Notes under the pieces: generated by a model
The model's database searches: none
What the model saw: the letters and a program-made list of their open reading frames with translations, nothing else
What the model was told of the DNA's origin: nothing
Position numbers and translations under genes: made by a program
Origin: an uncultured Lachnospiraceae bacterium
GTDB lineage: Bacteria > Bacillota > Clostridia > Lachnospirales > Lachnospiraceae
Length of the DNA: 64,000 bases
Assembly: GCA_947564735.1 (NCBI GenBank)
Contig: CANOEC010000017.1
Span: 1-64,000, forward strand
Direction of reading: 5' to 3'
Shown: one piece after another, positions 1 through 64,000 of the stretch
How the letters are laid out: each line of letters begins with the position of its first letter
How positions within the stretch are numbered: the stretch's first letter is position 1

Positions 1-3
1 GTT

Positions 4-55
4 TGCGAGATTCGCTTCGCGAACTCGTGTATAAACGTAGGAATTTCCTATAGTG
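4..55. repeat. Short palindromic repeat, copy 1
   Basis: A hairpin-forming repeat: stem CGAG / TTCGC around a TTC triloop, followed by the shared tail AATTTCCTAT. A second copy lies at 39391-39445. The two hairpins differ by a compensated base pair (C13-G21 here, T39400-A39408 there), so the stem is preserved. The repeat is intergenic, downstream of the first gene on the minus strand. Confidence 0.6.
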
Positions 56-97
56 TAAAATAAAAATCATTACACCTCGATGCAATGCCTTCCCCCA

Positions 98-787
98 CTA
101 CATTATCTTATTCACAATCGCCTTAATCGAAATCGGCGCCCCTACGATAATCATATCCAGCGCGTCATTGCCCGACACGTCCAGTATCATTTTGCATTTC
201 TCCTTGTTTTTGAGCTCCGCAGCCGTCGCCAGCGCCTTACATATAGTATGGTTCCGCTCATTTTCCCCAAAATCCTCCATTCTTTTTTGCGCGTACTCTT
301 CAAGGGTCTTCCACTCGTCATCCAGTATCGTTATCACTTCCGCCCTAACGGACTTTTTCTTACCGGACACGACCTCCCTCTCCTTCTGGTGTCTACTGCT
401 GTTAATCCGTATATCCGCCGCAGATAGGATGTTATCTCCGCGAAAAATATCTCCGCCGACCGAGACAGCCCTCTCTATACCGCTGTATACCGCACTCCTG
501 TCATTGATACAAATCATCAGGGCACTACGGATTTCCCTAAGCGCCCCAATGTCCGGAGCCGTGATATAAAAACACATTCCCGCATGATTCTGAATCTTCA
601 ATGCATAAGCATCCTGCCCGCTCTGCTCCTGCTCCGATATTTCTACAAAAGAAACCGCATCTAATGGTATCAATATCGTCTCGTCATAGGACAGCACACC
701 TTTTCCGATTTTAACCTTCCCGGCATCCATGACATATTTATTCTCTTTTGATTTCAGCTTATCTGCCAGTCCTTTGAAGTCTCCCAT
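98..787 (-). CDS. Hypothetical protein with possible PH-like N-terminal domain
   Basis: A soluble protein of 229 residues with no signal peptide or membrane segment. I do not recognise the family. The first 90 residues alternate beta strands (KVKIGKGVLSYDETILIPL and following) and end in a helix, loosely like small PH-like domains that sense or bind at the membrane; this is only a fold impression. A charged middle (KKKSVRAEVITILDDEW) follows, and the C-terminus is hydrophobic. The ATG at 787 is preferred over the GTG nine bases upstream because AGAGGGTG lies at proper distance from the ATG. It follows the GT-B-like gene by about 20 bases on the same strand, so the two are probably cotranscribed. 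Confidence 0.6.
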   Translation of the reverse strand: MGDFKGLADKLKSKENKYVMDAGKVKIGKGVLSYDETILIPLDAVSFVEISEQEQSGQDAYALKIQNHAGMCFYITAPDIGALREIRSALMICINDRSAVYSGIERAVSVGGDIFRGDNILSAADIRINSSRHQKEREVVSGKKKSVRAEVITILDDEWKTLEEYAQKRMEDFGENERNHTICKALATAAELKNKEKCKMILDVSGNDALDMIIVGAPISIKAIVNKIM

Positions 788-807
788 CGCATTCACCCTC
801 TATGTTT

Positions 808-2181
808 TCACATAACCTCTACATTCTGTATCATCACCGGTTTGCCTGTCTCCTGATACACCTTCACGACACTGCTCGCATCGCCGTAATAGGCGTCGCT
901 TAAAATGACTGCCCGATCCATATCCGCACTGTCGTCATAAATTCCCCAGCCTTCTTTCTGATACTCCTGCACCAGCTTCTCATATTCTGTCCAGAGTTCC
1001 GGACGCATGGTCTTAATCGTTGACGGAATGAGCGGATGCGGTCTCCACAGAAGCGCCACCTCATCCTGCTGCTCCTTAAAGGTTCCAAACACCGACTTTA
1101 TCTTCTCCAGCATCTTCTCGTCATTTTGCAAAAAAGCCCCGATAGTCGTATTATAAAAAATAATCTTCTTCCATGTACCGTCCGGCTTTTCTATAATTTT
1201 ACGCCACTCCTTAGGCACCTCCAAATCCTCTTTGCGCGTGTTGTGCACTTTGTCAAGCTTGGGTGAACCAAGACCCAGTATCTTCTCTTCCAGCTTCTTT
1301 CTGTCGGTATATTCTTCCGGCATTTCGTTTTCCTTCGCCGCCTTGATAAATTCATTGATATAAATCTGTCGCATGTTCTCCGACTGTACGATAACCTTGT
1401 CCGCCCAGATGATTCCCGGCAGAAAACAAAAATGTTTCATACCGTCAATCGCCGCCTGATCATCCGGTTCTATCTCATTTAGGACAAAATAGGGAATGTA
1501 TACAAGACAATCCGTACATTTTTTGAGATTTCTGCTAAAATACCGTTCCGGAACGCTGGTCACGATATTGCACTGGTCATAGGGATTATGAATATAAATA
1601 ACATCCGGATGTCTTTGCTCCAAATCATAGTCTTCATAATAAGTAATCTCAATATTATCCGGATATTCCCCGCCTTCATAATGCATCCCGCCAAGACTTC
1701 CGTCCGCATTTTTATCATAATAGGGGATGGGCACCACATAGGCGTCGCACTCCTCATCTTCCCTCGCCGCAAGATAAACGCTTTCCAGAGAATCCCACAT
1801 GCTTGCTTTATACGGAAGAAAAACCACTTCCCTTCTGACCGGAAAATGCGCCACTGCATTTTCCGCCTTCAATAAAATTCCTTCCAGACTCTTATAAGCC
1901 TTCTGGGCGGAAATTTCTTCCAGCTGTATGCTTAAGTGATACAACTTCTCACAATACTGCTCCAGATAGGCGACGGCTTCCGTCCCTTCTCCCTCCAGAT
2001 TCTCAATGTATTCTCCGACTTGGATTACCGTCTCCTGACAGTCGGCAAACAAATTTCTGACCGTCTGATATTCCGCTGCTGCCAGTCTGTCCCTGCTCTG
2101 CTGGTGGACCACATGTATCTCTTTAAAAATATCCATAATCTGTTGTTTCTGAAATTTACGCATAGAACCGCCGCACCTCAT
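808..2181 (-). CDS. CDP-glycerol glycerophosphotransferase-like (GT-B-like) protein
   Basis: A 457-residue cytoplasmic protein. The N-terminal 120 residues are helical and probably coiled coil. The rest reads like two Rossmann halves of a GT-B fold: VVFLPYKASMWDSLESVY opens the first, and the second carries LLWRPHPLI and DAYYGDASSVVKVY, echoing the RxHP and DxSS motifs of TagF/TarF-type CDP-glycerol transferases, which build teichoic-acid-like polymers. The characteristic TagF catalytic histidine cannot be placed with certainty, so substrate and activity are inferred only from fold. The ATG at 2181 or the one at 2163 may be used; both have only moderate ribosome binding sites. Confidence 0.6.
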   Translation of the reverse strand: MRCGGSMRKFQKQQIMDIFKEIHVVHQQSRDRLAAAEYQTVRNLFADCQETVIQVGEYIENLEGEGTEAVAYLEQYCEKLYHLSIQLEEISAQKAYKSLEGILLKAENAVAHFPVRREVVFLPYKASMWDSLESVYLAAREDEECDAYVVPIPYYDKNADGSLGGMHYEGGEYPDNIEITYYEDYDLEQRHPDVIYIHNPYDQCNIVTSVPERYFSRNLKKCTDCLVYIPYFVLNEIEPDDQAAIDGMKHFCFLPGIIWADKVIVQSENMRQIYINEFIKAAKENEMPEEYTDRKKLEEKILGLGSPKLDKVHNTRKEDLEVPKEWRKIIEKPDGTWKKIIFYNTTIGAFLQNDEKMLEKIKSVFGTFKEQQDEVALLWRPHPLIPSTIKTMRPELWTEYEKLVQEYQKEGWGIYDDSADMDRAVILSDAYYGDASSVVKVYQETGKPVMIQNVEVM

Positions 2182-2294
2182 CTATCCTGACTGCCTTCTT
2201 ATCTCTTCCCGGCAAAATTTCCCAAACAGGAAGGACCACATATAAGTCTGTTGCTTTCCTTAGGCATTATAACATATGTATGCATTTTTGACAG

Positions 2295-2345
2295 CAAAAA
2301 AAGTGCAACTGTCAGCTTTCTTTCTAACCCGACAATTACACTTTT
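2295..2345 (-). terminator. Rho-independent terminator after the adaptor gene
   Basis: On the minus strand AAAGTGTAATTGTC and GACAGTTGCACTTT pair around an A/G-rich loop and are followed by a run of T. It lies about 20 bases after the stop of the HlyD-type gene. The A-run on the other arm could let it act in both directions. Confidence 0.6.
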
Positions 2346-2366
2346 ATAATACTTCCTTCGCATCCC

Positions 2367-3698
2367 CTAATACTCCATCACCGCCATCCCATTCGTCAAT
2401 TCTTTATCACTTTCCGTCACAATCTTGATATCACCGGACAGCAGTTCGTCAGCAATCGCCGCATTATCGTCATTTTCGTCAAGAAGGCGCACCGTCATGC
2501 TCCTGATGCTCAGCTCCGTTCCAAGAATGCCGCTTTTCTCTTCCAGTATATAAACGCAGCTGCCGCCATCGTTGTGAACCGCCTGTCTGGGAACCACGAA
2601 ATCATAGATTTCCGACGTGGAGGTCACCTCCATGATTCCCTCCGTGCGCCCTTTCGCCACATCCGGTTCCAGCCAGATAGTCACCGTGTAGCTGCCGTTC
2701 TCCTGCACGATGGAGTCAATCGTCTCGCCCACTTCTTCCGAAGTGCCCGGAAAACTTAACTTCACCGTATCCCCTGTATGTACCATGGATTTTTGGTCCT
2801 GTGTGATAATCGTACGAAAAATCCGGCTGCTCTCGGCGTTCGCATAGCGCATCACCGCCTCGGTTCCCATCCGCACGCCGGACTGCAGCATGACTTCCAG
2901 CACCGTACCTTCCTGCTCTGCTTTGACGCTTCCCCCTTCTTCCAAGATATGCTTCCATAGTTCAATCCTATTCTGCCTTGACTGTACCTGCCCGATTGCG
3001 GAATAATTGGAACTGTACGCGCCTTCCACTTCATTCTGTGCGCTCTTGGCATCCTCTATATCTCTGCCGGCTTCTTTCAATATTTTCTCTTTCTCAAATC
3101 CTGTCTCCTCAATGGCAGCTCTGCGCTCTTCGATTTCTCTGTCAATCCGCGTCCTCTCGTCCGCCCACGCAATCCAGACTTCATCCGGTGCGTCCTCCTT
3201 AGGCAGACGGAACATATGGGTGTCCAAGTCCTCCATGGCGTCCTCCAACTGTCTTGTCTCGTCAGCAATCTTTCTGTCAAGTTCTGCGACAGCCGTGTCA
3301 TAATCTTCCTGCGCGCGTGTAATCTCCGTCGCTGCCTCTTTGCGCTGTGCACCTACCTGCGCCTGCCAGACCTGTTCTTCCGCCTCAAGCGCCGCAAGCT
3401 GCGTCTGCAGGTCCTCTGTATCCACTTCATAAAGAACGGTGCCGGCGGCGACCTGCTCTCCCGCCGCGACACACACTCTTTTCACCAGCAGTCCTTCTAC
3501 CCCCGTGACTGCCTCGGAATTGACAACCTCCACCGTTCCCTCCGCCAGCAGTTTGTTTGTGATGGACGCAGACACCGGATTCATCCAATGAATACGCGGC
3601 AGACTGTTGACATAGACAATCCTTGATACAAATGTCAAAAGCAGCATAACCGCCATAAATGCCGCAAATCCTTTCCATAATCTTTTCTTAGATTCCAT
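2367..3698 (-). CDS. HlyD/MFP-type periplasmic-adaptor-like membrane protein
   Basis: A 443-residue membrane-anchored protein: an N-terminal transmembrane segment (about residues 9-28, FAAFMAVMLLLTFV), a biotinyl-lipoyl-like half (VEGLLVKRVCVAAGEQVAAG), a long alpha-helical hairpin of about residues 110-235 rich in E, Q, K and R, then beta-barrel and membrane-proximal domains. This is the layout of HlyD/MacA adaptors, which in Gram-positives pair with an ABC exporter. No MacB-like permease or ATPase lies beside it; its upstream neighbour is a sugar-type ABC permease, separated by a block of palindromes. The ATG at 3698 is chosen because AAAGGTG lies upstream; the GTG 12 bases earlier falls inside that ribosome binding site. 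Confidence 0.8.
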   Translation of the reverse strand: MESKKRLWKGFAAFMAVMLLLTFVSRIVYVNSLPRIHWMNPVSASITNKLLAEGTVEVVNSEAVTGVEGLLVKRVCVAAGEQVAAGTVLYEVDTEDLQTQLAALEAEEQVWQAQVGAQRKEAATEITRAQEDYDTAVAELDRKIADETRQLEDAMEDLDTHMFRLPKEDAPDEVWIAWADERTRIDREIEERRAAIEETGFEKEKILKEAGRDIEDAKSAQNEVEGAYSSNYSAIGQVQSRQNRIELWKHILEEGGSVKAEQEGTVLEVMLQSGVRMGTEAVMRYANAESSRIFRTIITQDQKSMVHTGDTVKLSFPGTSEEVGETIDSIVQENGSYTVTIWLEPDVAKGRTEGIMEVTSTSEIYDFVVPRQAVHNDGGSCVYILEEKSGILGTELSIRSMTVRLLDENDDNAAIADELLSGDIKIVTESDKELTNGMAVMEY

Positions 3699-3738
3699 AG
3701 CGCACAGCACCTTTCTGTTTTCTTACACCAACCTTCAT

Positions 3739-3949
3739 GATTCCGCTTTGCGGAATCTCAAAATCCCATAAGAAAATTTGCTTCGCAAATTATCTTACGG
3801 AGAATGCCATGTGACGGCACGTCACATTTTTTAGGCATTCTCCAGTGTGAGAAAGATTTGCCAGAGGCAAATCGTAGTACTTCCAAGTCAGCTATGCTGA
3901 CTTTGCGATACAGCCTTTGCTGCGAGTGGCTAGAAGTACTTCTCACACT
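3739..3949. repeat. Cluster of nested palindromes
   Basis: At least eight perfect or near-perfect inverted repeats occupy about 210 bases. Simple hairpins: 3739-3757 (GATTCCGC/GCGGAATC), 3775-3791 (AATTTGC/GCAAATT), 3810-3826 (TGTGACG/CGTCACA), 3855-3873 (GATTTGCC/GGCAAATC) and 3885-3903 (AAGTCAGC/GCTGACTT). Enclosing stems: GAGAATGCC at 3800-3808 with 3834-3842, AGTGTGAGAA at 3844-3853 with 3940-3949, and AGTACTTC at 3876-3883 with 3933-3940. Most loops are three bases. It lies between the permease stop and the adaptor gene and could be a terminator, an mRNA-stabilising structure or a mobile palindromic unit. Confidence 0.8.
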
Positions 3950-4836
3950 ATTTTCGTCCCAATATAGGTAATGCCTTCTTCCAGCGCATCCTGTCCCAAA
4001 GCAAAGACAAACAGCGCCGGAATCAATATCACCACAGACACCGCAAATGCAAATCCCGCCTGTCCGATACCAAGCTGCGGTAAGTAAAGCGACAAAGGCC
4101 AGTCTTTTTGCTCTTCCAGAAACGCCATCGGCTGTTCCACCAGATTCCAATATTCCAAGAAGCTTAAGACCATCGCCGCCTTTATTCCCATCTGTCCGAG
4201 CGGCAGACCTATATGCAGGAATATCTGCATCTCTCCCGCCCCGTCAAGTCTGGCGGCTTCCATAATCTCCGGCTCTATCTGCGTGAATCCCCTATACATG
4301 ATAAATACCGGGAACGTTGAGAATATCGCCGGTAAAATGACCGCCAGCGGTTTCCCGTACAAATCCAGTTTCTGCAGTACGATATACTGCGGCAGAAGCA
4401 TGACTTGAAAGGGCAGAAGCATCAACACCACATACAGCCCGAACAAAGCATCCCTGCCCTTAAACCGAAATGCTGCAAATGCCCACGCCGAAGGAAGTCC
4501 CACAAGCAGTTGTCCTGCCAGTATGGCAACCGTCATCCCCACCGTATTCCAGAACAACCTATAAAACGCCGGCGAACCGATAAGCAGCCTGTAAAAATGT
4601 TCTACCGACGGATACAAAGGTATCAGGCGAAAGTCTGCATAGCCCTTACCCTCTCCCAGCACCGGGGACAGCAGCGCCTTCAGCTCCGAAGAATCTGCAA
4701 AAGCACCGCCGAGTATCATCAGAAGCGGCAGACAGATAAGCACCGCCATAAACAGGCAGATACCTGCGGCAAGCCATGAAGTTTTCTTCTTTTTTCGCAG
4801 TCGTACTATATTTTTTATCATCACTCTATCCGGCAT
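3943..4836 (-). CDS. Carbohydrate ABC transporter permease (MalG type)
   Basis: A 297-residue inner-membrane permease with about six hydrophobic segments, starting with LAAGICLFMAVLICLPLLMI. The cytoplasmic EAA loop is clear (EAARLDGAGEMQIFLHIGLP), the site where an importer ATPase docks. With the preceding permease it should form the heterodimeric channel of a family-1 (CUT1) sugar importer. The ATG at 4836 has AAAGGGG seven bases upstream. No ATPase gene is present in the locus; such systems commonly share an MsmK-like ATPase encoded elsewhere. The substrate cannot be read from sequence. The stop codon falls within the right arm of the palindrome block. Confidence 0.88.
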   Translation of the reverse strand: MPDRVMIKNIVRLRKKKKTSWLAAGICLFMAVLICLPLLMILGGAFADSSELKALLSPVLGEGKGYADFRLIPLYPSVEHFYRLLIGSPAFYRLFWNTVGMTVAILAGQLLVGLPSAWAFAAFRFKGRDALFGLYVVLMLLPFQVMLLPQYIVLQKLDLYGKPLAVILPAIFSTFPVFIMYRGFTQIEPEIMEAARLDGAGEMQIFLHIGLPLGQMGIKAAMVLSFLEYWNLVEQPMAFLEEQKDWPLSLYLPQLGIGQAGFAFAVSVVILIPALFVFALGQDALEEGITYIGTKIV

Positions 4837-4847
4837 ACCGTACCCCT

Positions 4848-5711
4848 TTACCGCTCCGGCTCAAGCCGTTTTTTTAACAAAAGGCAGACTACAAGCAGCA
4901 CAAGCGACAATATTACCGTCAGCGCCGCCATCTTGTCAAATTCCAGCTTCAAGTACCAATTCTGCAAAAGGTGCTGCAGAAAATAAATGTTTTCCTGCGG
5001 GTAACTCCCTGCCACCATCCAGACTTCCCGATAGCTTTTAAAAATCTGCAGGACTGACAGCGTGCCAATTGTAAAAAAGGTGCCCGAAAGCCCCGGTCTG
5101 ATAATATAATGCCAGTTCTGCCATCTGTTCGCCCCGTCTACCTTTGCCGCTTCCTCCACTTCCTTTGGCAGCGCGGAGAGTCCGGCAAGCCACAATATCA
5201 CCATATACCCGGTATTTTTCCACAGGAAACTGCACAGCACCACCACAATCGCCCATCCGGAATTCAGGTAGTCCACCGCTTCAAACGGCGGCAGCGCAGC
5301 TATCTTTTCTGACACTCCCATCAACAATCGATTTGCCAGCCCCTGTTTATCAATCAGAATCTGGAGCACCAGCACCATGACTGCCGCCGGAACCGCCATC
5401 GGCAGAAGCATCGCCGACACAAACCTGCGCCTTGACACAAGGTTTCTAAGAAGCATTGCCAGAAGGAGGCTGAGTCCCATAAGAAGCGGCACGCCAAGCG
5501 CCATATAGAGCAAAGTGTTTCGCTCCGCCAGCCGGAATGCGTTATTCATAAAGACTGCCTGATAATTATCCGCCCCGACAAAGGCGCTGTTACCGGACTT
5601 TAAAAACGAGCGGCGCACCACTTCCAGAAAAGGGAGCAGGTAGAAAACCATCACGCCGGTAAATCCCGGAAGCAGGAATAAAAGCCTCTTAACCGTCACC
5701 CTTTTATTCAC
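4848..5711 (-). CDS. Sugar ABC transporter permease (MalF/UgpA type)
   Basis: A permease of 287 residues if the GTG at 5711 (GGAAAG five bases upstream) is used; a TTG at 5774 would add 21 basic residues and overlap the upstream gene. Six hydrophobic segments begin with LLFLLPGFTGVMVFYLLPFL. The EAA loop is EEAAKVDGANRWQNWHYI. It pairs with the MalG-type permease that starts 11 bases downstream. The tight spacing and overlap with the binding-protein gene indicate one operon of two binding proteins and two permeases. Confidence 0.87.
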   Translation of the reverse strand: MNKRVTVKRLLFLLPGFTGVMVFYLLPFLEVVRRSFLKSGNSAFVGADNYQAVFMNNAFRLAERNTLLYMALGVPLLMGLSLLLAMLLRNLVSRRRFVSAMLLPMAVPAAVMVLVLQILIDKQGLANRLLMGVSEKIAALPPFEAVDYLNSGWAIVVVLCSFLWKNTGYMVILWLAGLSALPKEVEEAAKVDGANRWQNWHYIIRPGLSGTFFTIGTLSVLQIFKSYREVWMVAGSYPQENIYFLQHLLQNWYLKLEFDKMAALTVILSLVLLVVCLLLKKRLEPER

Positions 5712-5739
5712 AGATGCTTTCCGATACGCTGATTGCTTT

Positions 5740-8037
5740 CTACTCTTCCATCTCAATCGCCATTTTCCGTTCAACTTCTTTCGCTCCTTCCTCCGGCGTC
5801 AGTTCACCATCAAGCACCTTATGTCCGACCGCCCTGACATTTTCTTCCAGTAAGGTGCCCGTCCGATAACACCGGTCGGATTCTTCCATCATATCAAACA
5901 GCCACTGCAGTTCTTCCTCCGTCGGCCAGAAATAATCCTTGTACATCTTATCAATGTCACTGGCAGTCCAGCCCTTGACTTCGGCAAAGGAATGATTGTT
6001 GATATCCAGAATGGAAGCCAGAGAATCCTTTCTGATAGGAATCCCGCCGTCGAAATACCCTTCCAGCCACCATTTCTGCATCATTGTATCTGACAGGAGA
6101 AGCTCCATAAATGTCTCTCCAAGTTCCGCCTCTTTCGCCCGCGTACACAGCCCTACCATCGTTCTTGCCCGATAGACATTTCCCGCCTGACCTGTCATTC
6201 TCCCATAAACCACCTCATCCTCCAGCTTTTTATAGTAGGAATAGTTATTCCGGTAATTTTCCATTTTTGTATGCAGGTTCGTCATTCCGTACCATGTATT
6301 TTTCAGATATCCAAGGGCAATCCATGTCTCGCCGATATGATAGATATCTTCATACTGTCCAAACATGATATTTGTAGGATCCGCTTCCTCCTCCGCCAGA
6401 TCCTGCTGCCATTTGAGCCTCTGTTCGTCGCTCATTCCCGCACTGTCCAATTTCCACAGACTGTCCGCCGCCCGATAAAACTCCCTTAGGCTGTCCGTAT
6501 CCAGACTGCCATCCTCTTTCGTCCACGCAGGCAGACAAAGGGGAATTATCATGTCAAACAGATTTTCCTGACCGGGCGTATCGATAAGCGGTCCGTCCGG
6601 ATGTTCCTCTCTTGCCAGCTGCGCTCCCGCAATCATACCGTCCAGTCCCTGCATGTCATTCACATATTTCTTCTCACCAAAATACATTGGCAGTTCAACC
6701 GTCATCGGCACACCGTATATTTTGTTTTTCTCTGTCATGCGCATTCCATCCAGAATATTCTGATACAGGCTGCCTTCTTCCTCGTACGGTGCAAGCAAAT
6801 CATCCAGTTCCTTTAACACGCCTTTGTCCGCATACTGCTCCATATCAATATCGTCCAGTATGATCACATCCGGCACTTCTCCTGCAAGTATCCGCGTATT
6901 CAGATTTTTAAGCGCATCCTCCCTGCTGACGGCATTGTCACCGTCCATACCCGTCTCATATCTGACTAGCACATCCGGATGCTCCTTCTGAAAAAGCCTT
7001 CCCGCATAGCGGATACGCCCATTTTCCTCAAGACTATACACGGTGAGCTCTCTTGACGGGTGCGTCGGAAGCGTTTCATCATAGTACATCTCCACCATGT
7101 AGTTTCCGCTGAAATATACCCTGAACTGCCCATTCTCCATAATCTGCAATGCATACGGACGATACTGGCTGTCCCCTAAAGCAACCATCTGTCCGTCCGC
7201 AATCTGTTCAATGACAGAACCTCCCCATACATAGCGGTACAGACCGGTACGGCAGGCAAGATAAAGGACGATAGAGTTATCTTCATCCGCATCAGAGTCC
7301 TTCACCGCCGACACGATACGTCCGCTTTGGTGGGATGCCACAAATTCATTTAAGACATCATTCTCTTCAAGCAGCTTTTCTCCCGCCATGTCATAGAGAT
7401 AGGTCTTCTCTTTATCCAGTGCAATCATGACATTTTCGGCAAAGGCAAATTCACTTACCTGATTCTGCGTCTGAAACAGGCTCTCCGTCTCCCCGCTTTC
7501 CACGTTGATACGGTACACACAAGAGGCGGAGGCGGCATAGACCCTTCCATCCGGTGCAAATGCAAAATATTCCAGATTCGTCGCTTTCTGGTAATCCGGT
7601 CCATAAAGCTCCAGCGGATACCTGTCTCCCTGTTCACTCACATAATAATACAGATATCTGTTGTCTCCTTCCGCGGCATAAGCCTCATACTCTTCATCCG
7701 AATAAAACCGCGGCGTATATCCAAAAATCACTGCGCCGCCATCAGAAACGCCACAGGAAAATATGACGTGGATATTGGCATTCTCCCGCCAGCCCCATTT
7801 ATCACTGTTTATGGCGCCGTCTGCAGCCACATGCGTCAAACCCGTATCATTTCCGAAAAGATAGTAGCCGCCGTCCGGACATGGATGCATGTATTCATAT
7901 CCGGCACCCGGCAGCTTCACTTCCCTGTCCGCATACCGACCCAGCGGAATCTCCTCTTCCCTGCCGCCGCATGCCGCAAGCAACAGCGCACACATTACCG
8001 CAAGCGCTATATGCGGAAATCTGCACTTCCTATTCAC
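5740..8037 (-). CDS. Propeller/solute-binding fusion lipoprotein, paralog 1
   Basis: A lipoprotein of about 765 residues from the GTG at 8037, which follows GGGAGAAG; ATGs at 8076 and 8091 would lengthen the n-region. The signal peptide ends in the lipobox LLLAAC with Cys at about residue 23. Residues of about 25-350 form short repeated beta units (APDGRVYAASASCVYRIN, YLACRTGLYRYVWGGSVIEQ) like a propeller or sensor domain. From SRELTVYSLEENG onward a family-1 solute-binding domain follows (LFQKEHPDVLVRYETG, GEVPDVIILDD). It is closely similar to the next gene upstream throughout. It probably captures a sugar outside the cell for the adjacent permeases. The fusion is well over the roughly 430 residues usual for such binding proteins. 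Confidence 0.85.
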   Translation of the reverse strand: MNRKCRFPHIALAVMCALLLAACGGREEEIPLGRYADREVKLPGAGYEYMHPCPDGGYYLFGNDTGLTHVAADGAINSDKWGWRENANIHVIFSCGVSDGGAVIFGYTPRFYSDEEYEAYAAEGDNRYLYYYVSEQGDRYPLELYGPDYQKATNLEYFAFAPDGRVYAASASCVYRINVESGETESLFQTQNQVSEFAFAENVMIALDKEKTYLYDMAGEKLLEENDVLNEFVASHQSGRIVSAVKDSDADEDNSIVLYLACRTGLYRYVWGGSVIEQIADGQMVALGDSQYRPYALQIMENGQFRVYFSGNYMVEMYYDETLPTHPSRELTVYSLEENGRIRYAGRLFQKEHPDVLVRYETGMDGDNAVSREDALKNLNTRILAGEVPDVIILDDIDMEQYADKGVLKELDDLLAPYEEEGSLYQNILDGMRMTEKNKIYGVPMTVELPMYFGEKKYVNDMQGLDGMIAGAQLAREEHPDGPLIDTPGQENLFDMIIPLCLPAWTKEDGSLDTDSLREFYRAADSLWKLDSAGMSDEQRLKWQQDLAEEEADPTNIMFGQYEDIYHIGETWIALGYLKNTWYGMTNLHTKMENYRNNYSYYKKLEDEVVYGRMTGQAGNVYRARTMVGLCTRAKEAELGETFMELLLSDTMMQKWWLEGYFDGGIPIRKDSLASILDINNHSFAEVKGWTASDIDKMYKDYFWPTEEELQWLFDMMEESDRCYRTGTLLEENVRAVGHKVLDGELTPEEGAKEVERKMAIEMEE

Positions 8038-8083
8038 TGACTTCTCCCGAATCCTTCCTCTTAGCCTCATCTGCATCCTGCTC

Positions 8084-10504
8084 CTATTCATTCATCTCAA
8101 TCGCCATTTTCCGTTCAACTTCCCTTGCTCCTTCCTCCGGCGTCAAATCACCGTCAAGCACCATAAGTCCAACCTCCATGGCACATTCCTCCAGCATCGT
8201 CCCGGGGCGGTAACAGCAGTCGGCGTCTTCCATCATCTGATAAATCCACTGTTTCTCTTCCTCTGTCGCCCAAGTTATCTCTGTATTCAATACACCGGGA
8301 TCCTTCCACCCCATAACTTCTCCAAATTCCACATTGTTGATATCCATGATGTCACTCAGCGAATCCTTGCGTATCGTGATGCCGCTCTGGTTCCGCGGTT
8401 TGTCCAGCCACCATTTCCGCATCATCGTATCGGAGAGGAGCAGTTCCATATACGCTTCGGCAAGTTCCGGCTCTTTCGCCTGTTCACACAATCCCACAAT
8501 GATCTTTGCCCAGTAAACATTGTCCGCCTGTCCCGTATACTCTCCATAGGTCACCACATCTTCAAGCTGTTTTGTCTGCCACTGCGCCGTCATATTTTTC
8601 TTTATCACATGTATCCTTGATGAACCGACCCATGGATTTAGCAGGAAACCGACCTGCATCCATGTCTCACCAAAGTTTTGCTGTGCGCTGTACTGATAAT
8701 CAAACCCGATATCTATCATAGCCGTATCATTTGGCTCATAATATTCTGTCATATTCTGCTGCCACAGTTCACGTGCTGCGCCGCTTAAACCGGCTGTGTC
8801 TAATTCCCACATTTTTGCTACTGACTGATAATACGCCGTCAGTTTCTCCACATTGAGGCTTCCGTCCTCCCCCGTCCATGCCGGCAGGCAGACCGGCATC
8901 GTCTGTCTCAGCAAGTCTTTCGGATAGGGCGTGTTGAGTATCGGTCCCTCCGGGTGCTTCTGTCTCGCCAGTTCCATGCCGGCAATGATATCCTCCAGAC
9001 TGTCTTCTCCTCCCAGATACATCTCTTCCCCAAGCCAGAGCGGAAGGTAAACCATCATCGGCACGCTGTATATCTTCTCCTTATCCGTCATCCGCATCCC
9101 TTCCACGATGTTCCGGTACAGTATCCCGTCATCCAGATAGGGCTGCAGCATCCCGTCTAACTCCTTTAGCACGCCTTTTTCGGCATACTGCTCGATATCC
9201 ATCTCGTCTAATACGAGCACATCCGGCACATCCCCGGCAAGCAGACGTGTGTTCAGGTTCTTTAATGCATCCTCTTTGCTGACCGCATTATCTCCTTCCA
9301 TGCCCGTCTCATATCTTACAAGCACGTCGGGATGCTCCTTCTGGAAGAGCTGTCCCGCATAACGAATCCAGCCGCTCTCACGTAAACTATATACCGTCAG
9401 TTCTCTGGATGGTTTTGCAGGCAGTGTCTCATCATAATACATCTCCACCATGTAGTTTGCGCCAAACAGAACGCGGAATTCTCCATTGTCAAGTACCTGC
9501 AGGGCAAGCGGGCTTCGCTGGCTATCTCCAAGCGCCGTCATCTGCCCGTCGGCAATCTGTTCGATGACCGACCCGCCCCATATGTAGCGGTACAATCCGG
9601 TACGGCATGCGATGTACACAACCGTCACATCTCCATTCCCCGCCGCCAATGCATCTGCTCCGCCCTCTGACGATGCGCCGGCAGACCCTGTGTCCCCGCT
9701 TTCTCCCTCTTCGGACGTCTCCATGATATTCACATTGATATCCTTATCAGATACCGCCATCACAAGACCGCCTGCCGTATGGCTGGCGATAAAATCACTG
9801 AGCACGCTGTTCTCATCTAACAGTTTCCTTTCCGTCATGTCATAGAGATAAGCCTTCTCCTTATCCGCCGCAAGAAGCACATCCTCCACAAACAGGATGG
9901 ACTGCACCCGCCCTGCCGTGGCAAACAAGCTGTCTGTCTTCCCGGTTCCCGGATCAATTCGGTACACGTTGGAATCGGACGCCGCATAAAGACTTCCGTC
10001 GGGTGAAAAGGCAAATACGTTCAGATTGGTTCCTTTCCGGTAATCTTCCCCGTAGGGCTCAAGCGCGGACTGCTTTCCTGCTTCATCCACATAATAGTAC
10101 AGATAGCGGGTATCTCCTTCCAGCCACAACGTTTCCAGCTCTTCATCGACCCAGAACTTGGGCGTATAGGAAAAGACAGCCGCCCCGTTATCCGACACCC
10201 CGACTTCATATTTCACACGGATATTCGCCATGTTCTCCCAGCCCCAGTTCTTTTCCTTGGCGACGCCCTCCGCATCCACATAAGTCAGATTGGTCTCCGT
10301 ACCATACAGATAGTAGCCGCCGTCCGGACATACGTGCATATATCCAAAAGTACCCGGCGGCAGCTTCACCTCCCTGTCCGCATACCTTCCCATCGGAATC
10401 TCTTCTTCCCTGCTGCCGCATGCCGCAAGCAACATCCCGCATAAGACAGCCGCCGCTGCCGCCATACATTTCCTCTTAATACGCTTCCTGCTCTCTTTCC
10501 CCAT
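8084..10504 (-). CDS. Propeller/solute-binding fusion lipoprotein, paralog 2
   Basis: An 806-residue lipoprotein: basic n-region, hydrophobic segment and lipobox LLAAC with Cys29. As in its paralog, an N-terminal half of beta-repeat character (PDGSLYAASDSNVYRID, YIACRTGLYRYIWGGSVIEQ) precedes a C-terminal family-1 binding half (LFQKEHPDVLVRYETGMEGD, DVPDVLVLDEMDIEQYAEKG). Relative to paralog 1 it has a Gly/Ser/Ala/Glu-rich insert of about 35 residues near residue 260, probably a flexible loop. It is the first gene of the importer operon and is divergent from the two-component genes, which makes regulation by that system plausible. The likely origin is tandem duplication followed by moderate divergence. 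Confidence 0.85.
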   Translation of the reverse strand: MGKESRKRIKRKCMAAAAAVLCGMLLAACGSREEEIPMGRYADREVKLPPGTFGYMHVCPDGGYYLYGTETNLTYVDAEGVAKEKNWGWENMANIRVKYEVGVSDNGAAVFSYTPKFWVDEELETLWLEGDTRYLYYYVDEAGKQSALEPYGEDYRKGTNLNVFAFSPDGSLYAASDSNVYRIDPGTGKTDSLFATAGRVQSILFVEDVLLAADKEKAYLYDMTERKLLDENSVLSDFIASHTAGGLVMAVSDKDINVNIMETSEEGESGDTGSAGASSEGGADALAAGNGDVTVVYIACRTGLYRYIWGGSVIEQIADGQMTALGDSQRSPLALQVLDNGEFRVLFGANYMVEMYYDETLPAKPSRELTVYSLRESGWIRYAGQLFQKEHPDVLVRYETGMEGDNAVSKEDALKNLNTRLLAGDVPDVLVLDEMDIEQYAEKGVLKELDGMLQPYLDDGILYRNIVEGMRMTDKEKIYSVPMMVYLPLWLGEEMYLGGEDSLEDIIAGMELARQKHPEGPILNTPYPKDLLRQTMPVCLPAWTGEDGSLNVEKLTAYYQSVAKMWELDTAGLSGAARELWQQNMTEYYEPNDTAMIDIGFDYQYSAQQNFGETWMQVGFLLNPWVGSSRIHVIKKNMTAQWQTKQLEDVVTYGEYTGQADNVYWAKIIVGLCEQAKEPELAEAYMELLLSDTMMRKWWLDKPRNQSGITIRKDSLSDIMDINNVEFGEVMGWKDPGVLNTEITWATEEEKQWIYQMMEDADCCYRPGTMLEECAMEVGLMVLDGDLTPEEGAREVERKMAIEMNE

Positions 10505-10704
10505 ATCCTACGATTCCTCTCATCCAAATGAATTTTTGCTTTTATTTTAATCAAAAATGTTTCTAAATATCTTCTAAGAATCCATTGAAGTTTATATTTT
10601 TTAAAAAAGTAAATTATTTAGGATTTTTTTAAAGAATAAATGTGGTAAAATATCCATGAAGGCAATAGACAGCGTCAATCAACTTATAGGGAGAGAAACG
10701 CAGT
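10505..10704. promoter_or_regulatory. Divergent AT-rich control region
   Basis: A 200-base, strongly AT-rich spacer between the divergent importer operon and the two-component operon, where both promoters must lie. Several A/T runs are visible and TAAAAT near 10646-10651 may be a -10 element for the response regulator, but no convincing -35 element accompanies it. No clear dyad operator was found. Confidence 0.4.
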
Positions 10705-11388
10705 ATGAATATTCTAATCATCGAAGACGATAAAGACTTATGCCACGCCGTGTCATGGCAGCTTAAGCAGGACGGGCACAATGTGGACTGCTGTCATAAC
10801 GGCGGAGATGCGAATCTATATATCAGACAAGGCATCTATGACCTGATTCTGTTAGACCGTATGCTGCCGGAAGAAGACGGTCTTCATCTCCTGCACTCCA
10901 TGCGCGCCGCCGGAAATCTTACACCCGTCATCATTCTTTCCGCTCTCGGTGAGGTAGATGATAAAGTAACCGGACTAAACGAGGGCGCTGACGATTATCT
11001 TGTAAAACCGTTTGCTTACTCAGAGCTTGCCGCAAGAATCGGCTCCTTATTCCGGCGAAAAAATGACTTTGGCACATCTGTCCTTACCTACGGCGACTTA
11101 TCCTTGGACAGCGCGGAAAGTACCCTCCGCTGCCGGAATAAAAAATGTTCTCTTTCCAACACGGAAAACGAACTGATGAGCCTGCTTATAAAAGCCGGGA
11201 ACAAAACCACCAGCCGCACCGTGCTTTTGCACAAGGTCTGGGGGATAGACGTTTCTGTAGAAGACAGTAATCTTGACAATTATATTTATTTTCTGCGCAA
11301 GCGGCTAAAAACTCTGGAAAGTAACGTCTCCATCGTCAACAGGCGAGGACACGGCTTCTACTTGGATTATCATGACCCCCAAGCCTGA
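10705..11388 (+). CDS. OmpR/PhoB-family response regulator
   Basis: A 227-residue regulator. The receiver domain has the acidic cluster E7-D8-D9, the phosphoacceptor D51 in LILLDRMLP, a Ser in VIILSALGE and the conserved Lys in YLVKPF. The C-terminal half is a winged helix ending NRRGHGFYL. GGGAGAG stands upstream of the ATG. The sensor kinase follows after 61 bases in the same direction. Being divergent from the propeller/binding-protein operon, the pair is the natural candidate to control sugar uptake there, but no binding site was recognised. Confidence 0.9.
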   Translation: MNILIIEDDKDLCHAVSWQLKQDGHNVDCCHNGGDANLYIRQGIYDLILLDRMLPEEDGLHLLHSMRAAGNLTPVIILSALGEVDDKVTGLNEGADDYLVKPFAYSELAARIGSLFRRKNDFGTSVLTYGDLSLDSAESTLRCRNKKCSLSNTENELMSLLIKAGNKTTSRTVLLHKVWGIDVSVEDSNLDNYIYFLRKRLKTLESNVSIVNRRGHGFYLDYHDPQA

Positions 11389-11449
11389 TTTATCCCAACG
11401 GTGTCATGACGGACTCTGACTGGCTAAAAATTGGCGGAAAGGAAAGCTT

Positions 11450-12730
11450 ATGTATCGTAAAGTGAGGATTCATCTGACCATACTTTTTACATTTGTCACT
11501 TCGGTTCTATTGATCGCACTGCTCAGCGTCAGTTTCTATCTCTCCGTCAGACAACAGTTTTCCCTACAGTTATCTTCGTTTACCGGGCAGACGCAGACTG
11601 TCGTGGAATCCATAAGCGAACATAACATTCTCACCTCTGCATGGCTGACCTCCAAAGAAGAAGCCGCCGGTTTTCGCATCTATCTGTGGGATAATGATGT
11701 GGAACTGTTTCATAACCATGCGCATTCTAATCTCATACAGCCTGCCTATTCCTGTTATCTGCCCGTTCTGACAGAGGGACGCACTCTGAAACCGGCTGCC
11801 GGCTCGCAGGATATTTATGTCGGATATCACGGCATTCTTCCGGAAATCCTCTATTACCACAAGCTGCTCGTCAAAAACGACAGCGTTCTTCATATTTATT
11901 TTCTGCAGTCTCTCGATCCGCTGTATGATCATGTCAAGACCGGCCTTCTGCTTTATATCATCCTGCTTGTCGGTTCCGAATGCCTGCTGACGCTCTTCTG
12001 CTGGTACTTTACCGGGCGTCTGTCAAAACCACTCCTCGATTCCCAAATCAGCCAGAACCGTTTTATTGCCAGCGTTTCCCATGAGCTGCGCACACCGCTT
12101 GCCGTCATCCTCGCCAATGCCTCCGCCTGCGAAAAGGCGCCCGCCGCAGAACAAAAGAACTTTTTTCAGGTAATCGCCAGAGAAGGCGCACAGATGTCAA
12201 CCATGCTGGAGCAGTTACTGACACTGTCCCGCGCAGACAGCCACGGACTTGCCCTCCATATAGAAGAAACCGATTTGCAGACGCTTCTTCTGGAAACCTA
12301 CGAAAATTTCCTGCCGCTTGCCAGGGAGAGCGCCCACCGTCTTACCATTCGTCTTCCGGAAACAGATATTCCGCTTTGCAACTGCGATTCCTCCAGAATA
12401 CGACAAGTATGTCATATTTTATTACACAATGCCCTCTCCTACACGCCTGCCGGAAGCAGCATCCTGCTTTTTCTTGACAGCGTTTCTTACGAAAAGGAAA
12501 TCTCCATCGGCGTACAGGACGACGGTCCCGGTATCCCGGCTGAGGAACAGGGCAAAATCTTTGAACGGTTTTATCGGGGACGCAGCGAAGAAAAGGGACA
12601 CCACGGACTCGGACTTGCGGTGGCAAAGGAAATCGCGGCGGCGCATAAAGGCACACTTAGCCTGAAGAATCCGGAAGGAGGCGGCGCTCTTTTTGTCCTG
12701 ACACTGCCGCTTCGATGCGAGTTACCCTAA
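11450..12730 (+). CDS. Membrane sensor histidine kinase
   Basis: A 426-residue kinase with two membrane segments (about residues 9-29 and 165-185) flanking an extracellular sensor region of about 135 residues. The H-box is ASVSHELRTPL, followed by the N-box (HNALSYTPAG), the G1 box DDGPGIP, the F-box FERFYRG and the G2 box HHGLGLAVAKEI. It should autophosphorylate and pass phosphate to the adjacent response regulator. A canonical HAMP domain is not obvious between the second membrane segment and the H-box. AAAGGAAAGCTT precedes the start codon. Confidence 0.9.
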   Translation: MYRKVRIHLTILFTFVTSVLLIALLSVSFYLSVRQQFSLQLSSFTGQTQTVVESISEHNILTSAWLTSKEEAAGFRIYLWDNDVELFHNHAHSNLIQPAYSCYLPVLTEGRTLKPAAGSQDIYVGYHGILPEILYYHKLLVKNDSVLHIYFLQSLDPLYDHVKTGLLLYIILLVGSECLLTLFCWYFTGRLSKPLLDSQISQNRFIASVSHELRTPLAVILANASACEKAPAAEQKNFFQVIAREGAQMSTMLEQLLTLSRADSHGLALHIEETDLQTLLLETYENFLPLARESAHRLTIRLPETDIPLCNCDSSRIRQVCHILLHNALSYTPAGSSILLFLDSVSYEKEISIGVQDDGPGIPAEEQGKIFERFYRGRSEEKGHHGLGLAVAKEIAAAHKGTLSLKNPEGGGALFVLTLPLRCELP

Positions 12731-12791
12731 GCTTCTCGTATATGCTGATATCATTTTATGAAAAATTTACAGAAACACTAGATTACTTTCA

Positions 12792-12820
12792 TTGACATTA
12801 TGTTTTATAATATATATGCT
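12792..12820 (+). promoter_or_regulatory. Possible promoter of the disrupted membrane-protein gene
   Basis: A perfect -35 hexamer TTGACA at 12792-12797 is followed at 15-17 bases by TATATA/TATATG. The TATAAT between them is too close to the -35. It lies about 100 bases upstream of the ATG at 12922. Confidence 0.4.
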
Positions 12821-12855
12821 TAAAAAAAGTAATTTGCTTCGCGAATAACTAATCC

Positions 12856-12885
12856 TGCCGGGAGATTTGTTTCGCGAACCCGGCA
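12856..12885. repeat. Hairpin of the TTCGC-containing family
   Basis: TGCCGGG at 12856-12862 pairs with CCCGGCA at 12879-12885 around a loop containing TTTCGCGAA. Just upstream at 12834-12846 is TTTGCTTCGCGAA, another short palindrome with the GCTTCGC core. Both lie in the leader of the following gene. Confidence 0.5.
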
Positions 12886-12921
12886 TATTGAATTTCACAT
12901 AATCGGACAGGAGACGATATC

Positions 12922-13796
12922 ATGTCAGTTGTAGAAGAAATCAGAGAACAGCAGAAAAAATCTCTCAGCACCATGAGTTTCAAGGAGAAGCTCGCCTACT
13001 TCTGGGATTACTATAAGGTTCATGCACTAGCTGCCGTCATTCTGATTATTGTTACTGTCAGCATCATCCATCAGTTCGTCACCAACAAGGACTACGCTTT
13101 CTATGCTACGGTTCTCAATGCAGGAACCATTGAATACGAAGACACCACCGCCACGAAATGGGCGGTATTTCTCGATTTGTTCAGGGCTCATGATATCCTC
13201 GAGATTGAAGTAGCACTCGAATTGTGCGTATTGCTCGAAGGTTTCTGTCTCGGCGATTTGTGCGTTGATGGAACCGGGTTGCAAATCAACAGAAACTGAT
13301 TGCTATGATGCAGACCGGTTCCATCAACGCACAAATCGCCGAGACAGAAACCTTCGAGCAATACGCACAATTCGAGTGCTACTTCAATCTCGAGGATATC
13401 ATGAGCCCTGAACAAATCGAGAAATACCGCCCATATTTTTATTATACCGACGCCGCCACTTTTGAACAGGACGAGCCTGAAGCTTCTACAGCGGAGGGCA
13501 GCAATGCAGCTTCCGGGCAGAATACCAGTGCATCGTCTGACACGCTTCCGGCTGACCCTTCCACGCTTACCATCAACCACCTTGACCCTTCTACCATGGA
13601 AAAACCGGTGGCTGTAGGCGTTGTCATCACCGACAGTAAACAAATGCGGGAATCCGGCTACTATAAATATCTTGACAATCCGGAATACGACTATCAGGGG
13701 TATCCCTCCGAAGTGATTCTTGGCGTTCCCCTTTCATGCAAAGAACCGGATATTGCCATCCGGTTCCTAGAATACTTACAGCTTAGCGAGAATTGA
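12922..13796 (+). pseudogene. Membrane protein gene broken by an inverted duplication
   Basis: The gene starts well (ATG at 12922) and encodes a basic N-terminus and one transmembrane segment (VHALAAVILIIVTVSIIH). After TTATKW the reading is lost at 13158: the next 120 bases are an exact reverse complement of 13315-13434, and the frame closes at TGA 13297-13299. Coding resumes in another frame; reading backwards from ATG 13305 the sequence VANQQKLIAMMQTGS shows that the original gene continued through this point, and it then runs intact to 13796. The protein is an unrecognised single-pass membrane protein with an acidic, Ser/Thr-rich stretch around residue 180. The damage may be genuine or an assembly or amplification chimera. 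Confidence 0.75.
13158..13434. repeat. 120-bp perfect inverted repeat with 37-base spacer
   Basis: The left arm 13158-13277 is the exact reverse complement of the right arm 13315-13434; the spacer is 13278-13314. The right arm and spacer read in frame with the downstream coding sequence, so the left arm is the misplaced copy. The inner edge falls at the self-complementary CCGG, and the outer edge at ATGGGCG, which probably also matched the original sequence; this suggests fold-back template switching at short homologies. Confidence 0.9.
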
Positions 13797-13817
13797 CGCA
13801 CGGTCAATTCTCTTTTT
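13788..13817 (+). terminator. Rho-independent terminator
   Basis: GAGAATTGAC (13788-13797) and GTCAATTCTC (13803-13812) form a perfect 10-bp stem with a five-base loop, followed by TTTTT. It overlaps the stop codon of the disrupted membrane-protein gene. Confidence 0.85.
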
Positions 13818-13923
13818 AGCTTCGAGGCAAAAGCCCGTTTCAAGCCCAACACAAGAGAGCAATTTGTGTAATCTGCCATCTCAATTTACCAAAAATTCAT
13901 TTTGACCCCAACATCATCTTATA

Positions 13924-15357
13924 TTACAACAACTCTTTTAGTAACTGATTTACCATGGCAGGGTCAGCCTTGCCCTTCATGGCTTTCATGGTCTGTCCTA
14001 CCAAAAATCCGATTGCCTTCTCCTTACCCTTACGATAATCCTCCACGGACTGCGGATTGTCCGCAATGACCTCTTCGACCGCTTTGCGCAGCGCGCCCTC
14101 GTCGTTTACGGTCTTTAGACCTTTTTCCTCCACATACTGCTGCGGATCGATATTCTCCTCGAACATCACTTCAAAGACTTCCTTTGCCACGGCTCCATTG
14201 ATTGCCTTGGAATCCACAAGCGCAATGAGCTTTGCAAGATTTTCCGGTGAAAAATGCAGGTCGCAGGCATCCATCTCCTTTTCTTTCATCAGACGCATCG
14301 TCTCGCCCATCAGCCAGTTAGACACTTTCTTCGGTTGTCCGCAGATAGCGCAGGCTGCCTCGAAGATATCCGCCATATGCTTATCGCCGGTAATAATCTG
14401 AATATCATAATCTGGAAGGTCGAACACTTCTTTGTAACGCTTCATCTTTTCCGTGCGAAATTCCGGCTGTCTGCCTTTGATTTCTTCCAGCATCTCATCA
14501 CTCACCACGATCGGCGTCAGATCCGGATCCGGGAAATAACGGTAATCCTGCGCATCCTCTTTGCTGCGCATAGCATACGATTCGCCTTTCACATCGTCCC
14601 ACCTTCTCGTCTCCTGTATCACTTTTTCTCCCGATTCAAGCAGGTCAATCTGACGTTCCCGCTCCCCGGCAATCGCTCGGGAAATCGCTTTAAATGAATT
14701 TAAGTTTTTCATCTCGGTTCTCGTCCCGAACTTCTCTTTCCCAACTTCTCTTACAGACAGATTGACGTCAGCGCGCATAGAACCTTCCTGCAGCTTACAG
14801 TCCGATGCGCCAAGATACTGGATAATCAGGCGCAGCTTCTCAAGATAGGCAATGACTTCCTCGGCGTTTCGCATATCCGGTTCGGAGACAATTTCAATCA
14901 ACGGCACGCCGGAGCGGTTATAATCCACGAGGGAACAATCCTCCCAATCGTCATGCACCAGCTTGCCAGCGTCTTCTTCCATATGGATTTCGTGGATGCC
15001 CACCGTTTTCCTGCCGCCTTCTTCCGTCTCAATCTCCACACCGCCATTTCTACAGATTGGCAGATAGAGCTGGGATATCTGGTAATTCTGCGGATTATCG
15101 GGATAAAAATAATTTTTTCTGTCAAACTTGGCATAGCGCGTAATCTCACAATTCGTTGCCAGCCCCACCGCTACGGCATACTCCAGCACCTGTTTGTTGA
15201 GCACCGGAAGCGACCCCGGCATACCGGTACATACCGGGCAGGTCTGGGTATTGGGCGCCGCACCGAAAGCTGTGGAACAACCACAGAAAATCTTGGTCCT
15301 TGTGGCAAGCTCCACATGTACTTCCAAACCGATTACCGTCTCATAATTCTTACTCAT
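13924..15357 (-). CDS. gatB: Asp-tRNA(Asn)/Glu-tRNA(Gln) amidotransferase subunit B
   Basis: A 477-residue GatB of normal length. It opens with ETVIGLEVHVEL, contains the zinc-type cysteines CGCS and CPVC and the kinase-like core (KFDRKNYFYPDNP, YNRSGVPLIEIVSEPD), and ends in the helical tRNA-binding YqeY-like tail (GFLVGQTMKAMKGKADP). GatB activates mischarged Asp-tRNA(Asn) or Glu-tRNA(Gln) with ATP, so that ammonia from GatA can amidate it. It overlaps gatA by 8 bases, consistent with translational coupling, and is the last gene of the aspS-gatCAB group. Confidence 0.97.
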   Translation of the reverse strand: MSKNYETVIGLEVHVELATRTKIFCGCSTAFGAAPNTQTCPVCTGMPGSLPVLNKQVLEYAVAVGLATNCEITRYAKFDRKNYFYPDNPQNYQISQLYLPICRNGGVEIETEEGGRKTVGIHEIHMEEDAGKLVHDDWEDCSLVDYNRSGVPLIEIVSEPDMRNAEEVIAYLEKLRLIIQYLGASDCKLQEGSMRADVNLSVREVGKEKFGTRTEMKNLNSFKAISRAIAGERERQIDLLESGEKVIQETRRWDDVKGESYAMRSKEDAQDYRYFPDPDLTPIVVSDEMLEEIKGRQPEFRTEKMKRYKEVFDLPDYDIQIITGDKHMADIFEAACAICGQPKKVSNWLMGETMRLMKEKEMDACDLHFSPENLAKLIALVDSKAINGAVAKEVFEVMFEENIDPQQYVEEKGLKTVNDEGALRKAVEEVIADNPQSVEDYRKGKEKAIGFLVGQTMKAMKGKADPAMVNQLLKELL

Positions 15358-16900
15358 GACGCTGTCCCTCCTGTTCCATGCAGCTGCTTCCCATTACCTT
15401 CTCCACTCCTGCATTACCCTGCATCGGTCTCTCAGTTCTCTGCCCTTGCTCCTCCAGCCCGAAACTGCCTCTGACTTTCTCATAGGTATAGGCAGTCTGA
15501 ATGAGCTTTTTCTCTTGAAAGCAGTCCCCAATAAGCTGTAACCCGATGGGAAGACCATTTTTATCAATCCCACAGGGAAGGCTGATTGCCGGTAATCCCG
15601 CAAGATTCACGGCGATGGTATAGATATCGCCCAGATACATTTTAATCGGGTCAGACAGACTTGCCCCCAGCCTTGGCGCTGTAGTAGGAGCTACCGGTCC
15701 CAATATCACATCATACTTTTCAAATGCATCGTCAAATGCCTTTTTAATCAACGCTTTCACACGCAGCGCCTTCAGATAATATGCGTCATAATATCCCGAA
15801 CTCAATACGAAAGAACCGAGCATAATACGTCTTTTTACTTCTTCTCCAAAGCCTTCGGAGCGGGATTTCTTATACATGTTATGAAGCCCCGCATAATCCT
15901 CGGTACGGTAACCATATTTAATGCCATCGAAACGTTCCAGATTCGAGCTTGCCTCTGCAGCAGCAATGGTATAATACGTTGGAATCGCATACTCCACCAG
16001 ACTCAAATCAAAATGCTCCACGATGGCGCCTTTTTCTTCCAGTTCTTTTGCTGCCTTTAAAACTGCCTCCTTGACTTCCTCATCCAGACCGTCCCCGAAA
16101 TAGTCGTTCGGAATCCCGATGCGCATTCCCTGCACATCCTCTTTCAATGCAGACATAAAATCTAAATCCTGTCTTTCTACAGAAGTGGAATCCTTCGTAT
16201 CATGAGACGAAATTGCCTGAAGCACCGCTGCGCAGTCCGTCACGTCTTTTCCCAGAGGTCCTATCTGATCCAGTGAAGAACCATAGGCAATCAGCCCATA
16301 ACGCGATACCGTACCGTAGGTCGGCTTCATTCCTACAACACCGCAGTAAGAAGCCGGCTGTCGGATGGAACCCCCGGTATCGGAACCAAGCGCATAGAAA
16401 CACTCCCCTGCCGCTACCGCCGCGGCGCTTCCTCCGGAAGAACCGCCCGGAACATGCTCCCTATTCCAAGGATTTCTCGTCACTCCGTAGGCGGAAGTTT
16501 CCGTGGTGGAACCCATGGCAAACTCGTCCATATTCGTCTTGCCAAGGATAACAGCGCCCGCTTTCTTAAGCTGCCGGACCGCTTCCGCCGTGTAGGTAGG
16601 AACAAAATTACCAAGTATTTTGGAAGAACAGGTGGTAAGCAGTCCTTCCGTACACATGTTGTCTTTGACTGCCACCGGTACGCCGGCTAAAGGTCCCGTT
16701 AATTCTCCCGCCTCAATTTTTTCCTGCACCTCTTTTGCCTGTCTGAGTGCGCCTTCACCGTCTACCGTCACATAGCAGTTCAGTATTTCATCTTGTTGTT
16801 CTATGCGGGCAAGCATAACCTCCGCCGCTTCCAAGGCAGTCGTCTTCCCCTCTTTCATCGCGGCAGAAAGTTCTGTCGCTGTCAGCTTCGTGATATCCAT
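15350..16900 (-). CDS. gatA: Asp-tRNA(Asn)/Glu-tRNA(Gln) amidotransferase subunit A
   Basis: A 516-residue amidase-signature glutaminase that releases ammonia and channels it to GatB. The Lys-cisSer-Ser triad is visible: K in VAVKDNMCTEG, and the serines in VPGGSSGGSAAAV and GSDTGGSIRQPAS. Beyond the usual end near TAYTYEKVRG the protein has a charged tail of about 30 residues ending MEQEGQRHE, where EEQGQR and EQEGQR look like an internal partial repeat; typical GatA is about 485-490 residues. It stands between gatC and gatB in one operon. Confidence 0.97.
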   Translation of the reverse strand: MDITKLTATELSAAMKEGKTTALEAAEVMLARIEQQDEILNCYVTVDGEGALRQAKEVQEKIEAGELTGPLAGVPVAVKDNMCTEGLLTTCSSKILGNFVPTYTAEAVRQLKKAGAVILGKTNMDEFAMGSTTETSAYGVTRNPWNREHVPGGSSGGSAAAVAAGECFYALGSDTGGSIRQPASYCGVVGMKPTYGTVSRYGLIAYGSSLDQIGPLGKDVTDCAAVLQAISSHDTKDSTSVERQDLDFMSALKEDVQGMRIGIPNDYFGDGLDEEVKEAVLKAAKELEEKGAIVEHFDLSLVEYAIPTYYTIAAAEASSNLERFDGIKYGYRTEDYAGLHNMYKKSRSEGFGEEVKRRIMLGSFVLSSGYYDAYYLKALRVKALIKKAFDDAFEKYDVILGPVAPTTAPRLGASLSDPIKMYLGDIYTIAVNLAGLPAISLPCGIDKNGLPIGLQLIGDCFQEKKLIQTAYTYEKVRGSFGLEEQGQRTERPMQGNAGVEKVMGSSCMEQEGQRHE

Positions 16901-16957
16901 GTGGAGTCTGTCTCCTTTCCTTTAACTTCCTCTCTCTACATCTTCCCCGACCGAATC

Positions 16958-17254
16958 TTATGAGTCAAATGTCTTCGGCACCATGAACATTCCGTCCTTT
17001 TGTTCCGGCGCATTGGACAATAACTCTTCCCTCGTGTCACCGTTTGTCACCACATCCTCGCGGAACACATTCTGTACCGGAAATACATGGGACATCGGTT
17101 CCACCCCGGTAGTGTCCAATTCACCCAGTTTATCAATATAATCTAACATTCTTCCCATGTCTGACTTTGCCTGTTCCTTTTCTTCGTCAGACAATTCCAA
17201 TTTTGCCAGAATACCGACATATTCAATTGTCTCATCACTGATGATATTTGCCAT
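16958..17254 (-). CDS. gatC: Asp-tRNA(Asn)/Glu-tRNA(Gln) amidotransferase subunit C
   Basis: A 98-residue GatC, the small helical belt that stabilises the GatA-GatB complex. It shows the family pattern [20 protein letters not shown], then [20 protein letters not shown], and the conserved [13 protein letters not shown]. The ATG at 17254 is chosen because AAAGGATT precedes it at 8 bases; a start at 17281 would add nine residues without support. Its 54-base spacing from gatA and the absence of a terminator indicate cotranscription. Confidence 0.95.
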
Positions 17255-17339
17255 TGTCTTAATCCTTTCTGCTCCATGCATACTTTTCTATGCACTGCCC
17301 TGCGGTACAATCATCCAAGAAGTAAATATTCGTTTCAAG

Positions 17340-17408
17340 GTAACTGTTTTGTTTTCCCTGTCAGACGCGTCCAAATGAAGAAACTGACACGGGAAACCAA
17401 ACTGTTAC
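17340..17408 (-). other. Intercistronic long hairpin between aspS and gatC
   Basis: On the minus strand the arms GTAACAGTTTGGTTTCCCG and CAGGGAAAACAAAACAGTTAC, each continued by TGTCAG/CTGACA, pair over about 25 bp with few mismatches around a loop of about 19 bases. No T-run follows, so it is more likely a processing or stability element, or a weak attenuator, than a terminator. Confidence 0.6.
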
Positions 17409-17428
17409 TTTCCAAACCACCCCACATC

Positions 17429-19180
17429 TTACTGCCGAATCTTAATATGCACTTCCCGAAGCTGCTGCTCTGTCACATCGTTTGGCGCACCGCACATCAA
17501 ATCCTGTGCCGAACCGCTCATCGGGAAAGCAATCACTTCTCTGATATTCTCCTCGTTCCTAAGAAGCATAATCATTCTATCCACTCCCGGCGCCATGCCT
17601 GCATGTGGCGGCGCGCCGAACTGAAATGCACTGTAGAGCGCACCGAATTTATTTTTCAAAGTCTCCTCATCATATCCCGCAATTTCAAACGCCCTGACCA
17701 TGATATCCATGTCATGATTGCGGACTGCTCCGGAAGACAATTCCACGCCGTTACATACGATATCATACTGATAAGCCAGAATCTCCAGCGGATCCATCGT
17801 GTTGAGCGCTTCCAATCCGCCCTGCGGCATGGAAAAAGGATTATGCGTAAACCCAATCTGTTTCGTGTCCGGATCCAGCTCAAACATCGGGAAATCATTG
17901 ACATAGCAGAAGCGGTATGCATTCTTTTCCAGCAAATCCAGTTTCTGTCCAAGTTCCGTGCGGATCTGTCCGGCATAGTACGCCGCCCGTTCCTCCTTAT
18001 CTGCAATAAAGAAAATCGTATCTCCCGCAACCAGTTGTGCAAGAGCCGCCAGCTCACTCTTTTTTTCCTCCGGAATAAACTTGTCGATTGGTCCCTTATA
18101 ACTCAAATCGTCCGCCACTTCCAGATAGCCGAGTCCGCCCATTCCCATATCGGTGGCAAACTTAAGCAGCTTTTCATGGAACCCTTTGGACATCTCTGCA
18201 TGTACTTTTATGGCACGAACTGTCCTGTTGTGGAAGGGTTTAAACATGCATTCTTGGAAAAAATCTGTCAAGTCAATAATCCGAAGCGGATTGCGTAAAT
18301 CCGGTTTGTCCGTACCAAACTCTAGCATCGCCTGTTTGTAGCTGATGACCGGATATGGCGCTTTGGTAACCTTATACCCTTCCGGCGCAAATTTCTCAAA
18401 GGCTGCTGAAAGCACTTCTTCTCCTACACGGAATACATCTTCCTGTGTTGCGAAGCTCATCTCAAAATCCAACTGATAAAACTCTCCCGGTGAACGGTCT
18501 GCTCTGGCATCCTCATCCCTGAAGCATGGTGCAATCTGAAAATATTTATCAAATCCTGACACCATCAAAAGCTGTTTATACTGCTGCGGCGCCTGAGGCA
18601 GCGCATAAAATTTACCTTTGTATTTTCTGGACGGGACAATATAATCCCTTGCGCCTTCCGGGGAAGAAGCACACAGAATCGGCGTCTGTATCTCCAAAAA
18701 TCCCAGTTCTGTCATTTTCTCCCGCAGATAAGCAATCACTTTAGACCGAAAGATAATGTTATCTTTCACTTTCTGGTTGCGCAGGTCAAGATAACGGTAT
18801 TTCAAACGTACCTCTTCTCTCGTTTCCTTGGATGTCATAATCTCAAAGGGAAGCTGTTTATAGACTCTTCCGAGCACATCAACCTTGTGTGCCTCCAATT
18901 CGATTGTCCCGGTAGGGATTCTCGGATTATAGGTTTCCTCATCCCGATGCTCAATCAACCCCTCGATAGATACGCTCATCTCTCTGGACAAGCCGTCAAG
19001 CAGCGATGTGTCGCGCATCACCACCTGTAATACGCCGTACATATCGCGAAGATCCACAAAAGATACACCTCCGTGATCCCTGATATTCTCAATCCAACCC
19101 GCCACGCGGATTTCCCTGCCGATATCTTCCTCGCTAATCTGTTGCATTGTTACGTCTCTGTAAATGTTTGCAATTGTCAT
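17429..19180 (-). CDS. aspS: Aspartyl-tRNA synthetase
   Basis: A class II synthetase of 583 residues from the ATG at 19180, which follows AGGGAGA; an upstream start at 19201 has no such site. It has an N-terminal OB anticodon-binding domain (GREIRVAGWIENIRDHGGVSFVDLRD), class II motif 2 (FRDEDARADR), a bacterial-type GAD insertion, and motif 3 near PGVDRMIML. It charges tRNA(Asp). With gatCAB directly downstream, a non-discriminating enzyme supplying Asp-tRNA(Asn) for amidation would fit, but this cannot be settled from motifs. It lies under a T-box leader. Confidence 0.96.
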   Translation of the reverse strand: MTIANIYRDVTMQQISEEDIGREIRVAGWIENIRDHGGVSFVDLRDMYGVLQVVMRDTSLLDGLSREMSVSIEGLIEHRDEETYNPRIPTGTIELEAHKVDVLGRVYKQLPFEIMTSKETREEVRLKYRYLDLRNQKVKDNIIFRSKVIAYLREKMTELGFLEIQTPILCASSPEGARDYIVPSRKYKGKFYALPQAPQQYKQLLMVSGFDKYFQIAPCFRDEDARADRSPGEFYQLDFEMSFATQEDVFRVGEEVLSAAFEKFAPEGYKVTKAPYPVISYKQAMLEFGTDKPDLRNPLRIIDLTDFFQECMFKPFHNRTVRAIKVHAEMSKGFHEKLLKFATDMGMGGLGYLEVADDLSYKGPIDKFIPEEKKSELAALAQLVAGDTIFFIADKEERAAYYAGQIRTELGQKLDLLEKNAYRFCYVNDFPMFELDPDTKQIGFTHNPFSMPQGGLEALNTMDPLEILAYQYDIVCNGVELSSGAVRNHDMDIMVRAFEIAGYDEETLKNKFGALYSAFQFGAPPHAGMAPGVDRMIMLLRNEENIREVIAFPMSGSAQDLMCGAPNDVTEQQLREVHIKIRQ

Positions 19181-19257
19181 GTTTTGGTTCTCCCTTCGCA
19201 TATTGGTTGTGCTTGTGCTGCCGGAACTCTATATTGTGATGCACCAGACGATACAAG

Positions 19258-19306
19258 AACAAAATGCCTTTGGCATTTTGTTCGGAAGAATGCTTCGCAT
19301 TCTTCC
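19258..19306. repeat. Two adjacent triloop palindromes in the aspS leader
   Basis: AACAAAATGCC-TTT-GGCATTTTGTT (19258-19282) and GGAAGAATGC-TTC-GCATTCTTCC (19284-19306) are two perfect hairpins separated by one base. They lie between the T-box terminator and the aspS start, inside the transcribed leader. The second has the GCTTCGC core seen in other intergenic palindromes of this window. Confidence 0.75.
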
Positions 19307-19331
19307 ACGCTTTAGCAAAATTTCCTATACA

Positions 19332-19600
19332 ACAAAAAATCCCGGAACACATTTCTGCATTCCGGGACGGATAGTTATGATTATCCGCGGTACCACCCGC
19401 ATTGATAAGCCGCCACCTCTGACAAGGTGTTTTCTCGCCTTACCCACTCTTGACACTTAACGCGTGCAACGTATTGCCCTAGCCCAGCGGTTCAGACAAT
19501 CTGCTCCGGAGTGTTCCCAATCCCTGCCTTTCACAAACAGCGCTCTCAGTCGGTGACGCCGTATTCCTGTCGCTTCCCGCAAGGTGAGTCTCCTTCATCG
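19332..19600 (-). promoter_or_regulatory. T-box riboswitch upstream of aspS
   Basis: On the minus strand the T-box core GGGTGGTACCGCG (19386-19398) is followed by the terminator hairpin CCCGGAA/TTCCGGG (19341-19366) and a T-run. Upstream are stem I features: GATGAAGGAG near 19590, GAGAGC and GTGAAAGGC. Uncharged tRNA binding should favour the antiterminator and allow transcription of aspS and probably gatCAB. A GAT triplet at 19501-19499, shortly before TGAAC, could be the aspartate specifier, but this assignment is tentative. Confidence 0.92.
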
Positions 19601-19685
19601 CATTTCAAAGATATGTTTTGTATATATCACAAAAATAATCAGAGTGCAAGCTTTGTACGAAAAAAAATACAATTAATGTTATACT

Positions 19686-20600
19686 TCAGCCTTCCATGTC
19701 AGGCGCTGAAGCCTCCATACACCGCCGCTTCGCCGCTTCGTACTCTGCCACAGACACTCCGAGGCCCTCGCAGGCTTTCTGCAAGTCAACACCAAAATTC
19801 TTCATTGCCGACTCTATATTTCTGACAAGCATTTTCCTGCTTCCTTGTTCCGCTCCTTCTCTTATTCCTTCTTCTCTTCCTTCTTTCATTCCGAACTCTT
19901 TGCCCTGCTCATATCCAATCTCAAGAATACCCATCTTCACAACCTCCCATTCCTCGGTTTGTTTGACTTCTTCCACAATCCGGTCCAGATCTACAATTCT
20001 TTTATCTTTCACCGTGATATTCTCATTGTTTAGCGTTGTGTATTTCATATACTGTAACAGACTGACCAGTTCCGGGCGTCCGTTCAAGCTCGTCATATTC
20101 AGAAAAATTTTACTTGTTCCGTCATCCAAGGGCAAATCCGGTGCTTCTTCACACCATTCGCGGAATGTATACATAGCTAAATCCCTTCCAAAAATATCTT
20201 CCTGTGTTATGAAAATAATCGTTGTGGATGGCAGATACTTGTATCTGGTTTCCTTCCCGGATTTTAAAATCGGCGTATCCAGCATTCCCTGATAAAATCT
20301 GGAACGCTTACGGACATCATCGCCTTTCGCATCGTTCTGCATCTCCATATCAAACTGCCGCTCCTGCATATCTGATGCCCAAGCATCCAGACGTATGGCG
20401 CGTTTACCCGATTTGTTTAAGATAACCTGTTCTGCTTTGACTTCCTTAAGCTGCAATTCCGGTTCATCCAGTATGATGCCAAGCACATCCTCGTAGGCTT
20501 CTTTCACTTTGATGACCGACAAAAACAATGCAAAATCACTTAAATTAATCCGACAGTTATCAACCGTCTCTTGTACCCATCCCTTCGTTGTCTTGTCCAT
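19686..20600 (-). CDS. Rpn-family PD-(D/E)XK nuclease (putative transposase family)
   Basis: A 304-residue protein of the Rpn/PDDEXK_2 group, which occurs in many copies in Lachnospiraceae and promotes recA-independent recombination in the characterised E. coli members. The nuclease core is visible as RLDAWASDMQERQFDMEMQ (D followed by the E-x-Q motif), with FYQGMLDTPILKSG downstream. The C-terminal third is a charged helical region with EGREEGIREGAEQGSRK repeats typical of the family. No inverted repeats or partner gene were seen, so it is not evidently part of an insertion sequence. It follows the aspS T-box in the same orientation but is probably transcribed on its own. Confidence 0.85.
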   Translation of the reverse strand: MDKTTKGWVQETVDNCRINLSDFALFLSVIKVKEAYEDVLGIILDEPELQLKEVKAEQVILNKSGKRAIRLDAWASDMQERQFDMEMQNDAKGDDVRKRSRFYQGMLDTPILKSGKETRYKYLPSTTIIFITQEDIFGRDLAMYTFREWCEEAPDLPLDDGTSKIFLNMTSLNGRPELVSLLQYMKYTTLNNENITVKDKRIVDLDRIVEEVKQTEEWEVVKMGILEIGYEQGKEFGMKEGREEGIREGAEQGSRKMLVRNIESAMKNFGVDLQKACEGLGVSVAEYEAAKRRCMEASAPDMEG

Positions 20601-20857
20601 AGCATATCCTCTCTTTCTTTGTGCACAGGGAGAATATTACCGCTATGACCGTACTCATTTCTCCCTGCGATTATGAAGTTGTAAGCAAGGAGTTCCCGCA
20701 GAGAGCACTCTGCACAGATACGGATTCTAAACTAAATCCATTAAGATATCATAAGAATCTTAGACTATTTCTTTGCTTGGAAAGATTATAGCACATTCTG
20801 TTTTTTATTACAAGCATAAACTAAATATTAATCATCCCCGACTTTTAACAAAACTCT

Positions 20858-21643
20858 TCAAAACAACTCATCCAGCAAAATATAGTATCGGATTTTGTCC
20901 CATTCAGGCGCTATCCCCAATTCGCGAAACAAGCGTAAATCGTCAAAATCAGAGCAGGCACGCCCATGATATCTGCCGCTGTAATTTTGTGACAGACTCC
21001 GATAGCAAAGTGCAATGTCACACCACTTATCGGCTATTCCTGTTTTGCCCAAATCAATATATCCTGTCGTCTGGTCGTGAATGCCAAATATGTTTGGCAG
21101 GCAAAAATCCCCATGGGATAACACCGGTTCCTCCTCCGGCATATTTTGATACAGCCAGCGCAGTAAGTCTGCCGGATCCTTAAAGCCGTCCTCCCCGAAC
21201 GTTTCCGGCTCCACGTTGTCCAAATCAACCAGCCCGTTTACAACATTGTATTCCGCAAGCTTCAATTTTTTTGCAAGGCGCATATCCGAGGGACAATCCG
21301 AAACATCAACGCTCCATAGTTTCTTAAGACCGTCCGCCAGCATCTTACACTGCATTGCCGGGCAGCTCATGTACCCATCGTCACAAGCCATCCGCCCGGC
21401 GCATTTACTCATGAGCAGATACGATTTTTCGTCTGCTGTCTCATAGGCATACACGGCGGGAACCGGAATCTTTCCGCACAAATATTGCATCATATGACAT
21501 TCATTATCCGCTTCCTCGTTATGTCTTCCAATCTTTAACACCTTATCTTCAAAAATAAGAATTGACGATTCGGACATTCCGATTTCATCCTTCCGATAAG
21601 TTTCATCTGCAATCAGACTGCTAATTTTTTCAGGTAAGATCAT
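20858..21643 (-). CDS. APH(3')-like aminoglycoside phosphotransferase
   Basis: A 261-residue small-molecule kinase of the APH(3') type. It has the catalytic loop LSHGDFCLPNIF (HGD base, Asn for Mg), the DxG-like IDLGKTGIADKWCDIALCYRS, and the conserved end KIRYYILLDELF, which matches APH(3')-III-like enzymes. These phosphorylate kanamycin-type antibiotics with ATP, but resistance cannot be inferred from sequence alone. Its ATG overlaps the stop of the upstream acetyltransferase pseudogene (ATGA), so translation is coupled and both probably come from one unit. Confidence 0.85.
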   Translation of the reverse strand: MILPEKISSLIADETYRKDEIGMSESSILIFEDKVLKIGRHNEEADNECHMMQYLCGKIPVPAVYAYETADEKSYLLMSKCAGRMACDDGYMSCPAMQCKMLADGLKKLWSVDVSDCPSDMRLAKKLKLAEYNVVNGLVDLDNVEPETFGEDGFKDPADLLRWLYQNMPEEEPVLSHGDFCLPNIFGIHDQTTGYIDLGKTGIADKWCDIALCYRSLSQNYSGRYHGRACSDFDDLRLFRELGIAPEWDKIRYYILLDELF

Positions 21644-22007
21644 GTCGGACTCCTTCCGCTTTCCTTTTTCTCATAAAAGACCAATGTCAGTTTATCATTA
21701 ATGACCGTTTGTTTTTCAATTTTTTGATACCCCATCTTTTCATACAAATAACAGTTCTTCTCCTCCTGCAAAATCGTGTCTAACTCCCATCCTGCCGCAA
21801 ACGCGCTTCTACCTTTTCCACGGATTCCGCACCCGGATTTGTGTCAAAATCCTGATATTTGTCGAGTAATTTCTGAAACGCCTTAACCTGCATCGCATGT
21901 AGTTCCGCGGCGTCTTCGACTCCCGCCCGTACTAATCTGAGGTTACATTTTTCTAATCTGCAGTTCTTTTCTTCGTCCAGTTCCTCTCGCTCATTCTTAC
22001 TCTTCAT
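21640..22007 (-). pseudogene. GNAT acetyltransferase with internal deletion
   Basis: The N-terminal part reads LRLVRAGVEDAAELHAMQVK and continues to RLRQDGS, then stops at a TAG. In a shifted frame just after it comes ELDTILQEEKNCYLYEKMGY, the typical end of a GNAT N-acetyltransferase, which runs to a TGA overlapping the APH start. The central acetyl-CoA-binding segment of about 60 residues (R/Q-x-x-G-x-G/A) is missing. The deletion joins GATGG to GGAGTTAGAC. AAGGAGACAAT precedes the ATG, so the stub is still translated and may serve only to feed ribosomes to the kinase gene. Confidence 0.8.
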
Positions 22008-22060
22008 ATTGTCTCCTTACCGCATGTAAGCTCTGCATAGGTAAACTCCGTCCTCCTGCA

Positions 22061-22387
22061 TCAAAACACCAGTTGTACGAGCAACATATAACAAATCGTG
22101 CCACCCGCAATGGAAAGAAGCATCTGTCTCTTCCACAGATGCAGCCCAACCACCACCACAATACTGAGCATCTCCGGGATACCGCGACTTCCGGCAAAGA
22201 GACTGACATTTTTCAGACAGTAAACCACCAGCAAGCCGAACACTGCCGCCGGAAGAACCTTGCCAAGATACCGGATATACTCCGGTGTCGGCTTTCCTGC
22301 CGGAAAAACGAGAAAAGGGATAAAGCGGGTCAGCATCGTCCCCAGAATCACCATTCCTATCGTTATGATCTGCTGTGTAACCGTCAT
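22061..22387 (-). CDS. azlD: AzlD-family branched-chain amino acid export subunit
   Basis: A 108-residue very hydrophobic protein with about four membrane segments, beginning [20 protein letters not shown] and containing [15 protein letters not shown]. It is the small partner of AzlC; the pair exports branched-chain amino acids or analogues such as azaleucine in characterised cases. Its start overlaps the azlC stop by four bases (ATGA), the classical arrangement. Confidence 0.9.
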
Positions 22388-23103
22388 CTTTCACCCACCC
22401 TTCCAATCTCCGCCTGCAACGGATTCTTCACAAGCGTCAGCACGCCCAGAATCCCTACCATCGCCGGAATGATAAAATTCTCCGCGCCAAAAGCAATCAG
22501 ACATAAGAGTGAAACCCCAATTCCCACAAACGCGCTCACATGATTCTTTTCCTTCATCCACTGCTCCATGAAAATCACGACAAACATCGCCGTCATGACA
22601 AAATCAAGCCCTTCCGTATTAAAATGAATCAAGGAACCGAAAATCCCGCCCAGCGTCGCCCCAAAAAACCAATAAAAATGATTGAACAGCGTGACAAAAA
22701 ACATAAACCAGCCCTTATCGATTCCTTCCGGTATATCCGCCGTATAATTGATTGAAAAACTCTCGTCACACATACCGAAAATCAGATAAATGTCCTTTAA
22801 CCCGTTTCCACGGTACTTATCCAGCATGGAAATCCCGTAAAACAAATGCCTTGCATTAATCATCAACGTCATGGCAAACGCCTGTAACGGATTAAAAGCG
22901 CCCAAAAGCAGATTCACCGCCACAAATTCCATGGAACCTGCAAAAATCGTCAGGCTCATCAGCATCGGATACCAGAAACTGAATCCGGAAACATTCATAT
23001 AAATCCCATACGTCATTCCCAAAAACCAGAACCCCGCAAAAATCGGAATCGTATGCGGAAACGCCGCTTTCATAGCGCTTAGTAACTTCATCTTACGTGA
23101 CAT
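22384..23103 (-). CDS. azlC: AzlC-family branched-chain amino acid exporter
   Basis: A 239-residue membrane protein with the AzlC hallmarks [34 protein letters not shown], and [17 protein letters not shown]. It has about six to seven membrane segments and acts with the following azlD. No lrp-type regulator lies beside it; upstream is a gene-free stretch of 134 bases in which nothing distinctive was seen. Confidence 0.92.
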
Positions 23104-23237
23104 GACTCTTTCTCCTGCAATAAACCGTCTTTCCGTGATACCGTCTTTTGCCTTCCACGGTCTGCGGCTGATATCGCCTTATCATACCACTTTGCACGCG
23201 CAGATTCAAATACTATCTGCCTTTTTACCTCCCAATT

Positions 23238-24374
23238 TTAATCCAGCATAATCTCCTTCACGGAAAACCGCTCCATCTTTTTCCCGTAGAACCGCATAAT
23301 TCCCTCGTAGAGCAGAACAAATACCACCAGCGTGCAAAAAAACGCCGGAACATCGAACCCGTATTCCGGAATGCCTTCCATACCGGCAAATACGACCTCC
23401 ACAGCTATTTTTAATAGTCCGAACTGATAAACCGTCCCTACCGCAAATCCTACATATGCCCACGGTCTGTAGCCGCCCAGAACCGCTTTCGCGCATTCCC
23501 TCGCCTCATAGCCGAACACTTTCAGCATCGTAATCGTCTTGGCGTTAGCCTTCATCACAGAAGTTGTGGCAATCAATAGTGTAACGCACGCCAGCACAAT
23601 ACCGATAGACATGATCATAACCGCCATCATAACGCTTGCAAGCTCGTCCATGGAAAAGGACATCTGCATCATGGAAGAGAAGCAGAATACGGCAAACGTG
23701 ATAAAAAACACAAGGGACTTTCTCTGTCTGACACTACTCTTCCTAAGTTCCGTCAAAAAAGGCATATTTGTCTCTTTCTTTGCCTTAACCACTTTCACCG
23801 CTGCCGCCTCCCGCATAAGCGTCAGTGCACTGACACGCAGCCTGTAATAGCTGTAGAAAATGGAAAGCATCGCAAAAAAGACCGCAGGAAGCACTGCCAG
23901 CGCGATAAAAAGCGACGGATGAAACGTAGCATCAAAGGGCGGAAAATATCCTTCCGCATTCTGCGTCTCATAAAACCCCGGCATCAGCAGGTGCGCGCCC
24001 AAATACCCCGCCGCCGCACCTGCAAACACGCACAGCCCAAACACTGCAAACCCTTTTGCAATGGCGAACCTTGAATATCCCAATGCCTTCAGGATACCCA
24101 GCTGCTTCTTGTGCGTATCCACATAATGTCCGATATAAAAGCACAACAGTACCACGCTGGTCAGAAGCAGACAGCCGCCCGAAAGCGCACTGACCATCTT
24201 TGCTGTGTTACGCATCGCTTCATACATTATCCTTGCCATCTGCCCTGTAATCGCCGCCTCGACTGACGTGATATCTATATAATAATTTAGAAAAAGCGTG
24301 CACACAAATACGGCACAAAAGCTCACGATTAAAATCCCAATCATTTTAAATACGTCCTTGAAACTGATTATCAT
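23238..24374 (-). CDS. FtsX-domain ABC transporter permease
   Basis: A 378-residue permease with an N-terminal membrane segment and two FtsX-like units (LGILKALGYSRFAIAKGF and ITMLKVFGYEARECAKAVLG each precede a membrane bundle), but without a long extracellular domain. The start at 24374 is set by GAGAGG eight bases upstream. With the ATPase immediately upstream it should form a MacB/LolCDE-like exporter or mechanotransmission complex. Its role is unknown; placement after a TetR gene suggests a drug or lipid-related substrate. Confidence 0.85.
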   Translation of the reverse strand: MIISFKDVFKMIGILIVSFCAVFVCTLFLNYYIDITSVEAAITGQMARIMYEAMRNTAKMVSALSGGCLLLTSVVLLCFYIGHYVDTHKKQLGILKALGYSRFAIAKGFAVFGLCVFAGAAAGYLGAHLLMPGFYETQNAEGYFPPFDATFHPSLFIALAVLPAVFFAMLSIFYSYYRLRVSALTLMREAAAVKVVKAKKETNMPFLTELRKSSVRQRKSLVFFITFAVFCFSSMMQMSFSMDELASVMMAVMIMSIGIVLACVTLLIATTSVMKANAKTITMLKVFGYEARECAKAVLGGYRPWAYVGFAVGTVYQFGLLKIAVEVVFAGMEGIPEYGFDVPAFFCTLVVFVLLYEGIMRFYGKKMERFSVKEIMLD

Positions 24375-24458
24375 CCCATATTCCTCTCTACATCTTACAT
24401 ACTCATACATCATTTTATATACAATCCGGTTCCATCTCTTTTTCTTGACACCCGAATC

Positions 24459-25151
24459 CTACCATGCAATCTCGTAAGCCGTCTTCTGCTTCGTATTGTG
24501 ATAAGTCTCCACAATCCTTCCACTGTTCATACGAATCACGGTATCCGCCATCTGGGCAATGTTTTGGTTGTGCGTTACCATGACCATCGTAAAGCCGAGT
24601 TCTCTTTTCAGTGTACAGATATAATCCAGAACCTGCCTGCCGGTCTGCTCATCGAGCGCCCCTGTCGGTTCATCCAGATACAGCACCTTCGGTTTCTTGG
24701 CGAGCGCCCTTGCCACAGAAACCCTCTGTTGCTCACCCCCGCTTAGTTCATGCGGATATTTCATGCGCTTTTCTTCCAGCCCCACAGCTTTAATCGTCTT
24801 CCGGTATTCTTTATTGCCTGCAAGGTCGGCACCCATTTTCACATTCTTGTCCACGTCCAGATTCGGAAGCAGGAAATATTGCTGGAAAATATAACCGATA
24901 TACTCTTTTCTGAATTTCGTCAGTTCCGTATCGTTCATGGATGACACTTTCCTGTCATCATAGCATATCGTTCCTTCATCCGCCGGCTCTAACCCCGAAA
25001 TAACATTCAACAGTGTGGATTTACCCGAACCGGATGCGCCGAGTATTACTACGAAATCACCATCCTTAACGGTAAGCGACACTCCTTTTAACACCTCGTT
25101 GCGGCTGTCGCCTGTTCCATACGACTTATGTACATTTTCAATCTTTATCAT
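24459..25151 (-). CDS. ABC transporter ATP-binding protein (MacB/LolD type)
   Basis: A 230-residue ATPase. Walker A is GASGSGKSTL, the Q-loop FQQYFLLPNL, the signature LSGGEQQRVSVARAL, Walker B VLYLDEPTGALD, and the switch His lies in MVTHNQ. The sequence belongs with ATPases that drive FtsX-type permeases. Its start overlaps the TetR stop by 14 bases, so regulator, ATPase and permease form one autoregulated operon. Confidence 0.93.
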   Translation of the reverse strand: MIKIENVHKSYGTGDSRNEVLKGVSLTVKDGDFVVILGASGSGKSTLLNVISGLEPADEGTICYDDRKVSSMNDTELTKFRKEYIGYIFQQYFLLPNLDVDKNVKMGADLAGNKEYRKTIKAVGLEEKRMKYPHELSGGEQQRVSVARALAKKPKVLYLDEPTGALDEQTGRQVLDYICTLKRELGFTMVMVTHNQNIAQMADTVIRMNSGRIVETYHNTKQKTAYEIAW

Positions 25152-25725
25152 GATTCCTGCCTTTCCCCTTCTCCATCATCATCAATGCCATAAAAATCTG
25201 CGTCAGTCTTTCTCCGATCTGCGCTGCCGTATAACTGCATAGTCCGGTGGCGCACATGGTTGCAATTCCGTGGGTATACGTCCACAAATGCTGGTAAATC
25301 ATATCCGCCGTTTCCCTGCTGTCCACATACTTTAGCACCGATTGCAGAATGTCCTCATAACTGGCGTCTATCTGCGGCAGAATGCCCTCCACTCCCGACT
25401 GTCCCGGCACAGCGCTCATAAAAAGAAGCCTAAACAGCATCGGCTCCTCCATGGCAAACTTAATATATGCCATTCCCACACCCTTGAACGCCAGCTCCTG
25501 CCTTAGCCCCTCTGCAATATAACCGCCGTAAACTTCCTTCGCGCGGGCAATCACCTCCATCCTGACCTCTTCCATATTTTCAAAGACCGTAAAAATGGGG
25601 CGGGCAGAGCTTTGCAGCTTCTTCCCCAATTCTCTCGCAGTAATCTTATCAATCCCCTCTGTCCTTGCCATCTGAAATGCGGCTTCTATTATCTCTTCTC
25701 TTGTAAATTTTGCTTTCGGCGGCAT
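25138..25725 (-). CDS. TetR/AcrR-family transcriptional regulator
   Basis: A 195-residue regulator. The N-terminal helix-turn-helix reads FTREEIIEAAFQMARTEG and ITARELGKKLQSSARPIFTVF; the C-terminal ligand domain contains YIKFAMEEPMLFRLLFMS and IYQHLWTYTHGIATM, the WHG-type pattern. It is the first gene of an operon with the FtsX-type exporter and presumably represses it until an effector binds. Confidence 0.9.
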   Translation of the reverse strand: MPPKAKFTREEIIEAAFQMARTEGIDKITARELGKKLQSSARPIFTVFENMEEVRMEVIARAKEVYGGYIAEGLRQELAFKGVGMAYIKFAMEEPMLFRLLFMSAVPGQSGVEGILPQIDASYEDILQSVLKYVDSRETADMIYQHLWTYTHGIATMCATGLCSYTAAQIGERLTQIFMALMMMEKGKGRNHDKD

Positions 25726-25740
25726 AAATATCCCCTTTCT

Positions 25741-25795
25741 AAAACATTTGTTTTAAATCGTATGTTTTACTATAACATCGTATGATTTGAATGTC
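25741..25795. promoter_or_regulatory. Possible TetR operator region
   Basis: AAAACAT (25741-25747) and ATGTTTT (25762-25768) are inverted repeats about 16 bases ahead of the TetR start, and ATCGTATG occurs twice in direct orientation within the same 50 bases. This fits autoregulation but no consensus is known for it. Confidence 0.3.
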
Positions 25796-25801
25796 AATAA
25801 G

Positions 25802-25834
25802 AAAAATCACCCTCTGCTGCCAGAAGGTGATTTC
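25802..25834 (-). terminator. Terminator after the NSS transporter
   Basis: On the minus strand AAATCACCTTCTG pairs with CAGAGGGTGATTT around GCAG and is followed by TTTTTC. It lies about 30 bases after the stop codon at 25865. Confidence 0.8.
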
Positions 25835-25864
25835 AATCAATACTGTCTATGCATTTATCATCCG

Positions 25865-27262
25865 CTACATCGTAATCCAGCCGAGCACATTCGCAATCGA
25901 ACTGAGCAGAATAATCACAATGCATACCGGTGCTAAATATTTCATGAAAAAGCAATACATTTTTCTGCGTTTAAATCCGGAGGACTGCTCTACCTCCTCG
26001 ATGATTTTGTTAAGACCTGCCACACGGGTAACTAACAGGCACGTTGCCAGCGCCGCTATTGGCATCATCAATGAATTGGTCAGAAAATCAAAGAAATCAA
26101 GAATCGACATGCCAATTATCGTCACAAAATCCAGCGCCCCAAACCCAAGCGCCGATACAGAACCAAATAAAACCATGATAATCCCCATCAAAACCGTCGC
26201 TTTATGGCGCCCGATTCCAAGCTGGTCTTCAAAGGTTGAAACGCCCGACTCCGCCAGCGAAATCGCACTCGTCAGCGCCGCAAGCAGTACCAGCAGGAAA
26301 AACATAATACCCGCACCGGTTCCAAATCCCATACTCGCAAATACCTTAGGAATCGTGATAAACATTAAGGACGGTCCCGCCTGTAATGTATCTGGATCAC
26401 CTCCCGAAAATGCAAAGACTGCCGGAATAATCATCAGTCCGGCAAGCATGGCAATCGCCGTATCAAAAATCTCCACCTGCTTGGTAGACTGCTCGATATC
26501 CACTTCCTTTTTCATATAAGAACCATAAGTATATAAGATTCCCATCGCAATGGACAGGGAATAAAACATCTGCCCCATGGCGGCAACTACCGTCATCCAT
26601 GAGAAATTCCCAAAATTCGGAATCAGGAAATATTTTACCCCCTCAAGGGCACCCGGTCTGGTCATAGAATAACCTGCCACAAACACAGCCAGAATGACAA
26701 GTACCGGCATCATAACCTTTGAAACCCGCTCCACACCATGTTTCACGCCTGCAAACAAAACGCCGATAACTATCAGGCTGAATATCAGAAACCATATCTC
26801 CGCGCTAACCCCGTCGGAAATAAAACCTGTAAAATAATCATCCTGTGCCAAAGCCTGTGTACTGCCACGCAGATACTCAAACAGATATTTGATTACCCAG
26901 CCGCCAATCACGCTGTAATAGGGCACAATCAGCATAGGAATCACGGCGTTTACCCAGCCTCCAAACCGAAATGGCAGTTTCTTACCGAATGACTGAAAAG
27001 CTCCTACCGGGCTTCTCTTCGTCATACGTCCCAGCGCAGTTTCCGATACAATCAATGCATACCCAAACGTCAACATAAGGAGCAGATAAGTCAGAAGAAA
27101 AATTCCTCCGCCGTATTTCGCAGCAAGATACGGAAATCTCCAGATATTCCCAAGCCCTACCGCTGAACCGGCGACTGCAAGGACATATCCAAGCCTTCCC
27201 GAAAAAGCGCTTCTTTTCTTGTCCGTATGTTGGGCTGCTGCGTTCGTTTTATCCCCTGTCAT
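25865..27262 (-). CDS. Sodium-dependent NSS/SNF-family transporter
   Basis: A 465-residue transporter with about 11-12 membrane segments. The NSS signature in the first segment is GSAVGLGNIWRFPYLAAKYG, lining the sodium and substrate sites; the second half contains LLVLLAALTSAISLAESGVS. Bacterial members such as LeuT, TnaT and MhsT import amino acids with sodium. The substrate is unknown. It lies downstream of dapF and dapL in the same direction but is separated from dapL by about 137 bases, so joint transcription is uncertain. Confidence 0.9.
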   Translation of the reverse strand: MTGDKTNAAAQHTDKKRSAFSGRLGYVLAVAGSAVGLGNIWRFPYLAAKYGGGIFLLTYLLLMLTFGYALIVSETALGRMTKRSPVGAFQSFGKKLPFRFGGWVNAVIPMLIVPYYSVIGGWVIKYLFEYLRGSTQALAQDDYFTGFISDGVSAEIWFLIFSLIVIGVLFAGVKHGVERVSKVMMPVLVILAVFVAGYSMTRPGALEGVKYFLIPNFGNFSWMTVVAAMGQMFYSLSIAMGILYTYGSYMKKEVDIEQSTKQVEIFDTAIAMLAGLMIIPAVFAFSGGDPDTLQAGPSLMFITIPKVFASMGFGTGAGIMFFLLVLLAALTSAISLAESGVSTFEDQLGIGRHKATVLMGIIMVLFGSVSALGFGALDFVTIIGMSILDFFDFLTNSLMMPIAALATCLLVTRVAGLNKIIEEVEQSSGFKRRKMYCFFMKYLAPVCIVIILLSSIANVLGWITM

Positions 27263-27399
27263 ATTAAAATGCTACCTTCCTATTTGTCCGTCTCGAACTT
27301 CTATTCGTCAACTCCGTACACTTCCGCCACGTCCTTCGGCAGCTTATGCACATTCCGAAGAAATTTTGCTGCAGCCTGCCCCTCCGCCGGCTCAGCAGA

Positions 27400-28620
27400 C
27401 TATATCGACAGTTTCTTAATCCTGTCAACCGCTTCTACCGTGTTCTCATAACTGCCAAATGCCGTCAGACGGAAATAAGTTTCCCCGCTGGGACCGAATC
27501 CGGACCCCGGCGTTCCGACCACATTCGCATTCTCCAGCAAGTAATCGAAAAACTCCCAGCTCGTCATATTGTTCGGCGCTTTCAGCCAGATATAAGGTGC
27601 ATTCACACCACCGGACACACTGAATCCTGCCGCTTTCAGACCATCTAAAATATATGCCGCATTCTTCATATAGTAGGCAACCAGCTCCTTCGTCTCCTTC
27701 TTCCCGGATTCACTGTACACTGCCTCGCCCGCTCTCTGCACAATATACGGTGCACCGTTATATTTCGTACCATGGCGTCTTGCCCACAAAGCATGCAAGG
27801 ATACATCTCCTACTTTCAGTTCCTTCGGAATCACCGTGAAGCCCAGACGCACGCCGGTAAATCCGGCATTCTTGGAGAAAGAACGAAGCTCAATCGCACA
27901 GGTCCTTGCCCCCTCGCACTCATAGATTGTGTGCGGTACATCTTCCTCCGAGATATATGCCTCGTAAGCCGCGTCATAAATAATAACGGAACCATTCCGA
28001 TTGGCGTAATCCACCCACTCCTGAAGCTGCGCCTTGTTGATTGTTGAACCCGTCGGATTATTGGGGAAACACAGATAAATCAAATCCGGCACTTCCTTCG
28101 GCAGCTGCGGCGCAAAATGATTATCCGCCGTACAAGGCATATAGATAACGTCACTCCACCGCTCCGACGCCGCATCATACGTACCCGTTCTGCCAGCCAT
28201 CACATTGGTGTCCACATAAACGGGATAGACCGGGTCGCAGACCGCAATCTTATTATCCAGCGCAAAAATCTCCTGAATATTGCCGGAATCACACTTCGCA
28301 CCATCCGACACGAAAATCTCGTCCGCTTCAATTTGACATCCTCTTTTTTTATAATCGTTATCCGCAATCGCATTTCTCAGAAACTCATATCCCAAATCCG
28401 GCGCGTATCCGCGGAAAGTAGCAGCATCCGCCATCTCGTCCACCGCACCGTGCAGCGCGCTTATGACTGACGCTGAAAGAGGCTGCGTCACATCGCCAAT
28501 CCCTAATCTGATAATTTTCTTCTCCGGATTCGCCGCCGTATAAGCGTTGACCTTCTTTGCAATCGTAGAAAAAAGATAGCTGCCGGGTAATTTTAAATAA
28601 TTGTCGTTTACTTTTACCAT
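27400..28620 (-). CDS. dapL: LL-diaminopimelate aminotransferase
   Basis: A 406-residue class I PLP aminotransferase that converts tetrahydrodipicolinate directly to LL-diaminopimelate. It begins MVKVNDNYLKLPGSYLFSTI as in the DapL family, has IRLGIGDVTQPL, the Asp/Tyr cofactor region IIYDAAYEAYI and the PLP lysine in SFSKNAGFTGVRLGF. With dapF next to it, this bypasses the succinylase or acetylase branch of lysine and meso-DAP (peptidoglycan) synthesis. Confidence 0.95.
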   Translation of the reverse strand: MVKVNDNYLKLPGSYLFSTIAKKVNAYTAANPEKKIIRLGIGDVTQPLSASVISALHGAVDEMADAATFRGYAPDLGYEFLRNAIADNDYKKRGCQIEADEIFVSDGAKCDSGNIQEIFALDNKIAVCDPVYPVYVDTNVMAGRTGTYDAASERWSDVIYMPCTADNHFAPQLPKEVPDLIYLCFPNNPTGSTINKAQLQEWVDYANRNGSVIIYDAAYEAYISEEDVPHTIYECEGARTCAIELRSFSKNAGFTGVRLGFTVIPKELKVGDVSLHALWARRHGTKYNGAPYIVQRAGEAVYSESGKKETKELVAYYMKNAAYILDGLKAAGFSVSGGVNAPYIWLKAPNNMTSWEFFDYLLENANVVGTPGSGFGPSGETYFRLTAFGSYENTVEAVDRIKKLSI

Positions 28621-28740
28621 AGTCTCCTCATTTCTGCGCTGTTATAGTTCACACCATCCAATCAAATCGCCAATTTGCATCAGACAGCGCGCTGACACAT
28701 CTCTCGTACTTGAACATTCTTTCAATCATTTCCCTGCTGT

Positions 28741-29628
28741 TCAACACTCGCCCTCAAAAACCGTGACTGCCGGACCCGTCATATAGACCAGATTCGCCTC
28801 CCTGTCCCATGTAATTTCAAGCTCGCCACCTAATAGTTTAACAGTAACCGTTTGTTCCGTCAAACCATTTAAGATACAGGCGACCACCGTCGCACAACAC
28901 CCCGTGCCGCAGGCAAGCGTCTCCCCTGTGCCTCGCTCCCATACACGCATCTGTACAGTTTTGCGGTCCAGAACCTTGACGAACTCCGTATTGATACGAT
29001 TCGGGAAACGCTCATGATTCTCAAAATACGGACCAATTTCTTCAATGTTTAAATCCGCCACATCATCCATAAAGACAACAGCATGGGGATTTCCCATTGA
29101 CACACATGTCATTTTGTATTCCCTGCCATTTACGATGATGGGAACATTGATGATACTTTCCTGCTGAGCCGCCACGGACTTATCATCCGCATTTTTTTGA
29201 TATTGCCCTTCTTCTGACTCCACTTTGACCGGTATATTTTCCGGGCGAAGCTCCGGCGCACCCATATTCACTCTGACACAGTCCACTTTTCCTTCTTTTA
29301 TAAAAAGCTCTAAATATTTTATCTTCCCGCAGCTTATGACGCTTATGTCGGTTTTGTCTGTCAACCCTTTCTCATACACATATTTCGCCACACAGCGGAT
29401 ACCGTTCCCGCACATCTCCGCACGGCTCCCGTCGGCATTGTACATCTCCATCTCGAAATCAGCGTCTTTAGACGGATTGATGAAAATCACGCCGTCACCG
29501 CCGATTCCAAAATGTCTGTCACTGAGGCGCTTTACCAGTTCCGGTTTATCCTCCTGCGCAATTTCTTCCGCAAACCCGTTCACGTAAATATAGTCGTTGC
29601 CACATCCTTGCATTTTTGTAAACTTCAT
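28741..29628 (-). CDS. dapF: Diaminopimelate epimerase
   Basis: A 295-residue DapF that turns LL-DAP into meso-DAP. The start at 29628 has AAAGGAGG seven bases upstream. The two catalytic cysteines are in EMCGNGIRC and ACGTGCCAT, and the N-terminus MKFTKMQGCGNDYIYVNG is typical. Near residue 130, between RPENIPVKVE and NVPIIVNG, there is an extra polar segment of about 20 residues, probably a surface loop. It is followed by dapL after 120 bases on the same strand. Confidence 0.95.
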   Translation of the reverse strand: MKFTKMQGCGNDYIYVNGFAEEIAQEDKPELVKRLSDRHFGIGGDGVIFINPSKDADFEMEMYNADGSRAEMCGNGIRCVAKYVYEKGLTDKTDISVISCGKIKYLELFIKEGKVDCVRVNMGAPELRPENIPVKVESEEGQYQKNADDKSVAAQQESIINVPIIVNGREYKMTCVSMGNPHAVVFMDDVADLNIEEIGPYFENHERFPNRINTEFVKVLDRKTVQMRVWERGTGETLACGTGCCATVVACILNGLTEQTVTVKLLGGELEITWDREANLVYMTGPAVTVFEGEC

Positions 29629-29864
29629 ATAAATCCTCCTTTCCGCACCGCTTTTTTGACTTTTCCAAGATAAGCTGTATTCCATGTGCGCTTACTGCCA
29701 TCATCCTTTATCAAACTTATATTTCACTGTACATCATATCACACTTCCATAACAAATAGAGCACATTTATTGCAGAATACTGCGCAAAATATGCCCTGTC
29801 GTCCCTATCATTTAGCAGTGCTGTGCTACACAGGCAATATGCCTGCCATAAGGCTCAACTCTAT

Positions 29865-30410
29865 TCACCGCAGCATCGTCAATACCATCTGTGCCGTTTC
29901 CGCCATATTGGTACCGCTGTCCATACTGCATTTCTGGATATAGCGGTGAGCCTCCCCCTCTGTCATATGGTTCCGGCTCATCAGCAGCGCTTTCGCTTCT
30001 TTGATATATGCCGCTTCTTCGACACTGCGTTCCTTCGGCTGGGTCTTTGTCCTCCGCCTTCTGCGCATAATCGTCTGACTCATCATATCCACTGTATTAA
30101 TGAGATCGTGTACTTTAAGCGGCATGGCGAGCCCCATAATATCATCGCTGCGGTATTCATTGAGTACCGTCCGGGATGCCACAAGCAGCATGTCGAACCC
30201 CGGCGGAAGGCAGTCGTGCAACTCCGTATATATCATGTCTGTCATCTTGTACGCACATATGACAATGCCATCGCTTAAATCACGCAGATGATTTAAGCAT
30301 TGCGCTCCTGTCGAGCAGACTGCCGTAACCTGAAAACCGTTCTTCACCAGCACCCCACGGATACCCTTGGCATCTTCTATCTTCGGCAGCGCCACAATAA
30401 TATTGATCAC
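29865..30410 (-). CDS. ANTAR-domain RNA-binding antiterminator with degenerate receiver
   Basis: A 181-residue protein from the GTG at 30410, chosen for the GGGAGGTGAG just upstream. The C-terminal part (about 125-181) is an ANTAR domain (EAKALLMSRNHMTEGEAHRY, SGTNMAETAQMVL), which binds dual hairpins in nascent RNA and prevents termination. The N-terminal part resembles a receiver but lacks its key residues: the acidic pair is replaced by VALPKI, the phosphoacceptor position lies in IVICAYKM, and the Lys region reads AMPLK. It is therefore probably not controlled by phosphorylation. It follows glnA on the same strand, pointing to nitrogen control. Confidence 0.88.
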   Translation of the reverse strand: MINIIVALPKIEDAKGIRGVLVKNGFQVTAVCSTGAQCLNHLRDLSDGIVICAYKMTDMIYTELHDCLPPGFDMLLVASRTVLNEYRSDDIMGLAMPLKVHDLINTVDMMSQTIMRRRRRTKTQPKERSVEEAAYIKEAKALLMSRNHMTEGEAHRYIQKCSMDSGTNMAETAQMVLTMLR

Positions 30411-30494
30411 ACGCTCACCTCCCGTCCTGTATTTTTGTCTTGCATGTGTATATGACATGTATGTCATTGCAATATATGCATCATTCCGGCTGCA

Positions 30495-31829
30495 TCACAC
30501 ATTGTTCAGATACTCATTCACCTCCCAGTCCGTCACCTGCATACGATAACGGAACCATTCTTCCTTTTTCGCCTGAATATACTTGTGATATGCATGTTCA
30601 CCCAGCACATCCCGGATGAACGCATCCGCCTCCATATTGTAGACTGCCTCAATCAGCGTACCCGGTATCTCCTCAATCTTCATGACAGCCTTTTCCTCCT
30701 CGCTCAAACGGAAAATATTGCAGTCCACGCTCTCCGGCGGCATAATCTTGTTCACGATACCATCCAGTCCCGCGCGCAGGCATACTGCCAAAGCCAGATA
30801 AGGATTTGCCGCCGGGTCGGGACAGCGCAGTTCAATCCTCGTTCCCTCGCCGCGCGTCGCCGGAATACGGATGAGCGGGCTTCTGTTTGTGGCGCTCCAT
30901 GCAATGTAAACCGGCGCCTCGTATCCGGGCACCAGACGCTTGTAGGAATTGACAAGCGGATTGGTAATCGCCGTCATGCCTTTCATATGTTTCATGATAC
31001 CGCCGATAAAATAATATGCGGTCTGGCTTAACCCCAATACATCACTCTCGTCGGCAAAAATATTTTTGCCATCCTTGGACAAAGACATGTTGATATGCAT
31101 TCCGGAGCCGTTCACGCCAAACTTCGGCTTCGGCATAAAAGTAGCATGAAGTCCGTGCCTGCGGGCAATCGTCTTGACGGCGAGCTTGAAGGTCATGATA
31201 TTGTCCGCCGTAGAGAGCGCCTCGTCATAACGGAAATCAATTTCATGCTGTGCCGGCGCAACCTCATGGTGAGACGCTTCGATGATAAACCCCATGTCTT
31301 CTAAGGTAAGCACCATATCCCGTCTGGCATTTTCACCGAAGTCCAGCGGCCCCAAATCAAAATATCCTGCCTTTTCATGAGTAATCGTCGTGGGCATCGC
31401 ATTTTCGTCCGTATGAAACAGAAAAAACTCACACTCCGGTCCGACCTCGAACGTATAGCCAAACTTCTCCGCCTCCCCTATCGCACGCTTTAAAATATAA
31501 CGCGGATCTCCCTCAAAGGGGGTGCCATCGGGACGATACACATCGCAAATCATCCTTGCCACCTTACCCTGCTGGGGTCTCCATGGGAATATTTCCATCG
31601 TGCTGAAATCCGGATACAGATACATATCGGATTCCTCAATCCGCGCAAATCCTTCAATCGAAGAGCCGTCAAACATGCACCCATTGTCCAGCGCCTTCTC
31701 AAGCTGACTTGCCGTAATCGCCATATTTTTCAGATTACCGAAGATATCTGTAAACTGCAGGCGGATAAACTCCACGTCCTCGTCTGCAACCAGTTGTATG
31801 ATATCTTCCTTTGTATAATTTTTTCTCAT
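30495..31829 (-). CDS. glnA: Glutamine synthetase, type I
   Basis: A 444-residue GS-I of the alpha (Firmicutes) length that makes glutamine from glutamate, ammonia and ATP. Motifs: [39 protein letters not shown], and [15 protein letters not shown]. The start at 31829 follows AAGGAGG. An adenylylation-type Tyr loop is not evident, as expected for GS-I alpha, which is feedback-regulated. It is preceded by a strong promoter and a leader hairpin and followed by an ANTAR regulator. Confidence 0.97.
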
Positions 31830-31888
31830 AACTGCCTCCTTATCATCTTTTATCATTTACTTTCATTCAAATTCCCTACAGACGCACG

Positions 31889-31926
31889 CAAGGGCATTCT
31901 TATCCTGCAATAAGAACGCCCTTGTT
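31889..31926 (-). promoter_or_regulatory. Leader hairpin of glnA
   Basis: On the minus strand AAGGGCGTTCTTAT pairs with ATAAGAATGCCCTT around the loop TGCAGG. It lies between the glnA promoter and start codon in the leader. No T-run follows, and the loop does not match the A1/G4 hexaloop expected of ANTAR targets, so its role is open. Confidence 0.7.
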
Positions 31927-31942
31927 CCATGATTTTCAATTT

Positions 31943-31972
31943 ATAATAGCAGTTGTCTAATACATTTGTCAA
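31943..31972 (-). promoter_or_regulatory. Sigma-A-type promoter of glnA
   Basis: On the minus strand a perfect TTGACA (31972-31967) and TATTAT (31948-31943) are separated by 18 bases. Transcription would begin near 31936 and give a leader of about 105 bases containing the hairpin at 31889-31926. Confidence 0.75.
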
Positions 31973-32119
31973 GTCGGGATAGCATCTGATTTCCACGCAG
32001 AAAATCCATTAACGGAATACCGTTATCTATAGTAAATTCTCAACATAGCGTGTATAATGCAAATGATACACATAACAAATACGATATATTGTATTGTGCA
32101 TGTTTACAGGAGAATGTTT

Positions 32120-32806
32120 ATGCCAAAAATCATGATTATTGAAGATGACAAGGCGGTGCGGGAAGAACTGGCGCTCCTGCTGGCAAATGAGGGATACGAG
32201 CCGGTCGCTGTCACCGATTTTCATCGTATCATACCGCAGGTAAAGGAAGCGTCTCCCGACTTGATTTTACTGGATCTGGGGCTGCCCGGACAGGACGGGC
32301 TTTCTCTGTGCGCCGAACTGAGGCAGGATAATGACATTCCCGTCATATTTGTCACCAGCCGTAATTCCACGTCAGATGAGCTGACCGCCCTGTGCATGGG
32401 CGGTGATGATTATATCTGCAAGCCGTATAACATTCCTCTTCTGCTTGCCCGCATCAAAGTCGTTCTGCGAAGAAGCAGTCCGAAGGCAGCGACGGAATAC
32501 ACGGAAATAAACGGGCTGCGCTTAAATCCCGCCAAAGGATGCGCCACCGCCAACCGGCTGACTACGGAGCTTACGCGCAACGAAATCCAGATTCTTGCAC
32601 ATCTGATGGCTCATGCAGGAGAAATTGTCCCCCGTGCCGACCTGATAGAAGCATTGTGGAACAACAAAATTTACATTGACGACAACACCCTCAGCGTGAA
32701 TATGACCAGACTGCGGGGCAAGCTGGAGGCGCTTGGACTGCCTGACTACATCAGGACACGGCGCGGCATCGGATACCAAATCTGCCAAGGCGGCACAGCG
32801 GAATAA
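32120..32806 (+). CDS. BceR-like response regulator
   Basis: A 228-residue OmpR-family regulator starting at 32120 behind AGGAGAA. The receiver has IIEDDKAVR, the phosphoacceptor in LILLDLGLPG, and the Lys in YICKPYN; the winged helix contains ELTRNEIQILAHLM and ends RTRRGIGYQI. With the BceS-like kinase and BceAB-like transporter downstream it should induce the transporter on exposure to cell-wall-active peptides. Confidence 0.92.
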   Translation: MPKIMIIEDDKAVREELALLLANEGYEPVAVTDFHRIIPQVKEASPDLILLDLGLPGQDGLSLCAELRQDNDIPVIFVTSRNSTSDELTALCMGGDDYICKPYNIPLLLARIKVVLRRSSPKAATEYTEINGLRLNPAKGCATANRLTTELTRNEIQILAHLMAHAGEIVPRADLIEALWNNKIYIDDNTLSVNMTRLRGKLEALGLPDYIRTRRGIGYQICQGGTAE

Positions 32807-32901
32807 AAGAACCTGCTGTCTGCCGCAACACTGTTCATGCACCAACTTAGCCAAACGCCGGAGTAAAGATTGCAGTAACCTGCTCCGGCATGGAGGAAAC
32901 T

Positions 32902-33936
32902 ATGACCTTTCGTGAATTTTTATCTGACCGTACGGGCAGAATCATACTGGAACTATGCATCTTAGCCATGTCCGTCTGCCTTCTTTCCGTCACCGGAACG
33001 CAGCCGGACATCCTTTTGCTACTCTTCGTATTCCTAGCTTTCATCCGCATAACCGTGCTTCTCATCGACTTTTTCACACTGCGCTCCCATCTGGCACAAC
33101 TGGAGCACATTATGGCAAATCTGCCACAGAAATATCTGTTTACCGAATGTGCGCCACCGCCAAAAACCATCTATGAGCGCAGACTTTTTGCCCTCATGCG
33201 GCGCTCCTGCAAATCCATGACCGAAGCCGTCTCGGACGCCGAGGCGGCAAGACGGGAATACCGGGAAACGGTAGAAAGCTGGGTACACGAAATCAAATCC
33301 CCCATCACGGCAGCCAAATTAATCTGTCATGGCATAGAACCCGAACCCCGGCGCCGGCTTGCACAGGAGCTTTTCCAGATAGAGGCGCATGTGGAGCGTG
33401 CCTTATTTTATGCGAGAACAGAGAATCCCGAAAAAGATTTTATCATTCAGCAATACAACCTTGACGACATTGTAGCGGAGGCAATCGAAACCTATGGCAC
33501 ACTGCTCATGCAGAGCAATATACGAGTCGAAACCGGCAATCTGCATTATCAGATCTATACCGACCGCAAATGGACGTGCTTTATCCTCGGACAGCTTCTG
33601 CAAAATGCCGCCCGGTATAAAAATGAGCAAAGCGCATTTGCGCACGACTCCCTTATCCATGACACATCTGTCATTATCGTATCCGCCGAACCTTCCGACA
33701 AAGACCGGCTTAAGCTCACCGTCTCGGATAACGGCATCGGCATTCCCGCCCATGAACTGCCCCGCGTCTTCGACCGGGGATTTACGGGCAGCAACGGGCG
33801 TGCCAGAGGCGGCAGCACCGGCATGGGATTGTATCTGTGCCACAAGCTGTCCGACTTTCTTGGGCTTGCTATCCAGATTACCTCCGTCGAAGGAGAAGGA
33901 ACCAGCGTAACGCTCTCCTTTCTTACAAAAATGTAA
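32902..33936 (+). CDS. BceS-like (intramembrane-sensing) histidine kinase
   Basis: A 344-residue kinase with two closely spaced N-terminal membrane segments (about 16-33 and 38-58) and almost no extracellular loop, the hallmark of BceS-type kinases, which sense through their transporter. The phosphorylation site is WVHEIKSPITAAKL; ATP-binding motifs are LLQNAARYK, DNGIGIP, VFDRGFTG and GMGLYLCHKL. The ATG at 32902 follows GGAGG at five bases. Confidence 0.92.
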   Translation: MTFREFLSDRTGRIILELCILAMSVCLLSVTGTQPDILLLLFVFLAFIRITVLLIDFFTLRSHLAQLEHIMANLPQKYLFTECAPPPKTIYERRLFALMRRSCKSMTEAVSDAEAARREYRETVESWVHEIKSPITAAKLICHGIEPEPRRRLAQELFQIEAHVERALFYARTENPEKDFIIQQYNLDDIVAEAIETYGTLLMQSNIRVETGNLHYQIYTDRKWTCFILGQLLQNAARYKNEQSAFAHDSLIHDTSVIIVSAEPSDKDRLKLTVSDNGIGIPAHELPRVFDRGFTGSNGRARGGSTGMGLYLCHKLSDFLGLAIQITSVEGEGTSVTLSFLTKM

Positions 33937-34081
33937 GACAAATCCATATCACTTCGATACCAGCCGCTTCTCTGCTATTGTATGATAGCAGCATAAACCA
34001 TCGTCCCGCGGCTTTTGCCAGACATCACTTTGCGGATGCTCGGTACATTGCCCGCAGAAATCAACTTAAAGGAGGTATGTT

Positions 34082-34840
34082 ATGCTGCAAGTCACCAACA
34101 TTGAAAAATATTACGGCAGTAAAAATCACGTCACCAAAGCATTAGACCGGGTCAGCTTCACGGTAGAAAAGGGCGAATTTATCGCCATCATGGGGGCTTC
34201 CGGCAGTGGTAAGACCACCCTGCTCAACTGTATCTCGACAATTGACACGGTAAGCGCCGGAAGCATCCTCTTAGAAGGAACGGAAGTCTCGGAGCTTGGC
34301 GAAAGCGACCTTGCCCGTTTCAGACGGGAACGGCTTGGATTTGTCTTTCAGGATTTTAATCTGCTGGACACCTTGACGATTGAAGAAAACATCGGTCTCG
34401 CCCTCATGCTGAACCATTCCAATCCACAGGCAGTACAGAATCAAGTTATGGAAATTGCCGAAAAACTCGGCATCACGGATATTCTGGGTAAATTCCCCTA
34501 TCAGGTGTCCGGCGGACAAAAACAGCGTGCCGCCTGCGCCAGAGCCATGGTTGCAGGTCAGTCTCTGCTCCTTGCCGACGAACCCACCGGTGCTTTGGAC
34601 TCCACGGCTTCCAAGAACCTTCTGGAAATCATGACGAAGCTCAATCAGGAAATGGAGGCGACCATTCTTATGGTCACCCATGACGCCTACAGCGCCAGCT
34701 ATGCCTCAAGGGTGCTTTTCTTAAAAGACGGCAAAATTTTCAACGAGCTGCTCCGGGGCGAACGAAACCGTTCCGTATTTTACCGCGAGATTCTGAATGT
34801 CCTTGCAATGTTGGGAGGTGATCTTTGTGACGTTATTTAG
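34082..34840 (+). CDS. BceA-like ABC transporter ATP-binding protein
   Basis: A 252-residue ATPase with Walker A GASGSGKTTLL, Q-loop FQDFNLLDTL, signature VSGGQKQRAACARAM, Walker B LLLADEPTGALD and the switch His in MVTHDAYS. It energises the BceB-like permease that overlaps its 3' end by 14 bases. Such transporters remove peptide antibiotics from lipid II-cycle targets and also signal need to their kinase. The 145-base gap ahead of it may hold a target site for the response regulator. Confidence 0.93.
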   Translation: MLQVTNIEKYYGSKNHVTKALDRVSFTVEKGEFIAIMGASGSGKTTLLNCISTIDTVSAGSILLEGTEVSELGESDLARFRRERLGFVFQDFNLLDTLTIEENIGLALMLNHSNPQAVQNQVMEIAEKLGITDILGKFPYQVSGGQKQRAACARAMVAGQSLLLADEPTGALDSTASKNLLEIMTKLNQEMEATILMVTHDAYSASYASRVLFLKDGKIFNELLRGERNRSVFYREILNVLAMLGGDLCDVI

Positions 34841-36830
34841 ACTGTCCCTGCGAAACGCCCGAAGGCAGGCGAAGGATTATCTTGTCTATTTTGCTACCGT
34901 TGTCATGTCCACCGCCCTCATCTATGCTTTCAACGGACTGGTTTTTTCCAAGGAACTGCTGGAATTGTCCGTGCGCATGGAATATCTGCCCGCCATGATT
35001 GTTTTCGCCAGCGTTGTTGTGGTAGGCATCATCGGCTGGCTCGTCTATTATACGACCGGATTTATGCTGACTAAGAGAAGCCGCGAACTTGGAACCTACA
35101 TTCTGACCGGGCTGGAACCAAGGCAGGTGACAAATCTTTTTATGATGGAAAATGTAATGATCGGCGGCGCCGCCTTCGTTTTGGGAATGCTCTTTGGCAG
35201 CCTTCTGTTTCAGGTTCTGCGCGCTATTTTGCTGACCCTGTTCGGCTTCTCCTATCGTTTCGGACTGTCCTTTTCCCTAAAGGCAGTGGGACTGACGCTT
35301 GTATATTTTATACTGATTTATCTTTTCGCACAGCTTAAATGCAGGAAGCGTATCCGTTCCATGAAAATCTACGACCTCATTTATTATGAAAAAGTAAATG
35401 AAGAAGAACTCATCCAACAAAGCGGCAGACGGCGGAAAACCTTTGCGATTTCCATCGTGTTCGGCGTCATCGGCACACTATTTCTGATGATAGGAAGCGC
35501 AATCCCCTGTTTCTTAGGCGCAGCCTGCATTATTGTGTTCCTTTACGGATTTTTTATCAGCTTTTCCTCCGGCGTCCCTGCCTATTTTGAACGCCGTCCG
35601 GCAAAAAAATACAAGCGGCAGACGCTGCTCATCTTCCGCACGCTCTCGGCAAAGCTTGCCAGCATGGGAATCGTCATGGCGACCATCTCCCTGCTGTTTA
35701 CCGCTGTGCTAATCAGCCTCGGACTGGGTATGCTCTTTAGCCGCATGTTTCATTTCAGAGCCGTGCAAAGCTGTTTCGACCTTTTTGTCTCTGATACTGA
35801 CACAAACGTCAGTTTTGATGCATATTCCGATTATGTCCATGAGAATCTGTCCGTTGCCGGCGAACTGCAATATCCGCTCTATCTGGCTGAGGACAACGCC
35901 CTGACAGATTATCTGGAAAAAAACACGTCGTATTCTTCTTTCTTTGGTGCCAATATGGTGATGAAATACAGCGATTATGCTGTACTCCGGGCAATGCTTG
36001 GTTATCCGGAAGCCGAAATGGAAGACGGACGCTACCTTGTCCACTGCCTCTCGTATCTGAAAGAAGACATCGAAGCATATCCGCTGTCAGATATGCATGA
36101 CACTTCTGTTCTCTATACAGAAGAAGGGCAGACAAAGTCAATTTGCGGAACAAATTTACTTATGGGAAAGGTCTACACAGAACCATTCCATCAATACTTA
36201 TGGGGCGGCAACGGCTATCAGGTGCTTCTGATTCTGCCGGACAACGTTGCCGATAAGTATCCGGTGCACAGCACGTGCTACGCCGTCACGACAAAAGACC
36301 CGGTAAGCGAGGCGCAGTTCTATGCACTAAGTGACATTTTCGATCGAGTAGGGTCCACCCACAGCGGTATCTTCACCGGGGAAGGCTACGGCACCATCGA
36401 AGCAAAATCCCAAAGTCAGAGAGCCGAGGCGTCGGAAATTGCAATGTTCGTCTTTCCGCTCTATTACTTTGCCCTGATTCTTACGATGACTACTGTGACA
36501 ATCCTCACCATCCATCAGCTCAGCGAGATAAACCGCTACAAACAGCAGTTTAACCTGCTTTCCAAGCTTGGCATGGAACCGCGGGAAATGACAAAGGCGC
36601 TGCGGAGTCAGTTCGCCGTTTACTATGCAATGCCGGCGATACCGCCTCTGCTTATCACCGTTCCATTTATCCTAAACTTCGGAAATATCGTGGAACCGGA
36701 GATTATGACGGGCGCAAACCGTCCGCTTGTGATTCTAGGCATTACCCTCGGACTGTTTTTCGCCATTTACGCACTCTACATCCTGCTTGCGTACAACGGA
36801 CTGCGACGATTTCTTCCTGCCCGTGCATAA
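34827..36830 (+). CDS. BceB-like FtsX-type permease
   Basis: A 667-residue permease starting with a GTG at 34827 preceded by GGGAGGTGATC. It has the ten-segment BceB plan: membrane bundles at about 20-260 and 285-310, a large extracellular domain of about 210 residues (SCFDLFVSDTDTNVSF to SQRAEASEI), and three final membrane segments. The FtsX signatures are YTTGFMLTKRSRELGTYILT and FNLLSKLGMEPREMTKALR. The extracellular domain is expected to recognise the peptide or its target complex. Confidence 0.93.
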   Translation: MTLFRLSLRNARRQAKDYLVYFATVVMSTALIYAFNGLVFSKELLELSVRMEYLPAMIVFASVVVVGIIGWLVYYTTGFMLTKRSRELGTYILTGLEPRQVTNLFMMENVMIGGAAFVLGMLFGSLLFQVLRAILLTLFGFSYRFGLSFSLKAVGLTLVYFILIYLFAQLKCRKRIRSMKIYDLIYYEKVNEEELIQQSGRRRKTFAISIVFGVIGTLFLMIGSAIPCFLGAACIIVFLYGFFISFSSGVPAYFERRPAKKYKRQTLLIFRTLSAKLASMGIVMATISLLFTAVLISLGLGMLFSRMFHFRAVQSCFDLFVSDTDTNVSFDAYSDYVHENLSVAGELQYPLYLAEDNALTDYLEKNTSYSSFFGANMVMKYSDYAVLRAMLGYPEAEMEDGRYLVHCLSYLKEDIEAYPLSDMHDTSVLYTEEGQTKSICGTNLLMGKVYTEPFHQYLWGGNGYQVLLILPDNVADKYPVHSTCYAVTTKDPVSEAQFYALSDIFDRVGSTHSGIFTGEGYGTIEAKSQSQRAEASEIAMFVFPLYYFALILTMTTVTILTIHQLSEINRYKQQFNLLSKLGMEPREMTKALRSQFAVYYAMPAIPPLLITVPFILNFGNIVEPEIMTGANRPLVILGITLGLFFAIYALYILLAYNGLRRFLPARA

Positions 36831-36883
36831 ACATGGATAGCCCCACATAAACTGTAAAAAAAGAATTTCTATGGGGATATAGT

Positions 36884-37351
36884 ATGAGTTCCAAAACCAA
36901 AATCGTTGTGCTTCACGTAAAAGAGTTAATATATACCGGAATCTTCGCCGTGCTCGGTATTCTGTTCATCGTTCTGCTCATTATCATGTTCCTGCCGAAA
37001 GAGGAAAAAAGGGCAACCATGTCTACCGTGACGCAGACTACCTCCAACACCTACATACCCGGTGTATACACGACCTCATTAATTTTGAATGACAACGTCG
37101 TGGAAATCGAGGTGACGGTGGATGAGAAAAATATCAATTCCATACGCCTCATCAATCTGGACGAAGCCGTAGCGACCATGTATCCTTTGATCCAGCCGTC
37201 CTTCGAGGACCTCGCCAACCAGATTATCGTGAACCAGAGTCTGGAAGGCATTACCTATTCGGATGACAGCAAGTATACGTCCATGATCCTTTTAAATGCC
37301 ATCACGGCTTCGCTGGAAAAAGCATTGGAGAACGAAGGGGACACGGAGTAA
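36884..37351 (+). CDS. Single-pass membrane protein, possible FMN-binding-domain relative
   Basis: A 155-residue protein with one membrane segment (about residues 17-40) and an exported C-terminal domain. The pattern PGVYTTSLILND, VEIEVTVDEKNINSIRLINL and YTSMILLNAITASLEKAL resembles the small FMN_bind fold, but the SGAT-type flavinylation motif is absent, so flavin binding is doubtful. It is 53 bases downstream of the BceB-like gene in the same direction and may be an accessory factor of that module. Confidence 0.65.
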   Translation: MSSKTKIVVLHVKELIYTGIFAVLGILFIVLLIIMFLPKEEKRATMSTVTQTTSNTYIPGVYTTSLILNDNVVEIEVTVDEKNINSIRLINLDEAVATMYPLIQPSFEDLANQIIVNQSLEGITYSDDSKYTSMILLNAITASLEKALENEGDTE

Positions 37352-37354
37352 TCC

Positions 37355-39265
37355 CTACAGCTCTTCCACCTGCCTAAGCCAGATATTCGCGCTGGCGTCG
37401 GAAGGCATACGCAGATCGCCCCGCGGAGACACCGCCACGCTTCCGACCTTTGGTCCGTCCGGCAGACACGAGCGTTTGAACTGCTGCGCAAAAAATCTCT
37501 TGTAAAAGGTTTTGAGCCACTTCAATATGACATCTTTGTCATATATATTCTGAAAAGACTGGCACGCAATTCTGTATATCTTCGCCGGCTCAAAACCGCA
37601 GCGCAGCATGTAATATAAGAAAAAGTCATGCAATTCATAGGGTCCGACCAACGCTTCCGTCTTCTGGGAAATCACGCCGTCCACGGGCGGTAACAATTCC
37701 GGACTGACAGGTGTGTCAAGTACATCTATCAGTATCTTTCTCAATGCTTCCTCACCGCATATATCCGCATAATACTGCACCAGATGACGCACAAGCGTCT
37801 TGGGCACGCCCACATTGACGCCATACATGGACATGTGGTCGCCGTTATAGGTCGCCCAGCCAAGGGCAAGCTCCGACATATCACCGGTTCCGATGACCAG
37901 ACCGTTTGTCCGGTTGGCAATATCCATCAGAATCTGGGTGCGCTCCCTCGCCTGCCCGTTCTCATAGGTGACGTCATGATTGTCTATATCCTGACCAATA
38001 TCCCTGAAATGCACGCAAACTGCCTCTCTGATATCCACCTCCTGCAGTGTGGCGCCGAGTGTATCAGCCAGTTTGCAGGCATTCTCATAAGTCCTGTCCG
38101 TGGTGCCAAAGCACGGCATCGTCACCGCACGAATCTGCCCGCGCCCAAGTCCCAGCATGTCAAAGGCACGCACCGTCACCAACAAAGCAAGCGTAGAATC
38201 CAAGCCGCCGGAGACGCCGATGACCGCAGACTGACACCCTGTATGTTCATATCGTTTCTTAAGACCATAAGACTGAATCGAAAGGATTTCTTCACAGCGC
38301 TTATCGCGTTCCGTCTGGTTTGCCGGCACAAAAGGCTGGGCGCCAAACGTGCGCACAAGGGTTGTCTCCTCCTCCTCCATGTGGACCGGCACAACTAAGT
38401 GGCAATCCCGTTTTCCCAGCGCAAAAGTGGACATCCTGCGCCGTTCATGACAAAGCCTGTGGATGTCAATGTCTGCATATATATGTTCCGGCGCAAACCG
38501 CTTCGCCTCTGCCAGTATAGTACCATTTTCCGCAATCATATTGTGACCGCCAAACACCAAGTCCTGCGTGGATTCCCCCTCGCCAGCCGAACAGTAAATA
38601 TACCCTGTAATCTGCTTGGCGCTTGATGATTTCACCAGCATTTCCCGATACGCATCCTTACCGATTGTTTCATTGGATGCCGACAGATTCACCATCACGG
38701 TAGCGCCTGCCAGTGCATGTAACGTTCCCGGCGACAGCGGCGCCCAGAGATCCTCACAAATCTCACAGCCTATCGTCAATCCGCCTACCGCGTCTACCTC
38801 GAACAAAATATTCGTCCCGAAGGGGATTTCCTCCTCCCCGTACAGATAAATCTCCGGCACTTCGTTTCCTGCCGCAAAATGTCTCGTCTCATAGAATTCC
38901 GCATAGGACGGAATATGCCTCTTCGGAATAAATGCAAGCGTCCTTCCGTCCTGCAGAACCGCCGCCACATTATAAAGTTTACCGTCCTTTTCAAAGGGAA
39001 GCCCTACAAACACCAGCGCGTCACTGCCCTGCGTCGCGTCCGCCACCGTGCGCAGCGCCTCCTTTGCCTGCATAAGCAGCAACTCCTGCAAAAAAAGGTC
39101 GCCGCATGTATATCCGGTCAGACAAAGCTCCGGAAAAACGATGATTTTTGCGCCCCTTACGCATGCCTCCTCAATTCCTCTGCATATCTCTTTCGCATTA
39201 TATTCCGGGTCAGCCACTCTGATTTTGGGCGTCATTGCCGCAGCCTTGATAAATCCATGCTTCAT
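37355..39265 (-). CDS. nadE: Glutamine-dependent NAD+ synthetase
   Basis: A 636-residue two-domain enzyme converting deamido-NAD to NAD with glutamine and ATP. The N-terminal nitrilase-type glutaminase has E46 in FPELCLTGY and Cys in GCEICEDLW; the C-terminal NAD synthetase has the PP-loop GVSGGLDST and GTGDMSELALGWATYNGD. Length and order match the long NadE form. It converges with the BceAB operon with only three bases between the stops, and no terminator was recognised there. Confidence 0.96.
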   Translation of the reverse strand: MKHGFIKAAAMTPKIRVADPEYNAKEICRGIEEACVRGAKIIVFPELCLTGYTCGDLFLQELLLMQAKEALRTVADATQGSDALVFVGLPFEKDGKLYNVAAVLQDGRTLAFIPKRHIPSYAEFYETRHFAAGNEVPEIYLYGEEEIPFGTNILFEVDAVGGLTIGCEICEDLWAPLSPGTLHALAGATVMVNLSASNETIGKDAYREMLVKSSSAKQITGYIYCSAGEGESTQDLVFGGHNMIAENGTILAEAKRFAPEHIYADIDIHRLCHERRRMSTFALGKRDCHLVVPVHMEEEETTLVRTFGAQPFVPANQTERDKRCEEILSIQSYGLKKRYEHTGCQSAVIGVSGGLDSTLALLVTVRAFDMLGLGRGQIRAVTMPCFGTTDRTYENACKLADTLGATLQEVDIREAVCVHFRDIGQDIDNHDVTYENGQARERTQILMDIANRTNGLVIGTGDMSELALGWATYNGDHMSMYGVNVGVPKTLVRHLVQYYADICGEEALRKILIDVLDTPVSPELLPPVDGVISQKTEALVGPYELHDFFLYYMLRCGFEPAKIYRIACQSFQNIYDKDVILKWLKTFYKRFFAQQFKRSCLPDGPKVGSVAVSPRGDLRMPSDASANIWLRQVEEL

Positions 39266-39390
39266 ATTCGTTCCGCCTTTCTATTTCTCTTATTTATTCC
39301 GTTTATTACTATCAGTATCTGTGTATTTGCTATTAATATTCCTATTTATTATGTGCACACCTCACAGGAAAAAATTGAGCTTCGCTCAAT

Positions 39391-39445
39391 TGCGAGATTT
39401 GCTTCGCAAACTCGTGGCTATCCTAAAAATTTCCTATTACACAAG
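39391..39445. repeat. Short palindromic repeat, copy 2
   Basis: This is the second copy of the repeat at 4-55, sharing TGCGAGATT-GCTTCGC-AACTCGTG and the tail AATTTCCTAT. Immediately upstream (39373-39390) lies another hairpin, AATTGAGC-TTC-GCTCAATT. Both sit in the gap between nadE and the radical SAM gene. Confidence 0.65.
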
Positions 39446-39449
39446 AAAA

Positions 39450-40205
39450 TCAATCCGCCGAATATGCCGCTATCACATCCATGATACTGTTTTTCCCGAT
39501 ATTCCCGTTTAGGACATCGCCGTTTGGCGAAAAACTGATTGTCCGCACATCCTTCGGGTCTTCCTCATAGGGACTGACATATTCCTTCGTCTCATCAAAA
39601 TATTCACCCAGATACTTTACTGCATTTCCGCTGGGAAATATCACATTCCCCGGAGCGGTCTCTATTCCCATCTGCGTAAATATCTGCAAAATCTCTCTGG
39701 TTTTTACATTATACGAATTATCGTCCTCCTTGCTCACAAGCCATGCCGGGCTTGTCCGCAGCATCATGTCCGTCTTCTGCACGCATTCTGCAAAGTATCT
39801 GACCGGCTCAAGGGGAATCCTTTCCTGATGAAATGCATCCACGGACAAGGCAACATTCCCTACGCCGCTCTCAGCCAGCATATCGACTACTTCTTGGATG
39901 CGCTTCTCATCCCTGCTGAAAAAACCGTTGGTAATCAAATCCCTTCTTTGAATGTTCATCTTTTTTGCCGCTTTATGAATTTGGCATACAATTTCCGGAT
40001 AAAGCAGCGGTTCGCCGCCAAAGGTCATGAGCGATTCTATTTGATAATGCTCACATACTTCATAAATTGCCCTTACGGCGGCATCTCCGTCAATAGGTTC
40101 TCCGCCCAAAGTATGCTCTCCCTCCGAGCAATGCCGGCATCTGCCCGTGCATGCCCATGTTACGACAAATTCTATGCGGTTTAAATTTTTCAGATATTCA
40201 TTCAT
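39450..40205 (-). CDS. Radical SAM protein of unknown function
   Basis: A 251-residue radical SAM enzyme. The [4Fe-4S]-binding CX3CX2C motif is CTGRCRHC, and the SAM-binding GGEP motif is FGGEPLLY; LITNGFFS follows. There is no SPASM cysteine cluster at the C-terminus, unlike the radical SAM proteins at the end of the window. It lies 15 bases downstream of the large helicase gene and may be cotranscribed with it, but no functional link is apparent. The substrate is unknown. Confidence 0.85.
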   Translation of the reverse strand: MNEYLKNLNRIEFVVTWACTGRCRHCSEGEHTLGGEPIDGDAAVRAIYEVCEHYQIESLMTFGGEPLLYPEIVCQIHKAAKKMNIQRRDLITNGFFSRDEKRIQEVVDMLAESGVGNVALSVDAFHQERIPLEPVRYFAECVQKTDMMLRTSPAWLVSKEDDNSYNVKTREILQIFTQMGIETAPGNVIFPSGNAVKYLGEYFDETKEYVSPYEEDPKDVRTISFSPNGDVLNGNIGKNSIMDVIAAYSAD

Positions 40206-40220
40206 TCAAAAATTCCTCTC

Positions 40221-43200
40221 TTACCGATACAGCACATAATCCTGCATCTCCTTCATAAACCCCGCCTGCACGAAGGCTTCCGCCGCCGTATCCGGATACT
40301 CTTTTACAACAATCCGTTTTACCGCCGGAAAAATACCGCCCCGCTTAAATTCCTCCATAAAAAGAGTAAGACACGCTTCCAGCTTCTTTCCCTGCAGCTC
40401 ATCATCCAGAATACGGAGGACTTTTCCCTGCCGTTCCATCACCGCCACGGGACTGCCGCCCATACACGCCACTGCCGTTCCGGGCACGCACACAAAATTC
40501 CTGCCTTCTTCATGGGGCACGAGTTTTCCCCAGCACTGCGCCGGGTCTACTGCATTTATCCACACAATCTTCTGCTCCGGCTCCTTCAGCCTGCGCACCA
40601 CGCTCTCATAATCTTTGATGCGGATAAACTGTGCGCCCGACAACCCCCTCACAAAATAGCCTCTTCTCGCCTGCCCGGTATACTCCCAGATGCGCAGCAC
40701 CGACAACGCCTCCTGCCATGAAAAGCCGCATGCCGCAACCGTCTCTTTACAGAGCACCGGACTAAACGCAAAACATGCCTCCAGCTTCTCTTCGATGGTT
40801 TTCTCCCGAAGGGGTCTGACAAGATCCCATCTGCCTGTCTGCAGTGCTTTCACACGCATGTTCACCCGCTGTCTGGCGACGGCTTTTTTCGTCTTTTCCC
40901 TGTCAAGCCATTGGCGGACCGGCAGAAAACTGTCCGCATAGAGCAAACCCTTTTCCATCAGAGACAGAAGCGTATCATAGGGCGATTCTCCGGAAAGCAG
41001 ACTGTTTAGTGACTGCATGAAACTGGCGCCCCGTTTTGCAATCGCATCATATAAGATTTTCTCCTTCTCCGTGAGTTCTTCTGCCTTCCGGCGGATATCC
41101 ATCTCCCAGTCAATGTCTGCCTGATACGCAAAGCATAGTTCCCCTTTTTCTTCCATATGCCAGAACAATTCACCGCCGGCAAGGAAGCTGTCCAGCATGG
41201 ATTCTCTGTAATTTCTCACCCGCTGCGGCAGGATAATCTTCTCCCAATAGGCAGCCGGGAATTTCATCCCCGCATATTGACGCAGGGTATTTTGCAGACA
41301 TTCCGCCGCCGGGGCGCCGGACTGTGTCCCGGAAAGCATCAGCGACACATAGCTCGCCGTCGGGCAGGTCTGTATTTCTTCCCGCCTGTTTTTCAGCGTG
41401 CGGATTCTGGCGCGGCTGTACAATTTGGCATGGTAATATCTGCCGTCCTGCTCTACCGCTTCGCCCTGCCCGCACAACTGCCTAAGAAGCTCCTGCGCCG
41501 TCTGTTCCATAAAACCGTAACGCGCCGCCGTCTGTTTTACATCTGCCGCACCTCTGTAGCGGAGCATACGCCGCACAATATGCAGACACTCCTCCAATTC
41601 CGGCTTATGCAGTGCTTCCGGCATGTTCTCTGTGTTCTCTGCGTTCTCTGCCACCGGCGCATTCTCTATTCCTGCCGCTTTCGCCGCCTCCTGCTGCCCG
41701 CACGCCGCCTCATATCCTGCCGCTTCCCCAAATGCCGCCGCATATTCTTCTTCCTGCTCCGCCGCAATCCACAGTCCCTGTTCCAGATAAAGAACCCTGC
41801 CGTCCTTCGCCAGACGTTCCAGCCATTCCACCGGAATGTCCAAATCTCCCGCCGCCAAATCCCCCTCTGTCATCAGCAGGGCGTGAAGCTGCCTCTCATC
41901 CTGCGGCAGCCTGCCGCGTTCCTGCACCTCCTGCAATTCCGCACTGCCCGGACGCACAAGATTCTTTTCCTTCTGCAATGCCTCTTCCACCGCCCCGTGA
42001 ATCCCGCGCGGCGTGGGCGCATAATCATACATGACCGCCGCTTCCTGACTCCATTGTAAGGGAAGTGACATGGGTGACGGAATATCCGAATAAATTTCCC
42101 TGACCGCTACCGCACCGCTGCGGATATCCTGCAGAAGCTCCTGTACGCCTTTTAAATCCCATAACTCCTGCATACATTCCCGCCTCGTCTCACGCATCAG
42201 CGGATGTTCCTGTTCCCGCACCACCTGCTCTAACATTTCCGCACACTTAAGCCGCTGCATCCAAAGCGGCAGACGACCATTTTTGCGGACGCCCATCATC
42301 AGGGCGCGCCCGCTGTTATAACGAAACGCCATGTTAAAGAGGGGTGTTGCCGGAAGAAGAATCTCCATCTTGCGCACGCAGCCTTCCACGTCAATTTGTT
42401 GTATAATTCCTTCCGGAAGACTCTGATTGCCATAAGAATAGAGCAGAAAGCCGTCCTCCTCATCCACGCTGCCAATTTCAACGTTTACAAGTTCTCGCAT
42501 CGTCTGCGCTGCAAGAAGCGATAGCGGCGCATTAATCCGTCTGCCGAAGATGGAATGAACCATCACCTGACTATTGCCCGCCGTATCCTTGAAATGCTCC
42601 ACCACGATTGTCTTATGGTCCGGCAGGCTTCCAGCCGCCTTAATCTGCCGTTCCAGATAACCTGAAGCCATCTTCGATGCCGATTCGTCCAGTCCCAGCT
42701 GCCCCAAAGCCTCCGTCAGTTTTCCGTCCGCATAGGCATTCTGCAGCCCATGAAGGATTCTGCCAAAGGCTTCCCCGGTTCTCTTGTCCCTGCCCTTGAT
42801 TTCCCCGTGCCAGAAAGGAAGCCTCGCGCCTTCTGTCTGTGCCTGCGTCACCGTCACGGTGTCACGGCTGATGTTCACAACACGCCATGCAAAAGAGCCA
42901 AGGATAAAGCGGTCGCCCTTCTGGGTTTCGTAGACAAATTCCTCATCCACTTCCCCAAGCGTTACGCCTTCCTGCGTTTTCACGGAATAGTATCCCTTGT
43001 CGGGAATGGTGCCGCCCGCCGACACCGCCAGCATCCTGCTATAGCCGTCCCCTTCCACCTTTTCATGAATCCGGTCATACAGAATCCGTGGGCGCGCCGG
43101 AATATCCCTCTCGTGCTCATAGTCGCCCGCCAGCATGGAAAGCACCGACTGTACGTCTTCCTTGGTCAGATTCCGAAAAGACCATGCCCGTGGTAAAATC

Positions 43201-44468
43201 TCCATCACCTCAGACAGCTCATAGCTTTTAAAAGCCGCCATGGAGACCAGATGCTGCGCCAGCACGTCCAGACAGCCCTCAGGCGGCTTTACATGTTCCA
43301 CGCCGCCTCTTCTCGCCAGATCCGCCGTCATGCCGCAAGCCACACATTCCGCCGCCGTTCTGGGGAAAAGATACATCACGCTGACCCTGCCCGGATTGTG
43401 CCCGGCGCGTCCCAGCCTCTGCATCGTTCCGGAAATCGTGCGCGGACATCCCACCTGCAGTACTTGGTCGATTTCCCCCACGTCGATTCCCAATTCCATA
43501 GAAGATGTTGCACACAACAGCCTCAGTTTCCCGTCGCGCAGAGCAAGCTCCGTCTCCGCCCTCTGCTCCTTAGACAGACTTCCATGATGTACTCTTGCGA
43601 ATCCCTCTCCGCCGAGTTGGTTTACATAATATGCAAGCTTCTCCGCATATCGCCGCCCTTCCACAAAAGCAATCACGCTCCGGCTGTTCTGACAATACTG
43701 GAATACCAGTTTCCCCAATTCCTCCCATACCGGGTCTTTCCTTGGTCCCTTTGCCGCATCGGCATAGGGACCAAGAATTTCCAGCCGCACCTGTTTGCCC
43801 ATATCCGGCGCTGCAATCATGACTTCTTCCGGCGCCAGATATTGTGCTGCCACATCCAACGGTTCAATCGTCGCCGACAGCCCGATTCGCTGCAGCGGCT
43901 GACCGCACAGATGATCTAACCGCGCCAAGGACAGCATTAAATGCGCGCCCCTTTTCGTATCAATCAGGGCATGAAGCTCATCTATGATGACTGCCCTTGC
44001 AGTTGCCAGTACTGTCTGCCCGGTCTTACTTGTCAGCATCAGATACAAGGATTCCGGCGTGATAATCAGAATATGCGGCGGTTTCTTAACCATCTGCTGC
44101 CGCTCTCTTTGCGGCGTATCTCCTGTCCGGATTCCCACACGGATATCCGCCTCCGCACCGATTCCCTCAAGCGGACGTCTGAGATTCTCACGGATATCCG
44201 CCGCCAGAGATTTGAGCGGGGACACATAGATTAACATAAGTTCCTGCGCCAGCGTCCCCTCTGCCGCCTGCCGCTTCATCCTGTCCAGAAAAATGAGGAA
44301 GGCGGAAAGCGTCTTACCCGTCCCCGTAGGCGCCGAAATCAGCGCATGTTTTCCCTCCGCAATGATTGTCCACGCTTCCTTCTGCACAGGAGTCGGCTCT
44401 CCCAGCGTATCGGCAAACCATTTGGCAGTTTCATGTTCAAATAGGTTCAGTACGTTTTTTTGTCCCAT
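40221..44468 (-). CDS. lhr: Lhr-type DEAD/DEAH-box helicase
   Basis: A 1415-residue superfamily-2 helicase of the Lhr group. RecA-like domain 1 has Walker A SAPTGTGKTLSAF and the DExH box IDELHAL; domain 2 has the arginine-finger motif QRLGRAGHNPGR. Winged-helix and Lhr-core domains follow, then a long C-terminal part of about 600 residues including an Ala/Glu-rich linker (around residues 895-960) as in Lhr-long. Lhr proteins translocate 3' to 5' on DNA and are linked with repair and RNA-DNA hybrid unwinding. The gene is complete. Confidence 0.92.
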   Translation of the reverse strand: MGQKNVLNLFEHETAKWFADTLGEPTPVQKEAWTIIAEGKHALISAPTGTGKTLSAFLIFLDRMKRQAAEGTLAQELMLIYVSPLKSLAADIRENLRRPLEGIGAEADIRVGIRTGDTPQRERQQMVKKPPHILIITPESLYLMLTSKTGQTVLATARAVIIDELHALIDTKRGAHLMLSLARLDHLCGQPLQRIGLSATIEPLDVAAQYLAPEEVMIAAPDMGKQVRLEILGPYADAAKGPRKDPVWEELGKLVFQYCQNSRSVIAFVEGRRYAEKLAYYVNQLGGEGFARVHHGSLSKEQRAETELALRDGKLRLLCATSSMELGIDVGEIDQVLQVGCPRTISGTMQRLGRAGHNPGRVSVMYLFPRTAAECVACGMTADLARRGGVEHVKPPEGCLDVLAQHLVSMAAFKSYELSEVMEILPRAWSFRNLTKEDVQSVLSMLAGDYEHERDIPARPRILYDRIHEKVEGDGYSRMLAVSAGGTIPDKGYYSVKTQEGVTLGEVDEEFVYETQKGDRFILGSFAWRVVNISRDTVTVTQAQTEGARLPFWHGEIKGRDKRTGEAFGRILHGLQNAYADGKLTEALGQLGLDESASKMASGYLERQIKAAGSLPDHKTIVVEHFKDTAGNSQVMVHSIFGRRINAPLSLLAAQTMRELVNVEIGSVDEEDGFLLYSYGNQSLPEGIIQQIDVEGCVRKMEILLPATPLFNMAFRYNSGRALMMGVRKNGRLPLWMQRLKCAEMLEQVVREQEHPLMRETRRECMQELWDLKGVQELLQDIRSGAVAVREIYSDIPSPMSLPLQWSQEAAVMYDYAPTPRGIHGAVEEALQKEKNLVRPGSAELQEVQERGRLPQDERQLHALLMTEGDLAAGDLDIPVEWLERLAKDGRVLYLEQGLWIAAEQEEEYAAAFGEAAGYEAACGQQEAAKAAGIENAPVAENAENTENMPEALHKPELEECLHIVRRMLRYRGAADVKQTAARYGFMEQTAQELLRQLCGQGEAVEQDGRYYHAKLYSRARIRTLKNRREEIQTCPTASYVSLMLSGTQSGAPAAECLQNTLRQYAGMKFPAAYWEKIILPQRVRNYRESMLDSFLAGGELFWHMEEKGELCFAYQADIDWEMDIRRKAEELTEKEKILYDAIAKRGASFMQSLNSLLSGESPYDTLLSLMEKGLLYADSFLPVRQWLDREKTKKAVARQRVNMRVKALQTGRWDLVRPLREKTIEEKLEACFAFSPVLCKETVAACGFSWQEALSVLRIWEYTGQARRGYFVRGLSGAQFIRIKDYESVVRRLKEPEQKIVWINAVDPAQCWGKLVPHEEGRNFVCVPGTAVACMGGSPVAVMERQGKVLRILDDELQGKKLEACLTLFMEEFKRGGIFPAVKRIVVKEYPDTAAEAFVQAGFMKEMQDYVLYR

Positions 44469-44519
44469 ATCCCCTCTGTTTTTGTGCCACCTTGTCCTAA
44501 CCTTAGACCGGCAGCCGTT

Positions 44520-45395
44520 CTAGCTGTCTTTCTGAATCTTTTTCAGTTCCTCCACCGTAAACACATAATCCGTGTTGCAGAAATGGCAGTTGAGCGTTAC
44601 TTCTTTGCCCTCATCAATCAACTCCTGCAATTCCTTTTTGCCAAGACTATGCAGTACCTTCTCCACCCGCTTTTTACTGCAGTTACAATAGAACTGTACC
44701 GGAAGGGTATCGGTCATCTCCACCCCGAAATCTCCCAGCACAAACTCCAAAATCTGCTCCGGCGTATTGCCCTCTTCCAGCAAAGTCGTCACCGGCTGCA
44801 GAGCGGACAGTTTCTGTTCCAGCTTTCTGATTACTTCCTCATCGGTAAAGGGCATCAGCTGTATGATAAACCCGCCTGCCTGACGCACGGTATTATTTTT
44901 ATCCATAAGCACGCCTAACGCCACGCTGGACGGTACCTGCTCGGAAGCGGCAAAATAATACGTCAGGTCGTCTCCGATTTCCCCCGTCTTCAACTCGATC
45001 GTGGAAGAATACGGTTCTTTTAATCCCATATCCTTGATCACCGTAAGGACGCCTAATCCGATGACTCCGCCCACATCCAGCTTGCCCACGCTGTTAGGCG
45101 GCATCATTGCCTGCGGTTTGTCCGCATAACCCTTCACATTTCCCTTTGAATCCGCCGTCACCGTCAGTCCGTGCACGGGACCCGCACCGTTTATCTTAAG
45201 CGTCAGCAGGTCTTTCTCCCCTTTTAACATACTGCCCATCATCACGCCGCCCGTCATCAGCCGCCCTAGTGCAGCCGTCACCACCGGGCTTAAGTTATGG
45301 GCGCTTCTCGCCCGTTCCACCAGCCCTCTCGATGTCACCGCGAACGCACGTATCTGCGCATTCGCCGCCGTTGCTCTCACAATATAATCCGCCAT
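44520..45395 (-). CDS. hslO: Redox-regulated chaperone Hsp33
   Basis: A 291-residue Hsp33 holdase activated by oxidation. It starts MADYIVRATAANAQIRAFAV and contains GVIGLGVLTVIKDMG; its C-terminal zinc switch has CNC and, about 28 residues later, CHFC. The start at 45395 is fixed by this N-terminus and by GAGGAG seven bases upstream. This start lies 101 bases inside the end of the preceding methyltransferase gene, an unusually long overlap that implies coupled translation. Confidence 0.95.
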   Translation of the reverse strand: MADYIVRATAANAQIRAFAVTSRGLVERARSAHNLSPVVTAALGRLMTGGVMMGSMLKGEKDLLTLKINGAGPVHGLTVTADSKGNVKGYADKPQAMMPPNSVGKLDVGGVIGLGVLTVIKDMGLKEPYSSTIELKTGEIGDDLTYYFAASEQVPSSVALGVLMDKNNTVRQAGGFIIQLMPFTDEEVIRKLEQKLSALQPVTTLLEEGNTPEQILEFVLGDFGVEMTDTLPVQFYCNCSKKRVEKVLHSLGKKELQELIDEGKEVTLNCHFCNTDYVFTVEELKKIQKDS

Positions 45396-46221
45396 GCTTG
45401 TTCTCCTCTTTTCCACACTCTCTCGCCACCACATAGATACGCTCGCTCACATCCGTGACCTCTCCATGGGTATCCGCATCAATCGCTTCCACAAAAGTAA
45501 GCCCTGCCTGTCTTACACAATCCTCCATCTGCTCCAGCCGGTAGCCTCTCTGATAGTGGGTTTCCTGAAATTTCCGATATGTGTCCGCCCCGCTTTGCAC
45601 AAAAATCGTCAAATCATACTCATTGATTTCCTCGTCTTCATGGTAAAAATTTTCCCATATAAAGCTACATTCTTCCCGGTTCTCCGCAATCGTTGTCTCA
45701 CCGATGACCTCTTTATATTTATACACCGTATTAAAGTCAAATATAAAAAGCCCTCCCGGATACAGATAGTTATTCACCAGCCGGAACGTCTGTATGATAT
45801 CCTCTTTTTCCAGAAGATAATTGATAGAATCACAGACGCAAAACACCGCCCCCACCGTGCCGTACAGTTCAAACTCTCTCATATCCTGTAACAGATACAG
45901 AATATCCGCCCCCGATTCTTCCCGCTTGTCCATGGCAATCTGCAGCATCTCCTGCGCATTGTCAATACCGATCATATCATATCCTCGCCTTGCAAGAAGC
46001 TGCGTCAAAGTTCCCGTTCCACAGCCCAGATCGAGAATGGAATTTCGCTCCTGTTCCAGATTCTGCTTCATGATGCCGCCAGCTTCCACCCCGTCATCCG
46101 GCGTTTTCTTACCGCCGCTATGCTTCGCAAGCAGTTCCAGCAGATACCCGCACCATTCTTCATACGGCGTATCATCCATAAACGTATCATATACCTGTGC
46201 AAATCCTGTGTATGCTTCCAT
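45295..46221 (-). CDS. SAM-dependent class I methyltransferase
   Basis: A 308-residue methyltransferase of the small-molecule type. Motif I is ILDLGCGTGTLTQLLA, with DMIGIDNAQEML after it and a motif IV-like VFCVCDSINYLLE. The catalytic fold should end near IYVVAREC; the last 35 residues or so, Gly/Cys/Glu-rich, are read from the region that also encodes the start of Hsp33 and are probably an unstructured tail. The substrate is unknown. Confidence 0.85.
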   Translation of the reverse strand: MEAYTGFAQVYDTFMDDTPYEEWCGYLLELLAKHSGGKKTPDDGVEAGGIMKQNLEQERNSILDLGCGTGTLTQLLARRGYDMIGIDNAQEMLQIAMDKREESGADILYLLQDMREFELYGTVGAVFCVCDSINYLLEKEDIIQTFRLVNNYLYPGGLFIFDFNTVYKYKEVIGETTIAENREECSFIWENFYHEDEEINEYDLTIFVQSGADTYRKFQETHYQRGYRLEQMEDCVRQAGLTFVEAIDADTHGEVTDVSERIYVVARECGKEENKHGGLYCESNGGECADTCVRGDIERAGGTGEKRP

Positions 46222-46240
46222 TGTCCCTATGCTTCTTTCT

Positions 46241-49036
46241 TTACTTGTCTGCCGCTTGTCCCCTCTTTATGGAAAAGTCTTCCAGTTGTCCGTCAAAAGA
46301 ACCCGTTTCCCCGCCAATCCTCTGCACCGGAAATACAAACGTCGCATATTCCTCAAACGCCTCCCGGCTGCCGAGTGTTCCGACCTTTTTTCCATCCACA
46401 TATAAGGTGGTCTGCCCCGGCTCTCCGACCACTTTAAGCTCCACCCACTCATGCAGCGGAAGGGTGTAATCCCATGTGTATGTCCTGCCTTCTCTGGCAA
46501 ATCCTACTTTTCCCGTCTGGGACTGTGCCGCATAAAATGCCCACTCGCCGTAAGCGCTGTCACTCTCGGCAAGCGCCTGCGTTCCCGCCTGCTTAAGACA
46601 CACCCGAAACGTTACCTCATAGAACGGCTCTATCCCTGTCCTTTCATCGTATATCCTGTTTTTCTCCCCTTTGACGTCAAACGTCACCCGCTCCAGCATA
46701 TCCGCCGCCTCGCAAAACGCCTCATAGGATTCATAGTCTCCCATTCCCCACAGCTTGGCGCTAAGCAGCGCAAGCGGCTGCCAGAACCGCTCATAGATAT
46801 CATATTCACAAATCCCCACATCCAGCGCGCCGCACATATCGTTCCAAATCATATATGCTGCGCCGAGCATCTGCGGAGCATAAGCCGGAATCAGCTCTAT
46901 CGAATTGTAATCATAGAATTTATTTGGTTCCCAGTTTTCATATAATTCTTTCCGGTTCAGATAATCATAACCGCCGCCCGGTATCACATACAGATGCCCG
47001 CTTTCCATGTTTATCAGCGAATATCCTGCCTCATACATCTGTTCCGGGTCCGCCCACAGCGTATTCCAGATGTTCATCTGCAGCCCCTCTTTGTCCGGCA
47101 TCGAACTGCCTTCCATATTGCTCAGACTGCCCCACAAACGCACGGTTCTGCCCGTCTCCTTCACCAAATCGGCTATCTGCGACACATACTGGCGGTATTG
47201 TTCCCCGTCTCCGTAATACTCGTCCATGCCGATATTGACAATCCGGGCGCTGCGAAACGCCGCATCCTCCCCCACGAGCGCCTCTTTCCAAATCTTCCGG
47301 ATAAGCGCCGTTGCGTCCGCATTGTTCAAATCAATCTGGTCTACCGACTCAGCGCGGGTTTTCAGCGCATACTCCGGATACAGTTTTGTGATAGACAGGG
47401 AATGCGCCGGCGTATCAATCTCCGGAACCACCCTCACACCGTAACGCTCCGCCGTCCTTATAAACTCATCAAACTCCTCTTTCGTGTAAGCGTATTCCGA
47501 AGAAGTCAGCCGCTCTCCGCTCTCCCCCGTCACATCCGATTCCAGCCGGAAAGCGCTGTACGCCGTCATTGCATGTTCCGCCGTATCCGCCAGACCGCTT
47601 GTGCTGAGTATCGCATTGTCATTCAGATGGATTCCCATGTCATTCATTTTGTAATAGGACATGGTCTCCATCATGGCATACAGTGTTTCCATAGATACCG
47701 GCTTACGCGCCACATCAATCCCGAACCCGCGCACCTCATAGAGCGGATAATCCCTGATTTGTCCGCAGGGCAGCGTCTGATACTTAGAAAGCATCTGCAA
47801 AATCGTCACCGTTCCCCAGCGCACGCCCGTATCCGTCCGCCCTTTTATGACACATATGTCGCTTATGTCACAGAAATATCCTTCCTCTCCTAACCCGTCA
47901 GCTTCCTGTGCATAGCAAAGATAAAAGTCTCCCGGTCTGACATCCTCAAGTCTGCCGCTTACAATTTCCACCTTGCAGCGAACTATTGTCAGATACCTTT
48001 GCCGGAAAAGCTCCGCAACTGCCTGCAGCGTAGAACCTTCCTCCACCACCACACGAAACTCGCCGCCCGTCTCGAAGCTGCCTTCCCCGCCCCGCCATTC
48101 CGCGAGCGCCGGAATCACCTCCGGGCAGTCATTGTTACGCCGCGCTTCCTCATCCATATCATCTGTGCCGCCTATGCCCTCCGTGTCCTCTATGCCGTCC
48201 GTATTGACGCCGGCTGCACCGGCTCCGCCTTCATATGCCGGCACCGAAAGGATTTGGGAAATCTCGCGGACGTCCGAGGCGTCCCGGCTGTTTTCCACCC
48301 GGAATCCCACCGTCACCTCTTTCTCCTGAATCGTGTCATAAATCGTCCCGTCTGCGGCGATAATCTGCTCATAATCCGCACCCAGATACACAACCTCATA
48401 GCCCTCCGGCGCCTCGGGCATCACCAGATATCTGCCGCCGTCCTCCCCGTATCCGACCTTTGCCTCCCCCAGACAATATGCGGCAGGCTTGTCCTCATAC
48501 ACTTCAAATTCGTAGAGGGATACATTCTGATACAGATTCGAGAAGTCCTCCTCGCTGTCGGATACCGCATAGACACTGAGCCTTAGGTACTTCACTTTCA
48601 CAGGCGCCTCAAAGGCAATCTCCTGATTCTTCACCTGCGGCGGCGTATCAAACGAACGAATCGTCTCCCAGTCTGCGCCGTCCGCCGAACCCTCCAATGC
48701 ATATGCGGTCGCATTGCGCCGTTCCCATTTGAGAATAACAAAAGAAACTGAAATTTCTTCCGGAAATTCCAGTTCTATATAGTGTGCCGCATTTTCCCAA
48801 TTATTTTCACTTGACCAGCGGGAAGACAAATCCGTATCATTCCCGTCGATTGCTTTATATGCCGACAATTCTTCCGTCTCCATGCTGTCGCAGGTCGCAA
48901 TCACGCCTCTTTGGCGCGCAAGATTCTCATCTTCCACTGTCCTTCCCGCAAAAAAAACTGCCACACCCGCCGCGACGAATGCCACAAATACACATATACA
49001 GATGATAACGGCATATTTCCTTTTCTTCTTATCCAT
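46241..49036 (-). CDS. Membrane-anchored GH20 beta-N-acetylhexosaminidase
   Basis: A protein of about 931 residues. After an N-terminal membrane anchor (about 8-31) comes a discoidin/F5-8 type C domain (about 45-195), a short linker with Asp/Glu/Gly-rich sequence, the GH20 N-terminal subdomain, and the GH20 barrel with MGIHLNDN, VVPEIDTPAHS and the catalytic Asp-Glu pair in NIGMDEYYGD (about residue 600). The C-terminal 150 residues look like a concanavalin/LamG domain. It should remove terminal GlcNAc or GalNAc from host or microbial glycans at the cell surface. The ATG at 49036 is chosen because it puts the anchor at the N-terminus; its ribosome binding site is weak. Confidence 0.88.
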   Translation of the reverse strand: MDKKKRKYAVIICICVFVAFVAAGVAVFFAGRTVEDENLARQRGVIATCDSMETEELSAYKAIDGNDTDLSSRWSSENNWENAAHYIELEFPEEISVSFVILKWERRNATAYALEGSADGADWETIRSFDTPPQVKNQEIAFEAPVKVKYLRLSVYAVSDSEEDFSNLYQNVSLYEFEVYEDKPAAYCLGEAKVGYGEDGGRYLVMPEAPEGYEVVYLGADYEQIIAADGTIYDTIQEKEVTVGFRVENSRDASDVREISQILSVPAYEGGAGAAGVNTDGIEDTEGIGGTDDMDEEARRNNDCPEVIPALAEWRGGEGSFETGGEFRVVVEEGSTLQAVAELFRQRYLTIVRCKVEIVSGRLEDVRPGDFYLCYAQEADGLGEEGYFCDISDICVIKGRTDTGVRWGTVTILQMLSKYQTLPCGQIRDYPLYEVRGFGIDVARKPVSMETLYAMMETMSYYKMNDMGIHLNDNAILSTSGLADTAEHAMTAYSAFRLESDVTGESGERLTSSEYAYTKEEFDEFIRTAERYGVRVVPEIDTPAHSLSITKLYPEYALKTRAESVDQIDLNNADATALIRKIWKEALVGEDAAFRSARIVNIGMDEYYGDGEQYRQYVSQIADLVKETGRTVRLWGSLSNMEGSSMPDKEGLQMNIWNTLWADPEQMYEAGYSLINMESGHLYVIPGGGYDYLNRKELYENWEPNKFYDYNSIELIPAYAPQMLGAAYMIWNDMCGALDVGICEYDIYERFWQPLALLSAKLWGMGDYESYEAFCEAADMLERVTFDVKGEKNRIYDERTGIEPFYEVTFRVCLKQAGTQALAESDSAYGEWAFYAAQSQTGKVGFAREGRTYTWDYTLPLHEWVELKVVGEPGQTTLYVDGKKVGTLGSREAFEEYATFVFPVQRIGGETGSFDGQLEDFSIKRGQAADK

Positions 49037-49061
49037 TCTGTTCCATCCCGATGGGCGCAGT

Positions 49062-49562
49062 CTACGCCAGCAGCGCGCCAAGCAGCCCGTATGACAAAAC
49101 CGACATGATTACCGTAGCAATCGCAATCCCTAACAGCTCCGCAATGATTGCTTTTTTAAAATCCACATCTAACAGCGCGGCTATGAGCGACCCCGTCCAT
49201 GCACCGGTGCCGGGCAGGGGAATCCCTACAAAAAGCACCAGCCCCCAGAACTCGTACTTGCGGATATTATCACTTTTACCCATCGCACGGTTCTCCAGCT
49301 TCTCAATCAGCCCGCGGAACAACTTGATTTTCTTCATCCATTTGAAAATCTGCTTGATAAAAAGCAGAATAAACGGTATCGGAATGATATTGCCGATAAT
49401 GCAGAGCGGAATCGCCGTGGTAATCGGCACCTGCAGCAGCTTCGACACAATCAGTCCTCCGCGCAGCTCCAGAATCGGAATCATCGAAATAATAAATACG
49501 ACGACTTCCTTAGACACATATTTTCCCAGTGTTACCGCAAAAGCGGCAGCTAATTTCTCCAT
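49062..49562 (-). CDS. Small multidrug export-like membrane protein (COG2426 type)
   Basis: A 166-residue membrane protein with about four or five hydrophobic segments. PILELRGGLIVSKLL and VGIPLPGTGAWTGSLIAALL are the two signature re-entrant-like motifs of the Sm_multidrug_ex group. The name comes from annotation history; transport of drugs is not established. It sits between hisC and the GH20 gene on the same strand. Confidence 0.85.
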   Translation of the reverse strand: MEKLAAAFAVTLGKYVSKEVVVFIISMIPILELRGGLIVSKLLQVPITTAIPLCIIGNIIPIPFILLFIKQIFKWMKKIKLFRGLIEKLENRAMGKSDNIRKYEFWGLVLFVGIPLPGTGAWTGSLIAALLDVDFKKAIIAELLGIAIATVIMSVLSYGLLGALLA

Positions 49563-49624
49563 ACTTTACTCCCCTATTATCCTTTCCCTTATAGTATATG
49601 CCCTGTCCGCATAAAACTTGAATA

Positions 49625-50692
49625 TCAGCCGCATATCTTCTCCAATGCACGATACAACGCCTCCATCTGCTCATCCGTGCCGATGGTGACGCGCAGATAG
49701 TTGTCAATCCGCTCCTTGTTCCAATATCTAACATATATGTCATTTTCTCTTAGCCGCTCAAATATCTCCCGTGCCGGAACCCTGTCATGACTTACAAACA
49801 TGAAGTTGCCGTAAGACTCCGGAAATGTAAAGCCCAGTCTCGTAAATTCTTTCTTGGCACGTTCCCGCGTGCGCATAATTTTCCCGCAGCTTTCCTGAAA
49901 ATACGCCTCGTCCTTCACGGCTTCCACGCCAAGCTGCAGCGCCGCATAGTTCATGGTGTACGAATTAACCGAATATTTTACATCATTGATGTATTTGATC
50001 AATTTCCGGCTGCCCATCGCATAACCGATACGCATTCCCGCCATCGACCTTGACTTGGAAAACGTCTGAACCACCAGCAGGTTGTCATACTTTTGAGTAA
50101 GCGGCAGACAGCTCGTGCCGCCGAAGTCAATGTATGCCTCATCGACAATCACCACCACATCCCGGTTTGCCTCGATAATCCGTTCCACCTCTCCCCGCCC
50201 AAGCAGTACACCCGTGGGCGCATTGGGATTCGGGAACACCACGCCGCCGTTAGGCTGCATATAATCTTCCACCCTGATGCAGAAATGCTCGTCTAACGCC
50301 CGCGTCTCATAGGGCACTCTGTATAAATCCGCCCACACATCATAGAAGGAATACGTGATATCCGGAAACAGTATCGGTTTTCCGGATTGGAAAAAGGTCA
50401 TAAACGCCAAGGAAAGCACATCGTCCGACCCGTCCCCGATAAAAATCTGCTCCTTATCAATCTGATATTTCAAAGCAAGCGCCTCTGCCAGTTCAGTCTG
50501 CTCCGGAAACGCCGGATACAGACGCATCCTGTCAAGCTCCATTCCTGCCATCGCATCTTTTACCTTCGGCGACGGCGGATAGGGATTCTCATTTGTATTT
50601 AACTTAATCACCGTTTTATTTTCCGGCTGCTCGCCCGGCACGTAAGGTACAACCTTACGCACATTCTCTTCCCATTTCATATGAATATCCAT
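49625..50692 (-). CDS. hisC: Histidinol-phosphate aminotransferase
   Basis: A 355-residue PLP enzyme of histidine synthesis that converts imidazole acetol phosphate to histidinol phosphate. Motifs: KLNTNENPYPPSP, FIGDGSDDVLSLAF, VIVDEAYIDFGG and the PLP lysine in TFSKSRSMAGMRIGYAMG. The start at 50692 (MDIHMKW) or 50680 is preferred; earlier codons run into the glycosyltransferase gene. No other his gene is nearby. Confidence 0.93.
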   Translation of the reverse strand: MDIHMKWEENVRKVVPYVPGEQPENKTVIKLNTNENPYPPSPKVKDAMAGMELDRMRLYPAFPEQTELAEALALKYQIDKEQIFIGDGSDDVLSLAFMTFFQSGKPILFPDITYSFYDVWADLYRVPYETRALDEHFCIRVEDYMQPNGGVVFPNPNAPTGVLLGRGEVERIIEANRDVVVIVDEAYIDFGGTSCLPLTQKYDNLLVVQTFSKSRSMAGMRIGYAMGSRKLIKYINDVKYSVNSYTMNYAALQLGVEAVKDEAYFQESCGKIMRTRERAKKEFTRLGFTFPESYGNFMFVSHDRVPAREIFERLRENDIYVRYWNKERIDNYLRVTIGTDEQMEALYRALEKICG

Positions 50693-50700
50693 TCCCTTTC

Positions 50701-51726
50701 TCACTTTCCCTCCGGCAGCTTCCACTCTTTCGCAAGCTTCTCGTACACCGCCGCCTGCTCCTCGTCGCCCGCCGCATGGTAACATCTTGCAAGCCCCATC
50801 AACGGTATATCGCCGCCGCTGCGGATGTTTAAAATACTCTCCGTTTCATAGGCTCCATTATAAAACCATATGACCGCCTCGTCTATATCCTGCTTCTGCA
50901 AAAAATATTCCCCTAATTCACAGCAGATTTCCGCGCAGCCGTCGCAGGCGATAACCTTCAAGGCATATTTCAGAAACTCCTCAGTATCTCCGCATATCCT
51001 CGCCGCCCGTGCCGCCACGCACGCCGCTTCCTTAATCTCATCCTCGCTCCGTTCCATATCATGACAGGACTGTCGGAAAAATGCCCGCGCTTCCATAAAG
51101 TCCTTATCCTCCCCGGAAATAAACAACTCCTTGGCGTATATATTGTGGAGACGCTTATCCAGCCGCTCTCCCCCCGCCGTCTGCCTCGCAAACGCTGCCA
51201 AATCTCTGTCTTTATGATTATTCTCCGGCAAATGCTGTATTTCAATTTCACTGTCATAAATGACCGGTTCCAGATTCACCTGCTCGTGAATCGCCCCCTG
51301 CCATTGAAACGTCCGCAGCCGCTTAAACAGCTTCGGACGAAGCTCCCTGTCAAAATTGTATATCGTCCCGTGAGAAAGCTGGTTCGTATAATACATCTGC
51401 ACGATGTCAATTTCCGGCAAAAGCGTCTCTTTTAACAGGCGAAACGCCTCCCTGTTCTTTTCATCCAGCACCTCATCCGCATCGGCGGAATAGATGTACT
51501 CCATCTGCGCCTTGGAAAAGGCAAAATTGCGCGCCGCCGCAAAATCTCCAATCCATGCAAAATCATAGACTTTGTCCGTATACTTAGCAGCAATCTGTCT
51601 GGTCGCGTCCGTGGAACCCGTATCAACGATAATGATTTCCTCCGCCAAATCTGCGATACTGTCAAGACACCGCGCCAGAATCCGCTCTTCATTTTTTACG
51701 ATCATACATAGGCTGACTGTAATCAT
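50701..51726 (-). CDS. Family-2 glycosyltransferase with TPR-like tail
   Basis: A 341-residue GT-A glycosyltransferase of the SunS-like group. MITVSLCMIVKNEE opens the nucleotide-binding fold, IIIVDTGSTDATRQ follows, and the metal-binding DxD is in YSADADEVLD. The C-terminal 150 residues are helical with TPR-like spacing. The ATG at 51726 is used; a GTG 18 bases earlier coincides with the likely ribosome binding site. The next gene, hisC, starts nine bases after its stop. Acceptor and sugar are unknown. Confidence 0.88.
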   Translation of the reverse strand: MITVSLCMIVKNEERILARCLDSIADLAEEIIIVDTGSTDATRQIAAKYTDKVYDFAWIGDFAAARNFAFSKAQMEYIYSADADEVLDEKNREAFRLLKETLLPEIDIVQMYYTNQLSHGTIYNFDRELRPKLFKRLRTFQWQGAIHEQVNLEPVIYDSEIEIQHLPENNHKDRDLAAFARQTAGGERLDKRLHNIYAKELFISGEDKDFMEARAFFRQSCHDMERSEDEIKEAACVAARAARICGDTEEFLKYALKVIACDGCAEICCELGEYFLQKQDIDEAVIWFYNGAYETESILNIRSGGDIPLMGLARCYHAAGDEEQAAVYEKLAKEWKLPEGK

Positions 51727-51745
51727 AATGTTTCTGCCTTTCACT

Positions 51746-52096
51746 CTACTGCCTTCTGTAATACACCGACTGTCTCATACACCCGTCCACATACAACACA
51801 CAGCGCGACTTTCCTGCCAGAAAAGCCAACTCACGGTATCTGTTTCGGCGTACAAAACGCTTTGAGGGACAAATCTGATACAGCGTCGTATAGGACAAAT
51901 CCGCCAGCCGCTCTCGTAGGCGCACCACATATTCGCCGCCGCTTCTTGTAAGTCCGGCGCGCCCCAGATAACGATACCTCTTTCCGTCCCAGTTATAGAT
52001 GCGCACTGTACCGTATCTAATGGCATACAATACAGCCGCCAGAAAAACTGACATAATTGTCAGAATAATTACTCCACTCATATCATCCAGATGCAA
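51746..52096 (-). CDS. Small single-pass membrane protein, unknown
   Basis: A 116-residue protein if the TTG at 52096 is the start, supported by GAGGAG about nine bases upstream; the ATG at 52081 has no such site. One membrane segment (about residues 8-25, VIILTIMSVFLAAVLYA) is followed by a basic, Arg/Tyr-rich cytoplasmic tail (YNWDGKRYRYLGRAGL). The family is not recognised. It lies 19 bases upstream of the glycosyltransferase gene and downstream of a palindrome-rich leader. Confidence 0.6.
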   Translation of the reverse strand: MHLDDMSGVIILTIMSVFLAAVLYAIRYGTVRIYNWDGKRYRYLGRAGLTRSGGEYVVRLRERLADLSYTTLYQICPSKRFVRRNRYRELAFLAGKSRCVLYVDGCMRQSVYYRRQ

Positions 52097-52114
52097 CTAT
52101 TTTTCTCCTCATTT

Positions 52115-52236
52115 CGGAGCGTTTACGCGACGAGGCGGCACAAATATCAGATTTGTGTCTGCCATCAAACAAATTTGTGACGCTCCGGCACAAATTTGCG
52201 TGTGGGAAATCAGCACTTCCGCGTGATTTTCCACAC
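52115..52236. repeat. Nested palindromes upstream of the small membrane protein
   Basis: An outer stem CGGAGCGT (52115-52122) / ACGCTCCG (52180-52187) encloses CACAAAT-ATCAG-ATTTGTG (52139-52157). Next to it GTGTGGGAAATCA (52200-52212) pairs with TGATTTTCCACAC (52224-52236). The layout resembles the block at 3739-3949. It lies in a 249-base gap and would form the leader of the gene starting at 52096. Confidence 0.65.
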
Positions 52237-52345
52237 TTCTCCTCATTCTCCAAATTCTAAACAGTTTAAGATTAGCATACTCTCCAGTGTAATTCAAGCT
52301 ACCTGCGTACCCGATTTTCGCCCGTCGTAACAGTTCCGCCTCCGC

Positions 52346-53539
52346 TCAGACTTTCCGCAAACCCGCCAGCCGCTCCTTCGCATAGTCCAGCGCATACTGA
52401 AGCATGAGCGGCAGCACAACGCCTGCCGCCAGATATACCATCCCAAACTGTTCCGCGCCCCGCACAAAATAGAAATAATCAATATTCGTATAGAACTGCG
52501 CAAAATCAAAATCCGCGCACCAGCCACTTCGCGCCGCCACCACCGCCAGCAAGGTTTTGACCAGCATAAAAGCCATTACGTGATGCATCATGACCGCATA
52601 GGTATTCCGTCCAAGATATTGCACGGCAGGGCTTTCTCCGAATACCGGCGCAAGCATCTTAGAAACGCGCAGCCAGAACGCAATTCCTGACACAATTGTC
52701 ACATATGGCATGACCGGTCCGTTGGCAAATCCCGTACACCACACACTGCTAAACGCCAGTCCGTTAAACCCTACGTTCAAAATCACCTGCAGCCCGAATA
52801 AAATGGCAAAATACGGCAGGGTTTTCATGGTATCATGCTTTTCAAGCCTTTTTAGATAAAATTGTCCCATCTGAAAAGATGGAAACAGGAACAAAATCCT
52901 CCCCGGCGCCTTATAATTCCCCCACACATGCCCGCCGATGGCAAGCCAGACCACGGCAATCCCCACAAGCAGGCTGCCTATAAGCATCACCCACTCCGTA
53001 ATAAAGTCTTCCTTTTCCTTTGACAAGCCGCCGCGTCTGATATCCTTCCGTCCGCCGGACAGCATTTCCCACAACTTCCATACGAGCCGTATCACTTTTC
53101 GTAAAACGATTCTTGCACACAGATTCATCATCTCTATCACAAACAGCGCCGGCACAAACCATGCCGCATAATTGTAGATAAACTGATACCCGTGCAGAAA
53201 AGGCTCAATGAAAAGCGTCCGCAGGCTTATCCCCTCGCCCATCGCAAAACCGGCTGTGCGCATCGCCCATGCGAGCAGTCCATAGACGACATTCCAGATA
53301 AAATATGGCAAAAGCAGCCGCCGCAGCTTCTTTTTTACATATTGTAAAGGCGCTTCTTCCTCCGAAGCCTTATAAAAATAACCGGAAATAAACACAAAGA
53401 GCGGCACATGAAAAGAATAATAAGGGTACAGCTCCCCCACCGTCATGATATGATAGCCGCAGTGCCCCGCCACTACCATAAGGATTGTAAACGCCGACAG
53501 AATGCGAAACGTTGTGTTATCTTGCTTATACTGTGTCAT
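52346..53539 (-). CDS. Acyltransferase-3 family membrane protein
   Basis: A 397-residue polytopic protein with about ten membrane segments. The N-terminal pattern RILSAFTILMVVAGHCGYHI and FHVPLFVFISGYFYK is that of family-3 membrane acyltransferases, whose conserved His in the first segment takes part in O-acetylation of cell-surface sugars or lipids. A basic cytoplasmic loop lies near residue 165 (GGRKDIRRGGLSKEKED). It is followed by a 249-base gap on the same strand. Confidence 0.87.
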   Translation of the reverse strand: MTQYKQDNTTFRILSAFTILMVVAGHCGYHIMTVGELYPYYSFHVPLFVFISGYFYKASEEEAPLQYVKKKLRRLLLPYFIWNVVYGLLAWAMRTAGFAMGEGISLRTLFIEPFLHGYQFIYNYAAWFVPALFVIEMMNLCARIVLRKVIRLVWKLWEMLSGGRKDIRRGGLSKEKEDFITEWVMLIGSLLVGIAVVWLAIGGHVWGNYKAPGRILFLFPSFQMGQFYLKRLEKHDTMKTLPYFAILFGLQVILNVGFNGLAFSSVWCTGFANGPVMPYVTIVSGIAFWLRVSKMLAPVFGESPAVQYLGRNTYAVMMHHVMAFMLVKTLLAVVAARSGWCADFDFAQFYTNIDYFYFVRGAEQFGMVYLAAGVVLPLMLQYALDYAKERLAGLRKV

Positions 53540-53632
53540 AGTTCCCCTTTAAATACCTTTTCATGAAAATGTGATTTTCAATTCTTTTTCATTCTGTGAT
53601 ATGGCTGCATGTATACCCTCACGAAATTTTCT

Positions 53633-53661
53633 TTGCCACCCCGGCAGTGCTGTTCTATAAT
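53633..53661 (+). promoter_or_regulatory. Sigma-A-type promoter
   Basis: TTGCCA (53633-53638) and a perfect TATAAT (53656-53661) are separated by 17 bases, 113 bases ahead of the ATG at 53774. Confidence 0.75.
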
Positions 53662-53773
53662 AGACGTAGACGCAACAGACTGTATTACAAGAATGCCTCC
53701 ATAATCCTTGCCGAAACATTGTAGGAATACGGCATTTGCAGCCAATCACAATCACTATCATACAGGAAATCAG

Positions 53774-54859
53774 ATGAAAAGTACACAGAGAAAAAAAACG
53801 AAAAGAAAACAACGTCAGAATCAGAGAATCGTAATCGCATGCACTGTTGCGGCAACAGCGCTTCTTCTTATCTTATATTTTGTGCTCCGTCAGCATTTTT
53901 CTAAGACGACAGACATCGTTGCAATGCCTGCCGCCAGTCCGGAGCCGCCCGGTGTTATCACGGATTATCTTAGGATTTCCGACCTTGTCACAGCAGACGA
54001 CGGCGATATTCTGGCCAATCCCTATGCCGATTTGAGCGTCCCTACCTATCTGACCAAGGTAAAGGATACTTATTTTCTCGTGGACTGCTACCACAATCAG
54101 GTCATCTATAACGATAATCTGTCCGCCCCGCTCTTAGAATGGCATGTGATGACGGACGACATCGACAAAGGTCACACCCTTGCAAGCGACGGCGCCGTAT
54201 ATCTGGTAGACGATACGGAACGGCACCGCATTCTTATTTTTGAGCAAAAAAACGGACGCTATGTGCACACCCAGACCTTTGACGATATCGGGAACCGTCC
54301 CCACTATATTATATATGATGCGCCCACGGACACCTTCTATGCATGGAGTTCCATGAGCGGCGAAATGTACCTGTTCCGCCATAATCCGGATGATATGCGC
54401 ATGTACCTGACCGAAATACGCCGCATAGAAGCTCTCGACAACGTTTATGTACGCTCGTTTACGATTATCGGCAGCGATATCTATTTCGTCTCGGGTAATT
54501 CGTCCATTATCCGTGCCGACCTTGCGAGCTTTGAGATACTGGAAACCTATCCTGTGCCCGACTCTCTTGCCGGCATGATCCAATTGACCCGTATTCAGGA
54601 TTACTTCTATATTACTGTCTCTACAGATATTACCGGCAATCAGGATTATGCCACCATGCTCCGCACAAAAGACCTTGCTGCGCTGGCGGATGGGGACTAT
54701 GAAGATATTTATTCCTATTTTATCGGCGGCGGCACGCCCTACTATGTCACAGAATTTGATAACGCATATTATTTAACTGAGCACCGCCTGCCGGGACACT
54801 CCGTATGGCGTTTCCAAGTAGAGAACAATGAAATTGTAAATGTGGAAACTATTTACTGA
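53774..54859 (+). CDS. Membrane-anchored beta-propeller-like protein, unknown
   Basis: A 361-residue protein with a very basic N-terminus (KSTQRKKTKRKQRQNQR), one membrane segment (about 20-40) and an extracellular domain of short beta repeats (YFLVDCYHNQVIYND, GAVYLVDDTERHRILIFEQ, DIYFVSGNSSIIRADL) compatible with a propeller. The start at 53774 follows AGGAAA. The family is not recognised. It stands alone on the plus strand with its own promoter, between the acyltransferase and the IS remnants. Confidence 0.7.
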   Translation: MKSTQRKKTKRKQRQNQRIVIACTVAATALLLILYFVLRQHFSKTTDIVAMPAASPEPPGVITDYLRISDLVTADDGDILANPYADLSVPTYLTKVKDTYFLVDCYHNQVIYNDNLSAPLLEWHVMTDDIDKGHTLASDGAVYLVDDTERHRILIFEQKNGRYVHTQTFDDIGNRPHYIIYDAPTDTFYAWSSMSGEMYLFRHNPDDMRMYLTEIRRIEALDNVYVRSFTIIGSDIYFVSGNSSIIRADLASFEILETYPVPDSLAGMIQLTRIQDYFYITVSTDITGNQDYATMLRTKDLAALADGDYEDIYSYFIGGGTPYYVTEFDNAYYLTEHRLPGHSVWRFQVENNEIVNVETIY

Positions 54860-55009
54860 GCCGGTTTGGGGTCTAACGAAATGGAAAAAATGGGGATTTT
54901 TATCAGCTTATTTTGTGCATTTTGAAAATTTTAGAAGCATGAACTTGGGTAAACCTTGGATAACCTTGAGTAAATCTTGTTTATTTTGAAACAAATTTAT
55001 TTAGGTTCG

Positions 55010-55292
55010 TCTAAAACATATGACCCTTTCTACTGCAATGCGGTCATCATTATCTTGATATGCTTCCCTCTTGTCAATCTTCTCAGCTTTTTTCGGTCTG
55101 CCAAGTACCGAACCTAACATCCTGATGCCATGCTGTCTGCAATAACCAAGATTGCTTCTGTTACGGTATATCTGGTCTGCGAGTACCCGCTCTGGATAAT
55201 GCCCGGTTCTGGCACGGTAGTTTTCTACCGCCCTGTTCAGCACATCACACTCATTGTAAGCATCAAAGGACATCCTTTCAATCCGTGCCATG
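55010..55292 (-). pseudogene. IS5-like transposase fragment
   Basis: The minus strand encodes SFDAYNECDVLNRAVENYRA, YPERVLADQIYRNRSNLGYC and GIRMLGSVLGRPKKAEKID, the central-to-C-terminal part of an IS5/IS1182-type DDE transposase. The upstream side ends exactly where the IS3-family element begins, and the downstream side is cut after RIAVERV. The 5' half of the gene is not found on the other side of the IS3 element. Confidence 0.8.
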
Positions 55293-55365
55293 TGCCTCAT
55301 ACCCCATTTGATAGACACACCAAACGAATGGTATAATCTATCCAAGAGAGTCAGGAGGAAAGATT

Positions 55366-55650
55366 ATGGCACAGACGTACAGTATCGAATTTAAGGAAGA
55401 GGCGTGTAAGCGAGTCCAGTCAGGAGTACCTGCCGCACAAGTTGCAAGAGAGCTGGGCATTAATGTAAATATTCTTTATACTTGGATGTCACGGTTTAAG
55501 GAGCATCCGGCAGAACCCTTTGTCGGCAGCGGCAATCTCCATTAGGAGGATGCCGAACTGCGCGCATTGAAAAAGCGGATCCGTGATCTGGAAGAAGAAA
55601 ACGAATTCCTAAAAAAAGCAAGCGCCTTCTTTGCAAAGAACCTGAAGTGA
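55366..55650 (+). pseudogene. IS3-family orfA with in-frame stop
   Basis: The frame starts at the ATG at 55366 behind AGGAGG and encodes a helix-turn-helix (AAQVARELGINVNILYTWMS). It meets a TAG at 55543 and continues in the same frame with EDAELRALKKRIRDLEEEN, a leucine-zipper segment, to the TGA at 55648-55650. The nonsense codon would separate the DNA-binding part from the zipper. Confidence 0.85.
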
Positions 55651-56529
55651 TCCGCTACCTTTACATGGAACAGAACCGTTCCAACTGCCGGATCGCAAAG
55701 ATGGCACAGTGGCTTCAGGTATCAAAAAGCGGTTATTATGCATGGCGGAAGCGTTCCAAAAGCCTCCGTGACCTGGAAAATGAAGTTCTCCTGAAAGAGA
55801 TACGAAGTATCCATGAAGCGTCCCGCGGTATTTACTGCAGTAAAAAAATCACCCATGAAATAAACCGGGGATTGGAAAGAAAAGTCAACCACAAGCGTGT
55901 AGAACGTATCATGCGCGAAAACGTCATCTGGTCGAAAACCCGCAGGAAATACAAGGCAACAACAAATTCAAAGCACTCTCTGCCCGTGGCAGAAAATATC
56001 CTGAACAGGGATTTTAAAGCTGACAGACCAGGGCGGAAAATGGTAAGCGATATCACCTATATCCCGACAGATGAAGGGTGGCTGTATCTTGCCGGAGTCA
56101 TGGATCTGTGCGGTAATAAGATCATTGGCGTATCTATGGACAGCCGGATGACAAAAGACCTTGTGATAGCGGCGCTGCTGGATGCCATCCGACATACAAA
56201 AGCTACGGAAGGCTGTATCCTGCACTCTGACAGGGGCAGCCAGTACTGCTCGCAGGATTATCAGGCACTGGCAAAGGCACATGGATTCATCAGCAGCATG
56301 AGCCGTAAAGGGAACTGCTGGGACAATGCGCCGATGGAAAGCTTCTGAGGGGAAGTTGAAACAGGAATGGTTAAATGAGCAGCATTTCCATACAAGGTCA
56401 GAAGCAGTGTCCGCAGTATTTGAATATATCTGGATATTTTATAACCGGAAGCGCATCCATGAGGCAAACGGATATCTGACACCGGAGGAATATTACCGTC
56501 AGCATGAAACAGATTTGAAAGCAGCATAG
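55647..56529 (+). pseudogene. IS3-family orfB (DDE transposase) with frameshift
   Basis: It overlaps the orfA stop by four bases. The catalytic core is recognisable: SDITYIPTDEGWLYLAGVMD (first Asp), LHSDRGSQYCS (second Asp) and WDNAPMESF (Glu). At 56345-56350 a single inserted A turns TTC-TGG-GGG-AAG into a TGA; the rest, GKLKQEWLNEQHFHTRSEA to YYRQHETDLKAA, continues in another frame to 56529. It cannot make a full transposase without frameshifting. Confidence 0.85.
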
Positions 56530-56694
56530 CGGCTTTTGAATAAATCGTCACACAGGTATAACAGACAGGCAAAAGTTCCTTCTGCCAGCCTGAGCAGATG
56601 AGAAAAAACAAGTAAAACTAAGAACCGGATAGAATCCTTTCGTTTTAGGTGTCTATGCTAGCGGGGACGGGTCACCTAAGTCCTTTTCTTGTCA

Positions 56695-57861
56695 TCAGTC
56701 AATTACCATGTTGTCTTTTCTATATTTCGACTGAACATCAATGAAATCTTCATACATCTTTCCATATTTGCAATAAAGCCCAGCCGATTTAATTAGAGCA
56801 TTCCACTTTTTTATCTTGCTGATATTTCTGTATAGACATGCATATGTTCTCCATCTGTCATAAATATCTTTTTCAAGTTTTGTCACAATTGTTTTAATAT
56901 CTGAACTATCATCAATTCCCATTTTATCCTCTGTGAAATATGAATCCTCCGTAACTTCATCTTCATATATTTCCTTTGAAGTTTTCACGCTTTCCTTCAA
57001 ACCTAGTGCATTTGAAGTTGTCACGTTGTTCGACAAATTTTTCTTTCTAATCCAATCAAGCATTTTCGTATTAAGAATTATCTTATAATAAACATTGTCA
57101 GCAACTCTTTCGCATGTCTCGCAGTTCGACAACAACTCTTCCACACTAATCCTTGGTCTATCAATAAATGCATACACATTATCCTCACCATAGTTGTATT
57201 GAAAATGACTTTCATTTATCGTAATCAAATTAGTTACCATCAGAAGTCTATACACCAAATCAAGATCTTCACTCGCCCTCATTCGTTCATCGAACATTCC
57301 AATCTGCTCCAACAAATCCTTTTTTACAACAATTGTATTGATATGGAAGCAGTAAAAATCCGTTTTTAATATGTACATTAATAGTCGTTCGTCGAATTTC
57401 CAATACTTGTTCTCTCTTGTAATACTCAAATCATTTGCCATGTTATTAAACATCATATCGAACCAACCAAATGAGCCTACCGTATATTTCTTTCCCCATT
57501 TGTTAACATCCCACAACGCACTAACAAACTTCGCATCATTACTTTTCATAGCAATAGCAGACTCGGTCAAATGATTCGTGAACCAAACATCATCCGAATC
57601 AAGAAAAGCAATATACTCCCCTTTAGCTGCACATATTCCGGAATTTCTCGCTCCTGAAGGTCCTTTCATTCTGTTGTTATTTATCATTTTAATTCTAGAA
57701 TCAGTCTTACATATTTCTTCGACACGATTTCTTGTATGATCGGTCGAAGCATCATCCACCACAATTAGCTCCCAGTCAGTATATGACTGATTAATAACCG
57801 AAGATATTGCATCAAGTACTGTATTCTCTCTGTTACACACTGGCATAATTACACTAATCAC
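56695..57861 (-). CDS. Family-2 glycosyltransferase of the radical SAM cluster
   Basis: A 388-residue GT-A glycosyltransferase. The GTG at 57861 is chosen for AAGGAGG six bases upstream. It opens VISVIMPVCNRENTVLDAI, has ELIVVDDASTDHT, GARNSGICAAKG and the metal site FLDSDDVW; the C-terminal 170 residues are helical and charged. It is the last gene of the AT-rich cluster and ends 20 bases before the IS3 element. It could glycosylate the product of the cluster, or belong to surface-polysaccharide synthesis; nothing in sequence decides. Confidence 0.85.
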   Translation of the reverse strand: MISVIMPVCNRENTVLDAISSVINQSYTDWELIVVDDASTDHTRNRVEEICKTDSRIKMINNNRMKGPSGARNSGICAAKGEYIAFLDSDDVWFTNHLTESAIAMKSNDAKFVSALWDVNKWGKKYTVGSFGWFDMMFNNMANDLSITRENKYWKFDERLLMYILKTDFYCFHINTIVVKKDLLEQIGMFDERMRASEDLDLVYRLLMVTNLITINESHFQYNYGEDNVYAFIDRPRISVEELLSNCETCERVADNVYYKIILNTKMLDWIRKKNLSNNVTTSNALGLKESVKTSKEIYEDEVTEDSYFTEDKMGIDDSSDIKTIVTKLEKDIYDRWRTYACLYRNISKIKKWNALIKSAGLYCKYGKMYEDFIDVQSKYRKDNMVID

Positions 57862-57920
57862 AGCTTTCCTCCTTAATTGCATCCAGAACAAACTCTTATA
57901 TTTCCAAAACAAACCTTTGA

Positions 57921-58493
57921 CTACATCCCGAATGGAACTCTTCCTATTATATTGTCCTTCTCCAAAATACGTGTTTCTTCTCCATATATTAATGAATTGT
58001 CAGCCCCTATTCTAAAATAGTTTACATTCTCATACTCACTTACGCGCTTCATAAATTCTTTTATTGTTATATCGTCAAATATTACATTCGCTTTCTCTTT
58101 CTTCCTTTGTTCCTCACCTAAATTATTCTCATTTTGAGCATCCGTAAAAGCAATTGCAAACTCTATCCCAAGAATTCTACATTTTTTCATTGCAAGTTTA
58201 ATACTTTCTAATTGCTTAAATTCCTTGCAAATATATATCGCCTTACTTATCTGACCAAAATACGAATCAACAACGCTATTGTTTATATCCTGATGCGACC
58301 CAATCAAAATGTGCGTGTTCATTTTCAACTGATAATTAATCTGTAGTATTTTCTCTGTATATAAATTCTCTTCCATACCCTTTAATAGCACAATACTACT
58401 GCCATATTTAGAGTATTCCGAACACACCTCTTCGTATTTTTCTATTTCAATTGCTCTTTCCATCGAATAAAACAAAATATACGGCACCTTCAT
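57921..58493 (-). CDS. Unknown protein, possibly a cysteine-free radical SAM relic
   Basis: A protein of 190 residues (ATG at 58493 behind AAAGG; an ATG at 58508 is possible). By eye the order of segments parallels the radical SAM/SPASM proteins upstream: EIEKYEEVCSEYSKYGSSIV corresponds to the strand before GGEP, KMNTHILIGSHQD to TNGT, SKAIYICKEFKQLESI to the SLDG strand, and NYFRIGADNSLIYGEETRIL to the SPASM entry strand (RTDGAVSPC). The CX3CX2C, GGEP and SPASM cysteines are all absent, so it could not be a catalyst of that kind. It may be a non-catalytic partner. The comparison is visual and uncertain. Confidence 0.55.
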   Translation of the reverse strand: MKVPYILFYSMERAIEIEKYEEVCSEYSKYGSSIVLLKGMEENLYTEKILQINYQLKMNTHILIGSHQDINNSVVDSYFGQISKAIYICKEFKQLESIKLAMKKCRILGIEFAIAFTDAQNENNLGEEQRKKEKANVIFDDITIKEFMKRVSEYENVNYFRIGADNSLIYGEETRILEKDNIIGRVPFGM

Positions 58494-58504
58494 AGCTATA
58501 CCTT

Positions 58505-58552
58505 TCATGCAAATTCTTTCGCATTCAGCGAATCCTCATACCTCTCAAGCAT
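58505..58552 (-). other. 15-codon mini-ORF between cluster genes
   Basis: The ATG at 58552 opens MLERYEDSLNAKEFA, ending in a TGA that overlaps an ATG of the next gene (ATGA at 58508). An AAGG lies eight bases upstream inside the end of the PqqD-fusion gene. It could be a translational-coupling leader, a tiny peptide substrate, or chance. Confidence 0.3.
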
Positions 58553-58555
58553 TTT

Positions 58556-59311
58556 CTAAACCTTACGGATTAGCCCCATCGCCTCTAGTTTCGTCAGATA
58601 TTGCATTACTATCTCCTCGTTCAGTCCCACAATTCTCGCAAGACTCTCTTTTTCATTAATTCCATTACATTTTAGCCATATGAGCGCCGCATTATCATCA
58701 ACATCTACTATCTCAAATCGTTTCTCATCAAACAGCTCAACCTTCCCATCCGCTATTCTCCACCTAATACCATTACTCTTTATATACCGTTGCTCCTTTG
58801 CATCAATCGCCTCAATGTAATTGTTTCCATATTTCAAAAACAGCCCCTGTCCGTTTATCTGATACTCTCTTTTCGCATTTCCCGGCAACAGCTCATCAAT
58901 CAAAACAGTTCCTTCCGTGTCAATAATCTGATATGGAGTTTCCTCACCACTCTTATTTTTCAGAGTAAAATGAATCAATTCACCTATAAAGTCAATCTCC
59001 CTCACCTCAATATCATCTACATAATAATAATCAGCTATCGAGGAAAATGATTCAATTACTCTACCGTCCAAATGCATCTTTGTCCGGGCGTGATTCTTAC
59101 CAGCAATTTCCTGTTCGCTGGTATAATGAGAAAAATATTGTTCCCTTGTACCTATAGCCAGCTGACTACCCTCGAACTTGTCTATAACAGATCCCCTAGA
59201 ATCAATAATCGTCAAAGCATAATTCAACATTTTCATTTTACCAGCATTAACCGTCTTAAAATGAATTATTACATCCTCACATTTTGCTACTCTTTTGGGA
59301 AATATCGACAT
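58556..59311 (-). CDS. Beta-sandwich protein with C-terminal PqqD-like (RRE) domain
   Basis: A 251-residue protein. Residues of about 1-150 look like two Ig/CARDB-like beta-sandwich units (YALTIIDSRGSVIDKFEGSQ, then IHFTLKNKSGEETPYQIIDT). The last 60 residues (VELFDEKRFEIVDVDDNAAL, IWLKCNGINEKESLARIVGL, then a final helix KLEAMGLIRKV) have the strand-strand-helix-helix pattern of PqqD, the domain that binds RiPP leader peptides. PqqD-like domains are normally alone or fused to the radical SAM enzyme, so this fusion is unusual. AAAGGAT precedes the ATG. It lies between the PP-loop gene and the radical SAM relic, in one operon. Confidence 0.65.
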   Translation of the reverse strand: MSIFPKRVAKCEDVIIHFKTVNAGKMKMLNYALTIIDSRGSVIDKFEGSQLAIGTREQYFSHYTSEQEIAGKNHARTKMHLDGRVIESFSSIADYYYVDDIEVREIDFIGELIHFTLKNKSGEETPYQIIDTEGTVLIDELLPGNAKREYQINGQGLFLKYGNNYIEAIDAKEQRYIKSNGIRWRIADGKVELFDEKRFEIVDVDDNAALIWLKCNGINEKESLARIVGLNEEIVMQYLTKLEAMGLIRKV

Positions 59312-59365
59312 CGAATTCTATATCCTTTCTGGTGGTATTTGCGCCGCTAGAAGAGCATTTGCTAC

Positions 59366-60250
59366 TTAGGATTCTGTGTCATTTCTACCTAATTTCAACG
59401 CTTCCTGCCTACTTATATAGCCCATTCTTATATCATAATTCCACTCGTTAATATCTAGTTCATATTTGTTTTTGTGATAGAACATATCCCTTGCTTCTTT
59501 GTGATACGTGCAATCGAAATGTTCTTCCTTATTCTGCCGCCACCCGAGCTGCATATCCAAATCTTTTTCCATCTCTTCCTGTGTTACATCGTGATAAAAA
59601 AAATATCCAATGTATGGTAATGGCTCACTGTCAGCATATGCATAATAATTCAGAAGAGCCTCCTTGTATTTCTCATTTTGATACATTTCACTAAAAGGTC
59701 GTTCCCCCTTATTGAGACCATATGTGCCAAACATTTGCCGCCTTGATCTTCCGTGAAATACATAATCAACATTGTATTTTCTTGCCTCATTCATAATTGC
59801 AGTATACATTATCTGCGAGCATCCAAGACAAGGTGCCCCGCTAATTTCAATTGACGTATCGTAAGCCATCTTCAAAAGGTTCTTATCTAACACAATGAAT
59901 ATGTGGTCAACCCCTAGCTTTTCAGTGCTTCTAACCACATTCTCCTTAGCAAGTTCAGACAGATATCCGTTGTCAAACGTAACAGCCAATACCCTCATAT
60001 TGTACTTTGTTACCAGTTTCAACAAGACATACGAGCTGTCTTTACCACCCGATACTCCTAATATGGCATCATATTTTTTTCTGCTATTTTTACACTTATT
60101 GACTTCATCGAGAAATGACTTTTCCAGTGCGTCGCACTTGCATAAGGCATTTTTGATTTTGGGAAATGACCTGCAAGCATTACATAGACCATCTCTAATC
60201 TCAACGTATGGCATTGTAGAATTGTTCAAACATTGGCAACATTCTTTCAT
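59366..60250 (-). CDS. WbuX/WbpG-like PP-loop ATPase (N-acetyl sugar amidotransferase type)
   Basis: A 294-residue enzyme. The N-terminal zinc-ribbon-like cysteines (CCQC and CNAC, residues about 4-26) and the PP-loop GVSGGKDSSYVL (about residue 65) match the N-acetyl sugar amidotransferases WbpG/WbuX, which adenylate a sugar carbonyl and use ammonia to form an acetamidino group. AVTFDNGYLSELAKENV and APCLGC (a possible second metal or thiol site) follow. The ammonia-supplying HisH/HisF-like partners are not in the window. A role other than sugar amidation, for example amidation or thiolation of a peptide, is possible. No clear ribosome binding site precedes the ATG. Confidence 0.75.
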   Translation of the reverse strand: MKECCQCLNNSTMPYVEIRDGLCNACRSFPKIKNALCKCDALEKSFLDEVNKCKNSRKKYDAILGVSGGKDSSYVLLKLVTKYNMRVLAVTFDNGYLSELAKENVVRSTEKLGVDHIFIVLDKNLLKMAYDTSIEISGAPCLGCSQIMYTAIMNEARKYNVDYVFHGRSRRQMFGTYGLNKGERPFSEMYQNEKYKEALLNYYAYADSEPLPYIGYFFYHDVTQEEMEKDLDMQLGWRQNKEEHFDCTYHKEARDMFYHKNKYELDINEWNYDIRMGYISRQEALKLGRNDTES

Positions 60251-60469
60251 GATATATTTTCTATAAGGCTAACGTCGTAGTCTCATTCCCTTTCCTGTCA
60301 TAATTATGCAAAAAAATCAGGTTGTCTGCCTTCAGCATTCCTACCATAAACCTTGGCTGTCATCAGGTGTGTCAATTTCTTACATAAGCACGCCTTTAGT
60401 CTGACCACTTTTCAGCCTAACTTATTCTTATGCCACGCCACCTAATTGCAATCGTATAGTTCCTAGGCT
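60251..60469 (-). other. Intergenic gap within the radical SAM cluster
   Basis: A 219-base gap between the third radical SAM gene and the PP-loop gene, otherwise the widest in this tightly packed cluster. It holds only very short reading frames (for example MTAKVYGRNAEGRQPDFFA on the minus strand) without good ribosome binding sites. No terminator hairpin was recognised; a promoter for the downstream genes could lie here. Confidence 0.4.
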
Positions 60470-61429
60470 TTACAGCGGGCACATTTCATCCTTCTCGAAT
60501 ATTCCCGAATATGCTCTGCACCCTCCACATACGTAGTTAAACTCACATTTACCGCACTTATAGAAATCTCGATTTCGCAATTTTTCAAGTATCGGAGAGT
60601 TGTTCCATATTGTGCTAAAATCATTTTCATGAAGATCACCAACCTTTTCTCTGAGGAATATACAAGGATATACTACACCATTACTATCTATTCCAATACT
60701 TTTAACTCCTGCTGTACAACTCATTCTATCATTGTCTACATTTGCACCGTCTTTCATCATAAGAATTGGAAGAATCGGATCATCTATTGCAATATCAAGT
60801 GTTTCCGAATAGATTTTGCTTAATTCAAGTATTTTCCGAAGATATTCTTCCTTTGGTGGAAGTAGCGAGATGTTCTCTTTTCCTTTTCCTGCTGGGACAA
60901 CGCGTCGATAGAAGATTCTATCAATTCCAATCTCATTGGCTACATCAAGATTATACATTAACGTACTTAGATTTCTGCTTGTAATAGTAACATTCATCTG
61001 CGTTCTAAGTCCTAATGATTTCGCATATTTTAAAGCTTCAATTGCTCTCTCATATGCGCCATCAACACCTCTAAAGCTGTCATGAAGTTCCCTTGGACCA
61101 TCAAGTGACACCTGTAGAAAGCTTAAACCATTGTCTACAAGTTCCTTTCCAATCTTACTAAACAGCCATCCGTTAGAAGATAATCCAACATCAATACTTG
61201 CCTTTGTTAATCTGCTAACAATACTTACAATTCTCGGATTAACCAAAGGTTCACCGCCAGATATATTAACAGACAGAATATCATTTTCTATTATCTCTTC
61301 AATAATCTTATTTTCCAAATTCACATCTTCACTGATGCTAGACATATATGCACGACAATGAGGGCATTTGTAATTACAATTATTGGTGATTTCCCATACA
61401 ACAGCTATTGGTGATTTTAATTTATTCAT
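60470..61429 (-). CDS. Radical SAM/SPASM protein 3
   Basis: A 319-residue enzyme. CX3CX2C is CNYKCPHC (about residue 20), the GGEP motif is ISGGEPLVN, and LSSNGWLFS and VSLDGPRELHD follow. The SPASM domain has CTAGVKSIGIDSNGVVYPC and the cluster CGKCEFNYVCGGCRA, ending CPL, enough for one or two auxiliary [4Fe-4S] clusters. SPASM enzymes mainly modify peptides (thioether, C-C crosslinks, decarboxylation). The ATG at 61429 overlaps the stop of the preceding gene (ATGA); GTGGAG lies upstream. Confidence 0.9.
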   Translation of the reverse strand: MNKLKSPIAVVWEITNNCNYKCPHCRAYMSSISEDVNLENKIIEEIIENDILSVNISGGEPLVNPRIVSIVSRLTKASIDVGLSSNGWLFSKIGKELVDNGLSFLQVSLDGPRELHDSFRGVDGAYERAIEALKYAKSLGLRTQMNVTITSRNLSTLMYNLDVANEIGIDRIFYRRVVPAGKGKENISLLPPKEEYLRKILELSKIYSETLDIAIDDPILPILMMKDGANVDNDRMSCTAGVKSIGIDSNGVVYPCIFLREKVGDLHENDFSTIWNNSPILEKLRNRDFYKCGKCEFNYVCGGCRAYSGIFEKDEMCPL

Positions 61430-62436
61430 AGAAAACACTCCACATCCTCGCCCAAATAGTCTCCAGTTAATAAAAATGCTGCAGCTCGGCATCCGCCACA
61501 CACAAGGCGATAATCACATCTTCCACATTTACCTAACAACTTTCTATTTAGTAGATTTTCAAATACATCTGAAGAATATATATCTTCTATAGAATTCTTG
61601 ATAATATTTCCATACGATACATCCAGTAACGAGCATGGCGATACTGCTCCATCAGTTCTTATAGCAGGTCCACCTATTGCAGCAGAACATCCCGTACACT
61701 TAAGGTTATATTTTTTCATTATCTCATTTGCCATATCAGCATTCTCAATGTTCTTCTGCGGGAAATCACACACAATACGGGTATACTTCTCGTATTTCTT
61801 TGAATATAAATCAATCTTATCATACAGTTCCTTCAAGCCCTCTTTACCAAGATTATATTTTCCAGCCATAACATTTTTAGGAATATAGCGTTTAAAACCG
61901 ATTATCTGTATAGGAAAATTCTTCTCAAAAATTAGAAATTCAATAAAATCCTCCATTTTGCTAATATTAAGCATCGATATAACAGAGCTAATATGGACAT
62001 TAATTTGATCTGAATATTCGCATAAAAGCGCAATATTAGCAATAGTGGTCTTAAATGTACCTTCGCCTCTGGTCGCATCATGCTCCTGCTCAAGTCCATC
62101 AAGACTTATCTGAAAATAATTCACTCCTGCTTCGATAAGTTGCTCAATCAGCTCCCTGTTCAGAAGTGTTCCATTAGTATTAATTGTTATTACAGGAATA
62201 TAGCTCTTAACAAGCTCAATTGCCTGAACTATATCCTTTCTTACAAGTGGCTCACCTCCACTAATAAATATTGCTTTAGTGTGGTATTCGTGCAATTTCT
62301 TACAGATAGTCTCAATCTCTGCAAGAGACATGTTATATTTAATCTTTTCAAGTCGGCAATGCTTACAACGAAGGTTGCAATCAGTAGTAATATCAATGGT
62401 TGCCGTATACAAATATCTGTATAATGTCTCGTTCAT
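61426..62436 (-). CDS. Radical SAM/SPASM protein 2
   Basis: A 336-residue enzyme starting at 62436 behind AAGGAG. CX3CX2C is CNLRCKHC, GGEP is ISGGEPLVRKD, then TINTNGTLLNRE and ISLDGLEQEHDATRGEG. The SPASM part has CSAAIGGPAIRTDGAVSPC, CGRCDYRLVCGGCRAA and a final Cys in LGEDVECFL, the same ending as in protein 1 (LGEDTVCWR). The shared ending suggests that proteins 1 and 2 are recent paralogs. It is translationally coupled to protein 3 through a four-base overlap. Confidence 0.9.
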   Translation of the reverse strand: MNETLYRYLYTATIDITTDCNLRCKHCRLEKIKYNMSLAEIETICKKLHEYHTKAIFISGGEPLVRKDIVQAIELVKSYIPVITINTNGTLLNRELIEQLIEAGVNYFQISLDGLEQEHDATRGEGTFKTTIANIALLCEYSDQINVHISSVISMLNISKMEDFIEFLIFEKNFPIQIIGFKRYIPKNVMAGKYNLGKEGLKELYDKIDLYSKKYEKYTRIVCDFPQKNIENADMANEIMKKYNLKCTGCSAAIGGPAIRTDGAVSPCSLLDVSYGNIIKNSIEDIYSSDVFENLLNRKLLGKCGRCDYRLVCGGCRAAAFLLTGDYLGEDVECFL

Positions 62437-62522
62437 CCTGTGCTCCTTACTTATATTATTCTGACATTTTACCAGCCTCAACCTATGAATGACTTATTAT
62501 TTCAAATCTCTAGGTAAATGAT

Positions 62523-62747
62523 TCATTTTGGGGAAAATATGGCATTAATGCACTTCAGAAACGTTACAATCCTATCCTCTGAATCCAATTCAGCACTTTT
62601 TCCCTTATCCATAGAAAGCAGGATATCTTTTCCTCTCCCCTTAATAAAATACATTTCGCCGGATAGAAGATTATACAGAAGCATCGTGTCCTCATCTTCT
62701 TTTCTAAATCTATATAACTTGATGTTAAATGATGCTACCTCCAGCAT
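62523..62747 (-). CDS. Stand-alone PqqD-like peptide-recognition protein
   Basis: A 74-residue protein: strands LEVASFNIKLYRF, then DTMLLYNLLSGEMYFIKG and ILLSMDKGKS, then a helix IVTFLKCINAIF. Size and the LLYN-x3-SGEMYFI pattern fit PqqD/RRE proteins, which bind the leader of a precursor peptide and present it to the radical SAM enzyme. It overlaps radical SAM protein 1 by 13 bases and precedes protein 2, the arrangement expected for a partner protein. It is short by some 15 residues compared with PqqD, at the C-terminus. Confidence 0.65.
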   Translation of the reverse strand: MLEVASFNIKLYRFRKEDEDTMLLYNLLSGEMYFIKGRGKDILLSMDKGKSAELDSEDRIVTFLKCINAIFSPK

Positions 62748-63739
62748 ACTGTATCCTCCCCAAGATAATCTCCATTAATTATATATGGATTCGCTCTGCA
62801 ACCGCCACCGCATTCATCAAGATGTGAGCAAATCTTACATTTCCCTTTTAACAAATTACGATTTCGAAAGCCATGGAACAATTCACCATTCTTCCATATG
62901 TCTTCAAGTAAACTCTTTCTAACGTTACCCGTAGAGGTTACCATTGCAAAACACGGTGACACATCGCCGTTTGCGAAAATTGTCAATTCAGACACTCCGG
63001 CCGGGCAATTGCCTTTCATTCCATTAATGCGAAAATCCCCACACAGAACCACATAAGGAATATCGATTCCGATTTCAAAGTCTGTATACTTTTTCTGAAT
63101 GTCATCCAATTTATAGACAAATGCTTTTATTTCGTCTGGTTGAAGCGACAAGCTCTTTATATTTTTACCTCGCCCGTCTGGTGATAGTAACGGAAGACAC
63201 CATCTTGACACCCCGAGACTCACCAAAAAATCAGCCATCTTTTCTATTTCTTCAATATTATTATGGGATACACATGTAGATACAGCAACATTAATGCCTC
63301 GCTGACTCATTTTACTAATTGCACTTACAGCTTTGTCAAATGTGCCCTCGCTCTTTCTCCAACTGTCATGCTTTTCTCTTATATGGCTATCAAGACTTAT
63401 TCTAACCGACTGAAACTTCCACAGTTGCTCGTTTACCAACTTATCAGTTATCAGCGTACCATTAGTTGTTACAGACACATTGATACCTTTTTGAAATGCA
63501 TAGTCACATACCTCAAAGAAATCACTGCGAAGAAGTGGCTCCCCACCTGTCATCAATATTGCTTTTACTTTATTATCTGCAAGTTCGTCGATTACTGACT
63601 TACATTCGCTTGTTATCAGTTCATCTTCCCATGCACATCCACTATCCATATTGCAATGCACACACTGTAAATTACATTTATTAGTAATGCTCCAACCCAC
63701 CACATATGGAAATTTTGGATATTTTATCTCTTTATTCAT
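62735..63739 (-). CDS. Radical SAM/SPASM protein 1
   Basis: A 334-residue enzyme. CX3CX2C is CNLQCVHC (about residue 23), GGEP is MTGGEPLLRSD, followed by VTTNGTLITDK and ISLDSHIREKHDSWRKSEG. The SPASM domain has CPAGVSELTIFANGDVSPC and CKICSHLDECGGGCRA with a final Cys in LGEDTVCWR. AGAAAGGG lies about 12 bases ahead of the ATG. It is the most upstream complete gene of the cluster in this window. Confidence 0.9.
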   Translation of the reverse strand: MNKEIKYPKFPYVVGWSITNKCNLQCVHCNMDSGCAWEDELITSECKSVIDELADNKVKAILMTGGEPLLRSDFFEVCDYAFQKGINVSVTTNGTLITDKLVNEQLWKFQSVRISLDSHIREKHDSWRKSEGTFDKAVSAISKMSQRGINVAVSTCVSHNNIEEIEKMADFLVSLGVSRWCLPLLSPDGRGKNIKSLSLQPDEIKAFVYKLDDIQKKYTDFEIGIDIPYVVLCGDFRINGMKGNCPAGVSELTIFANGDVSPCFAMVTSTGNVRKSLLEDIWKNGELFHGFRNRNLLKGKCKICSHLDECGGGCRANPYIINGDYLGEDTVCWR

Positions 63740-63799
63740 CTATTTCGCATACCCTTTCTGAATACTAAATATCACACTCTTTAATAATTGTTCCGACAT
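63740..63799 (-). other. 19-codon mini-ORF ahead of radical SAM protein 1
   Basis: The ATG at 63799 opens MSEQLLKSVIFSIQKGYAK, ending in a TAG that directly abuts the radical SAM ATG. Size and position are those of a small precursor such as PqqA (about 23 residues), but the ribosome binding site is weak (GAAGAAG, far upstream) and the peptide lacks a Cys or paired Glu/Tyr typical of known substrates. Confidence 0.3.
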
Positions 63800-63830
63800 T
63801 TAGTAACAATGCTTCTTCAACTCATATTCC

Positions 63831-64000
63831 TTATAGCGCAAATATCTTTACTAGATTGCGTCCCATTAATATATCAAATGCTTTTATAAGTGTTTCAGAA
63901 TCTGCATTCAATATGGTTTTAGACTTATCCCATACAGTTCCACCTTCGAGTTCAAACCATAACTGTGCCAAAAATCCATGCAAAAATAGTAACTCACCTT
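63831..64000 (-). CDS. C-terminal end of an unknown cluster gene (truncated by window)
   Basis: The minus strand reads an open frame from the window edge to a TAA at 63833-63831: GELLFLHGFLAQLWFELEGG, then TVWDKSKTILNADSETLIKA and a final helix DILMGRNLVKIFAL. The 55 visible residues are not enough to identify a family; the pattern is helical. It is the next upstream member of the cluster. Confidence 0.6.
   Translation of the reverse strand, partial: GELLFLHGFLAQLWFELEGGTVWDKSKTILNADSETLIKAFDILMGRNLVKIFAL

Follow-up and report, generated by a model that had tools for sequence, protein, structure and literature searches.

The right end of the window, by which we mean the whole 64,000-nucleotide stretch analysed here (from an uncultured Lachnospiraceae bacterium), raises the question of what three radical SAM/SPASM enzymes encoded close together might make. 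An earlier note, written from the letters alone, had proposed a peptide-maturation pathway of the SPASM/RRE type that continues past the window. Each of the eight genes it listed is an open reading frame on the minus strand, at the position stated, confirming a tightly packed, one-direction set, and the block is AT-rich as described (36% vs 49% GC) and looks like borrowed DNA. Alignment with relatives puts the likely start of rSAM2 at 62436 and that of rSAM3 at 61429, giving a 4-base overlap between the two genes. Listed from the far end inwards, the features are:

64755-64847, minus strand: precursor gene, 30 aa, MTEDKKVEEQKLLEEIEEISKVVCMKCDVN; on the same contig, outside the window
64429-64754: intergenic stretch with hairpins, between the RRE-A gene and the precursor gene, beyond the window
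63831-64424 (63831..64000 inside the window), minus strand: RRE-A, 197 aa, TTG start; C-terminal part a candidate RRE
62735..63739, minus strand: rSAM1, 334 aa, radical SAM/SPASM (PF04055 82.8 bits, PF13186 39.6 bits)
62523..62747, minus strand: RRE-B, 74 aa, predicted by its fold to be a stand-alone RiPP recognition element
61426..62436, minus strand: rSAM2, 336 aa, radical SAM/SPASM (PF04055 93.1 bits, PF13186 32.5 bits)
60470..61429, minus strand: rSAM3, 319 aa, radical SAM/SPASM (PF04055 74.7 bits, PF13186 41.0 bits)
59366..60250, minus strand: PP-loop ATPase, accessory; SGGKDSS motif, WbuX-related (TIGR03573 133.9 bits)
58556..59311, minus strand: RRE-C, 251 aa; two Ig-like domains and a C-terminal winged helix (predicted)
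57921..58508, minus strand: protein without a family, accessory, 195 aa
56695..57912, minus strand: GT2 glycosyltransferase, accessory (PF00535 120.7 bits, residues 20-146; PF10111, residues 20-292)

Extending the contig past the window revealed the remainder of the RRE-A gene and the precursor gene, so the locus does continue as expected. The precursor gene was first spotted by eye, upstream of the operon; it is preceded by an AGGAGG site and by TTGAAA-17-TATGAT (both read by eye), and its only good match in the genome has an E value of 1.2e-13, the next being 0.47. Of the precursor, export and protease genes that, according to the earlier note, might lie beyond the window, the precursor was thus found, but in the 6.6 kb of contig that follow the window we recognised no export or protease gene; two transposase genes lie there, and a 431-aa ORF with no Pfam match.

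The core of the locus recurs in nine other loci from MAGs of Clostridia/Firmicutes, which is more than chance; all nine come from one rSAM2-led query, and their close pairs collapse to about six groups. The core gene order is complete in seven of the nine, the remaining two being interrupted by contig ends. Unlinked genes in homologous loci had been named as a result that would speak against the proposed pathway, and the core was found to stay linked. In these relatives rSAM1 is 47–49% identical (8 relatives), rSAM2 46–54% (9 relatives) and rSAM3 55–59% (8 relatives), and the CxxxCxxC motif and the SPASM Cys tail are kept in all 28 rSAM sequences listed. When the nine loci were compared all against all by BLAST, no sense-strand families were common to at least 3 of the 6 groups other than the core genes, an amidohydrolase (beside the core in 8/9 related loci) and a GNAT (7/9). 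An M3 peptidase occurs in one locus, and upstream in L036 there is a gene that by eye looks ZIP-like. The window contains neither the amidohydrolase nor the GNAT and may therefore be an incomplete or altered copy; a search for the amidohydrolase elsewhere in its genome gave no match, an empty result that carries little weight. Transport genes were sought by recurrence and by eye, and no transporter, immunity or metal-uptake family was found to recur in the flanks covered for the nine loci.

A precursor of 20–33 aa is present in all eight of the nine loci that reach upstream of RRE-A, as well as beside the window, which bears out the suggestion that a conserved short ORF might accompany the same gene order. 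It was matched by BLAST in L031 and L032 (E 7e-7), and six further loci show it at the same position. These precursors end in CxxCDxN, preceded by a LEE(I/V) leader (LLEEI in the window's own). The ending occurs in 8 of 68 short ORFs with a ribosome site in the nine cluster loci vs 0 of 681 in 41 other rSAM loci, and the leader pattern [EQ]LEE[IV] was found 8 times in the former and never in the latter. C-x-x-C-D is conserved in 9/9 precursors (eight distinct sequences), so that the core carries a Cys-X3-Asp/Glu motif; the C-terminal Asn is likewise present in 9/9, and Tyr is absent from all eight distinct sequences. Over the last 13 codons, all pairs of the eight precursor loci show 97 silent vs 101 amino-acid-changing codon differences, which alone give no strong sign of purifying selection. 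No CxxCDxN precursor was found in the Spirochaetota loci L040–L042.

The intergenic stretch contains an 81-nt part that folds at -43.7 kcal/mol (z -6.4), and 58 nt at the precursor's stop form a hairpin with z -2.6. A hairpin 3' of the precursor was found in 7/7 loci folded (L032 and L035 were left out), with at most 3 of 200 shuffles folding as well in six loci and 16 of 200 in L039. The intergenic hairpins were rejected as a genome repeat, being single copy in the genome, and as a known RNA, since Rfam, searched with L002:1500-3200 at E 0.1, gave no match.

As the earlier note had read from their motifs, all three enzymes have Radical_SAM and SPASM domains above the Pfam cut-offs. Their best family models, NirJ2 for rSAM1, TIGR04053 for rSAM2 and GeoRSP for rSAM3, all score below cut-off, and their chemistry may therefore not be thioether formation. 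Within the window's family, an rSAM1 search at E 1e-45 found one locus (L009) among 396 other genomes, which by eye is a different system and was rejected as a relative. Thirteen rSAM loci were found on viral contigs.

The two PqqD-like domains that had been proposed, one stand-alone and one fused, fared unequally. Structure prediction and fold comparison place RRE-B (74 aa) in the RRE, or PqqD-like, fold and support this assignment at the level of a model, but PF05402 (PqqD) did not match any of the three small proteins at E values up to 10, so that the PqqD label is unproven by sequence. The small proteins tested are named by no Pfam, NCBIfam or PHROGs family; the profiles thus place them nowhere, rather than outside PqqD. 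The RRE-A family profile aligns with that of RRE-B over 40 columns (E 2.3e-5, probability 76); RRE-A itself was matched by BLAST in L031 and L032 (E 8e-11) and in the other loci by position and alignment only. For the fused domain at the end of the 251-aa RRE-C, predicted strands (182–202) followed by three helices (206–244) are only consistent with an RRE fold. Its Ig-like part fills the fold search, and no RRE was among the matches listed; its profile matches that of RRE-A at E 0.006 (probability 6) and does not match that of RRE-B (probability 0.3). The winged helix is absent from 3 of 7 RRE-C homologs aligned, and no ortholog was found in the 98 relatives other than the window's own genome. 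Searches of the PDB by sequence gave no match for the 74-aa protein or the RRE-A profile, and only three chance-level matches for RRE-C.

A precursor, a predicted-RRE protein and three distinct SPASM enzymes thus keep a fixed order in genomes with differing flanking genes. We consider it likely, with a probability of roughly 0.84, that the locus encodes the biosynthesis of a RiPP family not yet described, in keeping with the peptide-maturation pathway first proposed; no earlier description was found in the open literature, and since subscription papers were outside the scope of the search, a prior account is possible. From the cysteine-containing end of a 30-residue peptide, the gene set probably makes a small molecule by means of three radical enzymes; the best reading, by analogy, is that the family works like mycofactocin but has a CxxCDxN core and three SPASM enzymes. 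The LEE(I/V) leader would bind RRE-B (and RRE-A), and the three enzymes would work on the C-terminal core one after another. One of them at least may form a thioether between Cys1 and the Asp of C-X3-D, in the manner of PapB, whose thioether motif has this spacing (PMC9413430), and another may act on Cys2 or the C-terminal Asn. A peptidase would then remove the leader, leaving a product of roughly 7–10 residues, which in the window's strain could be decorated by the PP-loop ATPase, which would amidate an activated carbonyl or transfer sulfur to it, and by the GT2, as MftF decorates mycofactocin.

What the product is can be proposed only tentatively. Possibly, three successive SPASM enzymes acting on a CxxCDxN C-terminus give Clostridia a redox cofactor or metal ligand of a new, peptide-derived kind, glycosylated and amidated or thiolated in the window's strain. 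The absence of a recurrent transporter gene next to the core makes a secreted antibiotic less likely than a cofactor or metal ligand that stays inside the cell. A ranthipeptide- or sactipeptide-type antimicrobial, with a thioether-bridged, secreted core and with its export and immunity genes at other genomic sites, would account for the two Cys and the Asp in CX3D spacing, as in PapA (PMC9413430), and by sequence the rSAM2 family is closest, among solved structures, to the sactipeptide enzymes SkfB and 5wgg. However, no immunity family recurs in the flanks either, the 20–33 aa precursor has a core with only two Cys, and the PapB model scores 69–88 bits against a cut-off of 340, so that such a product seems unlikely. 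We are equally doubtful of a metal-binding peptide in which a CxxC left intact chelates, for example, copper, zinc or nickel and the SPASM enzymes modify the residues around it: the CxxC is kept at 9/9 precursor places in eight distinct sequences and the product would be small, but no metal-uptake family recurs beside the core, and a core this short would have few unmodified positions left after three radical enzymes had acted on it.

The accessory genes bear on the last alternative. The WbuX/WbpG-like character of the PP-loop ATPase stands insofar as TIGR03573 is its nearest NCBIfam model, although its score falls short of the cut-off of 203.2 bits. Searches for it gave matches in 1 of 290 other genomes of the class (E 1e-20) and in 6 of the 347 further genomes of the phylum (E 1e-12), none counted as an ortholog, and BLAST detected no relatives of the window's rSAM genes near them (flanks of about 1–1.5 kb in 6 of the 7 genomes, 17 kb in L010); a contig scan with the PP-loop query gave 30 stretches, none of them a relative. 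Plasmid matches comprise 13 records, all below 60% identity, and none was found on viral contigs. The glycosyltransferase was confirmed by its PF00535 score, and its residues after 292 match no GT2 model. The 195-aa protein has no Pfam family up to E 10 and no related-loci match in the all-against-all BLAST; its MsbA score (19.5 bits, cut-off 602, NCBIfam) is taken for chance, and a separate BLAST aligned about 45 residues with an L037 gene (E 0.004). It was rejected as a relative of the 136-aa protein of L031 (301 of 500 shuffles as good), and a degenerate rSAM was not supported (19 of 200 shuffles equalled the best of five). The placing of these three proteins in a shared pathway is not supported, since none has a convincing match in the eight related loci compared on the downstream side (L033 is cut there); the only match, of the PP-loop protein to a 458-aa ORF of L036 (21.5% identity, E 0.005), is taken for chance. 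The gene list first drawn up therefore mixes core and accessory genes. That the locus makes a surface sugar, with a WbuX-like amidotransferase, a GT2 and SPASM enzymes acting on sugars, is very improbable despite the TIGR03573 similarity, the GT2 and the N-acetyl sugar amidotransferase annotation of 6 of 10 plasmid PP-loop records among the matches listed, since the WbuX cut-off is missed and neither sugar-type gene is convincingly matched in loci that keep the precursor, RRE and SPASM genes.

To our knowledge, peptide-derived redox cofactors are few (PQQ and mycofactocin), and if the cofactor reading is true, one more from Clostridia would add a new element to what is known of anaerobic metabolism. 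The cluster is also a short, testable RiPP system, with a 20–33 aa substrate, a fixed C-terminal pattern and an order of SPASM action readable by mass, and the presence of three rSAM enzymes together with three small RRE-like candidates makes it a natural case for testing whether there is one recognition partner per enzyme.

Among known systems, the locus resembles PQQ (PqqA/D/E) in having a small stand-alone RRE alongside a SPASM enzyme. The PqqA core is Glu-Tyr, whereas the present precursors have no Tyr, and TIGR02109 (PqqE, cut-off 381.35) gave 100.6 bits for rSAM1, 76.7 for rSAM3 and 69.1 for rSAM2. GeoRSP (TIGR04303) and SynChlorMet cassettes likewise combine SPASM enzymes with PqqD-like partners, but all three enzymes here are under the TIGR04303 cut-off of 400 (rSAM1 171.7, rSAM3 171.1, rSAM2 105.3 bits). 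The accessory ATPase shares the PP-loop motif and N-terminal Cys pairs with the WbuX/WbpG N-acetyl sugar amidotransferase, but scores 133.9 vs 203.2 bits and adjoins a RiPP core, not recognised sugar-nucleotide genes. The PapA/PapB ranthipeptide system has Cys and Asp in CX3D spacing and a SPASM-type enzyme (PMC9413430); here, in contrast, there are one core motif instead of six, a second Cys inside the motif, three enzymes and a separate RRE, and NF047865 (PapB) gave 88.0 (rSAM1), 83.7 (rSAM3) and 69.0 bits (rSAM2). A further parallel is mycofactocin, which has a 31-aa MftA, a separate chaperone MftB, the radical SAM enzyme MftC and MftF, a GT2 of PF00535 (PMC7491314), and shares with our locus a precursor of about 30 aa with the core at its very C-terminus, a separate RRE-type partner, a SPASM enzyme and a GT2. 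Unlike mycofactocin, no MftD- or MftE-like gene was recognised by eye beside the core, the cut-offs of TIGR03962 (MftC, 265; rSAM1 168.2, rSAM3 113.1, rSAM2 78.1 bits) and TIGR03965 were missed, and three SPASM enzymes are present with a core of CxxCDxN in place of Val-Tyr.

The genes at the right end of the window belong to a conserved RiPP-type cluster, of which no description was found in the literature searched. The eight gene positions proposed in the earlier note were borne out, all on the minus strand. Three radical SAM/SPASM enzymes (rSAM1 to rSAM3) and one GT2 were confirmed with Pfam, and the PP-loop protein is near WbuX, under the model cut-off (NCBIfam). The expected run past the window end proved real, as reading the contig further (contig end, 70570) revealed a 197-aa gene, RRE-A, and a precursor ORF lying 330 bases further upstream.

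Genes of the cluster
56695-57912, minus strand, GT2
57921-58508, minus strand, unknown protein
58556-59311, minus strand, RRE-C (251 aa)
59366-60250, minus strand, PP-loop ATPase
60470-61429, minus strand, rSAM3
61426-62436, minus strand, rSAM2
62523-62747, minus strand, RRE-B (74 aa)
62735-63739, minus strand, rSAM1
63831-64424, minus strand, RRE-A (197 aa)
64755-64847, minus strand, precursor ORF (30 codons), MTEDKKVEEQKLLEEIEEISKVVCMKCDVN

The cluster stretch plus extension has a G+C content of 36.0%, versus 49.0% for window bases 1-55000, and lies between transposase genes, one (rve and HTH_21 domains) to the left and two, DDE and IS66, to the right. A further radical SAM-like gene (CTGRCRHC), noted by eye at 39450-40205, is distant from this island.

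Genome contigs of 84,980 species were scanned with an alignment of rSAM1 to rSAM3 in which rSAM2 came first, and 86 matching stretches gave 50 loci. Nine of these (L031-L039), all from MAGs titled Clostridia or Firmicutes bacterium, have rSAM2 proteins 47-56% identical to that of the window (next best locus, 29%). The gene order precursor, RRE-A, rSAM1, RRE-B, rSAM2, rSAM3 and RRE-C is complete in seven of them; L033 stops within rSAM3 and L034 starts within rSAM1. In a FastTree phylogeny the rSAM1 and rSAM3 orthologs each form one clade (support 1.000 each), with the rSAM2 orthologs as the remainder. By BLAST, the window RRE-A matches only those of L031 and L032 among the related loci, and those of L033 and L035-L039 match each other; the two sets were tied by position and alignment, at 16-22% identity to the window protein. 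Searches of the genus around one MAG and of the family gave matches in 4 of 146 and 6 of 390 genomes, five of the six being already known and the sixth a different multi-rSAM cluster. The distribution is rare and patchy, and nine is a lower bound because the scan relied on two peptide patterns.

Precursors of the related loci
L031, L032 (identical): MEKFEAKETNINQVLREELEEICTVKCMSCDVN
L033: MKENDNVNQEELEEITSVSCGTCDVN
L035: MKENNNVNQEELEEITSVSCGTCDVN
L036: MRENDNENQNELEEITSVSCGTCDIN
L037: MKENENQVELEEIVSVSCGTCDSN
L038: MKENENQVELEEIVSVSCGTCDTN
L039: MEEKELEEVVSVSCGTCDIN

Since the CxxCDxN motif was derived from these precursors, the informative test is its occurrence elsewhere: among short ORFs with a ribosome site it was present in 8 of 68 from the nine loci and in 0 of 681 from the remaining 41 scan loci. 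In the two closest pairs, L033/L035 and L037/L038, 3 codon differences are silent and 1 is changing; L033/L036 differ by 2 and 4, and L035/L036 by 3 and 5, the amino-acid changes of the latter two pairs being mostly in the leader. Over the last 13 codons, all pairs of eight loci (L032, identical to L031, omitted) gave 97 silent and 101 changing differences. The precursor ORF beyond the window end has the site AGGAGG and a sequence resembling a promoter, TTGAAA-17-TATGAT, in front of it, and is the sole good match to its sequence in the genome (next best E 0.47). Strong hairpins are predicted in the stretch separating it from the operon, and a hairpin of differing sequence lies 3' of the precursor stop codon in all seven loci folded, that of L039 being weak (16 of 200 shuffles equally good). 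Such a hairpin could make the precursor more abundant than the enzymes.

The PqqD-like assignments of the earlier note fared unequally. The predicted structure of RRE-B (pLDDT 91.2) has RREs as best structural matches, with weak Foldseek E-values and the non-RRE chain MINA53 tying with them; the C-terminal part of RRE-A matches the RRE-B profile (E 2.3e-5). RRE-C is predicted to have two Ig-like domains and, at its end, a winged helix, which the fold searches did not confirm; its last part has no profile match to RRE-B, and the winged helix is absent from three of seven aligned homologs.

By BLAST, an amidohydrolase-like gene is found in eight of the nine related loci (PF04909, 39.5 bits in L036) and a GNAT gene in seven (PF00583, 64.7 bits in L036), L033 being cut and L039 without GNAT. 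With close pairs merged into six groups, the only sense-strand families common to at least three are the core, the amidohydrolase and GNAT. L039 also has an M3 oligoendopeptidase-like gene (TIGR00181, 148.1 bits; cut-off 490.55). None of these three lies beside the window core, which carries the PP-loop ATPase, GT2 and unknown protein in their place; thus the accessory part is exchangeable, or the window copy has lost and gained parts. The core idea of the earlier note stands, its gene list having been too wide on one side and too short on the other.

Other loci were seen in the same work. In a different cluster, L093 (G1510:C115:4000-17227), a PP-loop ATPase (PF01171) accompanies about six rSAM/SPASM-type genes, of which two are SPASM genes that Radical_SAM did not match at E 0.001; this makes two cases of a PP-loop protein with many SPASM enzymes. 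A Candidatus Omnitrophota contig (L043, 2-12705) has eight ORFs in a row within 13 kb matching the window rSAMs by BLAST. Three Spirochaetota loci (L040-L042) have a pair of SPASM-type genes that are about 30% like rSAM1 and separated by about 1 kb, and no CxxCDxN peptide was seen in them. On a plasmid of Roseovarius pelagicus, a large NRPS gene contains a WbuX-like PP-loop stretch (L092, 6001-6903), and a WbuX-like gene (L010, 7232-8296) is followed by what appear by eye to be a PEP synthase-like and two AMP ligase-like genes rather than a sugar locus.

According to the RRE-Finder paper, finding a PqqD-like protein in the neighbourhood of enzymes, regulators and transporters is a strong sign of an RRE-dependent RiPP cluster, and PF05402 fails to detect many RREs (PMC7470986); a 2025 study reports that some 60% of its RREs either form a fusion with a well-characterised RiPP protein or lie close to one, rSAMs being among the common examples (PMC12710340). 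Enzyme-by-enzyme roles are putative, as is the nature of the product. The pathway logic may follow that of mycofactocin, outlined as a 31-aa precursor, a chaperone, a radical SAM enzyme whose targets are the final residues, a peptidase and sugar transfer by a GT2 (PMC7491314). One possible reaction would be a thioether of the PapB type, described as joining Cys to the Asp beta-carbon in CX3D (PMC9413430), a spacing that the C-x-x-C-D of these precursors has when counted from the first Cys.
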